From NCBI GenBank assembly GCA_902761225.1, contig CACWJQ010000047.1, positions 1-40,366 on the forward strand: DNA of 40,366 nucleotides. The letters run 5' to 3'. The stretch comes from an uncultured Lachnospiraceae bacterium (lineage in GTDB: Bacteria > Bacillota > Clostridia > Lachnospirales > Lachnospiraceae). Positions 1-40,366 of the stretch are shown here, piece by piece. How positions within the stretch are numbered: position 1 is the stretch's first letter; each line of letters begins with the position of its first letter. The position numbers and the translations under genes are program-made. The notes beneath the pieces were generated by a model that was not told the DNA's origin, did no database searches, and saw only the letters and a list, made by a program, of their open reading frames with translations.

Positions 1-1413
1 CTGCCCCTCAGCTTTATCAATGACAGAAGGCCCGGAGAGCTTCTCAACAGGATCACCCAGGATACCAGATATATCTCCGATTTCATGGCGGATGTATTCT
101 GTAATCTCTTTGCCATCCTGTTTATCTTTATATGGGATGTGATCTTTATGCTTGTTATAAATACCAAGCTTGCACTGATCACATTCATCCTTGTTCCAAT
201 CGTTTCCATCATCATGATATCCTTCAGGAAGACCATGGGAAGGATCTTCCATCTTCAGTACAAGAAGAACGATGATGTCTCCAGTGACCTTCAGGATGTT
301 ATATCCGGAATGAGGGTTGTTAAGACCTATGGCAAGGAAGTGGAAGAATCCGAAAGGTTCAAGCAGGTTGCCGGTGACTTTGCAATTATACAGAAGAGGA
401 ATGAACGCTTCTGGGCGGGCTTTGATTTTATCGTTTCGGTGCTCATGGGACTCGGTGTTGTGGTGGTGGTCTACTTTGGAGGACTCGATGTGTTTAACGG
501 CAGCATGTCTGCGGGAGAACTGTATCAGTTCATCACGTATACGCTGCTCCTGTTCCAGTATGTTGGATGGCTGGGCAGACTTCCGAGAGAGATAACCAGG
601 CTTACGAGTTCGCTTGAACGTATCTATGATATCCTTGCGCAGGATGTGGATGAAGAGAGGAAGGATCTTAAGGAATTCGATATAAAGGGTGAGATCACAT
701 TCGATCATGCAACCTTCGGATACAAGTCATACCAGCCTGTCCTCGAAGATATCAATGCCGTTATAAAGCCCGGAGAGATGATAGGTATCGTGGGAGCTTC
801 CGGAACAGGCAAGTCAACCCTTATCAATCTGCTCATGAGACTTTATGAAACCGATGACGGCCGCATACTTGTGGACGGAACGGATATGAAGGATATTTCC
901 AGAAGGTCATATCATTCCCAGCTTGGCGTCGTGCTTCAGGAGACCTTCCTTTTCTCGGGAACCATCCTGGATAACATTAGATTCTCCAAGCCTGATGCCA
1001 CGGTGGAGGAGATAATAAAGGCTGCAAAGCTTGCCAACGCCCACGACTTTATCACAAAGCTTCCCGACGGATACAATACCTACGTCGGAGAGAAGGGACA
1101 TACATTATCGGGAGGAGAGAGGCAGAGGATAGCAATCGCAAGAGCCATCCTGCCGAATCCCAATATCCTTATCCTTGATGAAGCGACCGCAAGCCTTGAT
1201 ACAGAGAATGAGTTCATGATCCAGAAAGCACTTGAGAGACTGACAAAGGGCAAGACCACATTTGCCATAGCCCACAGACTTTCAACTCTCAAGAACGCAG
1301 ACAGGATAATGGTAATAGACGGACACCATATTGCAGAGATCGGAACCCACTCCGAACTCCTTGAACGAAAGGGTATCTATTACAACCTCTACAACGCACA
1401 GATACAGACCTGA
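1..1413 (+). CDS. ABC exporter half-transporter, permease plus ATPase (5' partial)
   Basis: The reading frame is open from the first base, so the true start lies upstream. What remains is about 470 residues. The N-terminal part is the end of a type-I exporter membrane domain, with hydrophobic helices around the stretch encoded at 85-240 and again near 420-560. The C-terminal part is a full nucleotide-binding domain with Walker A GASGTGKST, signature LSGGERQR, Walker B ILILDEAT with a D-loop ASLD, and the H-loop AHRLST. This is the MsbA/LmrA/multidrug-lipid exporter architecture, which works as a homo- or heterodimer in the cytoplasmic membrane and uses ATP to export a substrate. The substrate cannot be told from the sequence. 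A partner half-transporter could lie upstream of the window. The gene ends just before a strong terminator at 1421-1458, so it is the last gene of its operon. Confidence 0.93.
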   Translation: MPLSFINDRRPGELLNRITQDTRYISDFMADVFCNLFAILFIFIWDVIFMLVINTKLALITFILVPIVSIIMISFRKTMGRIFHLQYKKNDDVSSDLQDVISGMRVVKTYGKEVEESERFKQVAGDFAIIQKRNERFWAGFDFIVSVLMGLGVVVVVYFGGLDVFNGSMSAGELYQFITYTLLLFQYVGWLGRLPREITRLTSSLERIYDILAQDVDEERKDLKEFDIKGEITFDHATFGYKSYQPVLEDINAVIKPGEMIGIVGASGTGKSTLINLLMRLYETDDGRILVDGTDMKDISRRSYHSQLGVVLQETFLFSGTILDNIRFSKPDATVEEIIKAAKLANAHDFITKLPDGYNTYVGEKGHTLSGGERQRIAIARAILPNPNILILDEATASLDTENEFMIQKALERLTKGKTTFAIAHRLSTLKNADRIMVIDGHHIAEIGTHSELLERKGIYYNLYNAQIQT

Positions 1414-1420
1414 CATTACA

Positions 1421-1458
1421 AAATCCCGGGAAGAGTTATACTTTCCCGGGATTTTTTT
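1421..1458 (+). terminator. Rho-independent terminator after the ABC exporter
   Basis: A 12-bp stem with arms AAATCCCGGGAA and TTTCCCGGGATT is followed by a run of T. It lies 7 bp after the ABC exporter stop codon. It separates this operon from the ABC-2/LytTR operon that follows. Confidence 0.9.
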
Positions 1459-1467
1459 ATCTTCTTT

Positions 1468-1496
1468 GGCAACTTGTGTTTTGATTCCGGCAACTT
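1468..1496 (+). promoter_or_regulatory. Candidate LytTR operator (two direct repeats, 21-bp period)
   Basis: The 8-mer GGCAACTT occurs at 1468-1475 and again at 1489-1496, exactly 21 bp apart (13-bp gap). LytTR regulators are known to bind two roughly 9-bp direct repeats separated by 12-13 bp. The operon that follows encodes a LytTR protein, so autoregulation is plausible. A weak possible promoter lies downstream (TTGTAG at 1510, TATCCT at 1534, spacer 18). The repeat spacing is seen directly; the regulator assignment is inference. Confidence 0.45.
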
Positions 1497-1573
1497 ACGT
1501 AGGCAGATATTGTAGGCGAAAGTAGCAGTCTGATATCCTCGCATCATGAAGGATGCGTGCAAAGGAGGCAAAG

Positions 1574-2422
1574 ATGATAAGCTGCAATGATCTGTATAAA
1601 AACTTTTCGGACAAGATGGTTTTATCGGGGATAAATATAAATGTTGGGGCAGGTGAGATATTCGGTCTGCTGGGCCCCTCCGGCGCCGGCAAGACAACAC
1701 TCATCAGGATACTTACGGGACAGCTGGCCTTTGATAAGGGTACGGTAAATGTCATGGATAAGAATGTCCTTGATCTGAGCGGAGATGACCGTAAGAAGAT
1801 CGGTATCATGATGGACAGCTTCGGAGTATATGAGAGGTTCTCCTGTAAGGATAATCTCAAGATCTTCGCCGATATATACGGAGTGCCCCATGACCGTATA
1901 GTCAGGACACTTGAGGAAGTGGGACTGGGAGAAGCTGCAAGCAGGCGGGCTATGGATCTTTCAAAGGGAATGAGGGCGCGCCTGCAGCTTGCGAGGGTGT
2001 TCATGCATTCACCGAAGATCATGTTCCTCGATGAGCCAACCAGCGGCCTTGATCCCCGGACCATGAAGCAGATACACAGCATGATACTTGATAAGAAAAA
2101 TGAAGGCTGCACCATATTCCTTACGACCCATAACATGGAAGAGGCAGCGCAGCTCTGTGATAATGTGGCACTGCTTAATGAAGGAGTTATAGCAGAGTCC
2201 GGAGCTCCGGGAGAGCTGGTCAGAAGGTATAACCATCAGAAGAAGATCAGGATCCATCTTATAACAGGAGATGATATGGAGCTTCCACAGGATGCGGAGT
2301 CTGCCGGGATGATATGCGCGCTTATGAAGGAAGGGAAAGTTGAGGCGATCCATTCATCCGAACCTGATCTTGAAACGGTATTTCTGGAACTGACGGGAAG
2401 AAAGCTTGAGGAGGTGTGCTGA
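1574..2422 (+). CDS. ABC transporter ATP-binding protein (ABC-2 type)
   Basis: A 282-residue ATPase. The start at 1574 is preferred over an upstream in-frame ATG at 1553, because a strong AAAGGAGG sits at 1561-1568, directly before 1574. Walker A is GPSGAGKTT near residue 35. The signature is a variant, LSKGMRARLQLAR, in place of LSGGQ, and Walker B is IMFLDEPTSGLD. The switch His lies in LTTHNMEEA. A C-terminal extension of about 70 residues follows, as in drug and antimicrobial-peptide resistance ABC-2 systems. The stop overlaps the start of the permease gene (TGATG), so the two proteins are almost certainly one transporter. It belongs to the four-gene operon that ends with a LytTR regulator and a DUF3021-like protein. 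The substrate is unknown. Confidence 0.92.
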   Translation: MISCNDLYKNFSDKMVLSGININVGAGEIFGLLGPSGAGKTTLIRILTGQLAFDKGTVNVMDKNVLDLSGDDRKKIGIMMDSFGVYERFSCKDNLKIFADIYGVPHDRIVRTLEEVGLGEAASRRAMDLSKGMRARLQLARVFMHSPKIMFLDEPTSGLDPRTMKQIHSMILDKKNEGCTIFLTTHNMEEAAQLCDNVALLNEGVIAESGAPGELVRRYNHQKKIRIHLITGDDMELPQDAESAGMICALMKEGKVEAIHSSEPDLETVFLELTGRKLEEVC

Positions 2423-3111
2423 TGGATAATGTTTCGGTGATAATAAAGAAGCAGCTTAAGGATACGCTTAAGAATAAAACGGTCCTTATTCAGTTTATAA
2501 TGTTCCCTGCCATGACTCTCATCATGGAAAATGCCATTAAGATTGATGGCATGCCTGAGAATTTCTTTACGAAGCTGTTCTCTGTAATGTATATAGGCAT
2601 GGCGCCCCTTACCTCTGCCGCTGCGATCATTTCGGAGGAGAAGGAAAAGAATACCCTCAGAGTCCTGCTCATGGCTAATGTAAAACCCTGGGAATATCTT
2701 TTGGGAGTTTCGGTGTATGTATGGACGCTGTGTATGCTGGGAGCTCTTGTGATGTCTTCCGGGCTTAAGGCGTCTGATATTCCCTTTTATCTAATGATAA
2801 TGGGTCTTGGATTTGTGATATCCATACTGATCGGATCGTGTGTGGGTATATATGCCCGGAATCAGATGGTATCCACATCTCTGGTAATGCCTGTTATGAT
2901 GGTATTGTCTTTTGCTCCCATGCTTGCCATGTTTAATGATAAAATAGAAGTGCTGGCGAGGATATTTTTTACCCAGCAGATCAGGGTCATATTCAACACA
3001 ATGAGTTTTGGCGAAGCAGGAAAGACAGGCTTTGCGGTGATCGCGCTCAACGCGTGTGCAGCTCTCGGACTCTTCTTTACCGCTTTCAGAAGGAACAGAT
3101 CATATAACTGA
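2422..3111 (+). CDS. ABC-2 type permease subunit
   Basis: A 229-residue integral membrane protein. ATG 2422 is chosen because GAGGAGG lies at 2408-2414 with good spacing; a GTG at 2416 is also in frame. About six hydrophobic segments can be seen, for example those containing FIMFPAMTLIM, VMYIGMAPLTSAAAI, LLGVSVYVWTLCMLG, LMIMGLGFVISILIG and VMPVMMVLSFAP. The stretch IISEEKEKNTLRVLLMANV is the typical cytoplasmic coupling segment of ABC-2 permeases (EKExGT-like). It is the membrane partner of the ATPase encoded immediately upstream, and its own stop overlaps the start of the LytTR gene (ATGA). The transported compound is not predictable. Related operons often serve in bacitracin or peptide resistance, but that is only an analogy. 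Confidence 0.88.
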   Translation: MDNVSVIIKKQLKDTLKNKTVLIQFIMFPAMTLIMENAIKIDGMPENFFTKLFSVMYIGMAPLTSAAAIISEEKEKNTLRVLLMANVKPWEYLLGVSVYVWTLCMLGALVMSSGLKASDIPFYLMIMGLGFVISILIGSCVGIYARNQMVSTSLVMPVMMVLSFAPMLAMFNDKIEVLARIFFTQQIRVIFNTMSFGEAGKTGFAVIALNACAALGLFFTAFRRNRSYN

Positions 3112-3551
3112 TGAAGATTGAGATAGATATTAACGAACAATATACGGATACCGGAGTGAAGATATGCGCACCGGCCCTTACGAAGGATGTTGAGAATGTG
3201 GTTGCCATGCTGCGCATGCTCAACATGCAGATTGGTGTAAGGAAGGATGATGAGACATATCTTCTCGATGCTGAGAAGATTCTGTACATCGAAGCGGTGG
3301 ACCGCAGGACCTTTGTCTACACGGATGACGAGACCTATGAATCCGAGATGAAGCTCTATGAGATGGAACAGGAACTCTTAAAGAGGGATTTCCTGAGGAT
3401 AAGCAAGCAGTCCATCGTGAACCTGAGGAAGATCAAGAGCCTGAAAGCGGATATAAACCGTAAGGTAAGACTCACGCTGGTCAACGGTGAACAGATAGTG
3501 GTATCGAGAATGTATTCCGATGAACTGAGAAGAAAGCTGGGATTAAGATAA
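3111..3551 (+). CDS. LytTR-family DNA-binding regulator
   Basis: A 146-residue protein without a receiver domain. Residues from about 45 to the end match the LytTR DNA-binding domain. Visible hallmarks are KILYIEAVDRRTFVYT, the segment LLKRDFLRISKQSIVNLRKI (Phe-x-Arg-x-x-Lys/His-ser-x-Ile-Val-Asn), and the final VSRMYSDELRRKLG. Stand-alone LytTR proteins paired with a DUF3021 membrane protein are common in Firmicutes, and the pair usually controls nearby transporter genes. Here the gene overlaps the permease stop by 4 bp and the next gene begins at its stop codon, so it is translationally coupled to both. Its likely target is its own operon, through the direct repeats at 1468-1496. No phosphorylation input is encoded here. 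Confidence 0.9.
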   Translation: MKIEIDINEQYTDTGVKICAPALTKDVENVVAMLRMLNMQIGVRKDDETYLLDAEKILYIEAVDRRTFVYTDDETYESEMKLYEMEQELLKRDFLRISKQSIVNLRKIKSLKADINRKVRLTLVNGEQIVVSRMYSDELRRKLGLR

Positions 3552-4030
3552 TGGATGAAAAAAGAACGATATTCAGCTATATAAGTCAGGCATTTGCCAC
3601 ATATGGTGCCATAGTGGTGATATTCATCGTCTTCAGCCTGATACTTGATGAGGATACCGGAGAATTTTCCACTCTTTTTGAACTCGGAAGAACCGGACTG
3701 ACTTTCCATACATTATTGCAGCTGCTGCTTATCGCGGTGGTGGTCACGGCCGCACAGGTTATATTTCTGACGGATGTGCTTCTTAAGAATCTGGCCATCG
3801 TGGCAAGGAATGCTCTTTTCTTTGCCGTGATATTAGTGGCGATGGTGGCATTTGCATGCATATTCGGATGGTTCCCTATAGGAGACCCCAAGGCCTGGCT
3901 GGGATTTGGGGTGTCCTTCGGCCTGAGCATGGCTGTCAGCATCATCATATCAAGAGCGGTTGAAAAGGCTGAGAACAGAAGCCTGCAGGCAGCGCTGGAG
4001 AAGTACAATAACAGCAGAAACGACGCTTGA
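3551..4030 (+). CDS. Four-TM membrane protein, DUF3021-like
   Basis: A 159-residue protein with four evident hydrophobic segments (FATYGAIVVIFIVFSLIL, LLQLLLIAVVVTAAQVIFL, ALFFAVILVAMVAFACIF and WLGFGVSFGLSMAVSIII) and a charged C-terminal tail. Size, topology and its place directly after a LytTR gene match the DUF3021 family. Members of that family are thought to act with the LytTR partner, perhaps as a membrane sensor or anti-regulator. The ATG lies at the LytTR stop (TAATG arrangement). It is the last gene of the operon and is followed by a terminator at 4061-4110. The family name is from memory of this gene arrangement and was not checked by search. Confidence 0.75.
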   Translation: MDEKRTIFSYISQAFATYGAIVVIFIVFSLILDEDTGEFSTLFELGRTGLTFHTLLQLLLIAVVVTAAQVIFLTDVLLKNLAIVARNALFFAVILVAMVAFACIFGWFPIGDPKAWLGFGVSFGLSMAVSIIISRAVEKAENRSLQAALEKYNNSRNDA

Positions 4031-4060
4031 TACGGGCTTTTTCCCGGAATCTGTTTATTT

Positions 4061-4110
4061 CCCCTTAAGTTTCTGAAAAAATTTCGGGAACCTGAGGGGG
4101 GATTTTTTTA
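4061..4110 (+). terminator. Rho-independent terminator after the LytTR operon
   Basis: A stem formed by CCCCTTAAGTTTC and GGGAACCTGAGGGG, with G-U pairs, closes a short loop and is followed by a run of seven T. It ends the ABC-2/LytTR operon about 30 bp after the last stop codon. Confidence 0.82.
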
Positions 4111-4167
4111 TATGGCCTGTATAAATAAAATAGCGGGTTTTTTGTAAGCGCCATACAGGAGGCTGAA

Positions 4168-5052
4168 ATGACCATCAGAGAGATGCTTGAAGAGCGTGAG
4201 GAGATGATCCTGAGTCCCTACGCATCACTGGCTAAAAAATCAAAAGGCCGTGACGTTCCGGAGACCGAATGTGATATCAGGACGGTCTATCAGAGAGACC
4301 GCGACAGGATCGTTCACTGCAAGGCATTCAGAAGACTTAAGGATAAGACACAGGTATTCCTGATCCCTGAAGGCGACCACTACAGGACCAGACTTACCCA
4401 TACCCTTGAGGTATCACAGATAGCCCGCACCATCTCCAAGGCGCTGAGACTCAATGAGGACCTTACCGAGGCTATAGCTCTGGGACACGACCTCGGACAT
4501 ACTCCCTTCGGACATGCGGGGGAGAGAGCGCTGAACAGCGTATGCCCCTTCAGGTTCAAGCATAACGAACAGAGTGTCAGGACGGTTGAGAAGCTTGAGA
4601 GGGATGGCAACGGACTGAATCTTACATGGGAAGTCAGGAACGGTATCCTTAACCATCAGATATCCTGTACCCCTGCCACTTTGGAGGGAAAGGTCGTAAG
4701 GCTCTCGGACAAGATCGCATATATCCATCATGATATGGATGATGCAGTAAGGGCCGGTGTTCTTACAGAGATGGATGTTCCTGCTGAGATCCGCGCTGTG
4801 CTGGGTTCCACCCCCGGTGATAGACTGGATGCATTCCTGCATGACATCATAACAAGCAGCAGCGACAGGAATGATATATGCATGACGGACAGCGTCTGGA
4901 AGGCAATGAGGGATATCAGGACCTTCATGTTCGAAAGAGTGTATACCAATCCTGACATAAAGGCTGAGGAGGGTAAAGCAGAAGAACTGGTCTGCATGTG
5001 TCTGCGATTTTGTCGGTGCGATGACCGACAGGTTCGCGATACTTACATATAA
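4168..5052 (+). CDS. dGTPase-like HD-domain triphosphohydrolase, C-terminus disrupted
   Basis: A 294-residue product in the deoxyguanosinetriphosphate triphosphohydrolase-like family. HD residues are clear: [13 protein letters not shown] (H78) and [11 protein letters not shown] (H107, D108). The later [15 protein letters not shown] also fits the family. Such enzymes hydrolyse dNTPs to nucleoside and triphosphate and lie next to dnaG and rpoD in many Clostridia, as here. The protein is shorter than the usual 330-350 residues. After GKAEEL the reading frame becomes nonsense, and the conserved C-terminal tail reappears in another frame at about 5000-5089. Roughly 40 codons seem to be missing at the break. 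The HD core is complete, so residual activity is possible, but the gene is likely damaged or mis-assembled. The start at ATG 4168 has AGGAGG just upstream at 4157-4162. Confidence 0.85.
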
Positions 5053-5089
5053 TGAACTCTTTGTCCCGAAATCATGGGAGATGATCTGA
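4994..5089 (+). pseudogene. Out-of-frame C-terminal remnant of the dGTPase-like gene
   Basis: Read in the frame of base 5006, this stretch encodes [14 protein letters not shown] followed by [15 protein letters not shown] and a stop at 5087-5089. This is the typical C-terminus of clostridial dGTPase-like proteins (VCDxxxGMTDRFA then LFxPKSW). It is shifted by one frame from the upstream reading frame, which stops at 5052. It marks the far side of an internal deletion near 4990-5000. Confidence 0.75.
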
Positions 5090-5143
5090 CACTGATGACA
5101 CACTGACGGCTGCGCTGTGAGTGATATTCAGAAAGAGGTGAAA

Positions 5144-6940
5144 ATGAGATTCTCAGATGAATTTATAGAGGAAGTAAAGGCACGCAACGACATAGCCGAT
5201 GTTGTGGGCAGTTATATCCCTCTTAAGAAAAAAGGGAATAATTACTGGGGACTGTGCCCTTTCCATAACGAGAAGACAGCTTCCTTTTCCGTCTATCCTC
5301 CCAAACAGATGTATCACTGCTTCGGATGCGGCGAAGGAGGCAATGTCATAAGCTTTGTCATGAAGTATGAAAATGCATCCTTCACAGAGGCGGTCAGAAC
5401 TCTTGCCGAGAGAGCCGGAATGGAGGTAAAGGGCGAGGAGGAGACAGGAGAGGACAGAGCAAGAAGGGCGCGAAACGATATACTCAGACAGATCAATTCG
5501 GATGCGGCCCTCTTTTTCATGAACAACCTGTATTCGGCCCATGGCCAGAAGGGCCTGGGATATCTGAAGGACAGGGGACTTACGGATGAGACCATAAGGC
5601 ATTTTGGCCTGGGATTTGCAGGCAATAACGGAAAGGCCGTTGTTGAGCATCTGAGGGAAAAGGGTTATTCCGATGAGATGATCATCGCAGCAGGCCTTGC
5701 CACCAATTCCGAGAAATACGGTATGGGCTGTTCCTTCTTCGGAAGAGTGATGTTCCCCATAATAACCACTGATAAGAAGGTTATAGGCTTCGGAGGAAGA
5801 GTTCTCGGTACGGGAGAGCCGAAGTACCTGAACACTTCCGAGACTCCGATATTCGATAAGCGAAGGAACCTGTACGGATACAACTTTGCAAGAAAGTCCA
5901 GAAAAAAGTATTATATCCTCTGCGAAGGGTATATGGATGTCATATCAATGCATCAGGCAGGTTTCGATTCTGCCATAGCATCTCTCGGTACGGCATTTAC
6001 CGAGGAGCAGGCAGCCATGATAAAGCGTGACGGCCGTGAGGTGTATCTGGCATATGACATGGATGAAGCCGGGGAAAAGGCCGCTCTAAGAGCAGTCAGA
6101 ATGCTGACAGCGGTGGGAGTCACACCCAGGAGGATAAGTGTGAAGCCCTGCAAGGATCCCGATGAATTCATCAGTAAGTATGGCAAAGAGGAATTTGAAA
6201 AAAGGCTGAACGATGCGGCCAACGGTTTCCTCTATATCGAAGATAAGGTGATGGAGAGGTACAACCTTTCAGATCCCGAAGAAAGATATAAATGCGAACG
6301 GGAGATCGTTGAGAATCTGTGGATGTTCGCCCGGGATGAGGTCAGGATGAACTCATATGCCGAAAGCATCGTTACGAAATACGGCTATACCAAGTCCGAA
6401 GTCTCCAAGCTCCTGGAAGAGACCAGACCAAGGGAGTATCCTTCCAAGGCCGCACCTGTAACCACATCATATTCACCTCCCAAAAAGGCGGTGGGTAAGA
6501 AGAAGGAAAGCGGCTGGACCGCAGCGGAAAGTTCATTGCTGACATGGATCACCGATGAACCGGATGTGTACAGCGTGGTAAGAAGGTATTTAAAGCCCGA
6601 TGACTTTTCACCCGGATCCTGCAGAACGGTTGCCGTAAAAGCATTCGAACTGCTTGAACAGGGCACCTACAGTAACAAGGCATTGTTCGACAGTCTGGAA
6701 GATGAAGAAACTGTATCGGACGCCACGGGAATACTGCAGAATTCCGCCCCTGATATAGATACGCCCGAAAAAAGAATGGCAATGCTCAAGGATCTTATCA
6801 TCAAAGTGATGGAAAGAAAGTGCGAACTGATCGCCCTTTCGGAAGATCCGGAGAAGGAACTGAAGATATTCAAATGCAGGATTGAAATCGATGAACTAAA
6901 ATCCGGAAAGCTGCGGATTAGTGATGAGGAGGAGAATTAA
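5144..6940 (+). CDS. dnaG: DNA primase
   Basis: A 598-residue primase that makes RNA primers at the replication fork. The N-terminal zinc finger is visible: CPFH (C38, H41) and CFGC (C59, C62). A primase core follows with a Toprim domain: EGYMDVI with the catalytic Glu at about residue 261, and AYDMDEAG with Asp 305 and 307. The C-terminal region from about residue 450 would be the helicase-binding domain. ATG 5144 is chosen because AGAGGTG lies just upstream; a GTG at 5117 is also in frame but has no clear ribosome site. It sits between the dGTPase-like gene and rpoD, the classical macromolecular synthesis arrangement. The rpoD start follows its stop after 2 bp, so they are co-translated. 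Confidence 0.96.
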
Positions 6941-6942
6941 CA

Positions 6943-9219
6943 ATGGCTAAGAAAGTTGAAAAGAAAGACTTAAAGAAGACTATGACAAAGAACACCAAGA
7001 CAGCAGCCAAGCCTGCGGCAAAACCGGCTGTTAAGAGCTCCAAGCCTGCCTCCAAGTCTGCGGCAAAACCGGCTGCAAAGAGTGCAAAGCCTGCAGCAAA
7101 GGCAACCGCAAAGAGCACAAAGCCTGCGGCAAAGGCACCTGCAAAGAGTGCAAAGCCTGCAGCTAAGGCACCTGCAAAGAGCACAAAGCCTGCGGCAAAG
7201 ACACCCGCAAAGAGCACAAAGCCCGCAGCAAAGGCACCTGTAAAGAGTACAAAGCCTGCAGCTAAGGCACCTGCAAAGAGTGCAAAGCCTGCAGCTAAGA
7301 CACCTGCAAAGAGCGCAAAGCCCGCAGTTAAGACTACTACAAAGAGCGCAAAGCCTGCAGCAAAGGCACCTGCAAAGAGCGCAAAGTATGCAGCAAAGGC
7401 ACCTGCAAAGAGCGCAAAGCCTGCAGCAAAGGCATCTGCAAAGAGTGCAAAGCCCGCAGCAAAGGCACCTGCAAAGAGTGCAAAGCCTGCAGCAAAGGCA
7501 CCTGCAAAGAGCACAAAGCCTGCTGCTAAGGCACCTGCAAAGAGCGCAAAGCCTGCGGCAAAGGCACCTGCAAAGAATGCAAAGCCTGCAGCAAAGGCAC
7601 CTGCAAAGAATGCTAAGCCTGCGGCAAAGGCGCCTGCAAAGAGTGCGAAGCCCGCAGCAAAGACTGCTTCAAAGGCAGTTAACAACAATAACAAGACATC
7701 ATCCAAGACAGTAAAGCCTGCAGCAAAGGCACCTGCTAAGGCAGCTGCAAAAACAGCCGCAAAGCCCGCAGCAAAGGCGCCTGCAAAGAATGCTAAGCCT
7801 GCAGATAAGACATCCGAGAAGAATACGAAGAATATGAGTAAAGTACCTGTAAAAACAACTAAACCTGCGTCCGATGCTACGGCAAAGGAAAACGCTAAGA
7901 ATACAAAGGCAAAGGCCGCTGCCGAAGATAAGGCGGCTAAGAAGGAAGAGAAGGCCGTTAAGAAGGAAGATAAAGCAGCTAAGAAGGAAGAGAAGAAACA
8001 GACCGAGACAAAACAGAAGGGTCCCAAAGCTAAAGAGGCAGTAGAAGAGAACAAGGAAAACGCTGAAGCTACCATCGAAGAAAAGCTTCAGCAGATAGTT
8101 GAGAATCTTACCAAGAAAGCCAAGAAGGGCAATAAGGGTAAGGGTGCAGAGATAGATTATATAGAGATCACCGAAGAGGTAATGAAGGTTACCGACGATG
8201 ACGAGAAGATCGATAAGGTTATCGAAATGCTCGCTCAGAACGGCGTGGATGTCCTTTCGATGGAGCCCATCGATTCGGGTATCGATCTTGATTTCGAGAT
8301 TGACGAACCCAGTGCGGACGATCTTGCGGATGCCGAAGATGAGGGCATCGACAGAATAGATATCGATGCACTGGTTGAAGGCGTAAGCATCGAAGATCCT
8401 GTCCGCATGTATCTCAAGGAGATAGGTAAGGTCGATCTTCTTTCAGCAGAGGATGAGATTGAACTTGCCAAGAGAATGGAGAACGGAGATGAGGAGGCCA
8501 AGAATGCACTTGCAGAGGCTAACCTCAGACTTGTTGTATCCATCGCCAAGAGATATGTGGGAAGAGGAATGCTTTTCCTTGACCTGATCCAGGAAGGAAA
8601 CCTCGGACTTATCAAGGCAGTTGAGAAGTTCGATTACCGCAAGGGATACAAGTTCTCCACATATGCAACATGGTGGATCAGACAGGCTATAACCAGAGCG
8701 ATCGCGGATCAGGCACGTACCATCCGTATTCCTGTTCACATGGTCGAGACCATCAACAAGCTCATACGTGTGAGCCGTCAGCTCCTTCAGACCCTGGGAA
8801 GAGAGCCGAGCCCCGAAGAGATCGCTGCAGAGATGAACATTCCCGAAGAGAAGGTTCGCGAGATCCTTAAGATCTCCCAGGAGCCTGTATCTCTCGAGAC
8901 TCCCATAGGTGAGGAGGAAGATTCGCATCTCGGTGACTTCATTGAGGATGATAATGTGCCTGCTCCCGCAGAGGCCGCTACACAGATGCTTCTCAGGGAA
9001 CAGCTTGATAAGGTGCTGGATTCTCTTACAGAAAGAGAGAAGAAGGTGCTCAGACTCCGCTTCGGTCTCGACGACGGAAGACAGCGTACTCTCGAGGAGG
9101 TAGGCAAGGAGTTCAACGTTACCCGTGAGAGGATCAGACAGATAGAAGCCAAGGCACTCCGCAAGCTCCGTCATCCCAGCCGTTCCAAGCAGCTTAAGGA
9201 TTACCTGGAGGATACATGA
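6943..9219 (+). CDS. rpoD: Primary sigma factor RpoD (sigma-70/SigA) with a long Lys/Ala/Pro repeat extension
   Basis: A 758-residue housekeeping sigma factor, about twice the usual length of about 370. Residues 1 to about 370 form a low-complexity basic extension dominated by Lys, Ala and Pro, including 18 tandem 11-residue repeats (residues 46-243), followed by a mixed Lys/Glu stretch. A region 1.1-like domain starts near residue 380. Region 1.2 begins near 485 ([11 protein letters not shown]), region 2 near 527 ([12 protein letters not shown]), and [14 protein letters not shown] carries 2.3/2.4. Region 4 starts near 696 ([13 protein letters not shown]) with the helix-turn-helix [20 protein letters not shown]. 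All core regions look intact, so it should recognise standard -35/-10 promoters. The start at 6943 has GAGGAG upstream and follows dnaG closely. No start codon with a good ribosome site was noticed between the repeats and region 1.1. Confidence 0.95.
7078..7671 (+). repeat. 18 tandem copies of a 33-bp repeat inside rpoD
   Basis: Eighteen consecutive units of 33 bp each encode [13 protein letters not shown] with small variations. Third-position bases vary between units (for example GCA, GCG, GCT, GCC), so selection seems to keep the protein rather than the DNA. The repeat resembles the C-terminal tail of histone H1 and of bacterial histone-like proteins. The long antisense frame over this region is a by-product of the repeat. 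Confidence 0.92.
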
Positions 9220-9920
9220 TCCTTTCCGACCGACTTGAAAGTATCATAGAGCTGGTTCCTGAAGGACTGGTATGTGCCGATATAGGGTGCGATCACGGTC
9301 TTATATCCATTGAACTGGTATCGAGAAATATAGCCCCCTTCGTGTATGGAATGGATCTTCGCGAGGGACCTCTTGAAAGGGCCAGGCAGAATATTCTTGA
9401 GGCAGGACTTCAGGACCGCATACAGCTTAGGATCTCCAACGGTTTTGAAAAGCTTGCACCGGGAGATGTACGCACCGCAGTTATAGCGGGAATGGGCGGA
9501 ATGCTCATCAGGGACATTATCGAAAACGGAATGTCCGTTGTGAAGGAGATGGAAGAATTTGTGGTCCAGCCCCAGTCCAATATCCCGGAATTCAGGAATT
9601 ACCTCAGACGCAGCGGTTTTGATATCATCAGAAACAATGTGGTATGGGATGTGGGAAAATATTATTTTCCCATGAAGATAAGATACACAGGAAAATCCCG
9701 TGATTCCGCTCCGGATATCACAGCAGAAGACAGATACGGAGCGGATCTTATCTCGGAAAACAGGGGACTTTCCGATTATCTCGAATATGAGATGGATTCT
9801 TTTGAGAAGATACTCGAAAGGCTTCGCTCCGAAGACGGTGATCATGAGATACGTATTAATGAGATATGTCATCTTATGAAACTGAACCGCAGGATTTATA
9901 AGGGCTTTAACAAAGATTGA
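9216..9920 (+). CDS. trmK: tRNA (adenine-22-N1)-methyltransferase, TrmK family
   Basis: A 234-residue SAM-dependent methyltransferase. The SAM-binding motif is [14 protein letters not shown] near residue 21, and the acidic residue of motif II lies in [20 protein letters not shown] and [16 protein letters not shown] are characteristic of the TrmK/YqfN family (COG2384), which methylates N1 of A22 in the D-loop of tRNA. In Bacillus and many Clostridia trmK lies directly after rpoD (sigA), which agrees with this context. The start overlaps the rpoD stop by 4 bp (ATGA), so the two are translationally coupled. In many genomes trmK is followed by a Nif3-like gene; here a nucleoside kinase gene takes that place. 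Confidence 0.88.
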
Positions 9921-9931
9921 GAGGGTATCAT

Positions 9932-11587
9932 ATGTACACACTGATAATTGAAGGTGAAAAAAGAGAATTTTCGTCTGAAGTTACCTATGAAGATATTGCG
10001 AGGGATTATCAGCACAAGTATTCTTCGCCCATTGTAGCAGTGAGTCTTGACGGCAAGATCAGGGAGCTTTTTAAGAAGGTATCCAGGAACGGAGAGCTTA
10101 AGTTCTTCACGCTTTCGGATACAGTAGGTCATCAGACCTATATCAGAAGTGCCGTAATGCTCTTTATGAAGGCAGTCTACGATCTGTACGGTGAAGAGAT
10201 CACCAATAAGGTAAGAGCCGATTTCACCATCGGAAGAGGTCTGTTCATCAATACAAAGGATGCTATCGATGCTACACCTGAGAATGCTGAGAAAATCAAA
10301 AAGCGCATGCATGAGGTTGTGGAAGCCGGTATTCCCTTTATGAAGAGACAGTATCCTCTCGATGATGCAATGGATATTTTCTCCAAGAGAGGAATGGAGG
10401 ATAAGGTCAAGCTCTTTAAGTACAGAAGAACCTCCAGTGTCAATATCTATGAGATGGAAGGCTACAGGGATTATTACTACGGATATATGGTGCCAAATGC
10501 ATCCTATATCAAATACTTTGATGTGGTGGCTTATGACATCGGATTCATGCTCATGACTCCTGCCAAGAACACACCTACCGAAGTCCCGGCACTTGAAGAG
10601 AGCAGACTTCTTTATGATACCTTCCAGAAGTCACACGACTGGTGCGTACATGTCGGAATAGAGAATGTAGGAGATCTCAATGAGCGTATCTGCAACGGAC
10701 ATATGGAGGATCTGATCCTTGTCCAGGAAGCAGAGCAGGAGAGACGTATCGCAGAGATAGCATCGGAGATAGCGTCAAGGAAGGATGTTAAATTCGTCAT
10801 GATCGCGGGACCTTCCTCCTCAGGCAAGACCAGCTTCTCTCACAGACTCTCGGTACAGCTTCGTACCTTCGGACTTAAGCCTCATGCCATCGGCCTTGAT
10901 GATTATTTTGTAAACCGTGAGGATACTCCCCGTGATGAGAACGGCGATTATAATTTCGAATGTATCGAGGCAATCGATACAAAGGGCTTTAATGATGACA
11001 TGTTAAAGCTTCTTGACGGTGAGAGAGTCGAGCTTCCCACCTTCAATTTCAAGATTGGAAAGAGGGAATATCACGGTAATTATATGCAGCTTGAAAAAGA
11101 TGACATCCTTGTCATCGAGGGCATACACGGACTTAATCCCAAGATGAGCTACGCTCTTCCCGATGAAAGTAAGTTCAAGATCTATATCTCGGCTCTTACT
11201 TCCATCAATATCGACCAGCACAACAGGATCCCCACTACCGATGCAAGACTGTTAAGACGTCTTGTAAGGGATGCCAGGACAAGGGGATCAGATGCTCACA
11301 GAACTCTTTCCATGTGGGCCTCCGTAAGAAGAGGCGAGGAGGAGAATATCTTCCCCTTCCAGGAAGAGGCAGATATAATGTTCAACTCTGCACAGATTTA
11401 CGAGCTTGCTCTTCTCAAGCAGTTTGCTGAGCCGCTTCTTTTCAGCATTAAGAAGGATGATCCTACATATTACGAAGCAAAGAGACTGCTCAAGTTCCTT
11501 GATTATTTCCTTTCCCTTCCAAGCGAGTTCCTTCCCAATAACTCAATCTGCAGGGAATTCGTGGGCGGAAGCTGCTTCAACGTATAA
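9932..11587 (+). CDS. Nucleoside kinase (uridine kinase-like) with TGS and threonyl-tRNA synthetase-like N-terminal domains
   Basis: A 551-residue protein. The N-terminal 60 residues resemble a TGS domain (SSPIVAVSLDGKIRELFKKV). Next comes a segment like the second additional domain of threonyl-tRNA synthetase. The C-terminal half is a P-loop kinase of the phosphoribulokinase/uridine kinase family, with GPSSSGKTSF at about 293-302, GLDDYFVNREDTP, LVIEGIHGLNP and a basic stretch LLRRLVRDARTRG. The probable reaction is ATP-dependent phosphorylation of a nucleoside such as uridine or cytidine; the role of the tRNA-synthetase-like part is unknown. ATG 9932 is chosen because GAGAGGG lies at 9919-9925; a TTG at 9917 is in frame but overlaps the trmK stop. 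It is the last gene of the dnaG-rpoD operon. Confidence 0.87.
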   Translation: MYTLIIEGEKREFSSEVTYEDIARDYQHKYSSPIVAVSLDGKIRELFKKVSRNGELKFFTLSDTVGHQTYIRSAVMLFMKAVYDLYGEEITNKVRADFTIGRGLFINTKDAIDATPENAEKIKKRMHEVVEAGIPFMKRQYPLDDAMDIFSKRGMEDKVKLFKYRRTSSVNIYEMEGYRDYYYGYMVPNASYIKYFDVVAYDIGFMLMTPAKNTPTEVPALEESRLLYDTFQKSHDWCVHVGIENVGDLNERICNGHMEDLILVQEAEQERRIAEIASEIASRKDVKFVMIAGPSSSGKTSFSHRLSVQLRTFGLKPHAIGLDDYFVNREDTPRDENGDYNFECIEAIDTKGFNDDMLKLLDGERVELPTFNFKIGKREYHGNYMQLEKDDILVIEGIHGLNPKMSYALPDESKFKIYISALTSINIDQHNRIPTTDARLLRRLVRDARTRGSDAHRTLSMWASVRRGEEENIFPFQEEADIMFNSAQIYELALLKQFAEPLLFSIKKDDPTYYEAKRLLKFLDYFLSLPSEFLPNNSICREFVGGSCFNV

Positions 11588-11647
11588 AGCAGTGATCGGA
11601 AGATGATCAAAGGATCTTCGTTAAAAAATTGTATTTGACACGTGTAG

Positions 11648-11653
11648 TATAAT
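11648..11653 (+). promoter_or_regulatory. -10 element of the RNase P RNA gene
   Basis: A perfect TATAAT lies 7 bp before the expected 5' end of the RNA at about 11660. A perfect TTGACA is present at 11635-11640, but only 7 bp from the -10, so it cannot be its usual -35 partner. No good -35 is seen at the normal distance. Confidence 0.6.
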
Positions 11654-11659
11654 GTTCTT

Positions 11660-12028
11660 TGAGCGAAACGGACGATCGCGGGAATTGTTAGATTCGTGAG
11701 GAAAGTCCGGGCTCCACAGGGCAGGATGCCGGATAACGTCCGGCGGAGGGAACTCCCGGGAAAGTGCAACAGAAAATAACCGCCTGCTTTTAGCAGGTAA
11801 GGGTGAAAAGGCGGTGTAAGAGACCACCGTCCGCATGGTAACATGCGGAGCCGTGTAAACCCCATCCGGAGCAAGACCAAACGGAAAGGTTAAGGGCTGC
11901 CCGCCCGTCTTTCAGGTAGGTCGCTTGATGCGTATGGTAACGTACGTACTAGATAGATGATCGTCTCAGTGTTTTATGCCGTAAGGCATAGATACACCAT
12001 GACAGAACCCGGCTTACAGTTTCGCTTA
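11660..12028 (+). ncRNA. rnpB: RNase P RNA (bacterial type A)
   Basis: This is the catalytic RNA of ribonuclease P, which removes the 5' leader of pre-tRNAs. The ends pair in helix P1 (AGCGAAAC at 11662-11669 with GTTTCGCT at 12019-12026). Conserved core blocks are visible: GAGGAAAGTCCGGGCTCCAC near 11698, GGGTGAAAAGGCGGTG near 11801 followed by TAAGAGACCACCG, and ACAGAACCCGGCTTA near 12002. These are the universally conserved CR regions, in the correct order and spacing for about 370 nt. It has its own -10 promoter box and a terminator about 45 bp downstream. The exact ends are estimated to within a few bases. Confidence 0.95.
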
Positions 12029-12039
12029 TAAATAAAAAC

Positions 12040-12067
12040 AACAGTTAACGCAAATGCATTTACTGTT
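12040..12067. promoter_or_regulatory. Imperfect inverted repeat upstream of the COG0523 genes
   Basis: AACAGTTAA at 12040-12048 and TTTACTGTT at 12059-12067 form an inverted repeat with a 10-bp spacer containing ATGCAT. It lies between rnpB and its terminator, about 70 bp before the first COG0523 gene. It could be an operator for a metal-responsive repressor, but it does not match a Zur or Fur consensus that I know. Low confidence. Confidence 0.25.
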
Positions 12068-12073
12068 ACGCAA

Positions 12074-12100
12074 TAAATCGGGAAGTATTTCCCGATTTTT
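12074..12100 (+). terminator. Rho-independent terminator after rnpB
   Basis: AAATCGGGAA and TTTCCCGATTT form a stem with a very small loop, followed by TTTTT. It ends the RNase P RNA transcript before the COG0523 genes. Confidence 0.88.
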
Positions 12101-12135
12101 GTGCGAATTGAAATCGGTTTACGGAGGTGTATATC

Positions 12136-13431
12136 ATGACAAGAATTGACGTGGTAAGCGGATTCCTCGGTGCAGGAAAAACAACACTTATCAAGAAGCT
12201 TCTTAAGGATGCCGTCGATGCTTCCAAGACAGTTCTCATTGAGAATGAGTTCGGTGAGATCGGAATAGACGGAGGCTTCCTTCAGGAGTCAGGTATAGAG
12301 ATCAAGGAGATGAGCCAGGGATGTATCTGCTGCTCGCTTGTAGGTGATTTCGGAACATCTCTTAAGGAAGTTATCGATACTTATTCTCCCGAAAGGATCC
12401 TTATCGAGCCCTCGGGTGTAGGAAAGCTTTCGGATGTACTTAAGGCTATCGAAAGAGTTGCGGGTGAGCTTGATGTCAAGATCAATTCCGCTGTTGCCGT
12501 TGTCGATGCTTCCAAGGCTAAGATGTATTCCAAGAACTTCGGTGAATTCTTCGTTAACCAGATTGAGTATGCGGGAACGGTTATATTAAGCCGTACCGAT
12601 ACCGCATCTGCAGAGAAGATCGCAGAAGCGGTTGCGATAGTTAAGGAACACAATCCCAAGGCTACCATCATCACCACTCCTCTCGACCAGCTCGATGCCA
12701 AGGCTGTTCTTGATGCGATCGAAGGAAATGACAGCATAGATGCGCTTCTTGCGGAAATGATGGAGAAAGCCAAGGAGGCTCCCGAGCACCATCATCACCA
12801 TCATCATGACCATGACGATCATGACGAAGAGTGCTGCTGCCATCATCACCATGACGACGATGATGACGATGACGACGATGATCACGAGTGCTGCCATCAC
12901 CATCACCACGACGATGACGATGACGACGATGATCACGAGTGCTGCCACCATCATCACCACGATGACGATGACGACGATGATCATGAGTGCTGCCATCACC
13001 ATCACCATGATGACGATGACGACGATGATCATGAGTGCTGCCACCATCATCACCACGATGATGATGACGATGACGACGATGATCATGAGTGCTGTCACCA
13101 CCATCACCACGACGATGATGACGATCATGAGCATCATCACCATCATCACGGACACGATGCGGATGAGATCTTTACCAGCTGGGGAATCGAGTCTCCCGTT
13201 AAATTTACCGCAGAGCGCATAGAGTCGATCCTCAAGGCTCTTGATTCCGGAGATTACGGGGTCATTCTCAGAGCCAAGGGAATGGTTCCCGCAGAAGACG
13301 GTACATGGATCTATTATGATTACGTTCCTGAAGAGACCAATGTGCGTGCAGGAAAGCCTCAGATTACCGGCAAGATCTGCGTGATCGGTTCCGAACTTAA
13401 AGAGGATGAGCTTGCAAAGCTTTTTGCATAA
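12136..13431 (+). CDS. COG0523 (CobW-like) GTPase with a His/Asp/Cys metal-binding repeat
   Basis: A 431-residue G3E-family GTPase, a type of protein that delivers or handles metals such as zinc, cobalt or nickel. Walker A is GFLGAGKTT (residues 9-17), and the family metal motif CxCC is present as GCICC (C63, C65, C66). ILIEPSGV and SRTD correspond to Walker B and the guanine-specificity motif. Between the GTPase core and the C-terminal CobW_C domain lies an insert at about residues 218-339, made almost only of His, Asp and Cys: six His-Asp blocks joined by five H-E-C-C spacers. Such His-rich inserts are known in COG0523 proteins, but this one is very long and regular. ATG 12136 has GGAGG at 12123-12127. 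The next gene is a second COG0523 protein with coupled translation. The metal is not identifiable from sequence; zinc is the first guess. Confidence 0.9.
   Translation: MTRIDVVSGFLGAGKTTLIKKLLKDAVDASKTVLIENEFGEIGIDGGFLQESGIEIKEMSQGCICCSLVGDFGTSLKEVIDTYSPERILIEPSGVGKLSDVLKAIERVAGELDVKINSAVAVVDASKAKMYSKNFGEFFVNQIEYAGTVILSRTDTASAEKIAEAVAIVKEHNPKATIITTPLDQLDAKAVLDAIEGNDSIDALLAEMMEKAKEAPEHHHHHHHDHDDHDEECCCHHHHDDDDDDDDDDHECCHHHHHDDDDDDDDHECCHHHHHDDDDDDDHECCHHHHHDDDDDDDHECCHHHHHDDDDDDDDDHECCHHHHHDDDDDHEHHHHHHGHDADEIFTSWGIESPVKFTAERIESILKALDSGDYGVILRAKGMVPAEDGTWIYYDYVPEETNVRAGKPQITGKICVIGSELKEDELAKLFA
12787..13152 (+). repeat. Tandem coding repeat, His(5)-Asp(5-10)-His-Glu-Cys-Cys
   Basis: Six His-Asp blocks carry 10, 8, 7, 7, 9 and 5 consecutive Asp, and five of the junctions read D-H-E-C-C-H. 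Units are 42-48 bp and differ mainly in the length of the Asp run, as expected from replication slippage between copies. CAC/CAT and GAC/GAT codons are mixed. The antisense and alternative frames in this stretch are by-products of the repeat. Confidence 0.9.
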
Positions 13432-13440
13432 GGAGTAGAG

Positions 13441-14391
13441 ATGTTTGCAGGTAAGCAAAAGTCAGTTTATATAATCAACGGATTTCTTGAATCCGGGAAG
13501 ACAGAGTTCATCAAGTTTACTCTTTCCCAGGATTATTTCCGCATAAAGGGGAATACACTTCTCATACTCTGCGAAGAGGGAGAGGAGGAGTATCCTGCTG
13601 AGCTTATGAAGAAAGCCAATACGGATATGATCCTTATCGAAGATGAAGAGCAGATGAATCCCATTCAGCTTGCTGCCATAGAGAAGACATACAAGCCCGA
13701 CCGTATCATAATCGAGTGGAACGGCATGTGGAACTTCAAGGAGTTCAAGATGCCTTCCAACTGGAAACTTGCCCAGCAGATCACACTGATAGATGCATCC
13801 ACATTCCCCGTCTACTATACCAATATGAAGTCGCTTCTTGCGGAACAGATCAGGAATTCGGAGATGATCATCTTCAACAGATGCGATAATGTGAGAAATG
13901 ACCTTCCTTCATACAGGAGGAACATCAAGGCCGTCAATCAGACTGCGGATATTGTTTTCGAGGATGCAAACGGTGAGATCAATGAGATATTCGAAGAGGA
14001 TCTGCCCTACGATCTGAGCAAGGATGAGATAGTTCTTGATACCAATGCATACGGGATATTTTATCTCGACGCCATGGATCATGTTGAGAGATATGTGGGA
14101 AAGAAGATCGTATTCCAGGCGCTCTGCATGACACCTCCTGAGTTTCCGAAGGGATACTTTATCCCCGGAAGAATGGCGATGACATGCTGTGCACAGGATA
14201 TGGCATTCCTGGGATATGCATGTAAATATGAAGGCATACAGGAGCCTGTTAAGGACAGGGACTGGATCGTTCTTACCGCAACCGTAACGAAGGAATTCTT
14301 CCCGGATTACGGCGGTGAAGGTCCGGTGCTCCATGCGGTAACGATTGAGAAATCCCGTGAACCAAAGGACGCGGTTGTATCATTTACATGA
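13441..14391 (+). CDS. COG0523-like GTPase without CxCC, with a YcgQ/TIGR03943-like C-terminus
   Basis: A 316-residue protein. The N-terminal part is a G3E-type GTPase with Walker A NGFLESGKT (residues 13-21) and RIIIEWNGMWN in place of the usual IEPSG. The stretch IIFNRCDN stands for the NKxD motif. The family CxCC metal motif is missing: the matching region reads LILCEEGEEEYP. From about residue 220 the sequence changes to one like the C-terminal domain of the YcgQ/TIGR03943 family (FQALCMTPPEFPKGYFIPGR, then MAMTCCAQD with C249 and C250, then DRDWIVLTATV). In other Firmicutes such domains occur beside a YcgR-type permease and zinc-related GTPases. AAGGAG overlaps the stop of the first COG0523 gene, so the two are expressed together. 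A joint role in metal handling is inferred. Confidence 0.75.
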   Translation: MFAGKQKSVYIINGFLESGKTEFIKFTLSQDYFRIKGNTLLILCEEGEEEYPAELMKKANTDMILIEDEEQMNPIQLAAIEKTYKPDRIIIEWNGMWNFKEFKMPSNWKLAQQITLIDASTFPVYYTNMKSLLAEQIRNSEMIIFNRCDNVRNDLPSYRRNIKAVNQTADIVFEDANGEINEIFEEDLPYDLSKDEIVLDTNAYGIFYLDAMDHVERYVGKKIVFQALCMTPPEFPKGYFIPGRMAMTCCAQDMAFLGYACKYEGIQEPVKDRDWIVLTATVTKEFFPDYGGEGPVLHAVTIEKSREPKDAVVSFT

Positions 14392-14411
14392 TGATCATTA
14401 TGCTGACATAT

Positions 14412-14440
14412 GCTCCCGGCACAGATCCTGTGTCGGGAGC
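14412..14440 (+). terminator. Strong hairpin, probable terminator after the COG0523 pair
   Basis: GCTCCCGGCACAG and CTGTGTCGGGAGC form a 13-bp stem with one G-U pair and a 3-base loop, about 20 bp after the stop codon. The following sequence AGGTTTATA has only a weak T run, so termination may be partial. Confidence 0.6.
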
Positions 14441-14496
14441 AGGTTTATATAAGGACAGATCTCATATGATGAAATCTGCCATTAGGAGTGTTGGTA

Positions 14497-15552
14497 ATGT
14501 CCGGTTTTTCAATGAGTGAATGGATATTTATATTCTGCACATATTCTGTTATAGGCTTCATATGGGAGACGGTATACTGTTCCATAAGAGAACGGAAGCT
14601 GGTTAACAGAGGATTCATGAAGGGACCGTTCCTTCCCATATACGGATTCGGAGTATGCACCATGCTGGTTGCGGCAGCTCCCTTTTCGGAACATGTGCTG
14701 CTTGCCTGCTTTTCCGGAATGGTGTGTGCCACGGTGCTTGAGTTCATCACAGGCGATCTTATGGAGCATCTGTTCAAGGTCAGATACTGGGACTATTCCA
14801 AAGAGAAGTTCAATCTGAACGGATATATATGTCTGGGTGCGTCTCTTGGATGGTTCGCAGCGACTTTTGTGGTAAACGAGATACTTCAGCCGCCGCTTCA
14901 GAAGATCATGAAAGCCTTACACCCCTCTGATATGCTGATCATCGACACTGTTGTCATGTCGATAGCAGTGATCGATTTTGCAATATCCTTCAAGGCGGCT
15001 ATGGATCTACGTGCGATACTTGTAAGGATGGAAAAGGCACGTCATGAGATGAGGCTCATGCAGAAGAGACTTGATTTCGTCATAGCCCTTGCATCCGAGG
15101 AAGCTTCCCAGAGAGTTGAAGAATTTAAGGACGATATCAGCGACAGGATTGATAAACTGGGCGATGCATATGGCGATGTGAGTGAGAAGATAGACAGGCT
15201 CGGTGATAATATGAGCGGCAGGTTTGACCGCATGGGAGAGCATGTCAGGGCAAGACTTGAATACGCCAGAGATAACCTTATGGATCTGGGTGACAGGATC
15301 ATTCCGGACAGCGGATCAAAGGTCAGGGACGAGCTGGTGTCACTCAGGGATAAGTACGCATCCGTGTTAAAAGAGTATGCATCATATTCGAATCCCGGGA
15401 AGGCTTTCAGAAGATTCTTCATAAGATCCATATTCAGAGCAAACCCTTCCATTACATCGGACGAGTACCGGGAAGCTCTTGAGGAACTGAAGACGAATGT
15501 ATCGGGTAACGGTGACCGTTTACCGGATGACACGGATGAAAAACAGAACTAA
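14497..15552 (+). CDS. Putative ABC-transporter permease, CmpB family (PF06541-like), with a coiled-coil tail
   Basis: A 351-residue protein. The N-terminal 170 residues hold four to five hydrophobic segments. They contain the typical start WIFIFCTYSVIGFIWETVYC and the motif GPFLPIYGFGV, then LEFITGDLMEHLFKVRYWDYS, all features of the putative ABC transporter permease family named CmpB in Pfam. No ATPase gene lies nearby, so transport by an ABC mechanism is not supported by context. From about residue 175 a long charged helical region follows, with heptad-like patterns (EEFKDDISDRIDKLGDAYGD, then DNMSGRFDRMGEHVRARLE) that would form a cytoplasmic coiled coil. ATG 14497 is preferred, with AGGAG at 14484-14488. 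The gene is single and convergent with the diguanylate cyclase gene, 27 bp apart. Confidence 0.78.
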   Translation: MSGFSMSEWIFIFCTYSVIGFIWETVYCSIRERKLVNRGFMKGPFLPIYGFGVCTMLVAAAPFSEHVLLACFSGMVCATVLEFITGDLMEHLFKVRYWDYSKEKFNLNGYICLGASLGWFAATFVVNEILQPPLQKIMKALHPSDMLIIDTVVMSIAVIDFAISFKAAMDLRAILVRMEKARHEMRLMQKRLDFVIALASEEASQRVEEFKDDISDRIDKLGDAYGDVSEKIDRLGDNMSGRFDRMGEHVRARLEYARDNLMDLGDRIIPDSGSKVRDELVSLRDKYASVLKEYASYSNPGKAFRRFFIRSIFRANPSITSDEYREALEELKTNVSGNGDRLPDDTDEKQN

Positions 15553-15579
15553 ACAGTAAAGAACAAGGAGCTTTTGCTG

Positions 15580-16878
15580 TTATGCCTGTTCTACGCGGTT
15601 TCTTCCGCCTTTCTTGGCCTTGTATAATGCTCCGTCCATTCTGTTGAATGCAGCTGACAGGCTGTCATCCTTGGTCAGTTCCGTGAGTCCTATACTTACC
15701 GTAATATGACCGGCAACCTCGAACTCTTCGGAAGCGATCTTCTGGCGGATGTCCTCCGCATATTCAAGGATCCGGGATGAGTCAGTGTCGTAACATACAG
15801 CCACGAATTCCTCACCGCCCCATCTTCCTATCACGGCATTGCGCTTACTGAAGTAATCCTTGATCAGATATGCAAAATGCTTGAGGGTCATATCGCCTAC
15901 AGCATGTCCGAACTTATCGTTGACATTCTTGAAGAAATCTATGTCGAACATCATCATCGAGACTTTTCTGCTTGTACGGCCGACGATCTCGATCGCATTA
16001 TAGATCTCGGTCTCGATCCTTCCGTGGTTGAATACATCGGTAAGGGTATCCTTTGATGCAAGCTCTTCGTATTTCTTGAGAGTTGACATCAGCTGTACTG
16101 AATTCTCATGTATATCCTGGACCATGAAGACATATCTGAAGTCCTCTTCACTGTTATTGGTCTCGGCACGTGAGAAGATCAGCTTGACCCAGATATACTT
16201 GCCTTCAAGATTCTGCATCAGGCAGTCGAATGATGATGTACGACCGGGAAGGAGATTGCCCTTCAGATACTCGGGATCGGTCCTCTCAAGGAAGAGCTGC
16301 TGGTCGTCCGGCCAGATCATATTGACGATCATCATTCTCCATTCGGAGTATTTGATGCTCGACTGAATTGTCTCATCGGAGATCTCGGTTATGCTTATGC
16401 TCGAAGTGGAATCCTTGAACAGATCGATATACATGGAGAAAAGATAAGTGTTCTGGATGGTCGTTATCTTTTCATTGGTCATGAAATCCTGTATGTACTC
16501 ACTGTTATCCAGCTCATCCAGGATCAGGAGATACAGCTTCTCGCTTTCGGGATATATGGTCATCTGGACTGAGTGCGGAGTATCATTCTCAACGATCTTC
16601 AGTCTCTTGCTGTATTTTCCGTTGAACTTACCGAAGGTGGGAGCGAATACCTGATAATCCTCTGTGATCGTTTCCTGTCCTTTGTTCAGGTGGAACCAGA
16701 GCTTCTGTATCAGGTCGGTGTATTTTCCGCTGGACTCAATGAAGGTGGAAAGAAAACCTCTTTGGACGAGAGTCCTGTAAGTATCGGATTCCGCATCCAC
16801 CAAAAGAACAGCATCCACATTATTCCCCATAAATGCGTTTGCGTCATCAAGAGTATAGTTTTCGAATCTTGTACCCAT
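15580..16878 (-). CDS. Diguanylate cyclase (GGDEF domain), soluble
   Basis: A 432-residue protein without evident membrane segments. The C-terminal 170 residues are a GGDEF domain: DTLTDVFNHGRIETE, MMMFDIDFFKNVNDKFGHAVGD, and the active site as GGEEF near residue 350. It should make cyclic di-GMP from two GTP. The inhibitory RxxD site before the active site is absent (KRNA at that place), so product inhibition may be missing. The N-terminal part, about residues 1-260, is not recognised with certainty but contains a PAS-like stretch (QNLEGKYIWVKLIFSRAE). The start at 16878 has AAGGGGG upstream, and a promoter is visible at 16902-16930. It is transcribed alone, downstream of pyrB-pyrI on the same strand. 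Confidence 0.9.
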   Translation of the reverse strand: MGTRFENYTLDDANAFMGNNVDAVLLVDAESDTYRTLVQRGFLSTFIESSGKYTDLIQKLWFHLNKGQETITEDYQVFAPTFGKFNGKYSKRLKIVENDTPHSVQMTIYPESEKLYLLILDELDNSEYIQDFMTNEKITTIQNTYLFSMYIDLFKDSTSSISITEISDETIQSSIKYSEWRMMIVNMIWPDDQQLFLERTDPEYLKGNLLPGRTSSFDCLMQNLEGKYIWVKLIFSRAETNNSEEDFRYVFMVQDIHENSVQLMSTLKKYEELASKDTLTDVFNHGRIETEIYNAIEIVGRTSRKVSMMMFDIDFFKNVNDKFGHAVGDMTLKHFAYLIKDYFSKRNAVIGRWGGEEFVAVCYDTDSSRILEYAEDIRQKIASEEFEVAGHITVSIGLTELTKDDSLSAAFNRMDGALYKAKKGGRNRVEQA

Positions 16879-16901
16879 GATCTGTACCCCCTTTTTATGA
16901 C

Positions 16902-16930
16902 ATTATACCCCTAAAGACTGACATTGTAAT
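16902..16930 (-). promoter_or_regulatory. Promoter of the soluble diguanylate cyclase gene
   Basis: On the minus strand, ATTACA (16930-16925) and TATAAT (16907-16902) are separated by 17 bp, 24 bp before the start codon. The -35 overlaps the palindrome ACATTG-TAAT-CAATGT at 16921-16936, a possible operator. Confidence 0.65.
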
Positions 16931-16952
16931 CAATGTAGTTATCTGATGGTCT

Positions 16953-17390
16953 TCAGAACTTATCCTTTTGGGAATATTTCTCTTCACAATACCTGCATCT
17001 GTAGATCTCTTTTTCTTCATCCGCAAGGAAGAAGATATGAGGGAGCTCCTGCTCAATCGAGGTGATGCATCTGGGATTGTGGCACTTTATGACATTCCTT
17101 ACTTCCCTGGGAAGCTTGAGGCTTCTCTTTTCGATTATCTCACCGGCTTTGATGACATTTATGGTGATGTTATGGTCAATGAATGCAAGAACATCAAGAT
17201 CGAGAGTATCGATATCGCATTCAACCTTCAGGATATCCTTCTTACCCATTATCTTGGAACGTGCATTTTTGATTATGGCGACAGTACAGTCCATCTTGTC
17301 CAGTCCGAGATGCTCATATATGCTCATGGACTTTCCGGCCTGTATATGGTCAAGGACGAAGCCTTCTTCAATCTTACCTACGTTAAGCAT
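16953..17390 (-). CDS. pyrI: Aspartate carbamoyltransferase regulatory subunit
   Basis: A 145-residue regulatory chain of aspartate transcarbamoylase. The N-terminal allosteric nucleotide-binding domain has the typical MLNVGKIEEGFVLDHI and GKSMSIYEHLGL. The C-terminal zinc domain carries four Cys as CHNPRC (C103, C108) and CRYC (C132, C135). It binds ATP, CTP or UTP and makes the enzyme allosteric. The start at 17390 has CGGAGG just before it. It lies 42 bp downstream of pyrB on the same strand, a usual pyrB-pyrI pair in Clostridia. No strong terminator is seen after it, only a weak 5-bp hairpin, so some read-through into the diguanylate cyclase gene is possible. Confidence 0.95.
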   Translation of the reverse strand: MLNVGKIEEGFVLDHIQAGKSMSIYEHLGLDKMDCTVAIIKNARSKIMGKKDILKVECDIDTLDLDVLAFIDHNITINVIKAGEIIEKRSLKLPREVRNVIKCHNPRCITSIEQELPHIFFLADEEKEIYRCRYCEEKYSQKDKF

Positions 17391-17432
17391 TTCTACCTCC
17401 GTTTCGCTGCAAAGCGATATTTATCCATTCAT

Positions 17433-18353
17433 TTAAGTCTCTGCGTTCAGTCCCAGCAGTGTCATTATCAGAGCCATTCTGACATACATTCCGTATTTAA
17501 CCTGCTTGAAGTAGCATGCTCTGGGATCTTCATCCACCTCTACCGATATCTCGTTGACTCTGGGAAGAGGGTGGAGTACCAGCATATCTCTGCTTGCAAG
17601 ATCCAGCTTTTCCTTGGTGAGGATGTAGAAATCCTTGAGTCTTACGTAATCCTCTTCGTTGAAGAATCTCTCCTTCTGGACTCTGGTCATGTAGAGCATA
17701 TTGAGCTCAGCTATGACATCCTCGAGCTTGATGACTTCCCTGTAGGGGATGTTCTTTTCCTTAAGCATATCGATGATGTAATCGGGAACCTTCAGCTCGG
17801 GAGGGGAGATGAATACAAAACTGATATTTTCATATCTCACAAGAGCGTTGATGAGGGAGTGGACCGTACGTCCGAATTTCAGGTCGCCGCAGAGACCTAT
17901 TGTGAAGTTGCTGAGGCTTCCGTGCATTGTCCTTATGGTCATCAGGTCAGCAAGAGTCTGGGTGGGATGCTGATGTCCGCCGTCGCCTGCATTTATGACC
18001 GGTATCTCTGATTTTGAGGCAGCAACAAAGGCGGCACCTTCCTTGGGATGTCTCATGGCGCAGATATCGGCGTACTGTGAGATCACCTTTATGGTGTCGG
18101 ATACACTTTCTCCCTTGGCTGCAGAGGAAGATCCCGCATCGGAAAATCCTATAACCTTTCCGCCGAGACGGAGCATTGCCGCCTCAAAGGAAAGCCTTGT
18201 TCTGGTGCTAGGTTCGTAGAAAGCAGTGGCCAGTATTTTGCCGTCGCAGACATGGGCGTATTTTTCGGGGCTTATCTCGATGTCTGCGGCAAGATCAAAG
18301 AGCTCGTCCAGCTCCTGAGTCGTGAAATCAAGCGGACTCATAAGATGTCTCAT
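17433..18353 (-). CDS. pyrB: Aspartate carbamoyltransferase catalytic subunit
   Basis: A 306-residue enzyme that joins carbamoyl phosphate and aspartate to carbamoyl aspartate, the committed step of pyrimidine synthesis. The carbamoyl-phosphate motif [13 protein letters not shown] lies at residues 45-57, and [14 protein letters not shown] and HPLPRVNEI are also present. The length is normal and the sequence looks intact. AAGGAGGAGA lies 10 bp before the start. Only about 50 bp separate it from the terminator of the upstream nitroreductase gene, which leaves no room for a PyrR-type or leader-peptide attenuator. Control is therefore more likely allosteric through PyrI, or by a simple promoter. 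Confidence 0.96.
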
Positions 18354-18402
18354 AAAAAAATCTCCTCCTTAGTAACTGACACGGTATTTCGCGGCAGTTC
18401 CT

Positions 18403-18432
18403 TAAAAAAGGACTGAAAATGAATTTCAGCCC
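18403..18432 (-). terminator. Rho-independent terminator after the nitroreductase gene
   Basis: On the minus strand, GGGCTGAAA and TTTCAGTCC pair around a short loop and are followed by six T. The hairpin begins 8 bp after the nitroreductase stop codon and isolates that gene from pyrB. Confidence 0.85.
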
Positions 18433-18440
18433 TTGAATGA

Positions 18441-18980
18441 TCAATTCCTGTATGTAACTAAATCCGAAAGCTCCTTGCGGTTTGGAGCAGCGGGTGATTC
18501 GTCTGAATATCCGACAGCAATGAGAGCTGTAAGTATCTGGCCTTCCGGAATGCCGATAACTTCAGCAGCGTTGTCATCATAGAGTCCCATGATCACAGTT
18601 GAAAGTCCTGCATCATATGCTGCGAGACAGAAAGTCTGAGCTGCGATACCGGAATCAAACATCTGCCATCCGCTGCCTAACGGAGTGGATGCCGATCCGT
18701 CTCTTTCATAGCCGCTTCTCTTGTCGATGATGCTGAGGGCAACCACCATGGGAGCATTTCTCATGATGTTACCGTTTCCTGCCCAGATTTCTGTGCATGC
18801 TGCAAGCTTATCCTTGGATTCGCCTGTCAGTACCGTATAACGGGTGACCTGGGTGTTCTTCCAGCTGGGGGCAAAGCGTGCGGTATCTATAACCGAATCG
18901 ATCAGTTCTCTTGATACCTCGCGGGATGTATCGAATTTACGAATGCTGCGACGTTCTTTGATGCATTTTACCGTTTCCAT
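18441..18980 (-). CDS. Nitroreductase-family flavoprotein
   Basis: A 179-residue protein of the FMN-dependent nitroreductase family. It begins with the hallmark CIKERRSIRKF, whose Arg residues bind the FMN phosphate. ARFAPSWKNTQ is the usual second flavin-binding stretch, and IAAQTFCLAAYDAGLST followed by MGLYDD and the tail LIAVGYSDESP are also typical. Members reduce nitro compounds, quinones or flavins with NAD(P)H; the natural substrate here is unknown. AAGGAGG lies just upstream of the start. It is a single gene with its own promoter (TTTCAA/ATTCTA on the plus strand at 19014-19042) and its own terminator. Confidence 0.9.
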   Translation of the reverse strand: METVKCIKERRSIRKFDTSREVSRELIDSVIDTARFAPSWKNTQVTRYTVLTGESKDKLAACTEIWAGNGNIMRNAPMVVALSIIDKRSGYERDGSASTPLGSGWQMFDSGIAAQTFCLAAYDAGLSTVIMGLYDDNAAEVIGIPEGQILTALIAVGYSDESPAAPNRKELSDLVTYRN

Positions 18981-19013
18981 ATCGTCCCTCCTTATAAAAA
19001 TCTACCGCTGAAA

Positions 19014-19042
19014 ATTCTACCATTGAGAGATATATTTTTCAA
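19014..19042 (-). promoter_or_regulatory. Promoter of the nitroreductase gene
   Basis: On the minus strand, TTGAAA (19042-19037) and TAGAAT (19019-19014) are separated by exactly 17 bp, about 35 bp before the start codon. Confidence 0.65.
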
Positions 19043-19100
19043 CGTCCCCGGAAAATATTGATGGAGGTTTTGGAATAATCATACAGTTCGGCACCCGCAC

Positions 19101-19129
19101 TTTAATTGTCTGAAGATTTGTGGTATATT
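19101..19129 (+). promoter_or_regulatory. Promoter of the transglutaminase-like gene (extended -10)
   Basis: A TGGTATATT extended -10 lies at 19121-19129, with a weak TTTAAT -35 at 19101-19106 (17-bp spacer). The start codon is 57 bp downstream. It is divergent from the nitroreductase promoter. Confidence 0.5.
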
Positions 19130-19185
19130 CAATTATGTATAAATGTGCGTTTTTGCCGAATATTCCGCGTTTGAAAGGAGAGGGC

Positions 19186-20817
19186 ATGGGCTTTTTGAAG
19201 AAGCTTGGATATGGGCTTATGGCTGTTATCATAGCCATCTGCGTATTCGTGCTTCTCTGTGCCCTGAATCCAAAACTGACCGAAAGCATAAGCGGTATAC
19301 TGTACGGTGAGGACGGCAGGAGCGGACTGATCGGAGGCAGGACTCTTGAGGACGATGAAGTCAGGGCTCCGGGCGTGCTGCCGGGAGGCGTTGTGATCCA
19401 TCCTTCGGATGATGCCGATCCTGCAGCTCTGGTTCCTTATACACCTTACAGCGGTACTATCACCACGATACCGGAGAATGTGCTTGGAAGGAACGGACTT
19501 GCTCCCGTATCCGGCACCGGCCAGGAACTTACAGAGGTTCAGGCTAAGGAAGTTACCGGAAGCATTGACAAGGGATCGCTGGGTGAAGATCTTGATTTCG
19601 ACCCGTTGTTCTATCCTTACTATGCGATGCTGGATGATACAACCCGGGCACTTTACAGACAGATATATGCCAACGCACGTGACATGAATGCGGCATTTGC
19701 CCCGTGTGAGGATGTTAATACGGATCAGGTCCAGTATGCCTTCGAAGCCGTGTTCGGAGATCATCCCGAACTCTTTTACGTACAGACCGCATACACGGAG
19801 AAATACACTCCTGACAAGAAGGTCATCGAGATAGATCTGTCCTACTACACCATAGCCAATGACATTGAGAATGCCAGGGCGCAGTTTGAAAGTGCCGCAG
19901 GAGCAATTGAGGAGGCGGCCAGGCAGTACAGCGATGACTATTCGAGAGAAAAGTATGTACACGATACGCTTGTTGCAGGCGTTGTGTATGATGCATCCGC
20001 ACCGATGGACCAGAGTGCATACAGTGCTCTTGTAAATGGCAGGAGCGTATGCGCCGGCTATGCCAGAGCATTTCAGTATGTGTGCCAGAAGCTGGGAATT
20101 CCCGCATATTACTGTGCGGGGACCTCGGGGGAGGACCATGCCTGGAATATTGTTAAACTAAGTGACGGATATTATAATGTTGATGTTACATGGGATGATG
20201 CGGATCCCGCCTCCTATGATTACTTCAACAGGACTGACGGGGATTATGCAGGGACCCATGTAAGAAAGAGTCTTTCAGTATATCTTCCCGCATGCGGGGG
20301 AACACAGTTCAGAGGACTTGAGAGCGGTGCACCTGCCACGCAGGATGAAGAGACAGAGCTGCCCACGGAAAGAGAAGGGTACGATCCTTACTTTGATCCT
20401 TTCATCAATAACGATCCACAGGAACCGCTTGATTATGAGAAGGAACATCCGGAGGATGTGTCCGGGAACGGAGGCACCGGACCTGATAATACGGTGGTAC
20501 CCCATTCCGACGCCGCAGCCCAGCTTGCGATATACGGTCTGAAGGAAAGCGATGCTCTCACCACTGTTCAGGATTATTACAAAGATTGTAAGGTTCAGCT
20601 GGTGTCATGCGGAATGGGAGATCACAGATTCTACAATGTGGTTCCCGAGTCGCTGTTCAGGACTATAGAGAGCGAATACGGAAAGGGAAATTACCTGACC
20701 GGATATATGGACAGCGCGCTTAAGACCATAGGCGCCACCGGATGCAATATCGTTATCCAGGCCGAGAGACTCGGGGGCGGTTATTACCGGGTATGGCATA
20801 ACGTGTACGTTTGGTAG
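19186..20817 (+). CDS. Membrane-anchored transglutaminase-like protein
   Basis: A 543-residue protein. ATG 19186 has AAAGGAG at 19174-19180. A single hydrophobic segment at residues 8-27 (YGLMAVIIAICVFVLLCAL) acts as a signal anchor, with the rest expected outside the cell. The middle holds a transglutaminase-like domain with a complete triad: Cys 289 in RSVCAGYARAF, His 318 in GEDHAWN and Asp 333 in YYNVDVTWDD. Such domains often act as peptidases or cell-wall modifying enzymes in Firmicutes. A region rich in Asp, Glu, Pro and Asn (about residues 385-445) looks like a flexible linker, followed by a short C-terminal domain of about 100 residues. It opens a tightly packed operon with a GGDEF gene, trpS and a glycosyltransferase. 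The function is not known. Confidence 0.82.
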   Translation: MGFLKKLGYGLMAVIIAICVFVLLCALNPKLTESISGILYGEDGRSGLIGGRTLEDDEVRAPGVLPGGVVIHPSDDADPAALVPYTPYSGTITTIPENVLGRNGLAPVSGTGQELTEVQAKEVTGSIDKGSLGEDLDFDPLFYPYYAMLDDTTRALYRQIYANARDMNAAFAPCEDVNTDQVQYAFEAVFGDHPELFYVQTAYTEKYTPDKKVIEIDLSYYTIANDIENARAQFESAAGAIEEAARQYSDDYSREKYVHDTLVAGVVYDASAPMDQSAYSALVNGRSVCAGYARAFQYVCQKLGIPAYYCAGTSGEDHAWNIVKLSDGYYNVDVTWDDADPASYDYFNRTDGDYAGTHVRKSLSVYLPACGGTQFRGLESGAPATQDEETELPTEREGYDPYFDPFINNDPQEPLDYEKEHPEDVSGNGGTGPDNTVVPHSDAAAQLAIYGLKESDALTTVQDYYKDCKVQLVSCGMGDHRFYNVVPESLFRTIESEYGKGNYLTGYMDSALKTIGATGCNIVIQAERLGGGYYRVWHNVYVW

Positions 20818-20836
20818 GGTAAGAATAGGGGAGAAT

Positions 20837-21541
20837 ATGAATCCTTATCTGTTATTCAACTTGGGAGTGGACGGATTTGCAATCCTGGTTCTTTTCATAC
20901 TTCTGTATACCAGTCTTGTCAGTCATGACAATACCGTGGATGTACGATTTATGAGAAGGACTCTGCTGATGCTGCTTTTGGTCCTTTTGTTTGATTTTTT
21001 CACATGGATCATGATAGGCAGACCCGGCTCCACTGTTCATGTACTGATGAACATAGTCATAACTCTGTACTATATGTGTCAGATCTATGCGGTGGTGGTA
21101 TGGGCGCAGTATGTACAGTACAGGGTTAACAGAGTTCTTATGAGCAGGAAGAATACCTGGATATCCATTGTGCTCCCTCTGGGAACGGTATTTGTACTGC
21201 TGCTTACGAATCCGCTGACGCATTATACCTTCAATATAACTTCCGGCAACGAATATGAAAGAGGCCCCTTAAGTACTCCCATATGTCTGCTCGTTATGGG
21301 ATATCTGGTGGTCACCAGTATATGGGTCCTGTATAAGAGAAGCAAAGAGATGCTGGCAAGCAGGAGAAGAGAGTATGCGATCCTTGCGGGATTTGTCGTG
21401 GCTCCCTTTATAGGTGTAGTTATCCAGCTGTCTCATTATGGTGTCAGCCTTATATGGACGCTGACATCAATAAGCATGCTGATGCTCTATATCAACAGAT
21501 CCAGGGAGCCGAATCGGATGAGAGACTTACACTCATACTGA
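20837..21541 (+). CDS. Membrane part of a broken diguanylate cyclase gene (N-terminal fragment)
   Basis: A 234-residue reading frame with about seven hydrophobic segments (for example DGFAILVLFILLYTSLV, TLLMLLLVLLFDFFTWIMIG and IVLPLGTVFVLLL). This resembles the multi-TM sensor part of membrane GGDEF proteins. The last true residues are LTSISMLMLYIN, where such proteins normally continue into the GGDEF domain. Here the frame then gives an unrelated tail (RSREPNRMRDLHSY) and stops. The GGDEF domain continues in another frame directly after. About 40-50 residues that normally join the parts, including the conserved D-x-LTGLxNR motif, are missing. AGGGGAG lies just before ATG 20837. The gene is probably inactive unless the sequence is wrong. 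Confidence 0.78.
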   Translation: MNPYLLFNLGVDGFAILVLFILLYTSLVSHDNTVDVRFMRRTLLMLLLVLLFDFFTWIMIGRPGSTVHVLMNIVITLYYMCQIYAVVVWAQYVQYRVNRVLMSRKNTWISIVLPLGTVFVLLLTNPLTHYTFNITSGNEYERGPLSTPICLLVMGYLVVTSIWVLYKRSKEMLASRRREYAILAGFVVAPFIGVVIQLSHYGVSLIWTLTSISMLMLYINRSREPNRMRDLHSY

Positions 21542-21927
21542 TGGATGTTGATAAGTTCAAGCTCATTAACGATGAGCTGGGACATGATATGGGAGATGTG
21601 GCACTGAGGGAAGTGGCTGAGATCATAAGGCAGTCTTTTTCCAGCGGGCATAATTTCATCTCAAGATACGGAGGGGATGAGTTCGTTGTCGTGATCCCGC
21701 AGGTTGACGATCCCAGAATGATAGACGGCTTTATGAAATCGCTGAATTCCAATCTGGAGCATTTTAACGGTACCGGTGATTTCCCGAAGAAGCTGAGTAT
21801 AAGCTGCGGAGTTGCCTTCTATCCTAAGGATGGCATTAACACACCCGAAGATCTTCTGAAAGCTGCTGATGCACAGATGTATGAGGAGAAGTCCCGCCAT
21901 CACCAGCTTATGGGATATAAAAGATAA
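21454..21927 (+). CDS. GGDEF domain fragment of the broken diguanylate cyclase gene
   Basis: The frame from about 21490 encodes the main part of a GGDEF domain: RLTLILMDVDKFKLINDELG, GHDMGDVAL, the active site RYGGDEF and a normal C-terminus with ISCGVAFYPKDG and ADAQMYEEK. The formal ATG at 21454 lies inside the upstream frame and has no ribosome site, so it is probably not a real start. Together with 20837-21541 this is one original gene, damaged at about 21495-21515 by an internal deletion with a frame change. The RxxD inhibitory site is absent (SGHN at that position). The remaining piece lacks the first helix of the domain, so activity is doubtful. It lies 23 bp before trpS. Confidence 0.8.
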   Translation: MDADINKHADALYQQIQGAESDERLTLILMDVDKFKLINDELGHDMGDVALREVAEIIRQSFSSGHNFISRYGGDEFVVVIPQVDDPRMIDGFMKSLNSNLEHFNGTGDFPKKLSISCGVAFYPKDGINTPEDLLKAADAQMYEEKSRHHQLMGYKR

Positions 21928-21950
21928 AAATGATCGGAGAATGAATTGTA

Positions 21951-22991
21951 ATGAGTGAAAATGCAAATGTAACAGTGAGTGCACAGAGCGAAGCTCCAAA
22001 GAAGAAGGTTATGCTGTCCGGAATACAGCCAAGCGGAGACCTTCATCTGGGAAACTACCTGGGAGCCATCAAAAACTGGGGAGCAAGATCGGAAGAATTC
22101 GACTGCTATTACTTCATGGCAGACCTGCATACCATAACCGTAAGACAGGAGCCTGCGGAGCTCAGAAGGAGAACTCTTGAACAGCTTGCTCTTTATATCG
22201 CATGCGGTCTTGATCCTGAGAAGAATACTCTTTTCATCCAGTCTCAGGTACCTGCACATGCCCAGCTCGGATGGGTGCTCCAGTGCTATACCATGTTCGG
22301 TGAACTTACCAGAATGACACAGTTCAAGGATAAGTCGGAAAAGCATAAGGACAATATCAATGCCGGGCTTTTTGCATATCCTTCACTTATGGCTGCGGAT
22401 ATCCTTCTGTACAGACCCGATTTTGTTCCGGTTGGAGAAGACCAGAAGCAGCATGTGGAACTTACCAGAAACATCGCCACCAGGTTCAATTCCATATACG
22501 GTGAGGTGTTCAAGATTCCCGAGCCCTATATCGCAAAGACAGGGGCGAGGATCTACGGACTTACCACACCTGATTCCAAGATGAGTAAATCGATCCCTGA
22601 AGGATGCGTATTCCTTATGGATGATCCCGATACCATTGCCAGAAAGTTCAAGCGCGCCATAACTGATTCGGATACCGAGCGCTGCGTAAGATTCGATAAG
22701 GAAAATAAGCCCGGTGTATCCAATCTTATGAACATCTACAGTACCGTTACCGGCAAGAGCTTCGAAGAGATCGAGGCTGAGTTCGAAGGTAAGGGCTACG
22801 GAGTGTTCAAGCCTGCTGTAGGAGAAGCTGTTATAGAGACCCTCAGGCCTATCAGGGAGGAAGCCTCCAGGATCATGAAGGATAAGGCATACCTTGAGTC
22901 TGTATATAAGGACGGAGCTGCAAGGGCTTCAAGAGTTGCTGACAGAACTCTTGCCAAGGTATACAAGAAGATAGGATTCGCATTACTGTAA
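21951..22991 (+). CDS. trpS: Tryptophanyl-tRNA synthetase
   Basis: A 346-residue class I synthetase that charges tRNA-Trp. SGIQPSGDLHLGNYLGA includes the HIGH-type motif (HLGN near residue 31), and KMSKS lies at 210-214. LMAADILLY and GEDQKQHVELTR are family hallmarks for substrate binding. The length is normal and the gene looks intact. ATG 21951 has CGGAGA upstream at 21935-21940. The stop codon is directly followed by the start of the glycosyltransferase gene, so these are translated together. No T-box leader was seen near it: the upstream 23 bp are too short, so any regulation must come from the start of the operon. Confidence 0.96.
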   Translation: MSENANVTVSAQSEAPKKKVMLSGIQPSGDLHLGNYLGAIKNWGARSEEFDCYYFMADLHTITVRQEPAELRRRTLEQLALYIACGLDPEKNTLFIQSQVPAHAQLGWVLQCYTMFGELTRMTQFKDKSEKHKDNINAGLFAYPSLMAADILLYRPDFVPVGEDQKQHVELTRNIATRFNSIYGEVFKIPEPYIAKTGARIYGLTTPDSKMSKSIPEGCVFLMDDPDTIARKFKRAITDSDTERCVRFDKENKPGVSNLMNIYSTVTGKSFEEIEAEFEGKGYGVFKPAVGEAVIETLRPIREEASRIMKDKAYLESVYKDGAARASRVADRTLAKVYKKIGFALL

Positions 22992-24848
22992 ATGATCCGT
23001 TTTTTAATCAGGAAAATAAAACAAAAAGGTCTCGGCGCCGTTGTCAGGCTCTGTCTGCTGAGGATAAGGCATTTCTTCAGGATGCTTGCTTCGGGAAGCG
23101 GGATCAGGGCTGCATATATGGTCAGTATAGGAAGGCTTAAGTATGCAGACTATAACGCGTTCATAAAGCTTGAGGAGGCTAAGATACCTCATGAGGATGA
23201 TCTTACGGATCATCCCCTGGTGTCCATCGTCATCCCTGTTTATAACATAGAAGACCGGTTCCTAAGGCCCTGTCTCGACTCGTGTCTGGACCAGATCTAT
23301 CCCAACGTGGAGATATGTGTATCGGACGATAATTCCAGCATGGCATCTGTCAGGGATACTCTTAAAGAGTATGAGGCAAGGTACGATAATTTCCATGTCA
23401 TGTACCGCAGTGAAAACGGCAGGATATCTGAAAATACCAACTCCGCACTTTCGCTTGCAAAGGGTGAGTTCGTGGCACTGGTTGACGATGACGATCTCCT
23501 GGAGCCCTATTCAATACTGGAGCTTGTAAGATACGTGAACGATCACCCCGGTACCGATGTGGTCTATTCCGATGAGGATATGCTCTCAGAGGACGGTACC
23601 GACAGACATGATCCCAAGTTCAAGCCGGACTGGTCGCCGGATTCATTCTTTTCCATCATGTATACCTGTCATCTGTGCATGATAAGAAGGTCTCTCATCG
23701 AACAGGTGGGAGGATTCGATAAGAGATATGACGGAGCCCAGGATTATGATCTTCTGATGAAGATCTCGGAGATCACAGATGGTATCGGTCACGTGCCGCA
23801 GATGCTGTATCACTGGAGAGAGATAAAGGGGTCCACGGCTCTTGATATGGGAGCCAAGGCCTATCTTAAGGATGCTACCGAGAACCTTAAAAAGGCTGCA
23901 ATGGAAAGACGCGGTCAGAAGGGAAGGATAGAGTGGTGCGGCCGTAAGGATGTTGTTCAGTGCTATGCCGTATACGATCCCCGAGAAGATGACCTTGTAA
24001 GCATAGTCATCCCTTCCAAGGATAATTTTGAAGTATTAAAAAGATGTATCGACAGCATTTTTGAAGTTCCTGCCAGAGTTGCCTTTGAGGTCATTGTGGT
24101 GGACAACGGATCCGAAAAGGATAAGGACAGATATGCCGGATATCTTGCAGAGAAGAATTGCACTTACATCTATGAGCCGCTGAAGTTCAATTTCTCGAAA
24201 ATGTGCAATATCGGCGCATCCCATGCAAAGGGCAATATCATCCTGTTCCTCAATGATGATATAAAGGTTCAGGGTGATGGCTGGCTTGCACGTATGGCCG
24301 GACATGCCGTCCTTGATCATGTGGGAGCTGTCGGATGCAAGCTGTATTACCCGAAGGGCAATATGATACAGCACTGCGGAGTTGTCAATACAGGGATAGG
24401 TCCCGGACATGCTTTCTACGGAATAGACGACAGCGATGCCGTCTGCTACGGAGGAAGGAATCTTCTTCCCTACAATTTCAGTGTGGTCACGGGCGCTGCT
24501 TTGATGGTGACCAGGGATAAGTTCTATGAGGCGGGCGGATTCGATGAATCGCTGATCGTGGCATATAATGATGTGGCGCTTTGCTTTTCACTTCTTGAGC
24601 ATGGCTACAGGAATGTCTTAAGACCTGATGTGGCTCTGATACATTATGAGTCTGTGAGCAGGGGACTTGATTCCGAGAATGAAGAGAAGACAAAGAGAAG
24701 GATTGCCGAGATGGAAAGGCTGTATGAGCTTCATCCGTCCATGAAGGGAGTCGATCCCTGTTACAATCCCAATCTTAAAAGAGACAATGCCGACTTTTTG
24801 TACGGTGAGCCTGTTCTTGTTGAAAACGAAAGAAAACCGGAGGTGTAA
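22992..24848 (+). CDS. Glycosyltransferase with two GT2 domains
   Basis: A 618-residue protein with two family-2 glycosyltransferase (GT-A) domains. The first starts near residue 75 with PLVSIVIPVYN, carries the acidic stretch VALVDDDDLLEP and ends near GAQDYDLLMKIS. The second starts near residue 335 with DLVSIVIPSKDNFEVLKRCI, has VDNGSEKDKD and ILFLNDDIKV, and ends with GGFDESLIVAYNDVALCF. Tandem GT2 proteins like this build O-antigen-like, teichoic-acid-like or glycoprotein sugar chains. The sugar and acceptor are not predictable. A short basic N-terminal region (residues 1-45) may attach to the membrane. ATG 22992 follows the trpS stop directly and lacks a good ribosome site, so it relies on coupling. 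A biosynthetic sugar gene behind trpS is unusual. Confidence 0.88.
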   Translation: MIRFLIRKIKQKGLGAVVRLCLLRIRHFFRMLASGSGIRAAYMVSIGRLKYADYNAFIKLEEAKIPHEDDLTDHPLVSIVIPVYNIEDRFLRPCLDSCLDQIYPNVEICVSDDNSSMASVRDTLKEYEARYDNFHVMYRSENGRISENTNSALSLAKGEFVALVDDDDLLEPYSILELVRYVNDHPGTDVVYSDEDMLSEDGTDRHDPKFKPDWSPDSFFSIMYTCHLCMIRRSLIEQVGGFDKRYDGAQDYDLLMKISEITDGIGHVPQMLYHWREIKGSTALDMGAKAYLKDATENLKKAAMERRGQKGRIEWCGRKDVVQCYAVYDPREDDLVSIVIPSKDNFEVLKRCIDSIFEVPARVAFEVIVVDNGSEKDKDRYAGYLAEKNCTYIYEPLKFNFSKMCNIGASHAKGNIILFLNDDIKVQGDGWLARMAGHAVLDHVGAVGCKLYYPKGNMIQHCGVVNTGIGPGHAFYGIDDSDAVCYGGRNLLPYNFSVVTGAALMVTRDKFYEAGGFDESLIVAYNDVALCFSLLEHGYRNVLRPDVALIHYESVSRGLDSENEEKTKRRIAEMERLYELHPSMKGVDPCYNPNLKRDNADFLYGEPVLVENERKPEV

Positions 24849-24849
24849 G

Positions 24850-25323
24850 ATGGCATTAAATGAAGCATGTGCAAAGCTTGAAGAAACAGTTAATTCCTAT
24901 ATCTTCCACAAGAATGAAGACACCAATTTAAAGCTCAGGGAAGAACTGGTGGACTTCATTGGCAGAAATGATACGATCTATACCTCTGTCAGGATACTTA
25001 AAAAGGGAGCTTCATTCGTTGATGTGGCAGGAGAGGTGAGTGCGGACGGATCAAGACCAATCTCCATCAGCCTTGTCGGTGCATCTGACGGAGTGTGGAT
25101 CCCGGCCTTTACATCATCTGAACAGAAGAACCTGGGACCGGGACATGAACTTCTCGAGACAGGTATCATCTGGCTTCTTGACTATGCACTGTCTGTCAAT
25201 GATGTAAGTGGAGTTACGATCAATCCCTTCGGAGAGCAGATCAATCTTGACCGCGATTCCATAAGAAGCCTTCTGAGGGCTGCAAATGTTGAGGAAGACT
25301 TCGAAAAGAAGGACGAAGCGTAA
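24850..25323 (+). CDS. SseB-like protein
   Basis: A 157-residue soluble protein. ATG 24850 is chosen because CGGAGGTG precedes it and the glycosyltransferase stop lies 2 bp upstream; longer in-frame starts overlap that gene. The central IPAFTSSEQ and the C-terminal VSGVTINPFGEQINLDRDSI match the SseB N-terminal domain family, in which GLxINPFGxxxxL is the typical ending. The biochemical role of this family is not established outside type III secretion regulators and a few enhancers. It is the fifth gene of the operon and probably co-expressed with the glycosyltransferase. Confidence 0.7.
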   Translation: MALNEACAKLEETVNSYIFHKNEDTNLKLREELVDFIGRNDTIYTSVRILKKGASFVDVAGEVSADGSRPISISLVGASDGVWIPAFTSSEQKNLGPGHELLETGIIWLLDYALSVNDVSGVTINPFGEQINLDRDSIRSLLRAANVEEDFEKKDEA

Positions 25324-25359
25324 GCTTACGGAGCCGTCAAACTGACACGGAGTGACAAA

Positions 25360-25620
25360 GTGAACGAGGATTATTACAGAGGAATTGAATATCCTGAAAG
25401 GGAAGCCACCGAGGAATTTATCAACGAGGTCATAGCGCATCTCGACAATGAGCTTGAGATAGGTGCGGTAAAGATGACTGTTGAGATGGATGATCATCAG
25501 GAAGAGCACTCAAGGGTCTCGCACAAATGCTCCAAGGCATACGGGCGTGAAGCCACAACCATGATAGCCCAGCTCGACATGATCCATGATCTGTATCTGT
25601 CGGATCTTAAGGATGAGTGA
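25360..25620 (+). CDS. Small hypothetical protein, acidic
   Basis: An 86-residue protein beginning at GTG 25360, with a weak ribosome site CGGAGTG at 25348-25354. It contains many Glu, Asp and His (for example MTVEMDDHQEEHSR). No signal, membrane segment or known motif was recognised. It is 36 bp downstream of the SseB-like gene and ends 41 bp before the CIRCE element, whose hairpin could serve as the operon terminator. Confidence 0.6.
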   Translation: MNEDYYRGIEYPEREATEEFINEVIAHLDNELEIGAVKMTVEMDDHQEEHSRVSHKCSKAYGREATTMIAQLDMIHDLYLSDLKDE

Positions 25621-25661
25621 TCCGGGTTTTACGGGTGGATATACAGGTATTTTGATAATTG

Positions 25662-25688
25662 TTAGCACTCAGAGCATCTGAGTGCTAA
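25662..25688. promoter_or_regulatory. CIRCE element (HrcA operator) upstream of htpG
   Basis: TTAGCACTC, nine bases, then GAGTGCTAA is a perfect match to the CIRCE consensus bound by the heat-shock repressor HrcA. It lies 8 bp before the -35 of the htpG promoter. Being a palindrome followed by six T, it can also work as a terminator for the upstream operon. Confidence 0.95.
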
Positions 25689-25695
25689 TTTTTTA

Positions 25696-25724
25696 TTGAC
25701 TTTGGTGCAAAAGGGTCATAAGAT
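25696..25724 (+). promoter_or_regulatory. htpG promoter
   Basis: TTGACT (25696-25701) and TAAGAT (25719-25724) with a 17-bp spacer lie directly downstream of the CIRCE element. The usual sigma-70 spacing suggests transcription start near 25731. Confidence 0.75.
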
Positions 25725-25781
25725 AGGTTTTGTTGAAAAAATGCAGCGCATTTGTTGCGTTTAAGGAGGCAGATATTATGA

Positions 25782-27842
25782 GTGAAAAAATTGGAAATAA
25801 TCAAGAAGTGGATGTATTCAGATCATGATATTTTCTATCGTGAACTGGTATCAAACGGGTGTGATGCCGTTACCAAGCTTAAGAAGCTTGATATGATGGG
25901 TGAATATGAACTTCCCGAAGGCTACAAGGGAAGGATCGATGTATGTCTTGATCCCAAGGAAAAGACCATAACCATTACCGATAACGGACTTGGAATGACC
26001 GCGGATGAGGTTGAGGAGTACATCACCAAGATCGCATTTTCGGGAGCTACCGATTTCATCGAGAAGTACAAGGATAAGAGCAATTCCGACCAGATAATCG
26101 GACATTTCGGACTCGGATTCTATTCCGCGTTCATGGTTGCGGATGAAGTCCATATAGATACTCTGTCGTATAAAGAGGGTGCACAGCCGGTTCACTGGGA
26201 ATGCGACGGAAGCACTTCATATCAGATCTCTGACGGCGATAAGGCTGAGGTCGGTACGAAGATCACCCTGTTCGTAAATGAGGACTGCCTTGAGTTCTGC
26301 AATGAATACAAGGCAAGAGAGGTTCTCAAAAAATACTGCGGATTCATGCCCACAGAGATCTACATGACCAAGAAGGATGATGATTCCACCGAGACCATCG
26401 ATCTTGAGGATAAGAGAGATGATGATGTTGTTGTGGAGGAGATCCATCCCACGGTAGAGAAGAAGGAAGACGGAACCGAGGAGGTAAAGGGCAAGGAGCG
26501 TCTCAAGATAAAGAAGCGTCCCGAACTTATCAACGATCCCAATCCTCTCTGGACCAGGACTCCTTCCGAGTGCAAGAAGGAGGATTACCTCGAGTTCTAC
26601 CGCAAGGTATTTCAGGACTACAAGGAGCCTCTTTTCTGGATACACATGAACATGGATTATCCTTTCAACATGAAGGGAATCCTGTATTTCCCCAAGATCA
26701 ATATGGAATATGATTCTCTTGAGGGAACCATCAAGCTTTACAATAACCAGGTGTTCATCGCCGACAATATCAAGGAGGTCATCCCCGAGTTCCTGATGCT
26801 CTTAAAGGGTGTCATCGACTGCCCGGACCTTCCTCTGAACGTTTCAAGAAGCGCACTTCAGAACGACGGATTCGTTAATAAGATCTCGGAGTATATCTCC
26901 AAGAAGGTTGCAGAGAAGCTGTCGGGAATGTGCAAGACCGAGAAGGAAGAATACGAGAAGTACTGGGATGACATAGCTCCCTTCATCAAGTTCGGATGCC
27001 TCAAGGATGACAAGTTCTGTACCAAGATGAACGATTACATCCTCTTCAAAAACATCGACGGAAAGTATCTGACACTTCCCGAGTGCCTTGAGACGAAGCC
27101 TGTGGATGATGAGACGGAAGAGGGCGAAGAGAACACTGAAAAGGCTTCTGAAGATACCGCGGAAAAGACTGCAGATGAAGCTTCAGAAACCGGATCCGAA
27201 GAAGAGAAGGAAGAAGAGAAGAAGGAAAAGACCATCTACTATGTGACCGATGAACAGCAGCAGAGCCAGTATATTGCAATGTTCAAGGCAGCCAAGATGG
27301 ATGCAGTGATCCTTACCCACAATATCGATATGCCCTTCATACAACAGCTTGAGAGCAAGAATGAGGGAATAAGCTTCAAGCGTATCGATGCAGATGTCAC
27401 AGACGCCATGAAGAGCAAGACTTCCAAGAAGGCAGAGGAGGAACTTGCAGAGCTGACCACCAAGGTTGAGGGCATCATGAAGAAAGTCCTCAAGAAGGAT
27501 AAGATCACCATTAAGGTTGAAAAGCTCAAGAACAAAAAGGTTGCATCCATGCTCACTCTTTCCGAGGAGACCCGCAGAATGCAGGATATGATGAAGATGT
27601 ACTCCGCAAGGGGAATGGATATGGGCGACTTCGGAAGCGAAGGCGAGACCCTCATCCTGAATGCGGGACATCCCCTTGTAAAGTATGTTACCGAGCATGA
27701 GGATGGTGAGAACACCAGGATGATCTGCGAACAGCTCTATGACCTTGCCAAGATCCAGCAGGCACCTCTTTCCGCAGATGATATGGCCAGGTTCATCACA
27801 AGGAGCAATGATATACTGATGCTTCTTACGGAAGAAAAATGA
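25782..27842 (+). CDS. htpG: Hsp90-family chaperone HtpG, N-terminus damaged
   Basis: The reading frame gives 686 residues from GTG 25782. ATP-binding motifs are present: RELVSNGCDAVTKLKK (E21, N25), TDNGLGM (67-72) and GHFGLGFYS. A Glu-rich insert (about residues 435-485) divides the middle part. The ribosome site AAGGAGG at 25763-25769 best fits ATG 25778, but that frame stops after 16 codons (MSEKIGNNQEV, then a stop). Lachnospiraceae HtpG proteins that I recall start with a segment ending in INSENIFPIIKKWLYSDHDIF. Here only IIKKWMYSDHDIF remains, so about 12 residues are missing and the frame is shifted. Translation could still start at GTG 25782, giving a shortened N-terminus without the first beta strand, which swaps between subunits in active Hsp90. 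A CIRCE element and a promoter lie upstream, and a terminator follows. Confidence 0.85.
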   Translation: MKKLEIIKKWMYSDHDIFYRELVSNGCDAVTKLKKLDMMGEYELPEGYKGRIDVCLDPKEKTITITDNGLGMTADEVEEYITKIAFSGATDFIEKYKDKSNSDQIIGHFGLGFYSAFMVADEVHIDTLSYKEGAQPVHWECDGSTSYQISDGDKAEVGTKITLFVNEDCLEFCNEYKAREVLKKYCGFMPTEIYMTKKDDDSTETIDLEDKRDDDVVVEEIHPTVEKKEDGTEEVKGKERLKIKKRPELINDPNPLWTRTPSECKKEDYLEFYRKVFQDYKEPLFWIHMNMDYPFNMKGILYFPKINMEYDSLEGTIKLYNNQVFIADNIKEVIPEFLMLLKGVIDCPDLPLNVSRSALQNDGFVNKISEYISKKVAEKLSGMCKTEKEEYEKYWDDIAPFIKFGCLKDDKFCTKMNDYILFKNIDGKYLTLPECLETKPVDDETEEGEENTEKASEDTAEKTADEASETGSEEEKEEEKKEKTIYYVTDEQQQSQYIAMFKAAKMDAVILTHNIDMPFIQQLESKNEGISFKRIDADVTDAMKSKTSKKAEEELAELTTKVEGIMKKVLKKDKITIKVEKLKNKKVASMLTLSEETRRMQDMMKMYSARGMDMGDFGSEGETLILNAGHPLVKYVTEHEDGENTRMICEQLYDLAKIQQAPLSADDMARFITRSNDILMLLTEEK

Positions 27843-27858
27843 TCACTGAGTTAAAAGC

Positions 27859-27905
27859 GGGTGAATGGGGGCGGTTTACCGTCCTCCGTTCACCCCTTTT
27901 TATTT
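27859..27905 (+). terminator. Rho-independent terminator after htpG
   Basis: GGGTGAA pairs with TTCACCC, and an inner GGCGGT pairs with ACCGTC, followed by CTTTTTATTT. It begins 17 bp after the htpG stop codon. Confidence 0.82.
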
Positions 27906-27931
27906 ACTAAATCCCACTCTTTTGGTATAAT
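27903..27931 (+). promoter_or_regulatory. Promoter of the four-gene DUF5717-type operon
   Basis: TTTACT (27903-27908) and a perfect TATAAT (27926-27931) are separated by 17 bp and lie about 35 bp before ATG 27966. The four genes that follow are tightly packed, so this is probably their common promoter. No CIRCE is present here. Confidence 0.75.
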
Positions 27932-27965
27932 TACAATATCTTTGTGAAGGTGGGGATACGGGTAA

Positions 27966-30900
27966 ATGCGCCGGGTTCTTTCGAGAATATTACAGGGCAA
28001 TTACACATCTGAAGATCTTACTCTTGACTTCTCCTGTTCCAGGATTGAATTGGATGTTCCGGCGGGTGAGGAATATGAGGGATCTTTTCACGTATATTCA
28101 CCCACATCTTCCGTTCCCGAGGGTAAGATAATATCATCCGACCTGAGAATGGTACTTATCAACGATACTCTTACCGGAACCGATTCGGAGATAATATTCA
28201 GACTTGAGAAGGATTACTGTTACGAGGGAGATACGGTAAAGGGAGTCTTTTCCGTGATTTCCAATATGGGCGAGTATTATATTCCCTTCACCGTTAATAT
28301 CATCAGGGCTGTTCCCGAATCATCCATAGGTCCCATCAGGAATCTGTTCCACTTCACCAATCTTGCGAGAGCAGACTGGAAGGAAGCGGTCTCGCTTTTC
28401 TATTCAAGACATTTTCGCAGTGTCATAGCTGATGCCGACACCCAGACTAAGCTTGCATATAAGGCTCTTTCCACCCAGAGAGGCAATGAGATGGGTGTGG
28501 AGGAGTTTCTTATCTATGCCGGCAAGAAGAACAGGGTAACATACAGCTTCAAAAGCGGTGAGATAGATATCAATATTCCTGCAAGAGAAAGAGGCAGCGG
28601 CCTCAAGGAAGTGGGAGTCGAGATAAGCAAGGACGGATGGGGATATACACGTCTTAATGTCAGATGCGAGGGTGAATTCCTGTTCACCGAGACCAAGTCT
28701 CTGTGCGAGAATGATTTCTCCGGCAATATCTGTACTCTCAAGCTTTTCGTAGATACTTCAGGATGCGCTCCCGGTCTTCATCCCGGCAAGATCATTCTGT
28801 TCAATTCATATACAGAGCTGGTGATCCCTGTTTCCTTAAGCGTTGGAGGCAAGTCCAAGATCGCAGGCATGCAGCGTTCAAGAAAGGCTCTTTTTGTCAG
28901 GGTTACTGACTGCTATATCCGTAATCTCCTGGGCTCGGACAGCGGAAGTGCATTTATCGCCGAGCAGAACAGACTTGTGGATCAGATGCTGACGCTGGAT
29001 GAGTGCGATATAACAGCCAAGCTCATGCAGGCTCATCTCCTTCTCATACAGGGAAGGGAGAGCGAAGCTGAATGGACCTGTGGTTATGCATCCGATCTTC
29101 TTGAGAAGAATGAGGGTGCAAGGGCCGTTAATTCAAGATCCTATGTCCTTGATGCCGCCTATCTTGATTATCTGAGGATCAAGACCGGAGACGAGAAGAC
29201 ATCGAAGAGAGCCCGCAGACATCTCGAGGAGATGACGAAGCGTTTCCGCGATGACTGGCGCGTAAGATGGCTTTATGCCAAGGTCCGCTATGAGGAAAAC
29301 AGCGATCAGGGTGCAATGTGGGATGAGATGAAGCATATCTGTGAAGAAGGATGCAACAGCCCTGTCATTTATGCTGAGGGCACCATGCTTCTTAAGGACG
29401 ATCCTTCACTTGCTTCGGAGCCTGACAGGTTTACGCTTCAGACGATCCTCTTCGGTCTCAAGAAGGAAGTGCTGGGCGAGGAACTTAAGGAGAATCTGCT
29501 CTATATCTCCGGAAGAAGCCGTACATCCATACCGCTCCTTCTCAGAAATCTTGAGCTTATGTATTCCGTAAGTCCGGATAACCGTGTCCTTGAAGAGATC
29601 TGTTCGCAGCTGATCAGAAGCTTCAGGAGGGATAAGGAATCCGCAGAGTGGTACAGGAAGGCCACACTTGAAGATATCAAACTCACCAATCTATATGAGA
29701 ACTATGTGATGAGTCTCGATGAGAACTCATTTGCCGATATCCCGATGAACGTGCTTAAGTACTTCTCGATGTCGGATACTCTCGATGCACCCCATACGGC
29801 AAGTCTGTATCACTATGTGATCAGACACAAGAAGGAATTAGGTCCTCTTCTGGATGTGTATCTTCCCAAAATGGAAAGCTTTGCCCTTGACCAGATAGGG
29901 AAGGGAATCATCACAAGACATCTTGCAGCTCTTTACTATGATGTGGTAAGTCCCGCATCACTTGACAGGAATAATGCCAGGATCTTCGCCGACATGCTCT
30001 TTTCAGTGTGGCTTAAGACAACGGATCCCAAGTATGTCAAAGCCTTCGTATACCAGAAGGGCTTCAGGCATCCCTGGGAATACAAGCTCGGTGAAGGCGG
30101 GGGCTGGGTATCCGTGTACGGAAGCGATTATGTCATCGCTCTCGAGGATACACAGGGCAACAGGTATGTAAAGAGCGGAGAATATACTCTTGAAAAGCTC
30201 ATGCTTCCCGGAAAATTCATGAAGGCGGTGTCGGATTGCGTATACGATAACGACAGGTTCAACATGAGCATTCTCTCATCCATTAAGGGTGAGGACAGGA
30301 TCGATGAGACCAATATACTGAGATATCAGAATCTTGCTGCTTCCACCGGACTCGAGAAGCATACGGCAGATGAGTACCTCCTTAAGATACTTGATTACTA
30401 CGCCGTTGCAGGCGACAGGAGTGCTCTTGTAAACGGTCTTAAGAAGATAGATCCCGTTCTTATGAGTCCCGCCAACAGATGCGAGATCATGAGGCTTATG
30501 CTTCAGACCTCTGACTATAAGCCTATCTATGAACTGATAAAGAGCTGCGGTCCCTATTTTGCGGATCCCAGATATATGCAGACCTTCCTCGACAGACAGC
30601 TCATGGATACCGAGGAGGAAGATCCCTTCCTTACAGCCTCTGCCATCTACTGCATCAGTCTCGGCAAGAAGGACGGTATCATCTTAAAATATCTGTCATT
30701 GTATTATCGCGGTCAGTGTAAGGACCTGAGAAATATATGGAAGATGTCAGCGGGATACGGCGTTGACAGAAGGGCCATCGAGGAGCGGATGCTGATACAG
30801 ATGCTGTACAGCGGAGCATTCGTTGGCGAGAGAAACGATATCTTCGAGGATTATCTTACCCAGGAACCGGACCCTGATGTGGTGAAGGCGTTCCTGCTCC

Positions 30901-31592
30901 AGTCCTGTTACGATTATTTTGTACATGAGAAACTGATATCTCCCGGTGTTTTTGCGGAGCTTGACAAGCTCGAGCAGGAAACGGGTGTGCTTCCCAAAGA
31001 GGCAGGACTTGCATATCTTAAGTACTATTCCGAAAGCCCCAGGGAAATGGATGATGCTATAAGGGAGAGAGTCATTGATCTTCTCACCGGAATGATGAAG
31101 GAAAGGATACATCTGGGAATGTTCCAGAATTTCCTGTCCACCGAATCCTTCCCTGAAGGCGAGCTGAGAACAAGGCTTCTTGAAGTGATGGATGTGATGA
31201 GTGACAGGGCTGTCATTGATTACAGAGCTACGGAAGGAAACAGCGCCGTCATCCATTATACCTTTGCAAGCGAGCAGGATGAGAATGCAGGATACAAGGA
31301 AGAACGCATGAGGGATGTGTGCGGAGGCGTATGCTTCAAGGAGTTCGTGCTGTTCTTCGGAGAATGCGTTCAGTATTACATAACCGAGGAGACCGCTACC
31401 GGTTCCGAACTCAGGACCAGCGGAGTGCTCAGGAAAAACGATGTCCTCGGATCTGAGGACGGTTCAAAATTCGGACTTATATCCGATATGATCGTGAGCA
31501 ACACTCTTCAGGATTATGATACATTTGACAAGCTGTACGACGAATACTATAAGAAGGAGTTTCTGAACAAAAAGCTGTTCAGATTGGAGTGA
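27966..31592 (+). CDS. Very large beta/helical-repeat protein, DUF5717-like
   Basis: A 1208-residue protein without a signal peptide or membrane segment. The N-terminal region, about residues 20-115, reads as an immunoglobulin-like beta domain (FSCSRIELDVPAGEEYEG). A second beta-rich region lies at about 185-295 (GGYTR-like pattern and LHPGKIILFNSYTELVIPVS). The middle, about 300-1080, is all-helical with repeated Ala/Leu/Tyr patterns of 30-40 residues, like a TPR or similar solenoid. The last 120 residues are beta-rich again (CFKEFVLFFGECVQYYITEE). From memory this fits the Lachnospiraceae family DUF5717; no activity is known. It is the first gene of a four-gene operon; the next gene starts 1 bp after its stop codon. 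ATG 27966 has GAAGGTGGGG upstream. Confidence 0.7.
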   Translation: MRRVLSRILQGNYTSEDLTLDFSCSRIELDVPAGEEYEGSFHVYSPTSSVPEGKIISSDLRMVLINDTLTGTDSEIIFRLEKDYCYEGDTVKGVFSVISNMGEYYIPFTVNIIRAVPESSIGPIRNLFHFTNLARADWKEAVSLFYSRHFRSVIADADTQTKLAYKALSTQRGNEMGVEEFLIYAGKKNRVTYSFKSGEIDINIPARERGSGLKEVGVEISKDGWGYTRLNVRCEGEFLFTETKSLCENDFSGNICTLKLFVDTSGCAPGLHPGKIILFNSYTELVIPVSLSVGGKSKIAGMQRSRKALFVRVTDCYIRNLLGSDSGSAFIAEQNRLVDQMLTLDECDITAKLMQAHLLLIQGRESEAEWTCGYASDLLEKNEGARAVNSRSYVLDAAYLDYLRIKTGDEKTSKRARRHLEEMTKRFRDDWRVRWLYAKVRYEENSDQGAMWDEMKHICEEGCNSPVIYAEGTMLLKDDPSLASEPDRFTLQTILFGLKKEVLGEELKENLLYISGRSRTSIPLLLRNLELMYSVSPDNRVLEEICSQLIRSFRRDKESAEWYRKATLEDIKLTNLYENYVMSLDENSFADIPMNVLKYFSMSDTLDAPHTASLYHYVIRHKKELGPLLDVYLPKMESFALDQIGKGIITRHLAALYYDVVSPASLDRNNARIFADMLFSVWLKTTDPKYVKAFVYQKGFRHPWEYKLGEGGGWVSVYGSDYVIALEDTQGNRYVKSGEYTLEKLMLPGKFMKAVSDCVYDNDRFNMSILSSIKGEDRIDETNILRYQNLAASTGLEKHTADEYLLKILDYYAVAGDRSALVNGLKKIDPVLMSPANRCEIMRLMLQTSDYKPIYELIKSCGPYFADPRYMQTFLDRQLMDTEEEDPFLTASAIYCISLGKKDGIILKYLSLYYRGQCKDLRNIWKMSAGYGVDRRAIEERMLIQMLYSGAFVGERNDIFEDYLTQEPDPDVVKAFLLQSCYDYFVHEKLISPGVFAELDKLEQETGVLPKEAGLAYLKYYSESPREMDDAIRERVIDLLTGMMKERIHLGMFQNFLSTESFPEGELRTRLLEVMDVMSDRAVIDYRATEGNSAVIHYTFASEQDENAGYKEERMRDVCGGVCFKEFVLFFGECVQYYITEETATGSELRTSGVLRKNDVLGSEDGSKFGLISDMIVSNTLQDYDTFDKLYDEYYKKEFLNKKLFRLE

Positions 31593-31593
31593 T

Positions 31594-32898
31594 ATGTTAA
31601 AACTTCCGGGGGGCTTTGGCGGTTCCGGAAAACGATATATTGTAGGGTTTGACCTGACCGACACTTCCTGCGGCATCAGTTACTGTTCAGACCAGGGTGA
31701 TATCCGGACCGTTTCACTGGTTGCGGGTTCGGAGGAGTATGTCATTCCCATGGCTCTTTCCAAGAGGCATGGGGCCGGACAGTGGTTCTTCGGAAAAGAT
31801 GCCTTTGCATCGGCTGAAGCCGGGGAGAGTATTCTTGTCGGCAATCTTTTCAGCAAGGCTCTGTGGGGTGAGGATACCCATATAGACGGTCTTGTGTACG
31901 GAGCAGGAAGCCTCTTTACTCTTTATCTGAAGAGAGCCTTCGGACTTTTACAGAGTGTAGGTTCTTCCGACCGGATGGAAGCGGTTATGTTCACACTTCC
32001 GGAGGTGACTGTTCCTGCAATGGAGCTTATCAGGGAATCGCTGAAGAGCCTTCATATCAAGACCGATAAGATATACTTCATGTCCCACTCGGAGAGCTTC
32101 TATCATTATGTTGCAAGCCAGGGGTATGAAAGACTGCATTCCAATCCGGTTCTCTTTACCGTTGATGACAGGAAGCTGTGCATGACCAGGCTTCCCGTGA
32201 ACAGGCATACCATTCCCCAGGTTGTACATGCAGAGACTTCATACTTCGAACTTCCCAAGGACAGAGGAACTCTTCCGGACGATCTTGACAGTATGCTGTT
32301 AAAAGCAGTGCAGGGATCGGCTGTCTTCGGACAGGATTATTCATACTACCTGGTAGGCGAAGAGTTTACAGAAGATTCACTTTCCAATTCCCTCAAGTAT
32401 ATGTGCAACAAGGGAAAGGTTTTCGGAGGAACCAACCTGTTTTCCAAGGGGGCGGTGCTGGCACTTCTCGAGAAGAATGAAGTGACAGGCGCTGCGACCA
32501 GGAACAGGAAAAACAGCGGTGAGAAGAAGCCGGAATTCATATTCCTCGGAGATGACAAGCTTACCAGCAATATAGGAATGAACCTGTTAAGTCAGGGAAC
32601 GGAAGCCTATTACGCACTTCTTGATGCGGGGACATGCTGGTTCGAAGCTGAAGCGACCGTTGAATTCTATATATCCGGCGGAAACGATGTGACACTTTCC
32701 GTATCCTCGATAACAGGGGGCGGCAAGTCGGATGTGATAATCAGTCTTGAGGGCTATGAGGGTGAGCTTACCAGAATGAAGCTGACCGCTTCGATGTCCG
32801 ATATCAAGACATTGTTTGTGGTCATAGAGGATATGGGACTCGGTGCATTCACCAAGACCAAAGCAAGTAAGTGGGAAGAGGAGATAGTGCTTCCGTAA
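31594..32898 (+). CDS. Actin/Hsp70-fold-like protein, DUF5716-like
   Basis: A 434-residue soluble protein. It begins with YIVGFDLTDTSCGISY, which has the pattern of the phosphate-1 loop of the actin/Hsp70/sugar kinase fold (GIDLGTTNS in Hsp70). A kinase-like middle part follows (MEAVMFTLPEVTVPAMELI, VLFTVDDRKLCMTRLPV and FIFLGDDKLTSNIGM). The C-terminal region AEATVEFYISGGNDV is probably a beta domain. This fits the family I know as DUF5716. Whether it binds ATP is not settled: the first motif is present, but other canonical motifs are not clearly seen. TGGAG lies just before ATG 31594. The stop overlaps the start of the TPR gene by 1 bp. Confidence 0.65.
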   Translation: MLKLPGGFGGSGKRYIVGFDLTDTSCGISYCSDQGDIRTVSLVAGSEEYVIPMALSKRHGAGQWFFGKDAFASAEAGESILVGNLFSKALWGEDTHIDGLVYGAGSLFTLYLKRAFGLLQSVGSSDRMEAVMFTLPEVTVPAMELIRESLKSLHIKTDKIYFMSHSESFYHYVASQGYERLHSNPVLFTVDDRKLCMTRLPVNRHTIPQVVHAETSYFELPKDRGTLPDDLDSMLLKAVQGSAVFGQDYSYYLVGEEFTEDSLSNSLKYMCNKGKVFGGTNLFSKGAVLALLEKNEVTGAATRNRKNSGEKKPEFIFLGDDKLTSNIGMNLLSQGTEAYYALLDAGTCWFEAEATVEFYISGGNDVTLSVSSITGGGKSDVIISLEGYEGELTRMKLTASMSDIKTLFVVIEDMGLGAFTKTKASKWEEEIVLP

Positions 32899-33758
32899 TG
32901 GGCTCAAGAATTTCACTCGGAATAGGAATATATTCGCAGGTTCCCTATGTGATACCCGGTATAGAGATACCGGTGTACTGCATAGAGGAGCTTTGTGTTG
33001 CCTTCAGGGAAAATGCCGTTCTCATCGATGACCAGATCATGAACAAGGCCTTAACGGAATGGATATACAGGGATCTGGAACTGCGGGAACTTGCTGACGG
33101 GCTGGCCGGAATAATGAACAAGAAGCCCTCACTGGGTGAGTTCTGCAGATACATAATGGAGTATACCGGACTTTTTGACAGGGGTGTCATATTTGATGTC
33201 TGCAGGAAGCTTACCATGGGAGCCGGAATGTCCACCATGGAGCGTCAGAAGAAACAGGCCGATACCCTGGCGGAAAACGGTAATTATGAGGCCGCGATCC
33301 ATGCATACCGGAACATGATCGATAAATGGAGCGAATCGGTAAATGAAGAATCGCCGGTCACCGCAAGACTTCTGGGAAGCGTATATAACAATCTGGGATG
33401 CTCATATGCTGGCATGATGAAATACAGACTTGCAGCAGCTTCCTTTAAGAAAGCCTACGGATATGACCCTACACCGGAACACCGTCACTGCTATGTTGCA
33501 TCACTCAGGCTGTCCATGACGAATACCGAATTTGTAGGCTTTGTTGCGGATAATCCGGAATACGGACCGGAGTCCATCGATATAGAGAGCGAGATAGACA
33601 GTCTGAAGAAGGAGTATGAGACCGGGGGAGAAGGCATCACCCACCAGATCATGAAGACGACAAGAGCCCAGTTCGATGGTGCGGACATATCTCTTGATAA
33701 TGAGCACATAATAGAGGGGCTTAAGGATAGGTACAGGAATCAGCTTCCGGTGAGTTAA
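32898..33758 (+). CDS. TPR-containing protein of the four-gene operon
   Basis: A 286-residue soluble protein. ATG 32898 overlaps the preceding stop (TAATG). The N-terminal part, about 1-105, has a conserved start of the type IPGIEIPVYCIEELCVAF, then LTEWIYRDLELRELAD, which I recall in many Clostridia proteins of unknown role. Residues 110-210 contain TPR-like helices (ADTLAENGNYEAAIHAYRNM, then GSVYNNLGCSYAGMMKYRLA and AAASFKKAYGYDP). TPR domains bind other proteins, and TPR co-chaperones often bind Hsp70 or Hsp90; with its neighbours this suggests an adapter role. The stop codon is followed directly by the next ATG, so expression is coupled to it. Function unknown. Confidence 0.7.
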   Translation: MGSRISLGIGIYSQVPYVIPGIEIPVYCIEELCVAFRENAVLIDDQIMNKALTEWIYRDLELRELADGLAGIMNKKPSLGEFCRYIMEYTGLFDRGVIFDVCRKLTMGAGMSTMERQKKQADTLAENGNYEAAIHAYRNMIDKWSESVNEESPVTARLLGSVYNNLGCSYAGMMKYRLAAASFKKAYGYDPTPEHRHCYVASLRLSMTNTEFVGFVADNPEYGPESIDIESEIDSLKKEYETGGEGITHQIMKTTRAQFDGADISLDNEHIIEGLKDRYRNQLPVS

Positions 33759-34937
33759 ATGGGATTTTTCTCAAAACTGTTAAAAAAAGCATCATGGAAA
33801 AAGACGGTCTTCAATGAATCCGAGAACGAGGATATCATCTATGACAGGGAAGGCATAGACTTTCATGACCAGACTCAGAGAACAAGGTATATCGCCGAGT
33901 GTCTCGAGCAGATGGCTGAGGGTTCCCGTGAGATGGATCTTCTCAAATCCGAGTACGACATGGTGACTTCGTATCTGAAGGATATGGAGGAGATAGAGGC
34001 TCTTCCCGGTGCCCAGAGATCCGAGGTAAACGCCATAGCACGAAAGCTCATGTCCTATGAAGAGGATATAGAGAAGTTCCGGAGCAGAAAATCTCCTCTT
34101 ACCGATGAACAGTTTGCATCTCTCAGAAGGAGGGAGAAGGATATCCCCGGCGGCCTTGCCACAATCAAGGAAAATGAGCGGATGGCAGTCCTTATCCGGA
34201 AGGATCTCAAAAGGCTTGACGGCGAGAGAAAGGCTCTTGCCTTCAGAAGAAATGAGCTCCATGAGACCATGGACAATATGCGCGGCATGGCGATCATATT
34301 TACCACTGCAGCCGCGCTTCTTCTTTTGATCCTTGTCATAATGCAGTTTGCTCTTGGCATGAACGTCTATATCGGGTATTTTCTGTGCATCGCCTGTGCC
34401 GCCATAGCCCTTACAGTGGTATGCGTAAGATTCATCGATGCGAATCATGAACTTGCCAAGACATCCGGAAGCATGGGAAAGCTCATCCAGCTTCAGAATA
34501 CTGTCAAGATCAGATATGTGAATAACCGCAATCTGCTTTCATATCTGTACATCAAGTATGAATGTAAGAACGGAAAGGAACTGGAAGAGCTGTGGAGCAT
34601 GTATTCACGCGAGGCTGAAGAGAGAAGACAGTTCAGCGAGAATTCCATAGGAGCGGTCGAAGCCAGGGAAGACCTCATAAGGCTTCTTGCCAGGTATCAC
34701 ATAGCAAAGCCTGCCAGATGGGTGGATCAGATCCCTGCCCTGCTTGACAAGAGGGAGATGGTGGAACTAAGGCACGGATATATACTCAGAAGGCAGTCCC
34801 TCAGGGAACAGATAGATTATAATGACTCTCTGGCACGCTCTGCCAAGAACGAGATAACCGGTGTGGCCAAGGCGTATCCCATGTATGCTTCGGAGATACT
34901 TGAGATGACAGAGAAGTTCGAACCTGAAGGGGCATAA
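33759..34937 (+). CDS. Coiled-coil protein with two membrane segments
   Basis: A 392-residue protein, last of the four-gene operon. A long charged helical region spans about residues 40-170 (SEYDMVTSYLKDMEEIE, and similar heptad-rich stretches). It is followed by two close hydrophobic segments (about 176-197, MAIIFTTAAALLLLILVIM, and 202-224, VYIGYFLCIACAAIALTVV). A second long helical region runs to the end. The topology suggests a hairpin in the membrane with both coiled-coil ends in the cytoplasm, a good anchor for the three soluble partners. No domain was recognised with certainty. The gene begins directly after the TPR gene stop, without a good ribosome site. A promoter for purC lies directly behind it. 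Confidence 0.65.
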   Translation: MGFFSKLLKKASWKKTVFNESENEDIIYDREGIDFHDQTQRTRYIAECLEQMAEGSREMDLLKSEYDMVTSYLKDMEEIEALPGAQRSEVNAIARKLMSYEEDIEKFRSRKSPLTDEQFASLRRREKDIPGGLATIKENERMAVLIRKDLKRLDGERKALAFRRNELHETMDNMRGMAIIFTTAAALLLLILVIMQFALGMNVYIGYFLCIACAAIALTVVCVRFIDANHELAKTSGSMGKLIQLQNTVKIRYVNNRNLLSYLYIKYECKNGKELEELWSMYSREAEERRQFSENSIGAVEAREDLIRLLARYHIAKPARWVDQIPALLDKREMVELRHGYILRRQSLREQIDYNDSLARSAKNEITGVAKAYPMYASEILEMTEKFEPEGA

Positions 34938-34943
34938 GTTTAT

Positions 34944-34972
34944 TTGCAACCTTGCGCATAAAAGTGTATAGT
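34944..34972 (+). promoter_or_regulatory. purC promoter
   Basis: TTGCAA (34944-34949) and TATAGT (34967-34972) with a 17-bp spacer lie 50 bp before the purC start. No purine riboswitch or PurR box was recognised in the short leader. Confidence 0.7.
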
Positions 34973-35021
34973 ATGTTGGTCTTTTACATGACCATTTATG
35001 AAATTGAAAGAGGAGAAGAAA

Positions 35022-35894
35022 ATGGAAGAACTTAAGCCGGTAAAAGAGGGAAAAGTAAGGGAGATCTATGATAACGGAGATTCTCTGATCATGGTAGCTA
35101 CCGACAGGATCAGCTGCTTTGACGTGATACTCCACAATATCGTTACCAAGAAGGGTACAGTCCTTACCCAGATCTCAAAGTTCTGGTTCGATTACACAAA
35201 GGATATCGTTCCCAATCACATGATCACTACCGATAATAACGAGATGCCTGAGTATTTCAGACAGCCTCAGTTTGTCGGCAATTCAATGATGTGCAGAAAG
35301 CTTGAGATGCTTCCTCTCGAGTGCATCGTAAGAGGATATATCACAGGAAGCGGCTGGGCTTCATATCAGAAGAACGGAACTGTATGCGGTATAACCCTTC
35401 CCGAGGGACTTAAGGAAAGCGAGAAGCTTCCTGAGCCCATCTATACTCCTTCAACCAAGGCTGAGATCGGTGATCACGATGAGAACATCTCTTATGAGCA
35501 GAGCATCGCACATCTCGAGAAATATTATCCCGGAAAGGGAGAGGAGTATGCTTCAAAGCTTAAGGAGCTTACCATCACTCTTTATAAGAAGTGTGCGGAT
35601 TACGCCCTTACAAGAGGCATCATCATTGCAGATACCAAGTTCGAGTTCGGACTTGATGAGGAAGGCAATATCGTTCTTGCAGACGAGATGCTCACTCCCG
35701 ACAGCTCCAGATTCTGGCCTCTTGAGGGATACGAAGCAGGAAAGAGCCAGCCTTCATTTGACAAGCAGTTCGCTCGCGATTGGCTGAAGGCTCATGAAGG
35801 AGAGCATGACTGGACTCTTCCTCAGGATATCGTAGACAAGACCATCGAGAAGTATCTCGAAGGCTACAGACTTCTTACAGGAAGCGAACTTTAA
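35022..35894 (+). CDS. purC: Phosphoribosylaminoimidazole-succinocarboxamide synthase
   Basis: A 290-residue SAICAR synthetase that joins CAIR and aspartate with ATP in purine synthesis. KEGKVREIYDNGDSLIMVATDRISCFDVIL is the typical start, and LECIVRGYITGSGWASYQK and IIIADTKFEFGL with ADEMLTPDSSRFW are conserved substrate-binding stretches. ATG 35022 has AGAGGAG at 35009-35015; an upstream in-frame TTG or similar at 34998 is less likely. It heads a purC-purB-purA cluster with its own promoter. The usual purine operon genes purE, K, Q, L and F are not near, so de novo synthesis genes are dispersed in this genome. Confidence 0.96.
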   Translation: MEELKPVKEGKVREIYDNGDSLIMVATDRISCFDVILHNIVTKKGTVLTQISKFWFDYTKDIVPNHMITTDNNEMPEYFRQPQFVGNSMMCRKLEMLPLECIVRGYITGSGWASYQKNGTVCGITLPEGLKESEKLPEPIYTPSTKAEIGDHDENISYEQSIAHLEKYYPGKGEEYASKLKELTITLYKKCADYALTRGIIIADTKFEFGLDEEGNIVLADEMLTPDSSRFWPLEGYEAGKSQPSFDKQFARDWLKAHEGEHDWTLPQDIVDKTIEKYLEGYRLLTGSEL

Positions 35895-35934
35895 CGGATA
35901 GTTTTATTCATATGTTTTAAAGAAAGGTTTTGTT

Positions 35935-37392
35935 ATGGCAACAGATCGTTATTCAAGCCCTCTTTCTGAGCGTTATGCAAGCAGGGAGATGCAGTTTATT
36001 TTTTCGCAGGACAAGAAGTTCCGCACCTGGAGAAAGCTCTGGATCGCACTTGCAGAAACTGAGATGGAACTCGGACTTTCCGAAAACGGCAAGCCCGTTA
36101 TCACTCAGGAGATGATAGATGAACTCAAGGCCCATGCCGATGATATCAATTACGATGTGGCAAGGGAAAGAGAAAAGGTTGTACGTCACGATGTAATGAG
36201 CCATGTCTATGCTTACGGACAGCAGTGTCCCAAGGCAGCAGGCATCATCCATCTCGGTGCAACAAGCTGCTATGTCGGTGACAACACCGATATCATCCTC
36301 ATGAAGGAAGCACTGCTTCTCATCCGTAAGAAGCTCCTTAACGTCATCTCCAACCTTGCACAGTTTGCAGATGAGTATAAGGATCTTCCCACCCTTGCAT
36401 TTACACATTTCCAGCCCGCACAGCCTACAACGGTAGGTAAGAGAGCTACCCTGTGGATGAATGAGTTCATGATCGATCTCGAGGATCTTGATCATGTACT
36501 GGGAAGCTTAAAGCTTCTGGGCTCAAAGGGAACCACCGGAACACAGGCTTCGTTCAAGGAGCTCTTTAACGGGGATGATGAGACCATCGATAAGATCGAT
36601 CCCATGATCGCCGCAAAGATGGGATTCGATGCCGTATATCCCGTATCCGGACAGACATATTCCAGAAAGGTCGATACCAGAGTTGTAAATGTTCTTGCAG
36701 GTATCGCAGCTTCTGCTCACAAGATGAGCAATGATATCAGACTGCTCCAGCACTTAAAGCAGGTGGAGGAGCCTTTTGAGAAGACTCAGATCGGATCTTC
36801 CGCAATGGCATACAAGAGAAATCCCATGAGAAGCGAGAGGATAGCATCCCTTGCAAGATACGTAATGGTCGATGCCCTCAATCCCGCCATCACTTCAAGC
36901 GTGCAGTGGTTCGAGAGAACTCTTGATGATTCTGCCAATAAGAGACTATCCGTTCCCGAGGGATTCCTCGCTACGGACGGAATACTGGATCTGTGCATGA
37001 ATATTACCGCTCCCGGCGGAATGAAGGTATATCCCAAGGTCATCGAGAAGCAGTTCATGGCAGAGATTCCCTTTATGGCTACCGAGAATATCATGATGGA
37101 TGCCGTTAAGAACGGCGGTAACCGTCAGGAGCTTCACGAGAAGATCAGGACCCTTTCCATGGAGGCCGGAAAGCACGTCAAGGAAGAGGGAAGAGACAAT
37201 GATCTTCTGGAAATGATCGCTGCTGATCCCGATTTCAACATGAGCCTGGACGACCTTAAGAAATCTCTCAAGCCCGAGAATTACGTGGGAAGAGCCCCCA
37301 GACAGGTTGAGGTATATCTCAGGGATGTGGTCAGACCCGTGCTTGATGCCAATAAGGATGTCCTCGGACTGAGCGCGGAGATCAACGTTTGA
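35935..37392 (+). CDS. purB: Adenylosuccinate lyase
   Basis: A 485-residue enzyme of the fumarase/aspartase superfamily, which acts twice in purine synthesis: SAICAR to AICAR and adenylosuccinate to AMP, each releasing fumarate. The signature SSAMAYKRNP lies near residue 286, with the catalytic Ser in this loop. HLGATSCYVGDN and FTHFQPAQPTTVGKRA hold the other conserved His residues. The length suits the long adenylosuccinate lyase group found in Clostridia and animals. ATG 35935 has GAAAGG upstream. It lies 40 bp after purC and before purA, so the three genes form one functional group. Confidence 0.96.
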   Translation: MATDRYSSPLSERYASREMQFIFSQDKKFRTWRKLWIALAETEMELGLSENGKPVITQEMIDELKAHADDINYDVAREREKVVRHDVMSHVYAYGQQCPKAAGIIHLGATSCYVGDNTDIILMKEALLLIRKKLLNVISNLAQFADEYKDLPTLAFTHFQPAQPTTVGKRATLWMNEFMIDLEDLDHVLGSLKLLGSKGTTGTQASFKELFNGDDETIDKIDPMIAAKMGFDAVYPVSGQTYSRKVDTRVVNVLAGIAASAHKMSNDIRLLQHLKQVEEPFEKTQIGSSAMAYKRNPMRSERIASLARYVMVDALNPAITSSVQWFERTLDDSANKRLSVPEGFLATDGILDLCMNITAPGGMKVYPKVIEKQFMAEIPFMATENIMMDAVKNGGNRQELHEKIRTLSMEAGKHVKEEGRDNDLLEMIAADPDFNMSLDDLKKSLKPENYVGRAPRQVEVYLRDVVRPVLDANKDVLGLSAEINV

Positions 37393-37439
37393 TGTTTTTA
37401 TGCTTTACTAAATGAAAGCGTTAAGTTAAAATAAGTGGT

Positions 37440-37459
37440 CGGGGCTGTTACAGGCCCCG
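37440..37459 (+). other. Hairpin between purB and purA
   Basis: CGGGGC and GCCCCG form a 6-bp stem with an 8-base loop in the 110-bp gap between purB and purA. There is no T run, so it is probably not a full terminator; it may stabilise or weaken the downstream part of the message. Confidence 0.4.
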
Positions 37460-37502
37460 GCAGATGATGATTTATAACAGAGTTTTGAAAGGCGGAAATT
37501 AA

Positions 37503-38795
37503 ATGGTCTCAGCTATCGTTGGTGCTAACTGGGGTGATGAAGGTAAGGGTAAGATGACCGATATGCTTGCCGCTGATTCCGACATCGTCATCAGATTTCA
37601 GGGCGGAGCAAATGCAGGACATACAATAGTCAACAACTACGGTAAATTTGCTCTTCACACACTTCCTTCGGGAGTGTTCTATTCACATACCACTTCCATT
37701 ATCGGAAACGGTGTTGCACTCAACATTCCTCTTCTCATCGATGAGATTAACGGACTGGTTGAGAAGGGCGTTCCCAAGCCCCACATTCTTGTTTCTGATC
37801 GTGCACAGATCGTTATGCCTTATCACATTCTCTTTGATAAGTACGAGGAGGAGAGACTTGCAGGAAAGTCCTTCGGATCCACCAAGTCCGGAATAGCTCC
37901 TTTCTATTCAGACAAGTATGCGAAGATCGGATTCCAGGTAAGCGAGCTTTTCGATGATGAACTTCTTGAAGAGAAGGTTCCCAGGGTTCTTGTCCAGAAG
38001 AATGTACTTCTCAGAGAACTCTACAAGAAGGATGAGATAAGCGTAGAAGAGACTCTTGAAACTCTCAGAAAATACAGAGATCTCATTGCTCCCTATGTAT
38101 GTGACGTATCTCTCTACCTGGATGAGGCACTCAAGGCGGGCAAGAAGATCCTTCTTGAGGGTCAGCTCGGAACCATGAAGGATCCCGACCACGGAATCTA
38201 TCCCATGGTAACATCCTCATCAACTCTTGCATCCTATGGTGCCATCGGAGCAGGTATCCCTCCTTATGAGATCAAGAGGATCGTAACAGTATGTAAGGCA
38301 TATTCATCCGCAGTAGGAGCCGGTGCTTTCGTATCCGAGATCTTCGGACAGGAAGCTGACGATCTCAGAAATCACGGCGGAGACGGCGGAGAGTTCGGTG
38401 CCACCACAGGACGTCCCAGAAGAGTGGGCTGGTTCGATTGTGTTGCCTCCAGATACGGATGCAGACTTCAGGGAACCACCGAAGTGGCATTCACTGTCCT
38501 CGATATACTTAAGTACCTTGATGAGATTCCCGTATGTGTTGCTTACGAGATAGACGGCAAGGAGACCAAGGACTTCCCCGTAACCTGCAAGCTTGAGAAG
38601 GCTAAGCCCGTACTCAGGACATTCAAGGGATGGAAGACCGATATCAGGGGAATCAAGAACTATGATGATCTTCCCGCAGAATGCAAAGAGTATGTTGAGT
38701 TCATCGAGAAGGAGATCGGATATCCCATTACAATGATATCCAACGGACCTTCAAGAGATGACATCATCTATCGTACCTCACCTCTTTCAAAGTAA
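37503..38795 (+). CDS. purA: Adenylosuccinate synthetase
   Basis: A 430-residue GTP-dependent enzyme that converts IMP and aspartate to adenylosuccinate, the substrate of PurB. The N-terminal GANWGDEGKGKMTD is the family signature with the P-loop-like Gly-rich part. FQGGANAGHTIV, LEGQLGTMKDPDHGIYP and TGRPRRVGWFD are further hallmarks. The length is normal and the sequence looks complete. AAAGGCGG lies before ATG 37503. The gene ends before a strong terminator at 38801-38831, so the purine cluster ends here. Confidence 0.97.
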   Translation: MVSAIVGANWGDEGKGKMTDMLAADSDIVIRFQGGANAGHTIVNNYGKFALHTLPSGVFYSHTTSIIGNGVALNIPLLIDEINGLVEKGVPKPHILVSDRAQIVMPYHILFDKYEEERLAGKSFGSTKSGIAPFYSDKYAKIGFQVSELFDDELLEEKVPRVLVQKNVLLRELYKKDEISVEETLETLRKYRDLIAPYVCDVSLYLDEALKAGKKILLEGQLGTMKDPDHGIYPMVTSSSTLASYGAIGAGIPPYEIKRIVTVCKAYSSAVGAGAFVSEIFGQEADDLRNHGGDGGEFGATTGRPRRVGWFDCVASRYGCRLQGTTEVAFTVLDILKYLDEIPVCVAYEIDGKETKDFPVTCKLEKAKPVLRTFKGWKTDIRGIKNYDDLPAECKEYVEFIEKEIGYPITMISNGPSRDDIIYRTSPLSK

Positions 38796-38800
38796 GTCCA

Positions 38801-38831
38801 TGAGACCTGAGCGTGCTCAGGTCTCATTTAT
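38801..38831 (+). terminator. Rho-independent terminator after purA
   Basis: TGAGACCTGAGC and GCTCAGGTCTCA are perfectly complementary over 12 bp with a two-base centre (in practice a 4-6 base loop), followed by TTTATT. It lies 6 bp after the purA stop. Confidence 0.85.
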
Positions 38832-38866
38832 TGTCCGAAGACCGGTGCAAATGGCAGGGAAATGAA

Positions 38867-39472
38867 ATGATCAGAAATATCGTATTTGATATAGGCAATG
38901 TGCTCGCAGATTTCAGATGGGAGGGATTCCTTGCGGACAAGGGCTTTGATGAGAATATGGTCCGGCGCATAGGAAAAGCTTCCGTCAATGACGGATACTG
39001 GCATGAATTCGACAGGGGAGTTTTGACCTATGATGAGATCTTCGCTGGATTCGTATCCAATGATCCCGGGATAGAGGCAGAGCTCCATAAGGCTTATGAT
39101 GATTTTAGCGGGATCGTGACAAAAAGAGATTATTCCATACCATGGATAGAGAGCCTCAAGGCTGCGGGATACCGGGTTTACTATCTGTCCAATTATCCGG
39201 AAAGGATCTACACCGACTGCAGGGAGGCACTGGATTTTACGGATCATTGTAACGGAGGGATACTCAGCTTTCAGGAGAAGGTGGTAAAACCGGACAGAGA
39301 GATGTATGAACTGCTCCTTAAAAGATACTCCCTTGTGCCGGAAGAATGTGTCTTTATGGATGACCTTGAGCCCAATGTAAAAGCCGCAAGACAGTGCGGC
39401 TTCAATGCGTTCGTATTTACAACCAAAGATGAGGCGGAAGAGGAACTGAGAAAACTGGGAGTCCGCATCTGA
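38867..39472 (+). CDS. HAD-family hydrolase
   Basis: A 201-residue haloacid-dehalogenase-like phosphatase. Motif I is FDIGNVLADF near residue 8. The nucleophile Asp is present; the usual second Asp is Asn, as in several HAD subfamilies of the YihX type. Motif II is YYLSNYP, motif III the Lys in VVKPDREMYE, and motif IV ECVFMDDLEPNV. YihX-like enzymes remove phosphate from sugar phosphates such as glucose-1-phosphate, but the substrate here is unknown. ATG 38867 is chosen because the longer frame from 38813 begins inside the purA terminator; CAGGGA lies upstream. It converges with the small membrane protein gene, with the palindromic element between them. Confidence 0.87.
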   Translation: MIRNIVFDIGNVLADFRWEGFLADKGFDENMVRRIGKASVNDGYWHEFDRGVLTYDEIFAGFVSNDPGIEAELHKAYDDFSGIVTKRDYSIPWIESLKAAGYRVYYLSNYPERIYTDCREALDFTDHCNGGILSFQEKVVKPDREMYELLLKRYSLVPEECVFMDDLEPNVKAARQCGFNAFVFTTKDEAEEELRKLGVRI

Positions 39473-39473
39473 C

Positions 39474-39688
39474 AGATACTCCTGCTTAACATTCAATTTG
39501 CGCAGCCCGCCTGAGCCGGCACGGAGAAGCCTCACATAAACCGGTTCCCGAGGCCACTGTCTGAGCAGCTCGCGCACCTTTAGCGCGAGCGTTGCGAGCC
39601 TACCGAGGGCGGTTTTGCGTATGTGAGGCGTGCGTAGTGCCGAAAAGCGAAGGCACTGGCAAGCAAATGAATTTAAGCAGGAGTATCT
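39474..39688. repeat. Large nested palindromic element between convergent genes
   Basis: This 215-bp element folds back on itself at several levels. The outer arms (39474-39502 and 39663-39688) begin and end with AGATACTCCTGCTTAA and its complement. Inside are CGGCAC (39517-39522) with GTGCCG (39637-39642), then GCCTCACATA (39529-39538) with TATGTGAGGC (39620-39629), and AAACCG (39538) with CGGTTT (39610). A central hairpin is GCTCGCGC (39568-39575) with GCGCGAGC (39583-39590). Its GC content is clearly higher than that of its neighbours. The right arm includes the last codons and the stop of the minus-strand gene. It is likely a palindromic repeat or MITE-like element in a bidirectional terminator, or a structured RNA. 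Confidence 0.7.
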
Positions 39689-39978
39689 TTATTCTGCTCA
39701 TTCCCGGTTGCTTCTGCTTTGGCGGCTTCATCTGCTCCGGGAACCTCCGGAACACTGGCTATGGTCTTCTTTCCTGTGATCTGGGTATAGATCCAGATGT
39801 AGATATATGCAACGATGGGAACTATCACCGTGGCAAACAGGCATATTGCGAAGAGCCTGCTTCCGGATTCGGGCATGATGATGGCTGCTATGAGTGTTCC
39901 TATGTAGATCATCACAAGAAAGATTATGCAAAGGATCGCGCAGATCCTCTTAGGTGTCCATTTATTCTTATTTTCCAT
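39673..39978 (-). CDS. Small membrane protein, two TM segments
   Basis: A 101-residue protein. The start at 39978 is preferred over the ATG at 39993, because GGGG lies at a suitable distance before it. After a short basic start (MENKNKWTPKRIC) come two hydrophobic segments (AILCIIFLVMIYIGTLIAAII and LFAICLFATVIVPIVAYIYIWI), then a hydrophilic tail rich in Ala, Glu and Pro. No family was recognised. The last codons lie in the right arm of the palindromic element. A promoter (40048-40076) is visible upstream on the minus strand. The overlapping plus-strand frame at 39592-40110 is a by-product of this gene. Confidence 0.65.
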   Translation of the reverse strand: MENKNKWTPKRICAILCIIFLVMIYIGTLIAAIIMPESGSRLFAICLFATVIVPIVAYIYIWIYTQITGKKTIASVPEVPGADEAAKAEATGNEQNKDTPA

Positions 39979-39996
39979 ATTTACCCCGTTCATCAG

Positions 39997-40034
39997 CCGG
40001 ATTCCGATAAATACACGGATTCCGGTATTTTTTT
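39997..40034 (+). terminator. Hairpin with T run facing the plus strand
   Basis: CCGGATTCCG and CGGATTCCGG form a stem with one internal mismatch, followed by ATTTTTTT. On the plus strand it looks like a terminator that would stop antisense transcripts before the atp region. On the minus strand it would be part of the leader of the small membrane protein gene. Confidence 0.55.
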
Positions 40035-40047
40035 ACCAGTAATGAAT

Positions 40048-40076
40048 ATAATATACAAACAGGTGCCATTTTACAA
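40048..40076 (-). promoter_or_regulatory. Promoter of the small membrane protein gene
   Basis: On the minus strand, TTGTAA (40076-40071) and TATTAT (40053-40048) are separated by exactly 17 bp, about 70 bp before the start codon. Confidence 0.6.
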
Positions 40077-40117
40077 CAATATGCGACCTTTTGGGTGCTT
40101 TACATCATAAAATGGCG

Positions 40118-40123
40118 TATAAT
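40118..40123 (+). promoter_or_regulatory. -10 box upstream of the atpB-like gene
   Basis: A perfect TATAAT lies 100 bp before the start codon. A TTTACA at 40099-40104 is only 13 bp away, so the -35 partner is uncertain. The leader between them and the gene can form short hairpins (TGCC/GGCA, ATCAC/GTGAT). Confidence 0.45.
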
Positions 40124-40223
40124 ACATACGTGTGTTCATACGAACTGCCTGTCCGGCAGAGTATGGAAGATCACGGGACCTGTGATGGTCCTGCAGCGGC
40201 TTATGATTTGAGGAATCAGAGCG

Positions 40224-40366
40224 ATGGATAAGATTGCCGGGATTGCTGAAGAGATACTCGAACAACTTGAGATACATGACGTGTTCACCGTGACTGTGGG
40301 CGGCATGACCGTTAATATTGCCGAGTCCGTGGTTGTCAGCTGGATAGTCATAGGCATTGTCCTGAT
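40224..40366 (+). CDS. atpB: Probable ATP synthase F0 subunit a (3' partial)
   Basis: The window ends after 47 codons. The visible part has an amphipathic start (MDKIAGIAEEILEQLEIHDV), then VGGMTVNIAESVVVSWIVIGIVL. A polar N-terminus followed by ESVVVSW and a hydrophobic helix is typical of the subunit a N-terminus in Clostridia, which forms part of the proton channel with the c-ring. TTGAGGAA precedes ATG 40224 at normal distance, and a -10 box lies upstream. An atp operon would be expected to follow beyond the window. The call rests on a short segment, so another membrane protein is possible. Confidence 0.55.
   Translation, partial: MDKIAGIAEEILEQLEIHDVFTVTVGGMTVNIAESVVVSWIVIGIVL

Follow-up and report, generated by a model that had tools for sequence, protein, structure and literature searches.

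The atypical Hsp70s, namely the SSE, SSZ and LHS proteins, are described as co-chaperones of canonical partners (PMC3879978). In bacteria, the account of GAP1-N2 neighborhoods by Kaur et al. 2020 (PMC7159879) includes actinobacterial and firmicute loci that encode an HSP70, GrpE and a second HSP70 from which the peptide-binding domain is missing; fusions of FNIII proteins to DnaJ or TPR are also reported there. A literature search for DUF5716 and DUF5717 gave a single paper, unrelated by title, further searches found no description of the operon considered here, and a word search of the main text of a DnaK-paralogue survey (PMC11019930) found neither "Lachnospir" nor "Clostridi".

The window, meaning the whole 40,366-nucleotide stretch of DNA analyzed, comes from an uncultured Lachnospiraceae bacterium, and all features named below lie on its forward strand. 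Four tightly packed genes occupy positions 27966-34937, with gaps of +1, -1 and 0 bases between them, which bears out the spacing of at most 1 bp given in a first-pass annotation. The ATG of the third gene, at 32898, overlaps the stop codon of the preceding gene, in an open reading frame that opens at 32871. The single good promoter that the same annotation assigned to all four genes is a candidate site, TTTACT-17-TATAAT with an extended -10 TG (27903-27931), which is plausible but not proven as the operon promoter from its 10/12 consensus match. A 10-kb scan found 24 promoter-like sites (12.7 on average in shuffles); three of these reach 10/12, and only this one carries the TG. The next gene, purC (34998-35894; PF01259), is found downstream in 8/8 same-genus loci and lies outside the system.

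The second gene (31594-32898) encodes a 434-aa protein of family DUF5716 (PF18980, E 1.2e-65), which computation shows to be an Hsp70-derived pseudo-enzyme made up of a degenerate nucleotide-binding domain without subdomain IIB (approximately aa 11-312; 31624-32529) and an SBD-beta-like domain at the protein end (approximately aa 313-434; 32530-32895), with no alpha lid. The AlphaFold2 model (pLDDT 90.0, pTM 0.87) matches DnaK, Hsc70 and Ssz1 in structure comparison (Foldseek, VIA), and the best matches, Ssz1 in the ribosome-associated complex (RAC) tied with DnaK, span the nucleotide-binding and beta substrate-binding domains. An ASKHA nucleotide-binding domain fold is thus present in the predicted model, as had been proposed on first reading for an actin/Hsp70-fold-like protein at this position. 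At the sequence level, a profile of DUF5716 plus its orthologues matches DnaK (E 7.8e-16), and the alignment to DnaK runs through residue 501 of 4rtf_D, which places an SBD-beta after the nucleotide-binding domain; strands continue in the model to aa 432. This match is obtained only via the bridging orthologues: a family-only profile has 0 matches in the PDB, and no Pfam HSP70 family matches the window protein. Searched alone against PDB sequences, the window protein returned designed Pizza repeats (best E 2.4e-6, 38 residues only) and chance matches, which were rejected.

The catalytic Lys, the Glu-Pro helix and the GGGT phosphate-2 loop are absent from 13/13 Lachnospiraceae DUF5716 proteins and from 31/31 of their counterparts in the extended operons described below. 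Subdomain IIB is missing, with 59-78 residues between the flanking motifs versus 143 in DnaK, and the protein stops after the SBD-beta strands, leaving no alpha-helical lid. By its predicted architecture and degenerate ATPase, DUF5716 appears to belong with the atypical (non-cycling) Hsp70 class. A normal DnaK is encoded elsewhere in the window genome.

The first gene (27966-31592) encodes a scaffold-like protein of 1208 aa assigned to DUF5717 (PF18984, E 1.6e-213; PF18983, E 1.6e-76). Both families had been named correctly in the first-pass annotation, with DUF5716_C and DUF5717 scoring 221.9, 711.6 and 257.8 bits against curated cut-offs of 34.7, 25 and 25. DUF5717 profiles have 0 matches to PDB sequences. 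The AlphaFold2 model (aa 1-1200; pLDDT 83.9, pTM 0.55) agrees with the beta/helical solenoid expected from the sequence: beta-sandwich domains at approximately aa 27-113 and 192-293 flank a helical bundle and are followed by a helical solenoid (~298-678), a beta insert (~680-744), a second solenoid (~749-1078) and a C-terminal beta domain (~1081-1156). DUF5717 is accordingly predicted to combine a pair of Ig/PapD-like domains with a long helical solenoid.

The third gene (32898-33758) encodes the TPR protein that had been expected, which matches Pfam TPR families (1.5e-6) and has a conserved N-terminal domain of ~120 aa. The fourth (33759-34937) encodes a 392-aa coiled-coil protein with no Pfam family above cut-off, whose single hydrophobic block, composed of two overlapping windows at aa 173-229, fits a central pair of membrane helices. 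This much of the proposed two-TM coiled-coil anchor is upheld by hydropathy. The gene is optional, however, with homologues at the operon in 26/60 genera and 3/32 extended loci, and its product was not found in 34/34 whole genomes that lack the gene at the operon; therefore, the core role cannot lie in anchoring to the membrane.

Lachnospiraceae count among the most abundant bacteria of the gut, and DUF5716 is present in 247/250 of their genomes, nearly always as a single copy. The DUF5716 set used comprises 77 rows, window included, with a few duplicate-looking or truncated rows left out. The DUF5717, DUF5716 and TPR genes are adjacent in 60/60 sampled genera, in neighborhoods picked by hand (59 among the better-scoring listed part of the 247 DUF5716 genomes, plus genome G034). 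The expectation that all four genes stay together in relatives therefore holds for these three but not for the coiled-coil gene. The operon is thus near-universal in the family, yet without a role in the literature searched; outside Lachnospiraceae, its distribution is patchy.

Orthologous operons occur in loci of 13 other families of the order and are complete in 10. These extended operons comprise eight to nine genes in the order DUF5717N-DUF5717C-Hsp70-GrpE protein-pseudoHsp70-Hsp70-Hsp70/VWA-TPR(-coiled coil), where HA, HB and HV denote Hsp70s with catalytic residues, PS the pseudo-Hsp70 and GE the GrpE-domain protein. The catalytic Lys, Glu-Pro helix and GGGT are kept in 26/26 HA, 30/30 HB and 25/26 HV proteins (Hsp70-family frames <440 aa left out), so that, by motifs, all three classes are ATPase-intact. 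One Hsp70 bears a C-terminal VWA domain, and the GrpE domain of GE is likewise C-terminal. Judged by length and domain ends, none of the four Hsp70-family proteins, DUF5716 included, has a normal lid, and the Hsp70s of one such locus, L033, fall below the NCBI DnaK and HscA cut-offs. We could not find, in literature searches, a description of this chaperone system of four Hsp70-family genes in fixed order.

In these other families, two separate genes are orthologous to DUF5717 (hhalign E 7.8e-39 and 8.5e-86), and the TPR gene is orthologous to gene 3, N-terminal part included (E 2.3e-29). DUF5716 aligns with HB Hsp70s over 422 columns (hhalign), and in a tree that represents each of HA, HB and HV by ten loci and does not include Ssz1, it is sister to a bacterial operon Hsp70. 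As judged from sequence comparison, these computations show the window operon to be a reduced descendant of the extended multi-Hsp70 operon, and DUF5716 to descend from its pseudo-Hsp70. A chaperone-type origin is strongly supported by the three Hsp70s with intact ATPase motifs and the GrpE-domain protein of the orthologous operons. The chaperone-like nature first suggested for the locus thus stands for its origin, whereas the ATP-cycling residues are absent from the window protein. Within the extended operon, alongside three ATPase-intact Hsp70s, a co-chaperone role of the pseudo-Hsp70 toward a canonical Hsp70 or J-protein is plausible.

We propose, with a probability of roughly 60%, that the Lachnospiraceae operon encodes a scaffolded, non-cycling Hsp70-type complex that holds clients, either with the housekeeping chaperones or alone. 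The operon would be the reduced form of a dedicated multi-Hsp70 machine. DUF5717, with its two Ig/PapD-like domains and long solenoid, would act as the scaffold; the SBD-beta of DUF5716 would bind a peptide or partner without an ATP-driven cycle, as in atypical Hsp70s such as Ssz1; the TPR protein may be an adaptor that brings a client or housekeeping chaperone; and the coiled-coil protein, where encoded, may tether the complex to the membrane. Overall, the assembly would hold or place clients independently of ATP, in the service of some process shared by all of the family.

The Hsp70 fold could instead have been reused in a non-chaperone role, as a scaffold for the cytoskeleton, signaling or envelope assembly, with DUF5716 as a structural or ligand-sensing module and no client held. 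The loss of catalytic motifs and IIB in the 13 family members checked, the predicted Ig/PapD-like domains and long solenoids of the scaffold, and the membrane coiled-coil partner in part of the family would all suit such a role, and in Myxococcus the Hsp70 homologue StkA is reported to regulate exopolysaccharide negatively (PMC4319316). However, the SBD-beta of DUF5716 is kept and is nearly as conserved as the parts of the nucleotide-binding domain (mean commonest-residue frequency 0.59 versus 0.61-0.70), and the parent operon encodes a GrpE domain as well as three Hsp70s that are intact. We regard this reading as a serious but doubtful one.

A further reading, in which the operon is a specialized co-chaperone set of HtpG or DnaK within the heat-shock regulon, draws on the gene upstream. 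As first noted, the operon lies directly behind a CIRCE-controlled Hsp90 gene, htpG (25782-27842; NF003555, E 1.9e-192, above cut-off). Its operator at 25662-25688 is an exact TTAGCACTC-N9-GAGTGCTAA (when up to three mismatches are tolerated, shuffled sequences contain 0.03 sites on average), and CIRCE also precedes htpG in 5/8 same-genus loci. Moreover, htpG is upstream on the same strand in 37/80 named loci, a more closely related set, and in 1/60 loci dnaK and then a DnaJ-like gene, identified by eye, are upstream. An intrinsic terminator at 27853-27900 (stem-loop of -32.6 kcal/mol, z -6.25, equaled in stability by 0/200 shuffles; T-run by eye) nevertheless intervenes, together with the candidate separate promoter, and because this terminator is strong, htpG is considered a separate transcription unit. 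Furthermore, htpG is upstream in only 5/60 genus-spread loci, and the remaining neighbors vary. The link to Hsp90 is mostly local and is not supported in the form first suggested, and a co-chaperone set of this kind is rather improbable.

A biological-conflict (immune) function, akin to that of the GTPase systems with HSP70 and GrpE in multicellular bacteria, is very improbable: GAP1-N2 neighborhoods are reported with HSP70, GrpE and TPR partners (Kaur et al. 2020, PMC7159879), and the PADLOC candidate model PDC-M61B matches HB (E 3.9e-11) and HV (2e-7), with weaker matches of PrimPol to TP (4.4e-6), JetC to CC (4.7e-5) and ZorA to GE (0.0014), but the PDC-M61B match is limited to one ~190-residue stretch inside the Hsp70 part, the four window proteins give 0 PADLOC matches at E 1, no GTPase family is found among the operon genes scanned (window and extended), and the near-universal, almost always single-copy occurrence in Lachnospiraceae is unlike that of patchy defense systems, even if the operon is patchy outside the family.

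The client-holding complex may be part of a larger picture, which we advance tentatively and at somewhat less than even odds. The order would possess a multi-Hsp70 machine not previously described, one large complex encoded in fixed gene order, with three ATPase-intact Hsp70s that have no normal lid (one with VWA), a pseudo-Hsp70, a GrpE-type exchange factor of their own, an adaptor with TPRs and a giant Ig/solenoid scaffold. Lachnospiraceae would have shed all ATP-driven parts and retained, in nearly every genus, a fixed pseudo-Hsp70 scaffold, the bacterial counterpart of non-cycling complexes of the Ssz1/RAC type. The passage from the extended to the family form, in which IIB is deleted and the GrpE-domain protein and three catalytic Hsp70s are gone, is a natural experiment in turning an ATP-driven chaperone set into a static scaffold. 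With DUF5716 as a pseudo-Hsp70, three unknown families become one testable hypothesis.

Compared with known systems, the operon most resembles several in part. As in Ssz1 and the ribosome-associated complex, DUF5716 has an Hsp70 nucleotide-binding domain and an SBD-beta, and a full ATP cycle is not expected; unlike Ssz1, it is bacterial, lacks subdomain IIB and is encoded with giant solenoid and TPR proteins, and no J-protein was found among the window operon genes. Like the DnaK/DnaJ/GrpE system, the wider set includes Hsp70 homologues (DUF5716 and three extended-operon proteins) and a GrpE domain in GE, but its Hsp70-family proteins have no normal lid and no DnaJ was found among the scanned genes of locus L033. 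The operon shares with the described GAP1-N2 GTPase systems operonic HSP70s, one of them reduced, plus GrpE and TPR/beta-sandwich partners (PMC7159879), but it has no GTPase among the genes scanned, is near-universal in one family and includes the DUF5717 solenoid. As for Myxococcus StkA, the Hsp70 homologue is operonic, with a dedicated non-heat-shock role in the case of StkA; the partners reported for StkA are the SCP2-like StkB and the small StkC, with no pseudo-Hsp70 or scaffold in that description (PMC4319316).

The four genes of the window operon lie on one strand (27966–34937) with intergenic gaps of +1, −1 and 0 bases, as tightly packed as the first-pass annotation had described. Gene 1 (27966–31592) encodes DUF5717 (PF18984 and PF18983), gene 2 (31594–32898) DUF5716 (PF18980), gene 3 (32898–33758) a protein with TPRs, and gene 4 (33759–34937) a coiled-coil protein that has no Pfam family above its cut-off and whose hydrophobic block at residues 173–229 fits two membrane helices. 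A promoter-like site with 10/12 matches, one of three such sites in the scan, precedes gene 1. The annotation had also placed the operon behind a CIRCE-controlled Hsp90 gene. Both htpG and a perfect CIRCE are present upstream, but the htpG unit is closed by a stem-loop (−32.6 kcal/mol) and a T-run, so CIRCE control does not obviously extend to the operon. The 5ʹ end of htpG (25755–25800) is itself about 30 bases shorter than in five same-genus loci (L210–L214), which puts the usual N-terminal residues out of frame; either the gene is truly damaged here or the assembly is wrong.

DUF5716 is present in 247 of 250 Lachnospiraceae genomes (246 of 249 genera), and since one of the three misses, genome G136, carries DUF5717 at a contig end, true absence is limited to at most two. 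The assignment of the sampled family to Lachnospiraceae follows from named records: most of those with these genes bear that name, and one, L109, is a 100% match to the query row of sampled genome G078. The order DUF5717, DUF5716, TPR is kept in all 60 neighbourhoods compared, which come from different genera (59 drawn from the better-scoring part of the 247 matches), and the gaps between these core genes are 50 bases or less in 56/60 and 59/60. The coiled-coil gene is next in line in 26 neighbourhoods and was found elsewhere in none of the remaining 34 genomes, with both controls detected. The expectation that all four genes stay together thus holds for DUF5717, DUF5716 and TPR and fails for the coiled-coil gene, giving a fixed three-gene core with an optional membrane protein. 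All four genes occur in 78 of 80 named loci, a more closely related set selected by DUF5717 pattern; the other two (L128 and L148) are cut by contig ends. Surroundings are variable across the 60 neighbourhoods, with valS downstream in 13 and purB or purC in others, and htpG lies upstream in 5/60 of these diverse loci, 37/80 named loci and 5/8 same-genus loci. The operon is under strong constraint (dN/dS 0.06–0.11 versus 0.04–0.06 for htpG and purC; rough values, taken where synonymous sites were unsaturated, though close to saturation).

Across the order Lachnospirales, 92 of 196 sampled genomes have a DUF5716 match, at least 35 of them from Lachnospiraceae, and 104 have none. In 32 loci from 31 genomes, representing 13 other families, DUF5716 belongs to an extended operon, DN-DC-HA-GE-PS-HB-HV-TP(-CC): DUF5717 halves (DN, DC), Hsp70s (HA, HB, HV), a GrpE-domain protein (GE), DUF5716 (PS), a TPR protein (TP) and a coiled-coil protein (CC). 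Judged by gene order alone, the run DC-HA-GE-PS-HB-HV-TP is unbroken in 22 loci from 10 families, with DN listed in front in 15 of these and CC behind in three. Ten loci are incomplete: several stop at the end of the contig or locus, and others lack members or have them at two separate sites. Pfam matches in locus L033 are HSP70 for HA, HB, HV and PS, a terminal VWA domain for HV, and the DUF5717 halves for DN and DC; no L033 Hsp70 reaches the cut-off of the NCBI DnaK and HscA models. GrpE ends GE in 8/8 tested. The VWA domain of HV (L033:5787–7862) and its counterparts occupies the Hsp70 lid position, and a metal-site-like motif, DTTGSM, is visible by eye. In L032, the Hsp70-VWA gene (6340–8384) and the TPR gene (5205–6231) are each broken into two frames. 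Judging by length, DN and DC are apparently fused in L190 (1326 aa) and L198 (1329 aa), likewise outside Lachnospiraceae, which points to a possible repeated origin of the DUF5717 fusion. A weak common helical motif (W..A..F-like) occurs in the window's TPR protein N-terminus (32898–33150) and DUF5717 (28320–28520); it is clearer in extended-operon proteins, and hhalign was not significant.

DUF5716 is very probably an Hsp70-derived pseudo-enzyme. In alignments anchored by DnaK of the same genome, the full ATPase signature (phosphate-1 Asp and TT, Lys70, Glu-Pro, phosphate-2 Asp and GGGT, adenosine GG) is present in HA (26/26), HB (30/30) and HV (25/26, the exception being a fragment from a split gene). 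None of the 31 extended-operon and 13 Lachnospiraceae DUF5716 proteins carries Lys70, Glu-Pro or GGGT. GrpE grips DnaK via subdomain IIB. The stretch holding this subdomain, from the phosphate-2 to the adenosine motif, spans 59–78 residues in Lachnospiraceae DUF5716, compared with 134–152 in extended-operon DUF5716, 144–146 in HB and 143 in DnaK. Phosphate-1 Asp is kept in 10/13 Lachnospiraceae proteins, so nucleotide binding may still be possible.

Profile comparison makes DUF5717 orthologous to DN plus DC (E 7.8e-39 and 8.5e-86), DUF5716 to PS (1.2e-33) and the window-type TPR gene to TP (2.3e-29). In a quick maximum-likelihood tree of 75 rows, with SH-aLRT as its only support measure and some long branches in PS, Lachnospiraceae DUF5716 falls within the PS clade (100), beside PS of L032 (99) and L193 (96), and HB is the sister of PS (100). 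The three CC-bearing extended loci have valS downstream, as do the 13 Lachnospiraceae loci, which fits reduction in place. All 25 Lachnospiraceae genomes searched for HSP70 have a DnaK-like match; most other matches are frames of about 330–370 aa, which we read as MreB-size, and in some genomes there is another Hsp70, of at least 560 aa. None of the 25 has an adjoining HA/HB/HV set; four of four comparison genomes with the extended operon have DnaK plus HA, HB and HV side by side. The GE N-terminal profile matched 0/25 of the same genomes versus 8/11 others. A second, apparently independent reduction to scaffold and pseudo-Hsp70 is suggested by genome G049, from another family that also includes full extended operons: its locus (L043:3817–8916) is DN-DC-PS, without HA, GE, HB, HV or TP. 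Beyond the order, among 299 genomes sampled across the phylum and 293 across the class, DUF5717 models found nothing above cut-off save Lachnospiraceae members; one class genome has a partial match below it (E 8.3e-5).

The best reading, to which as a whole we give a probability of roughly 0.6, is that the operon specifies an Hsp70-type client holder that does not cycle and is bound to a scaffold. Fold, degeneracy, ancestry and gene cohesion are its observed steps. The four proteins would form a complex that binds clients, with the TPR protein as a putative adaptor and the coiled-coil protein as a putative anchor. Yeast atypical Hsp70s are known co-chaperones of canonical partners (PMC3879978), and this is the arrangement proposed for the extended operon. 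In Lachnospiraceae, such a partner could be only DnaK or HtpG, if there is one at all.

The literature searched held no study of DUF5716 or DUF5717, in agreement with the earlier statement that these families have no known assigned role. PADLOC matched none of the window genes; its candidate defence model PDC-M61B matches two L033 Hsp70s (7859–9499, E 3.9e-11; 5787–7862, 2e-7). The domain types are already known, and the assembly and its reduction are undescribed in the literature searched. Among described systems, the closest are GAP1-N2 GTPase systems in their HSP70/GrpE/TPR variants (PMC7159879), which differ by their GTPase.
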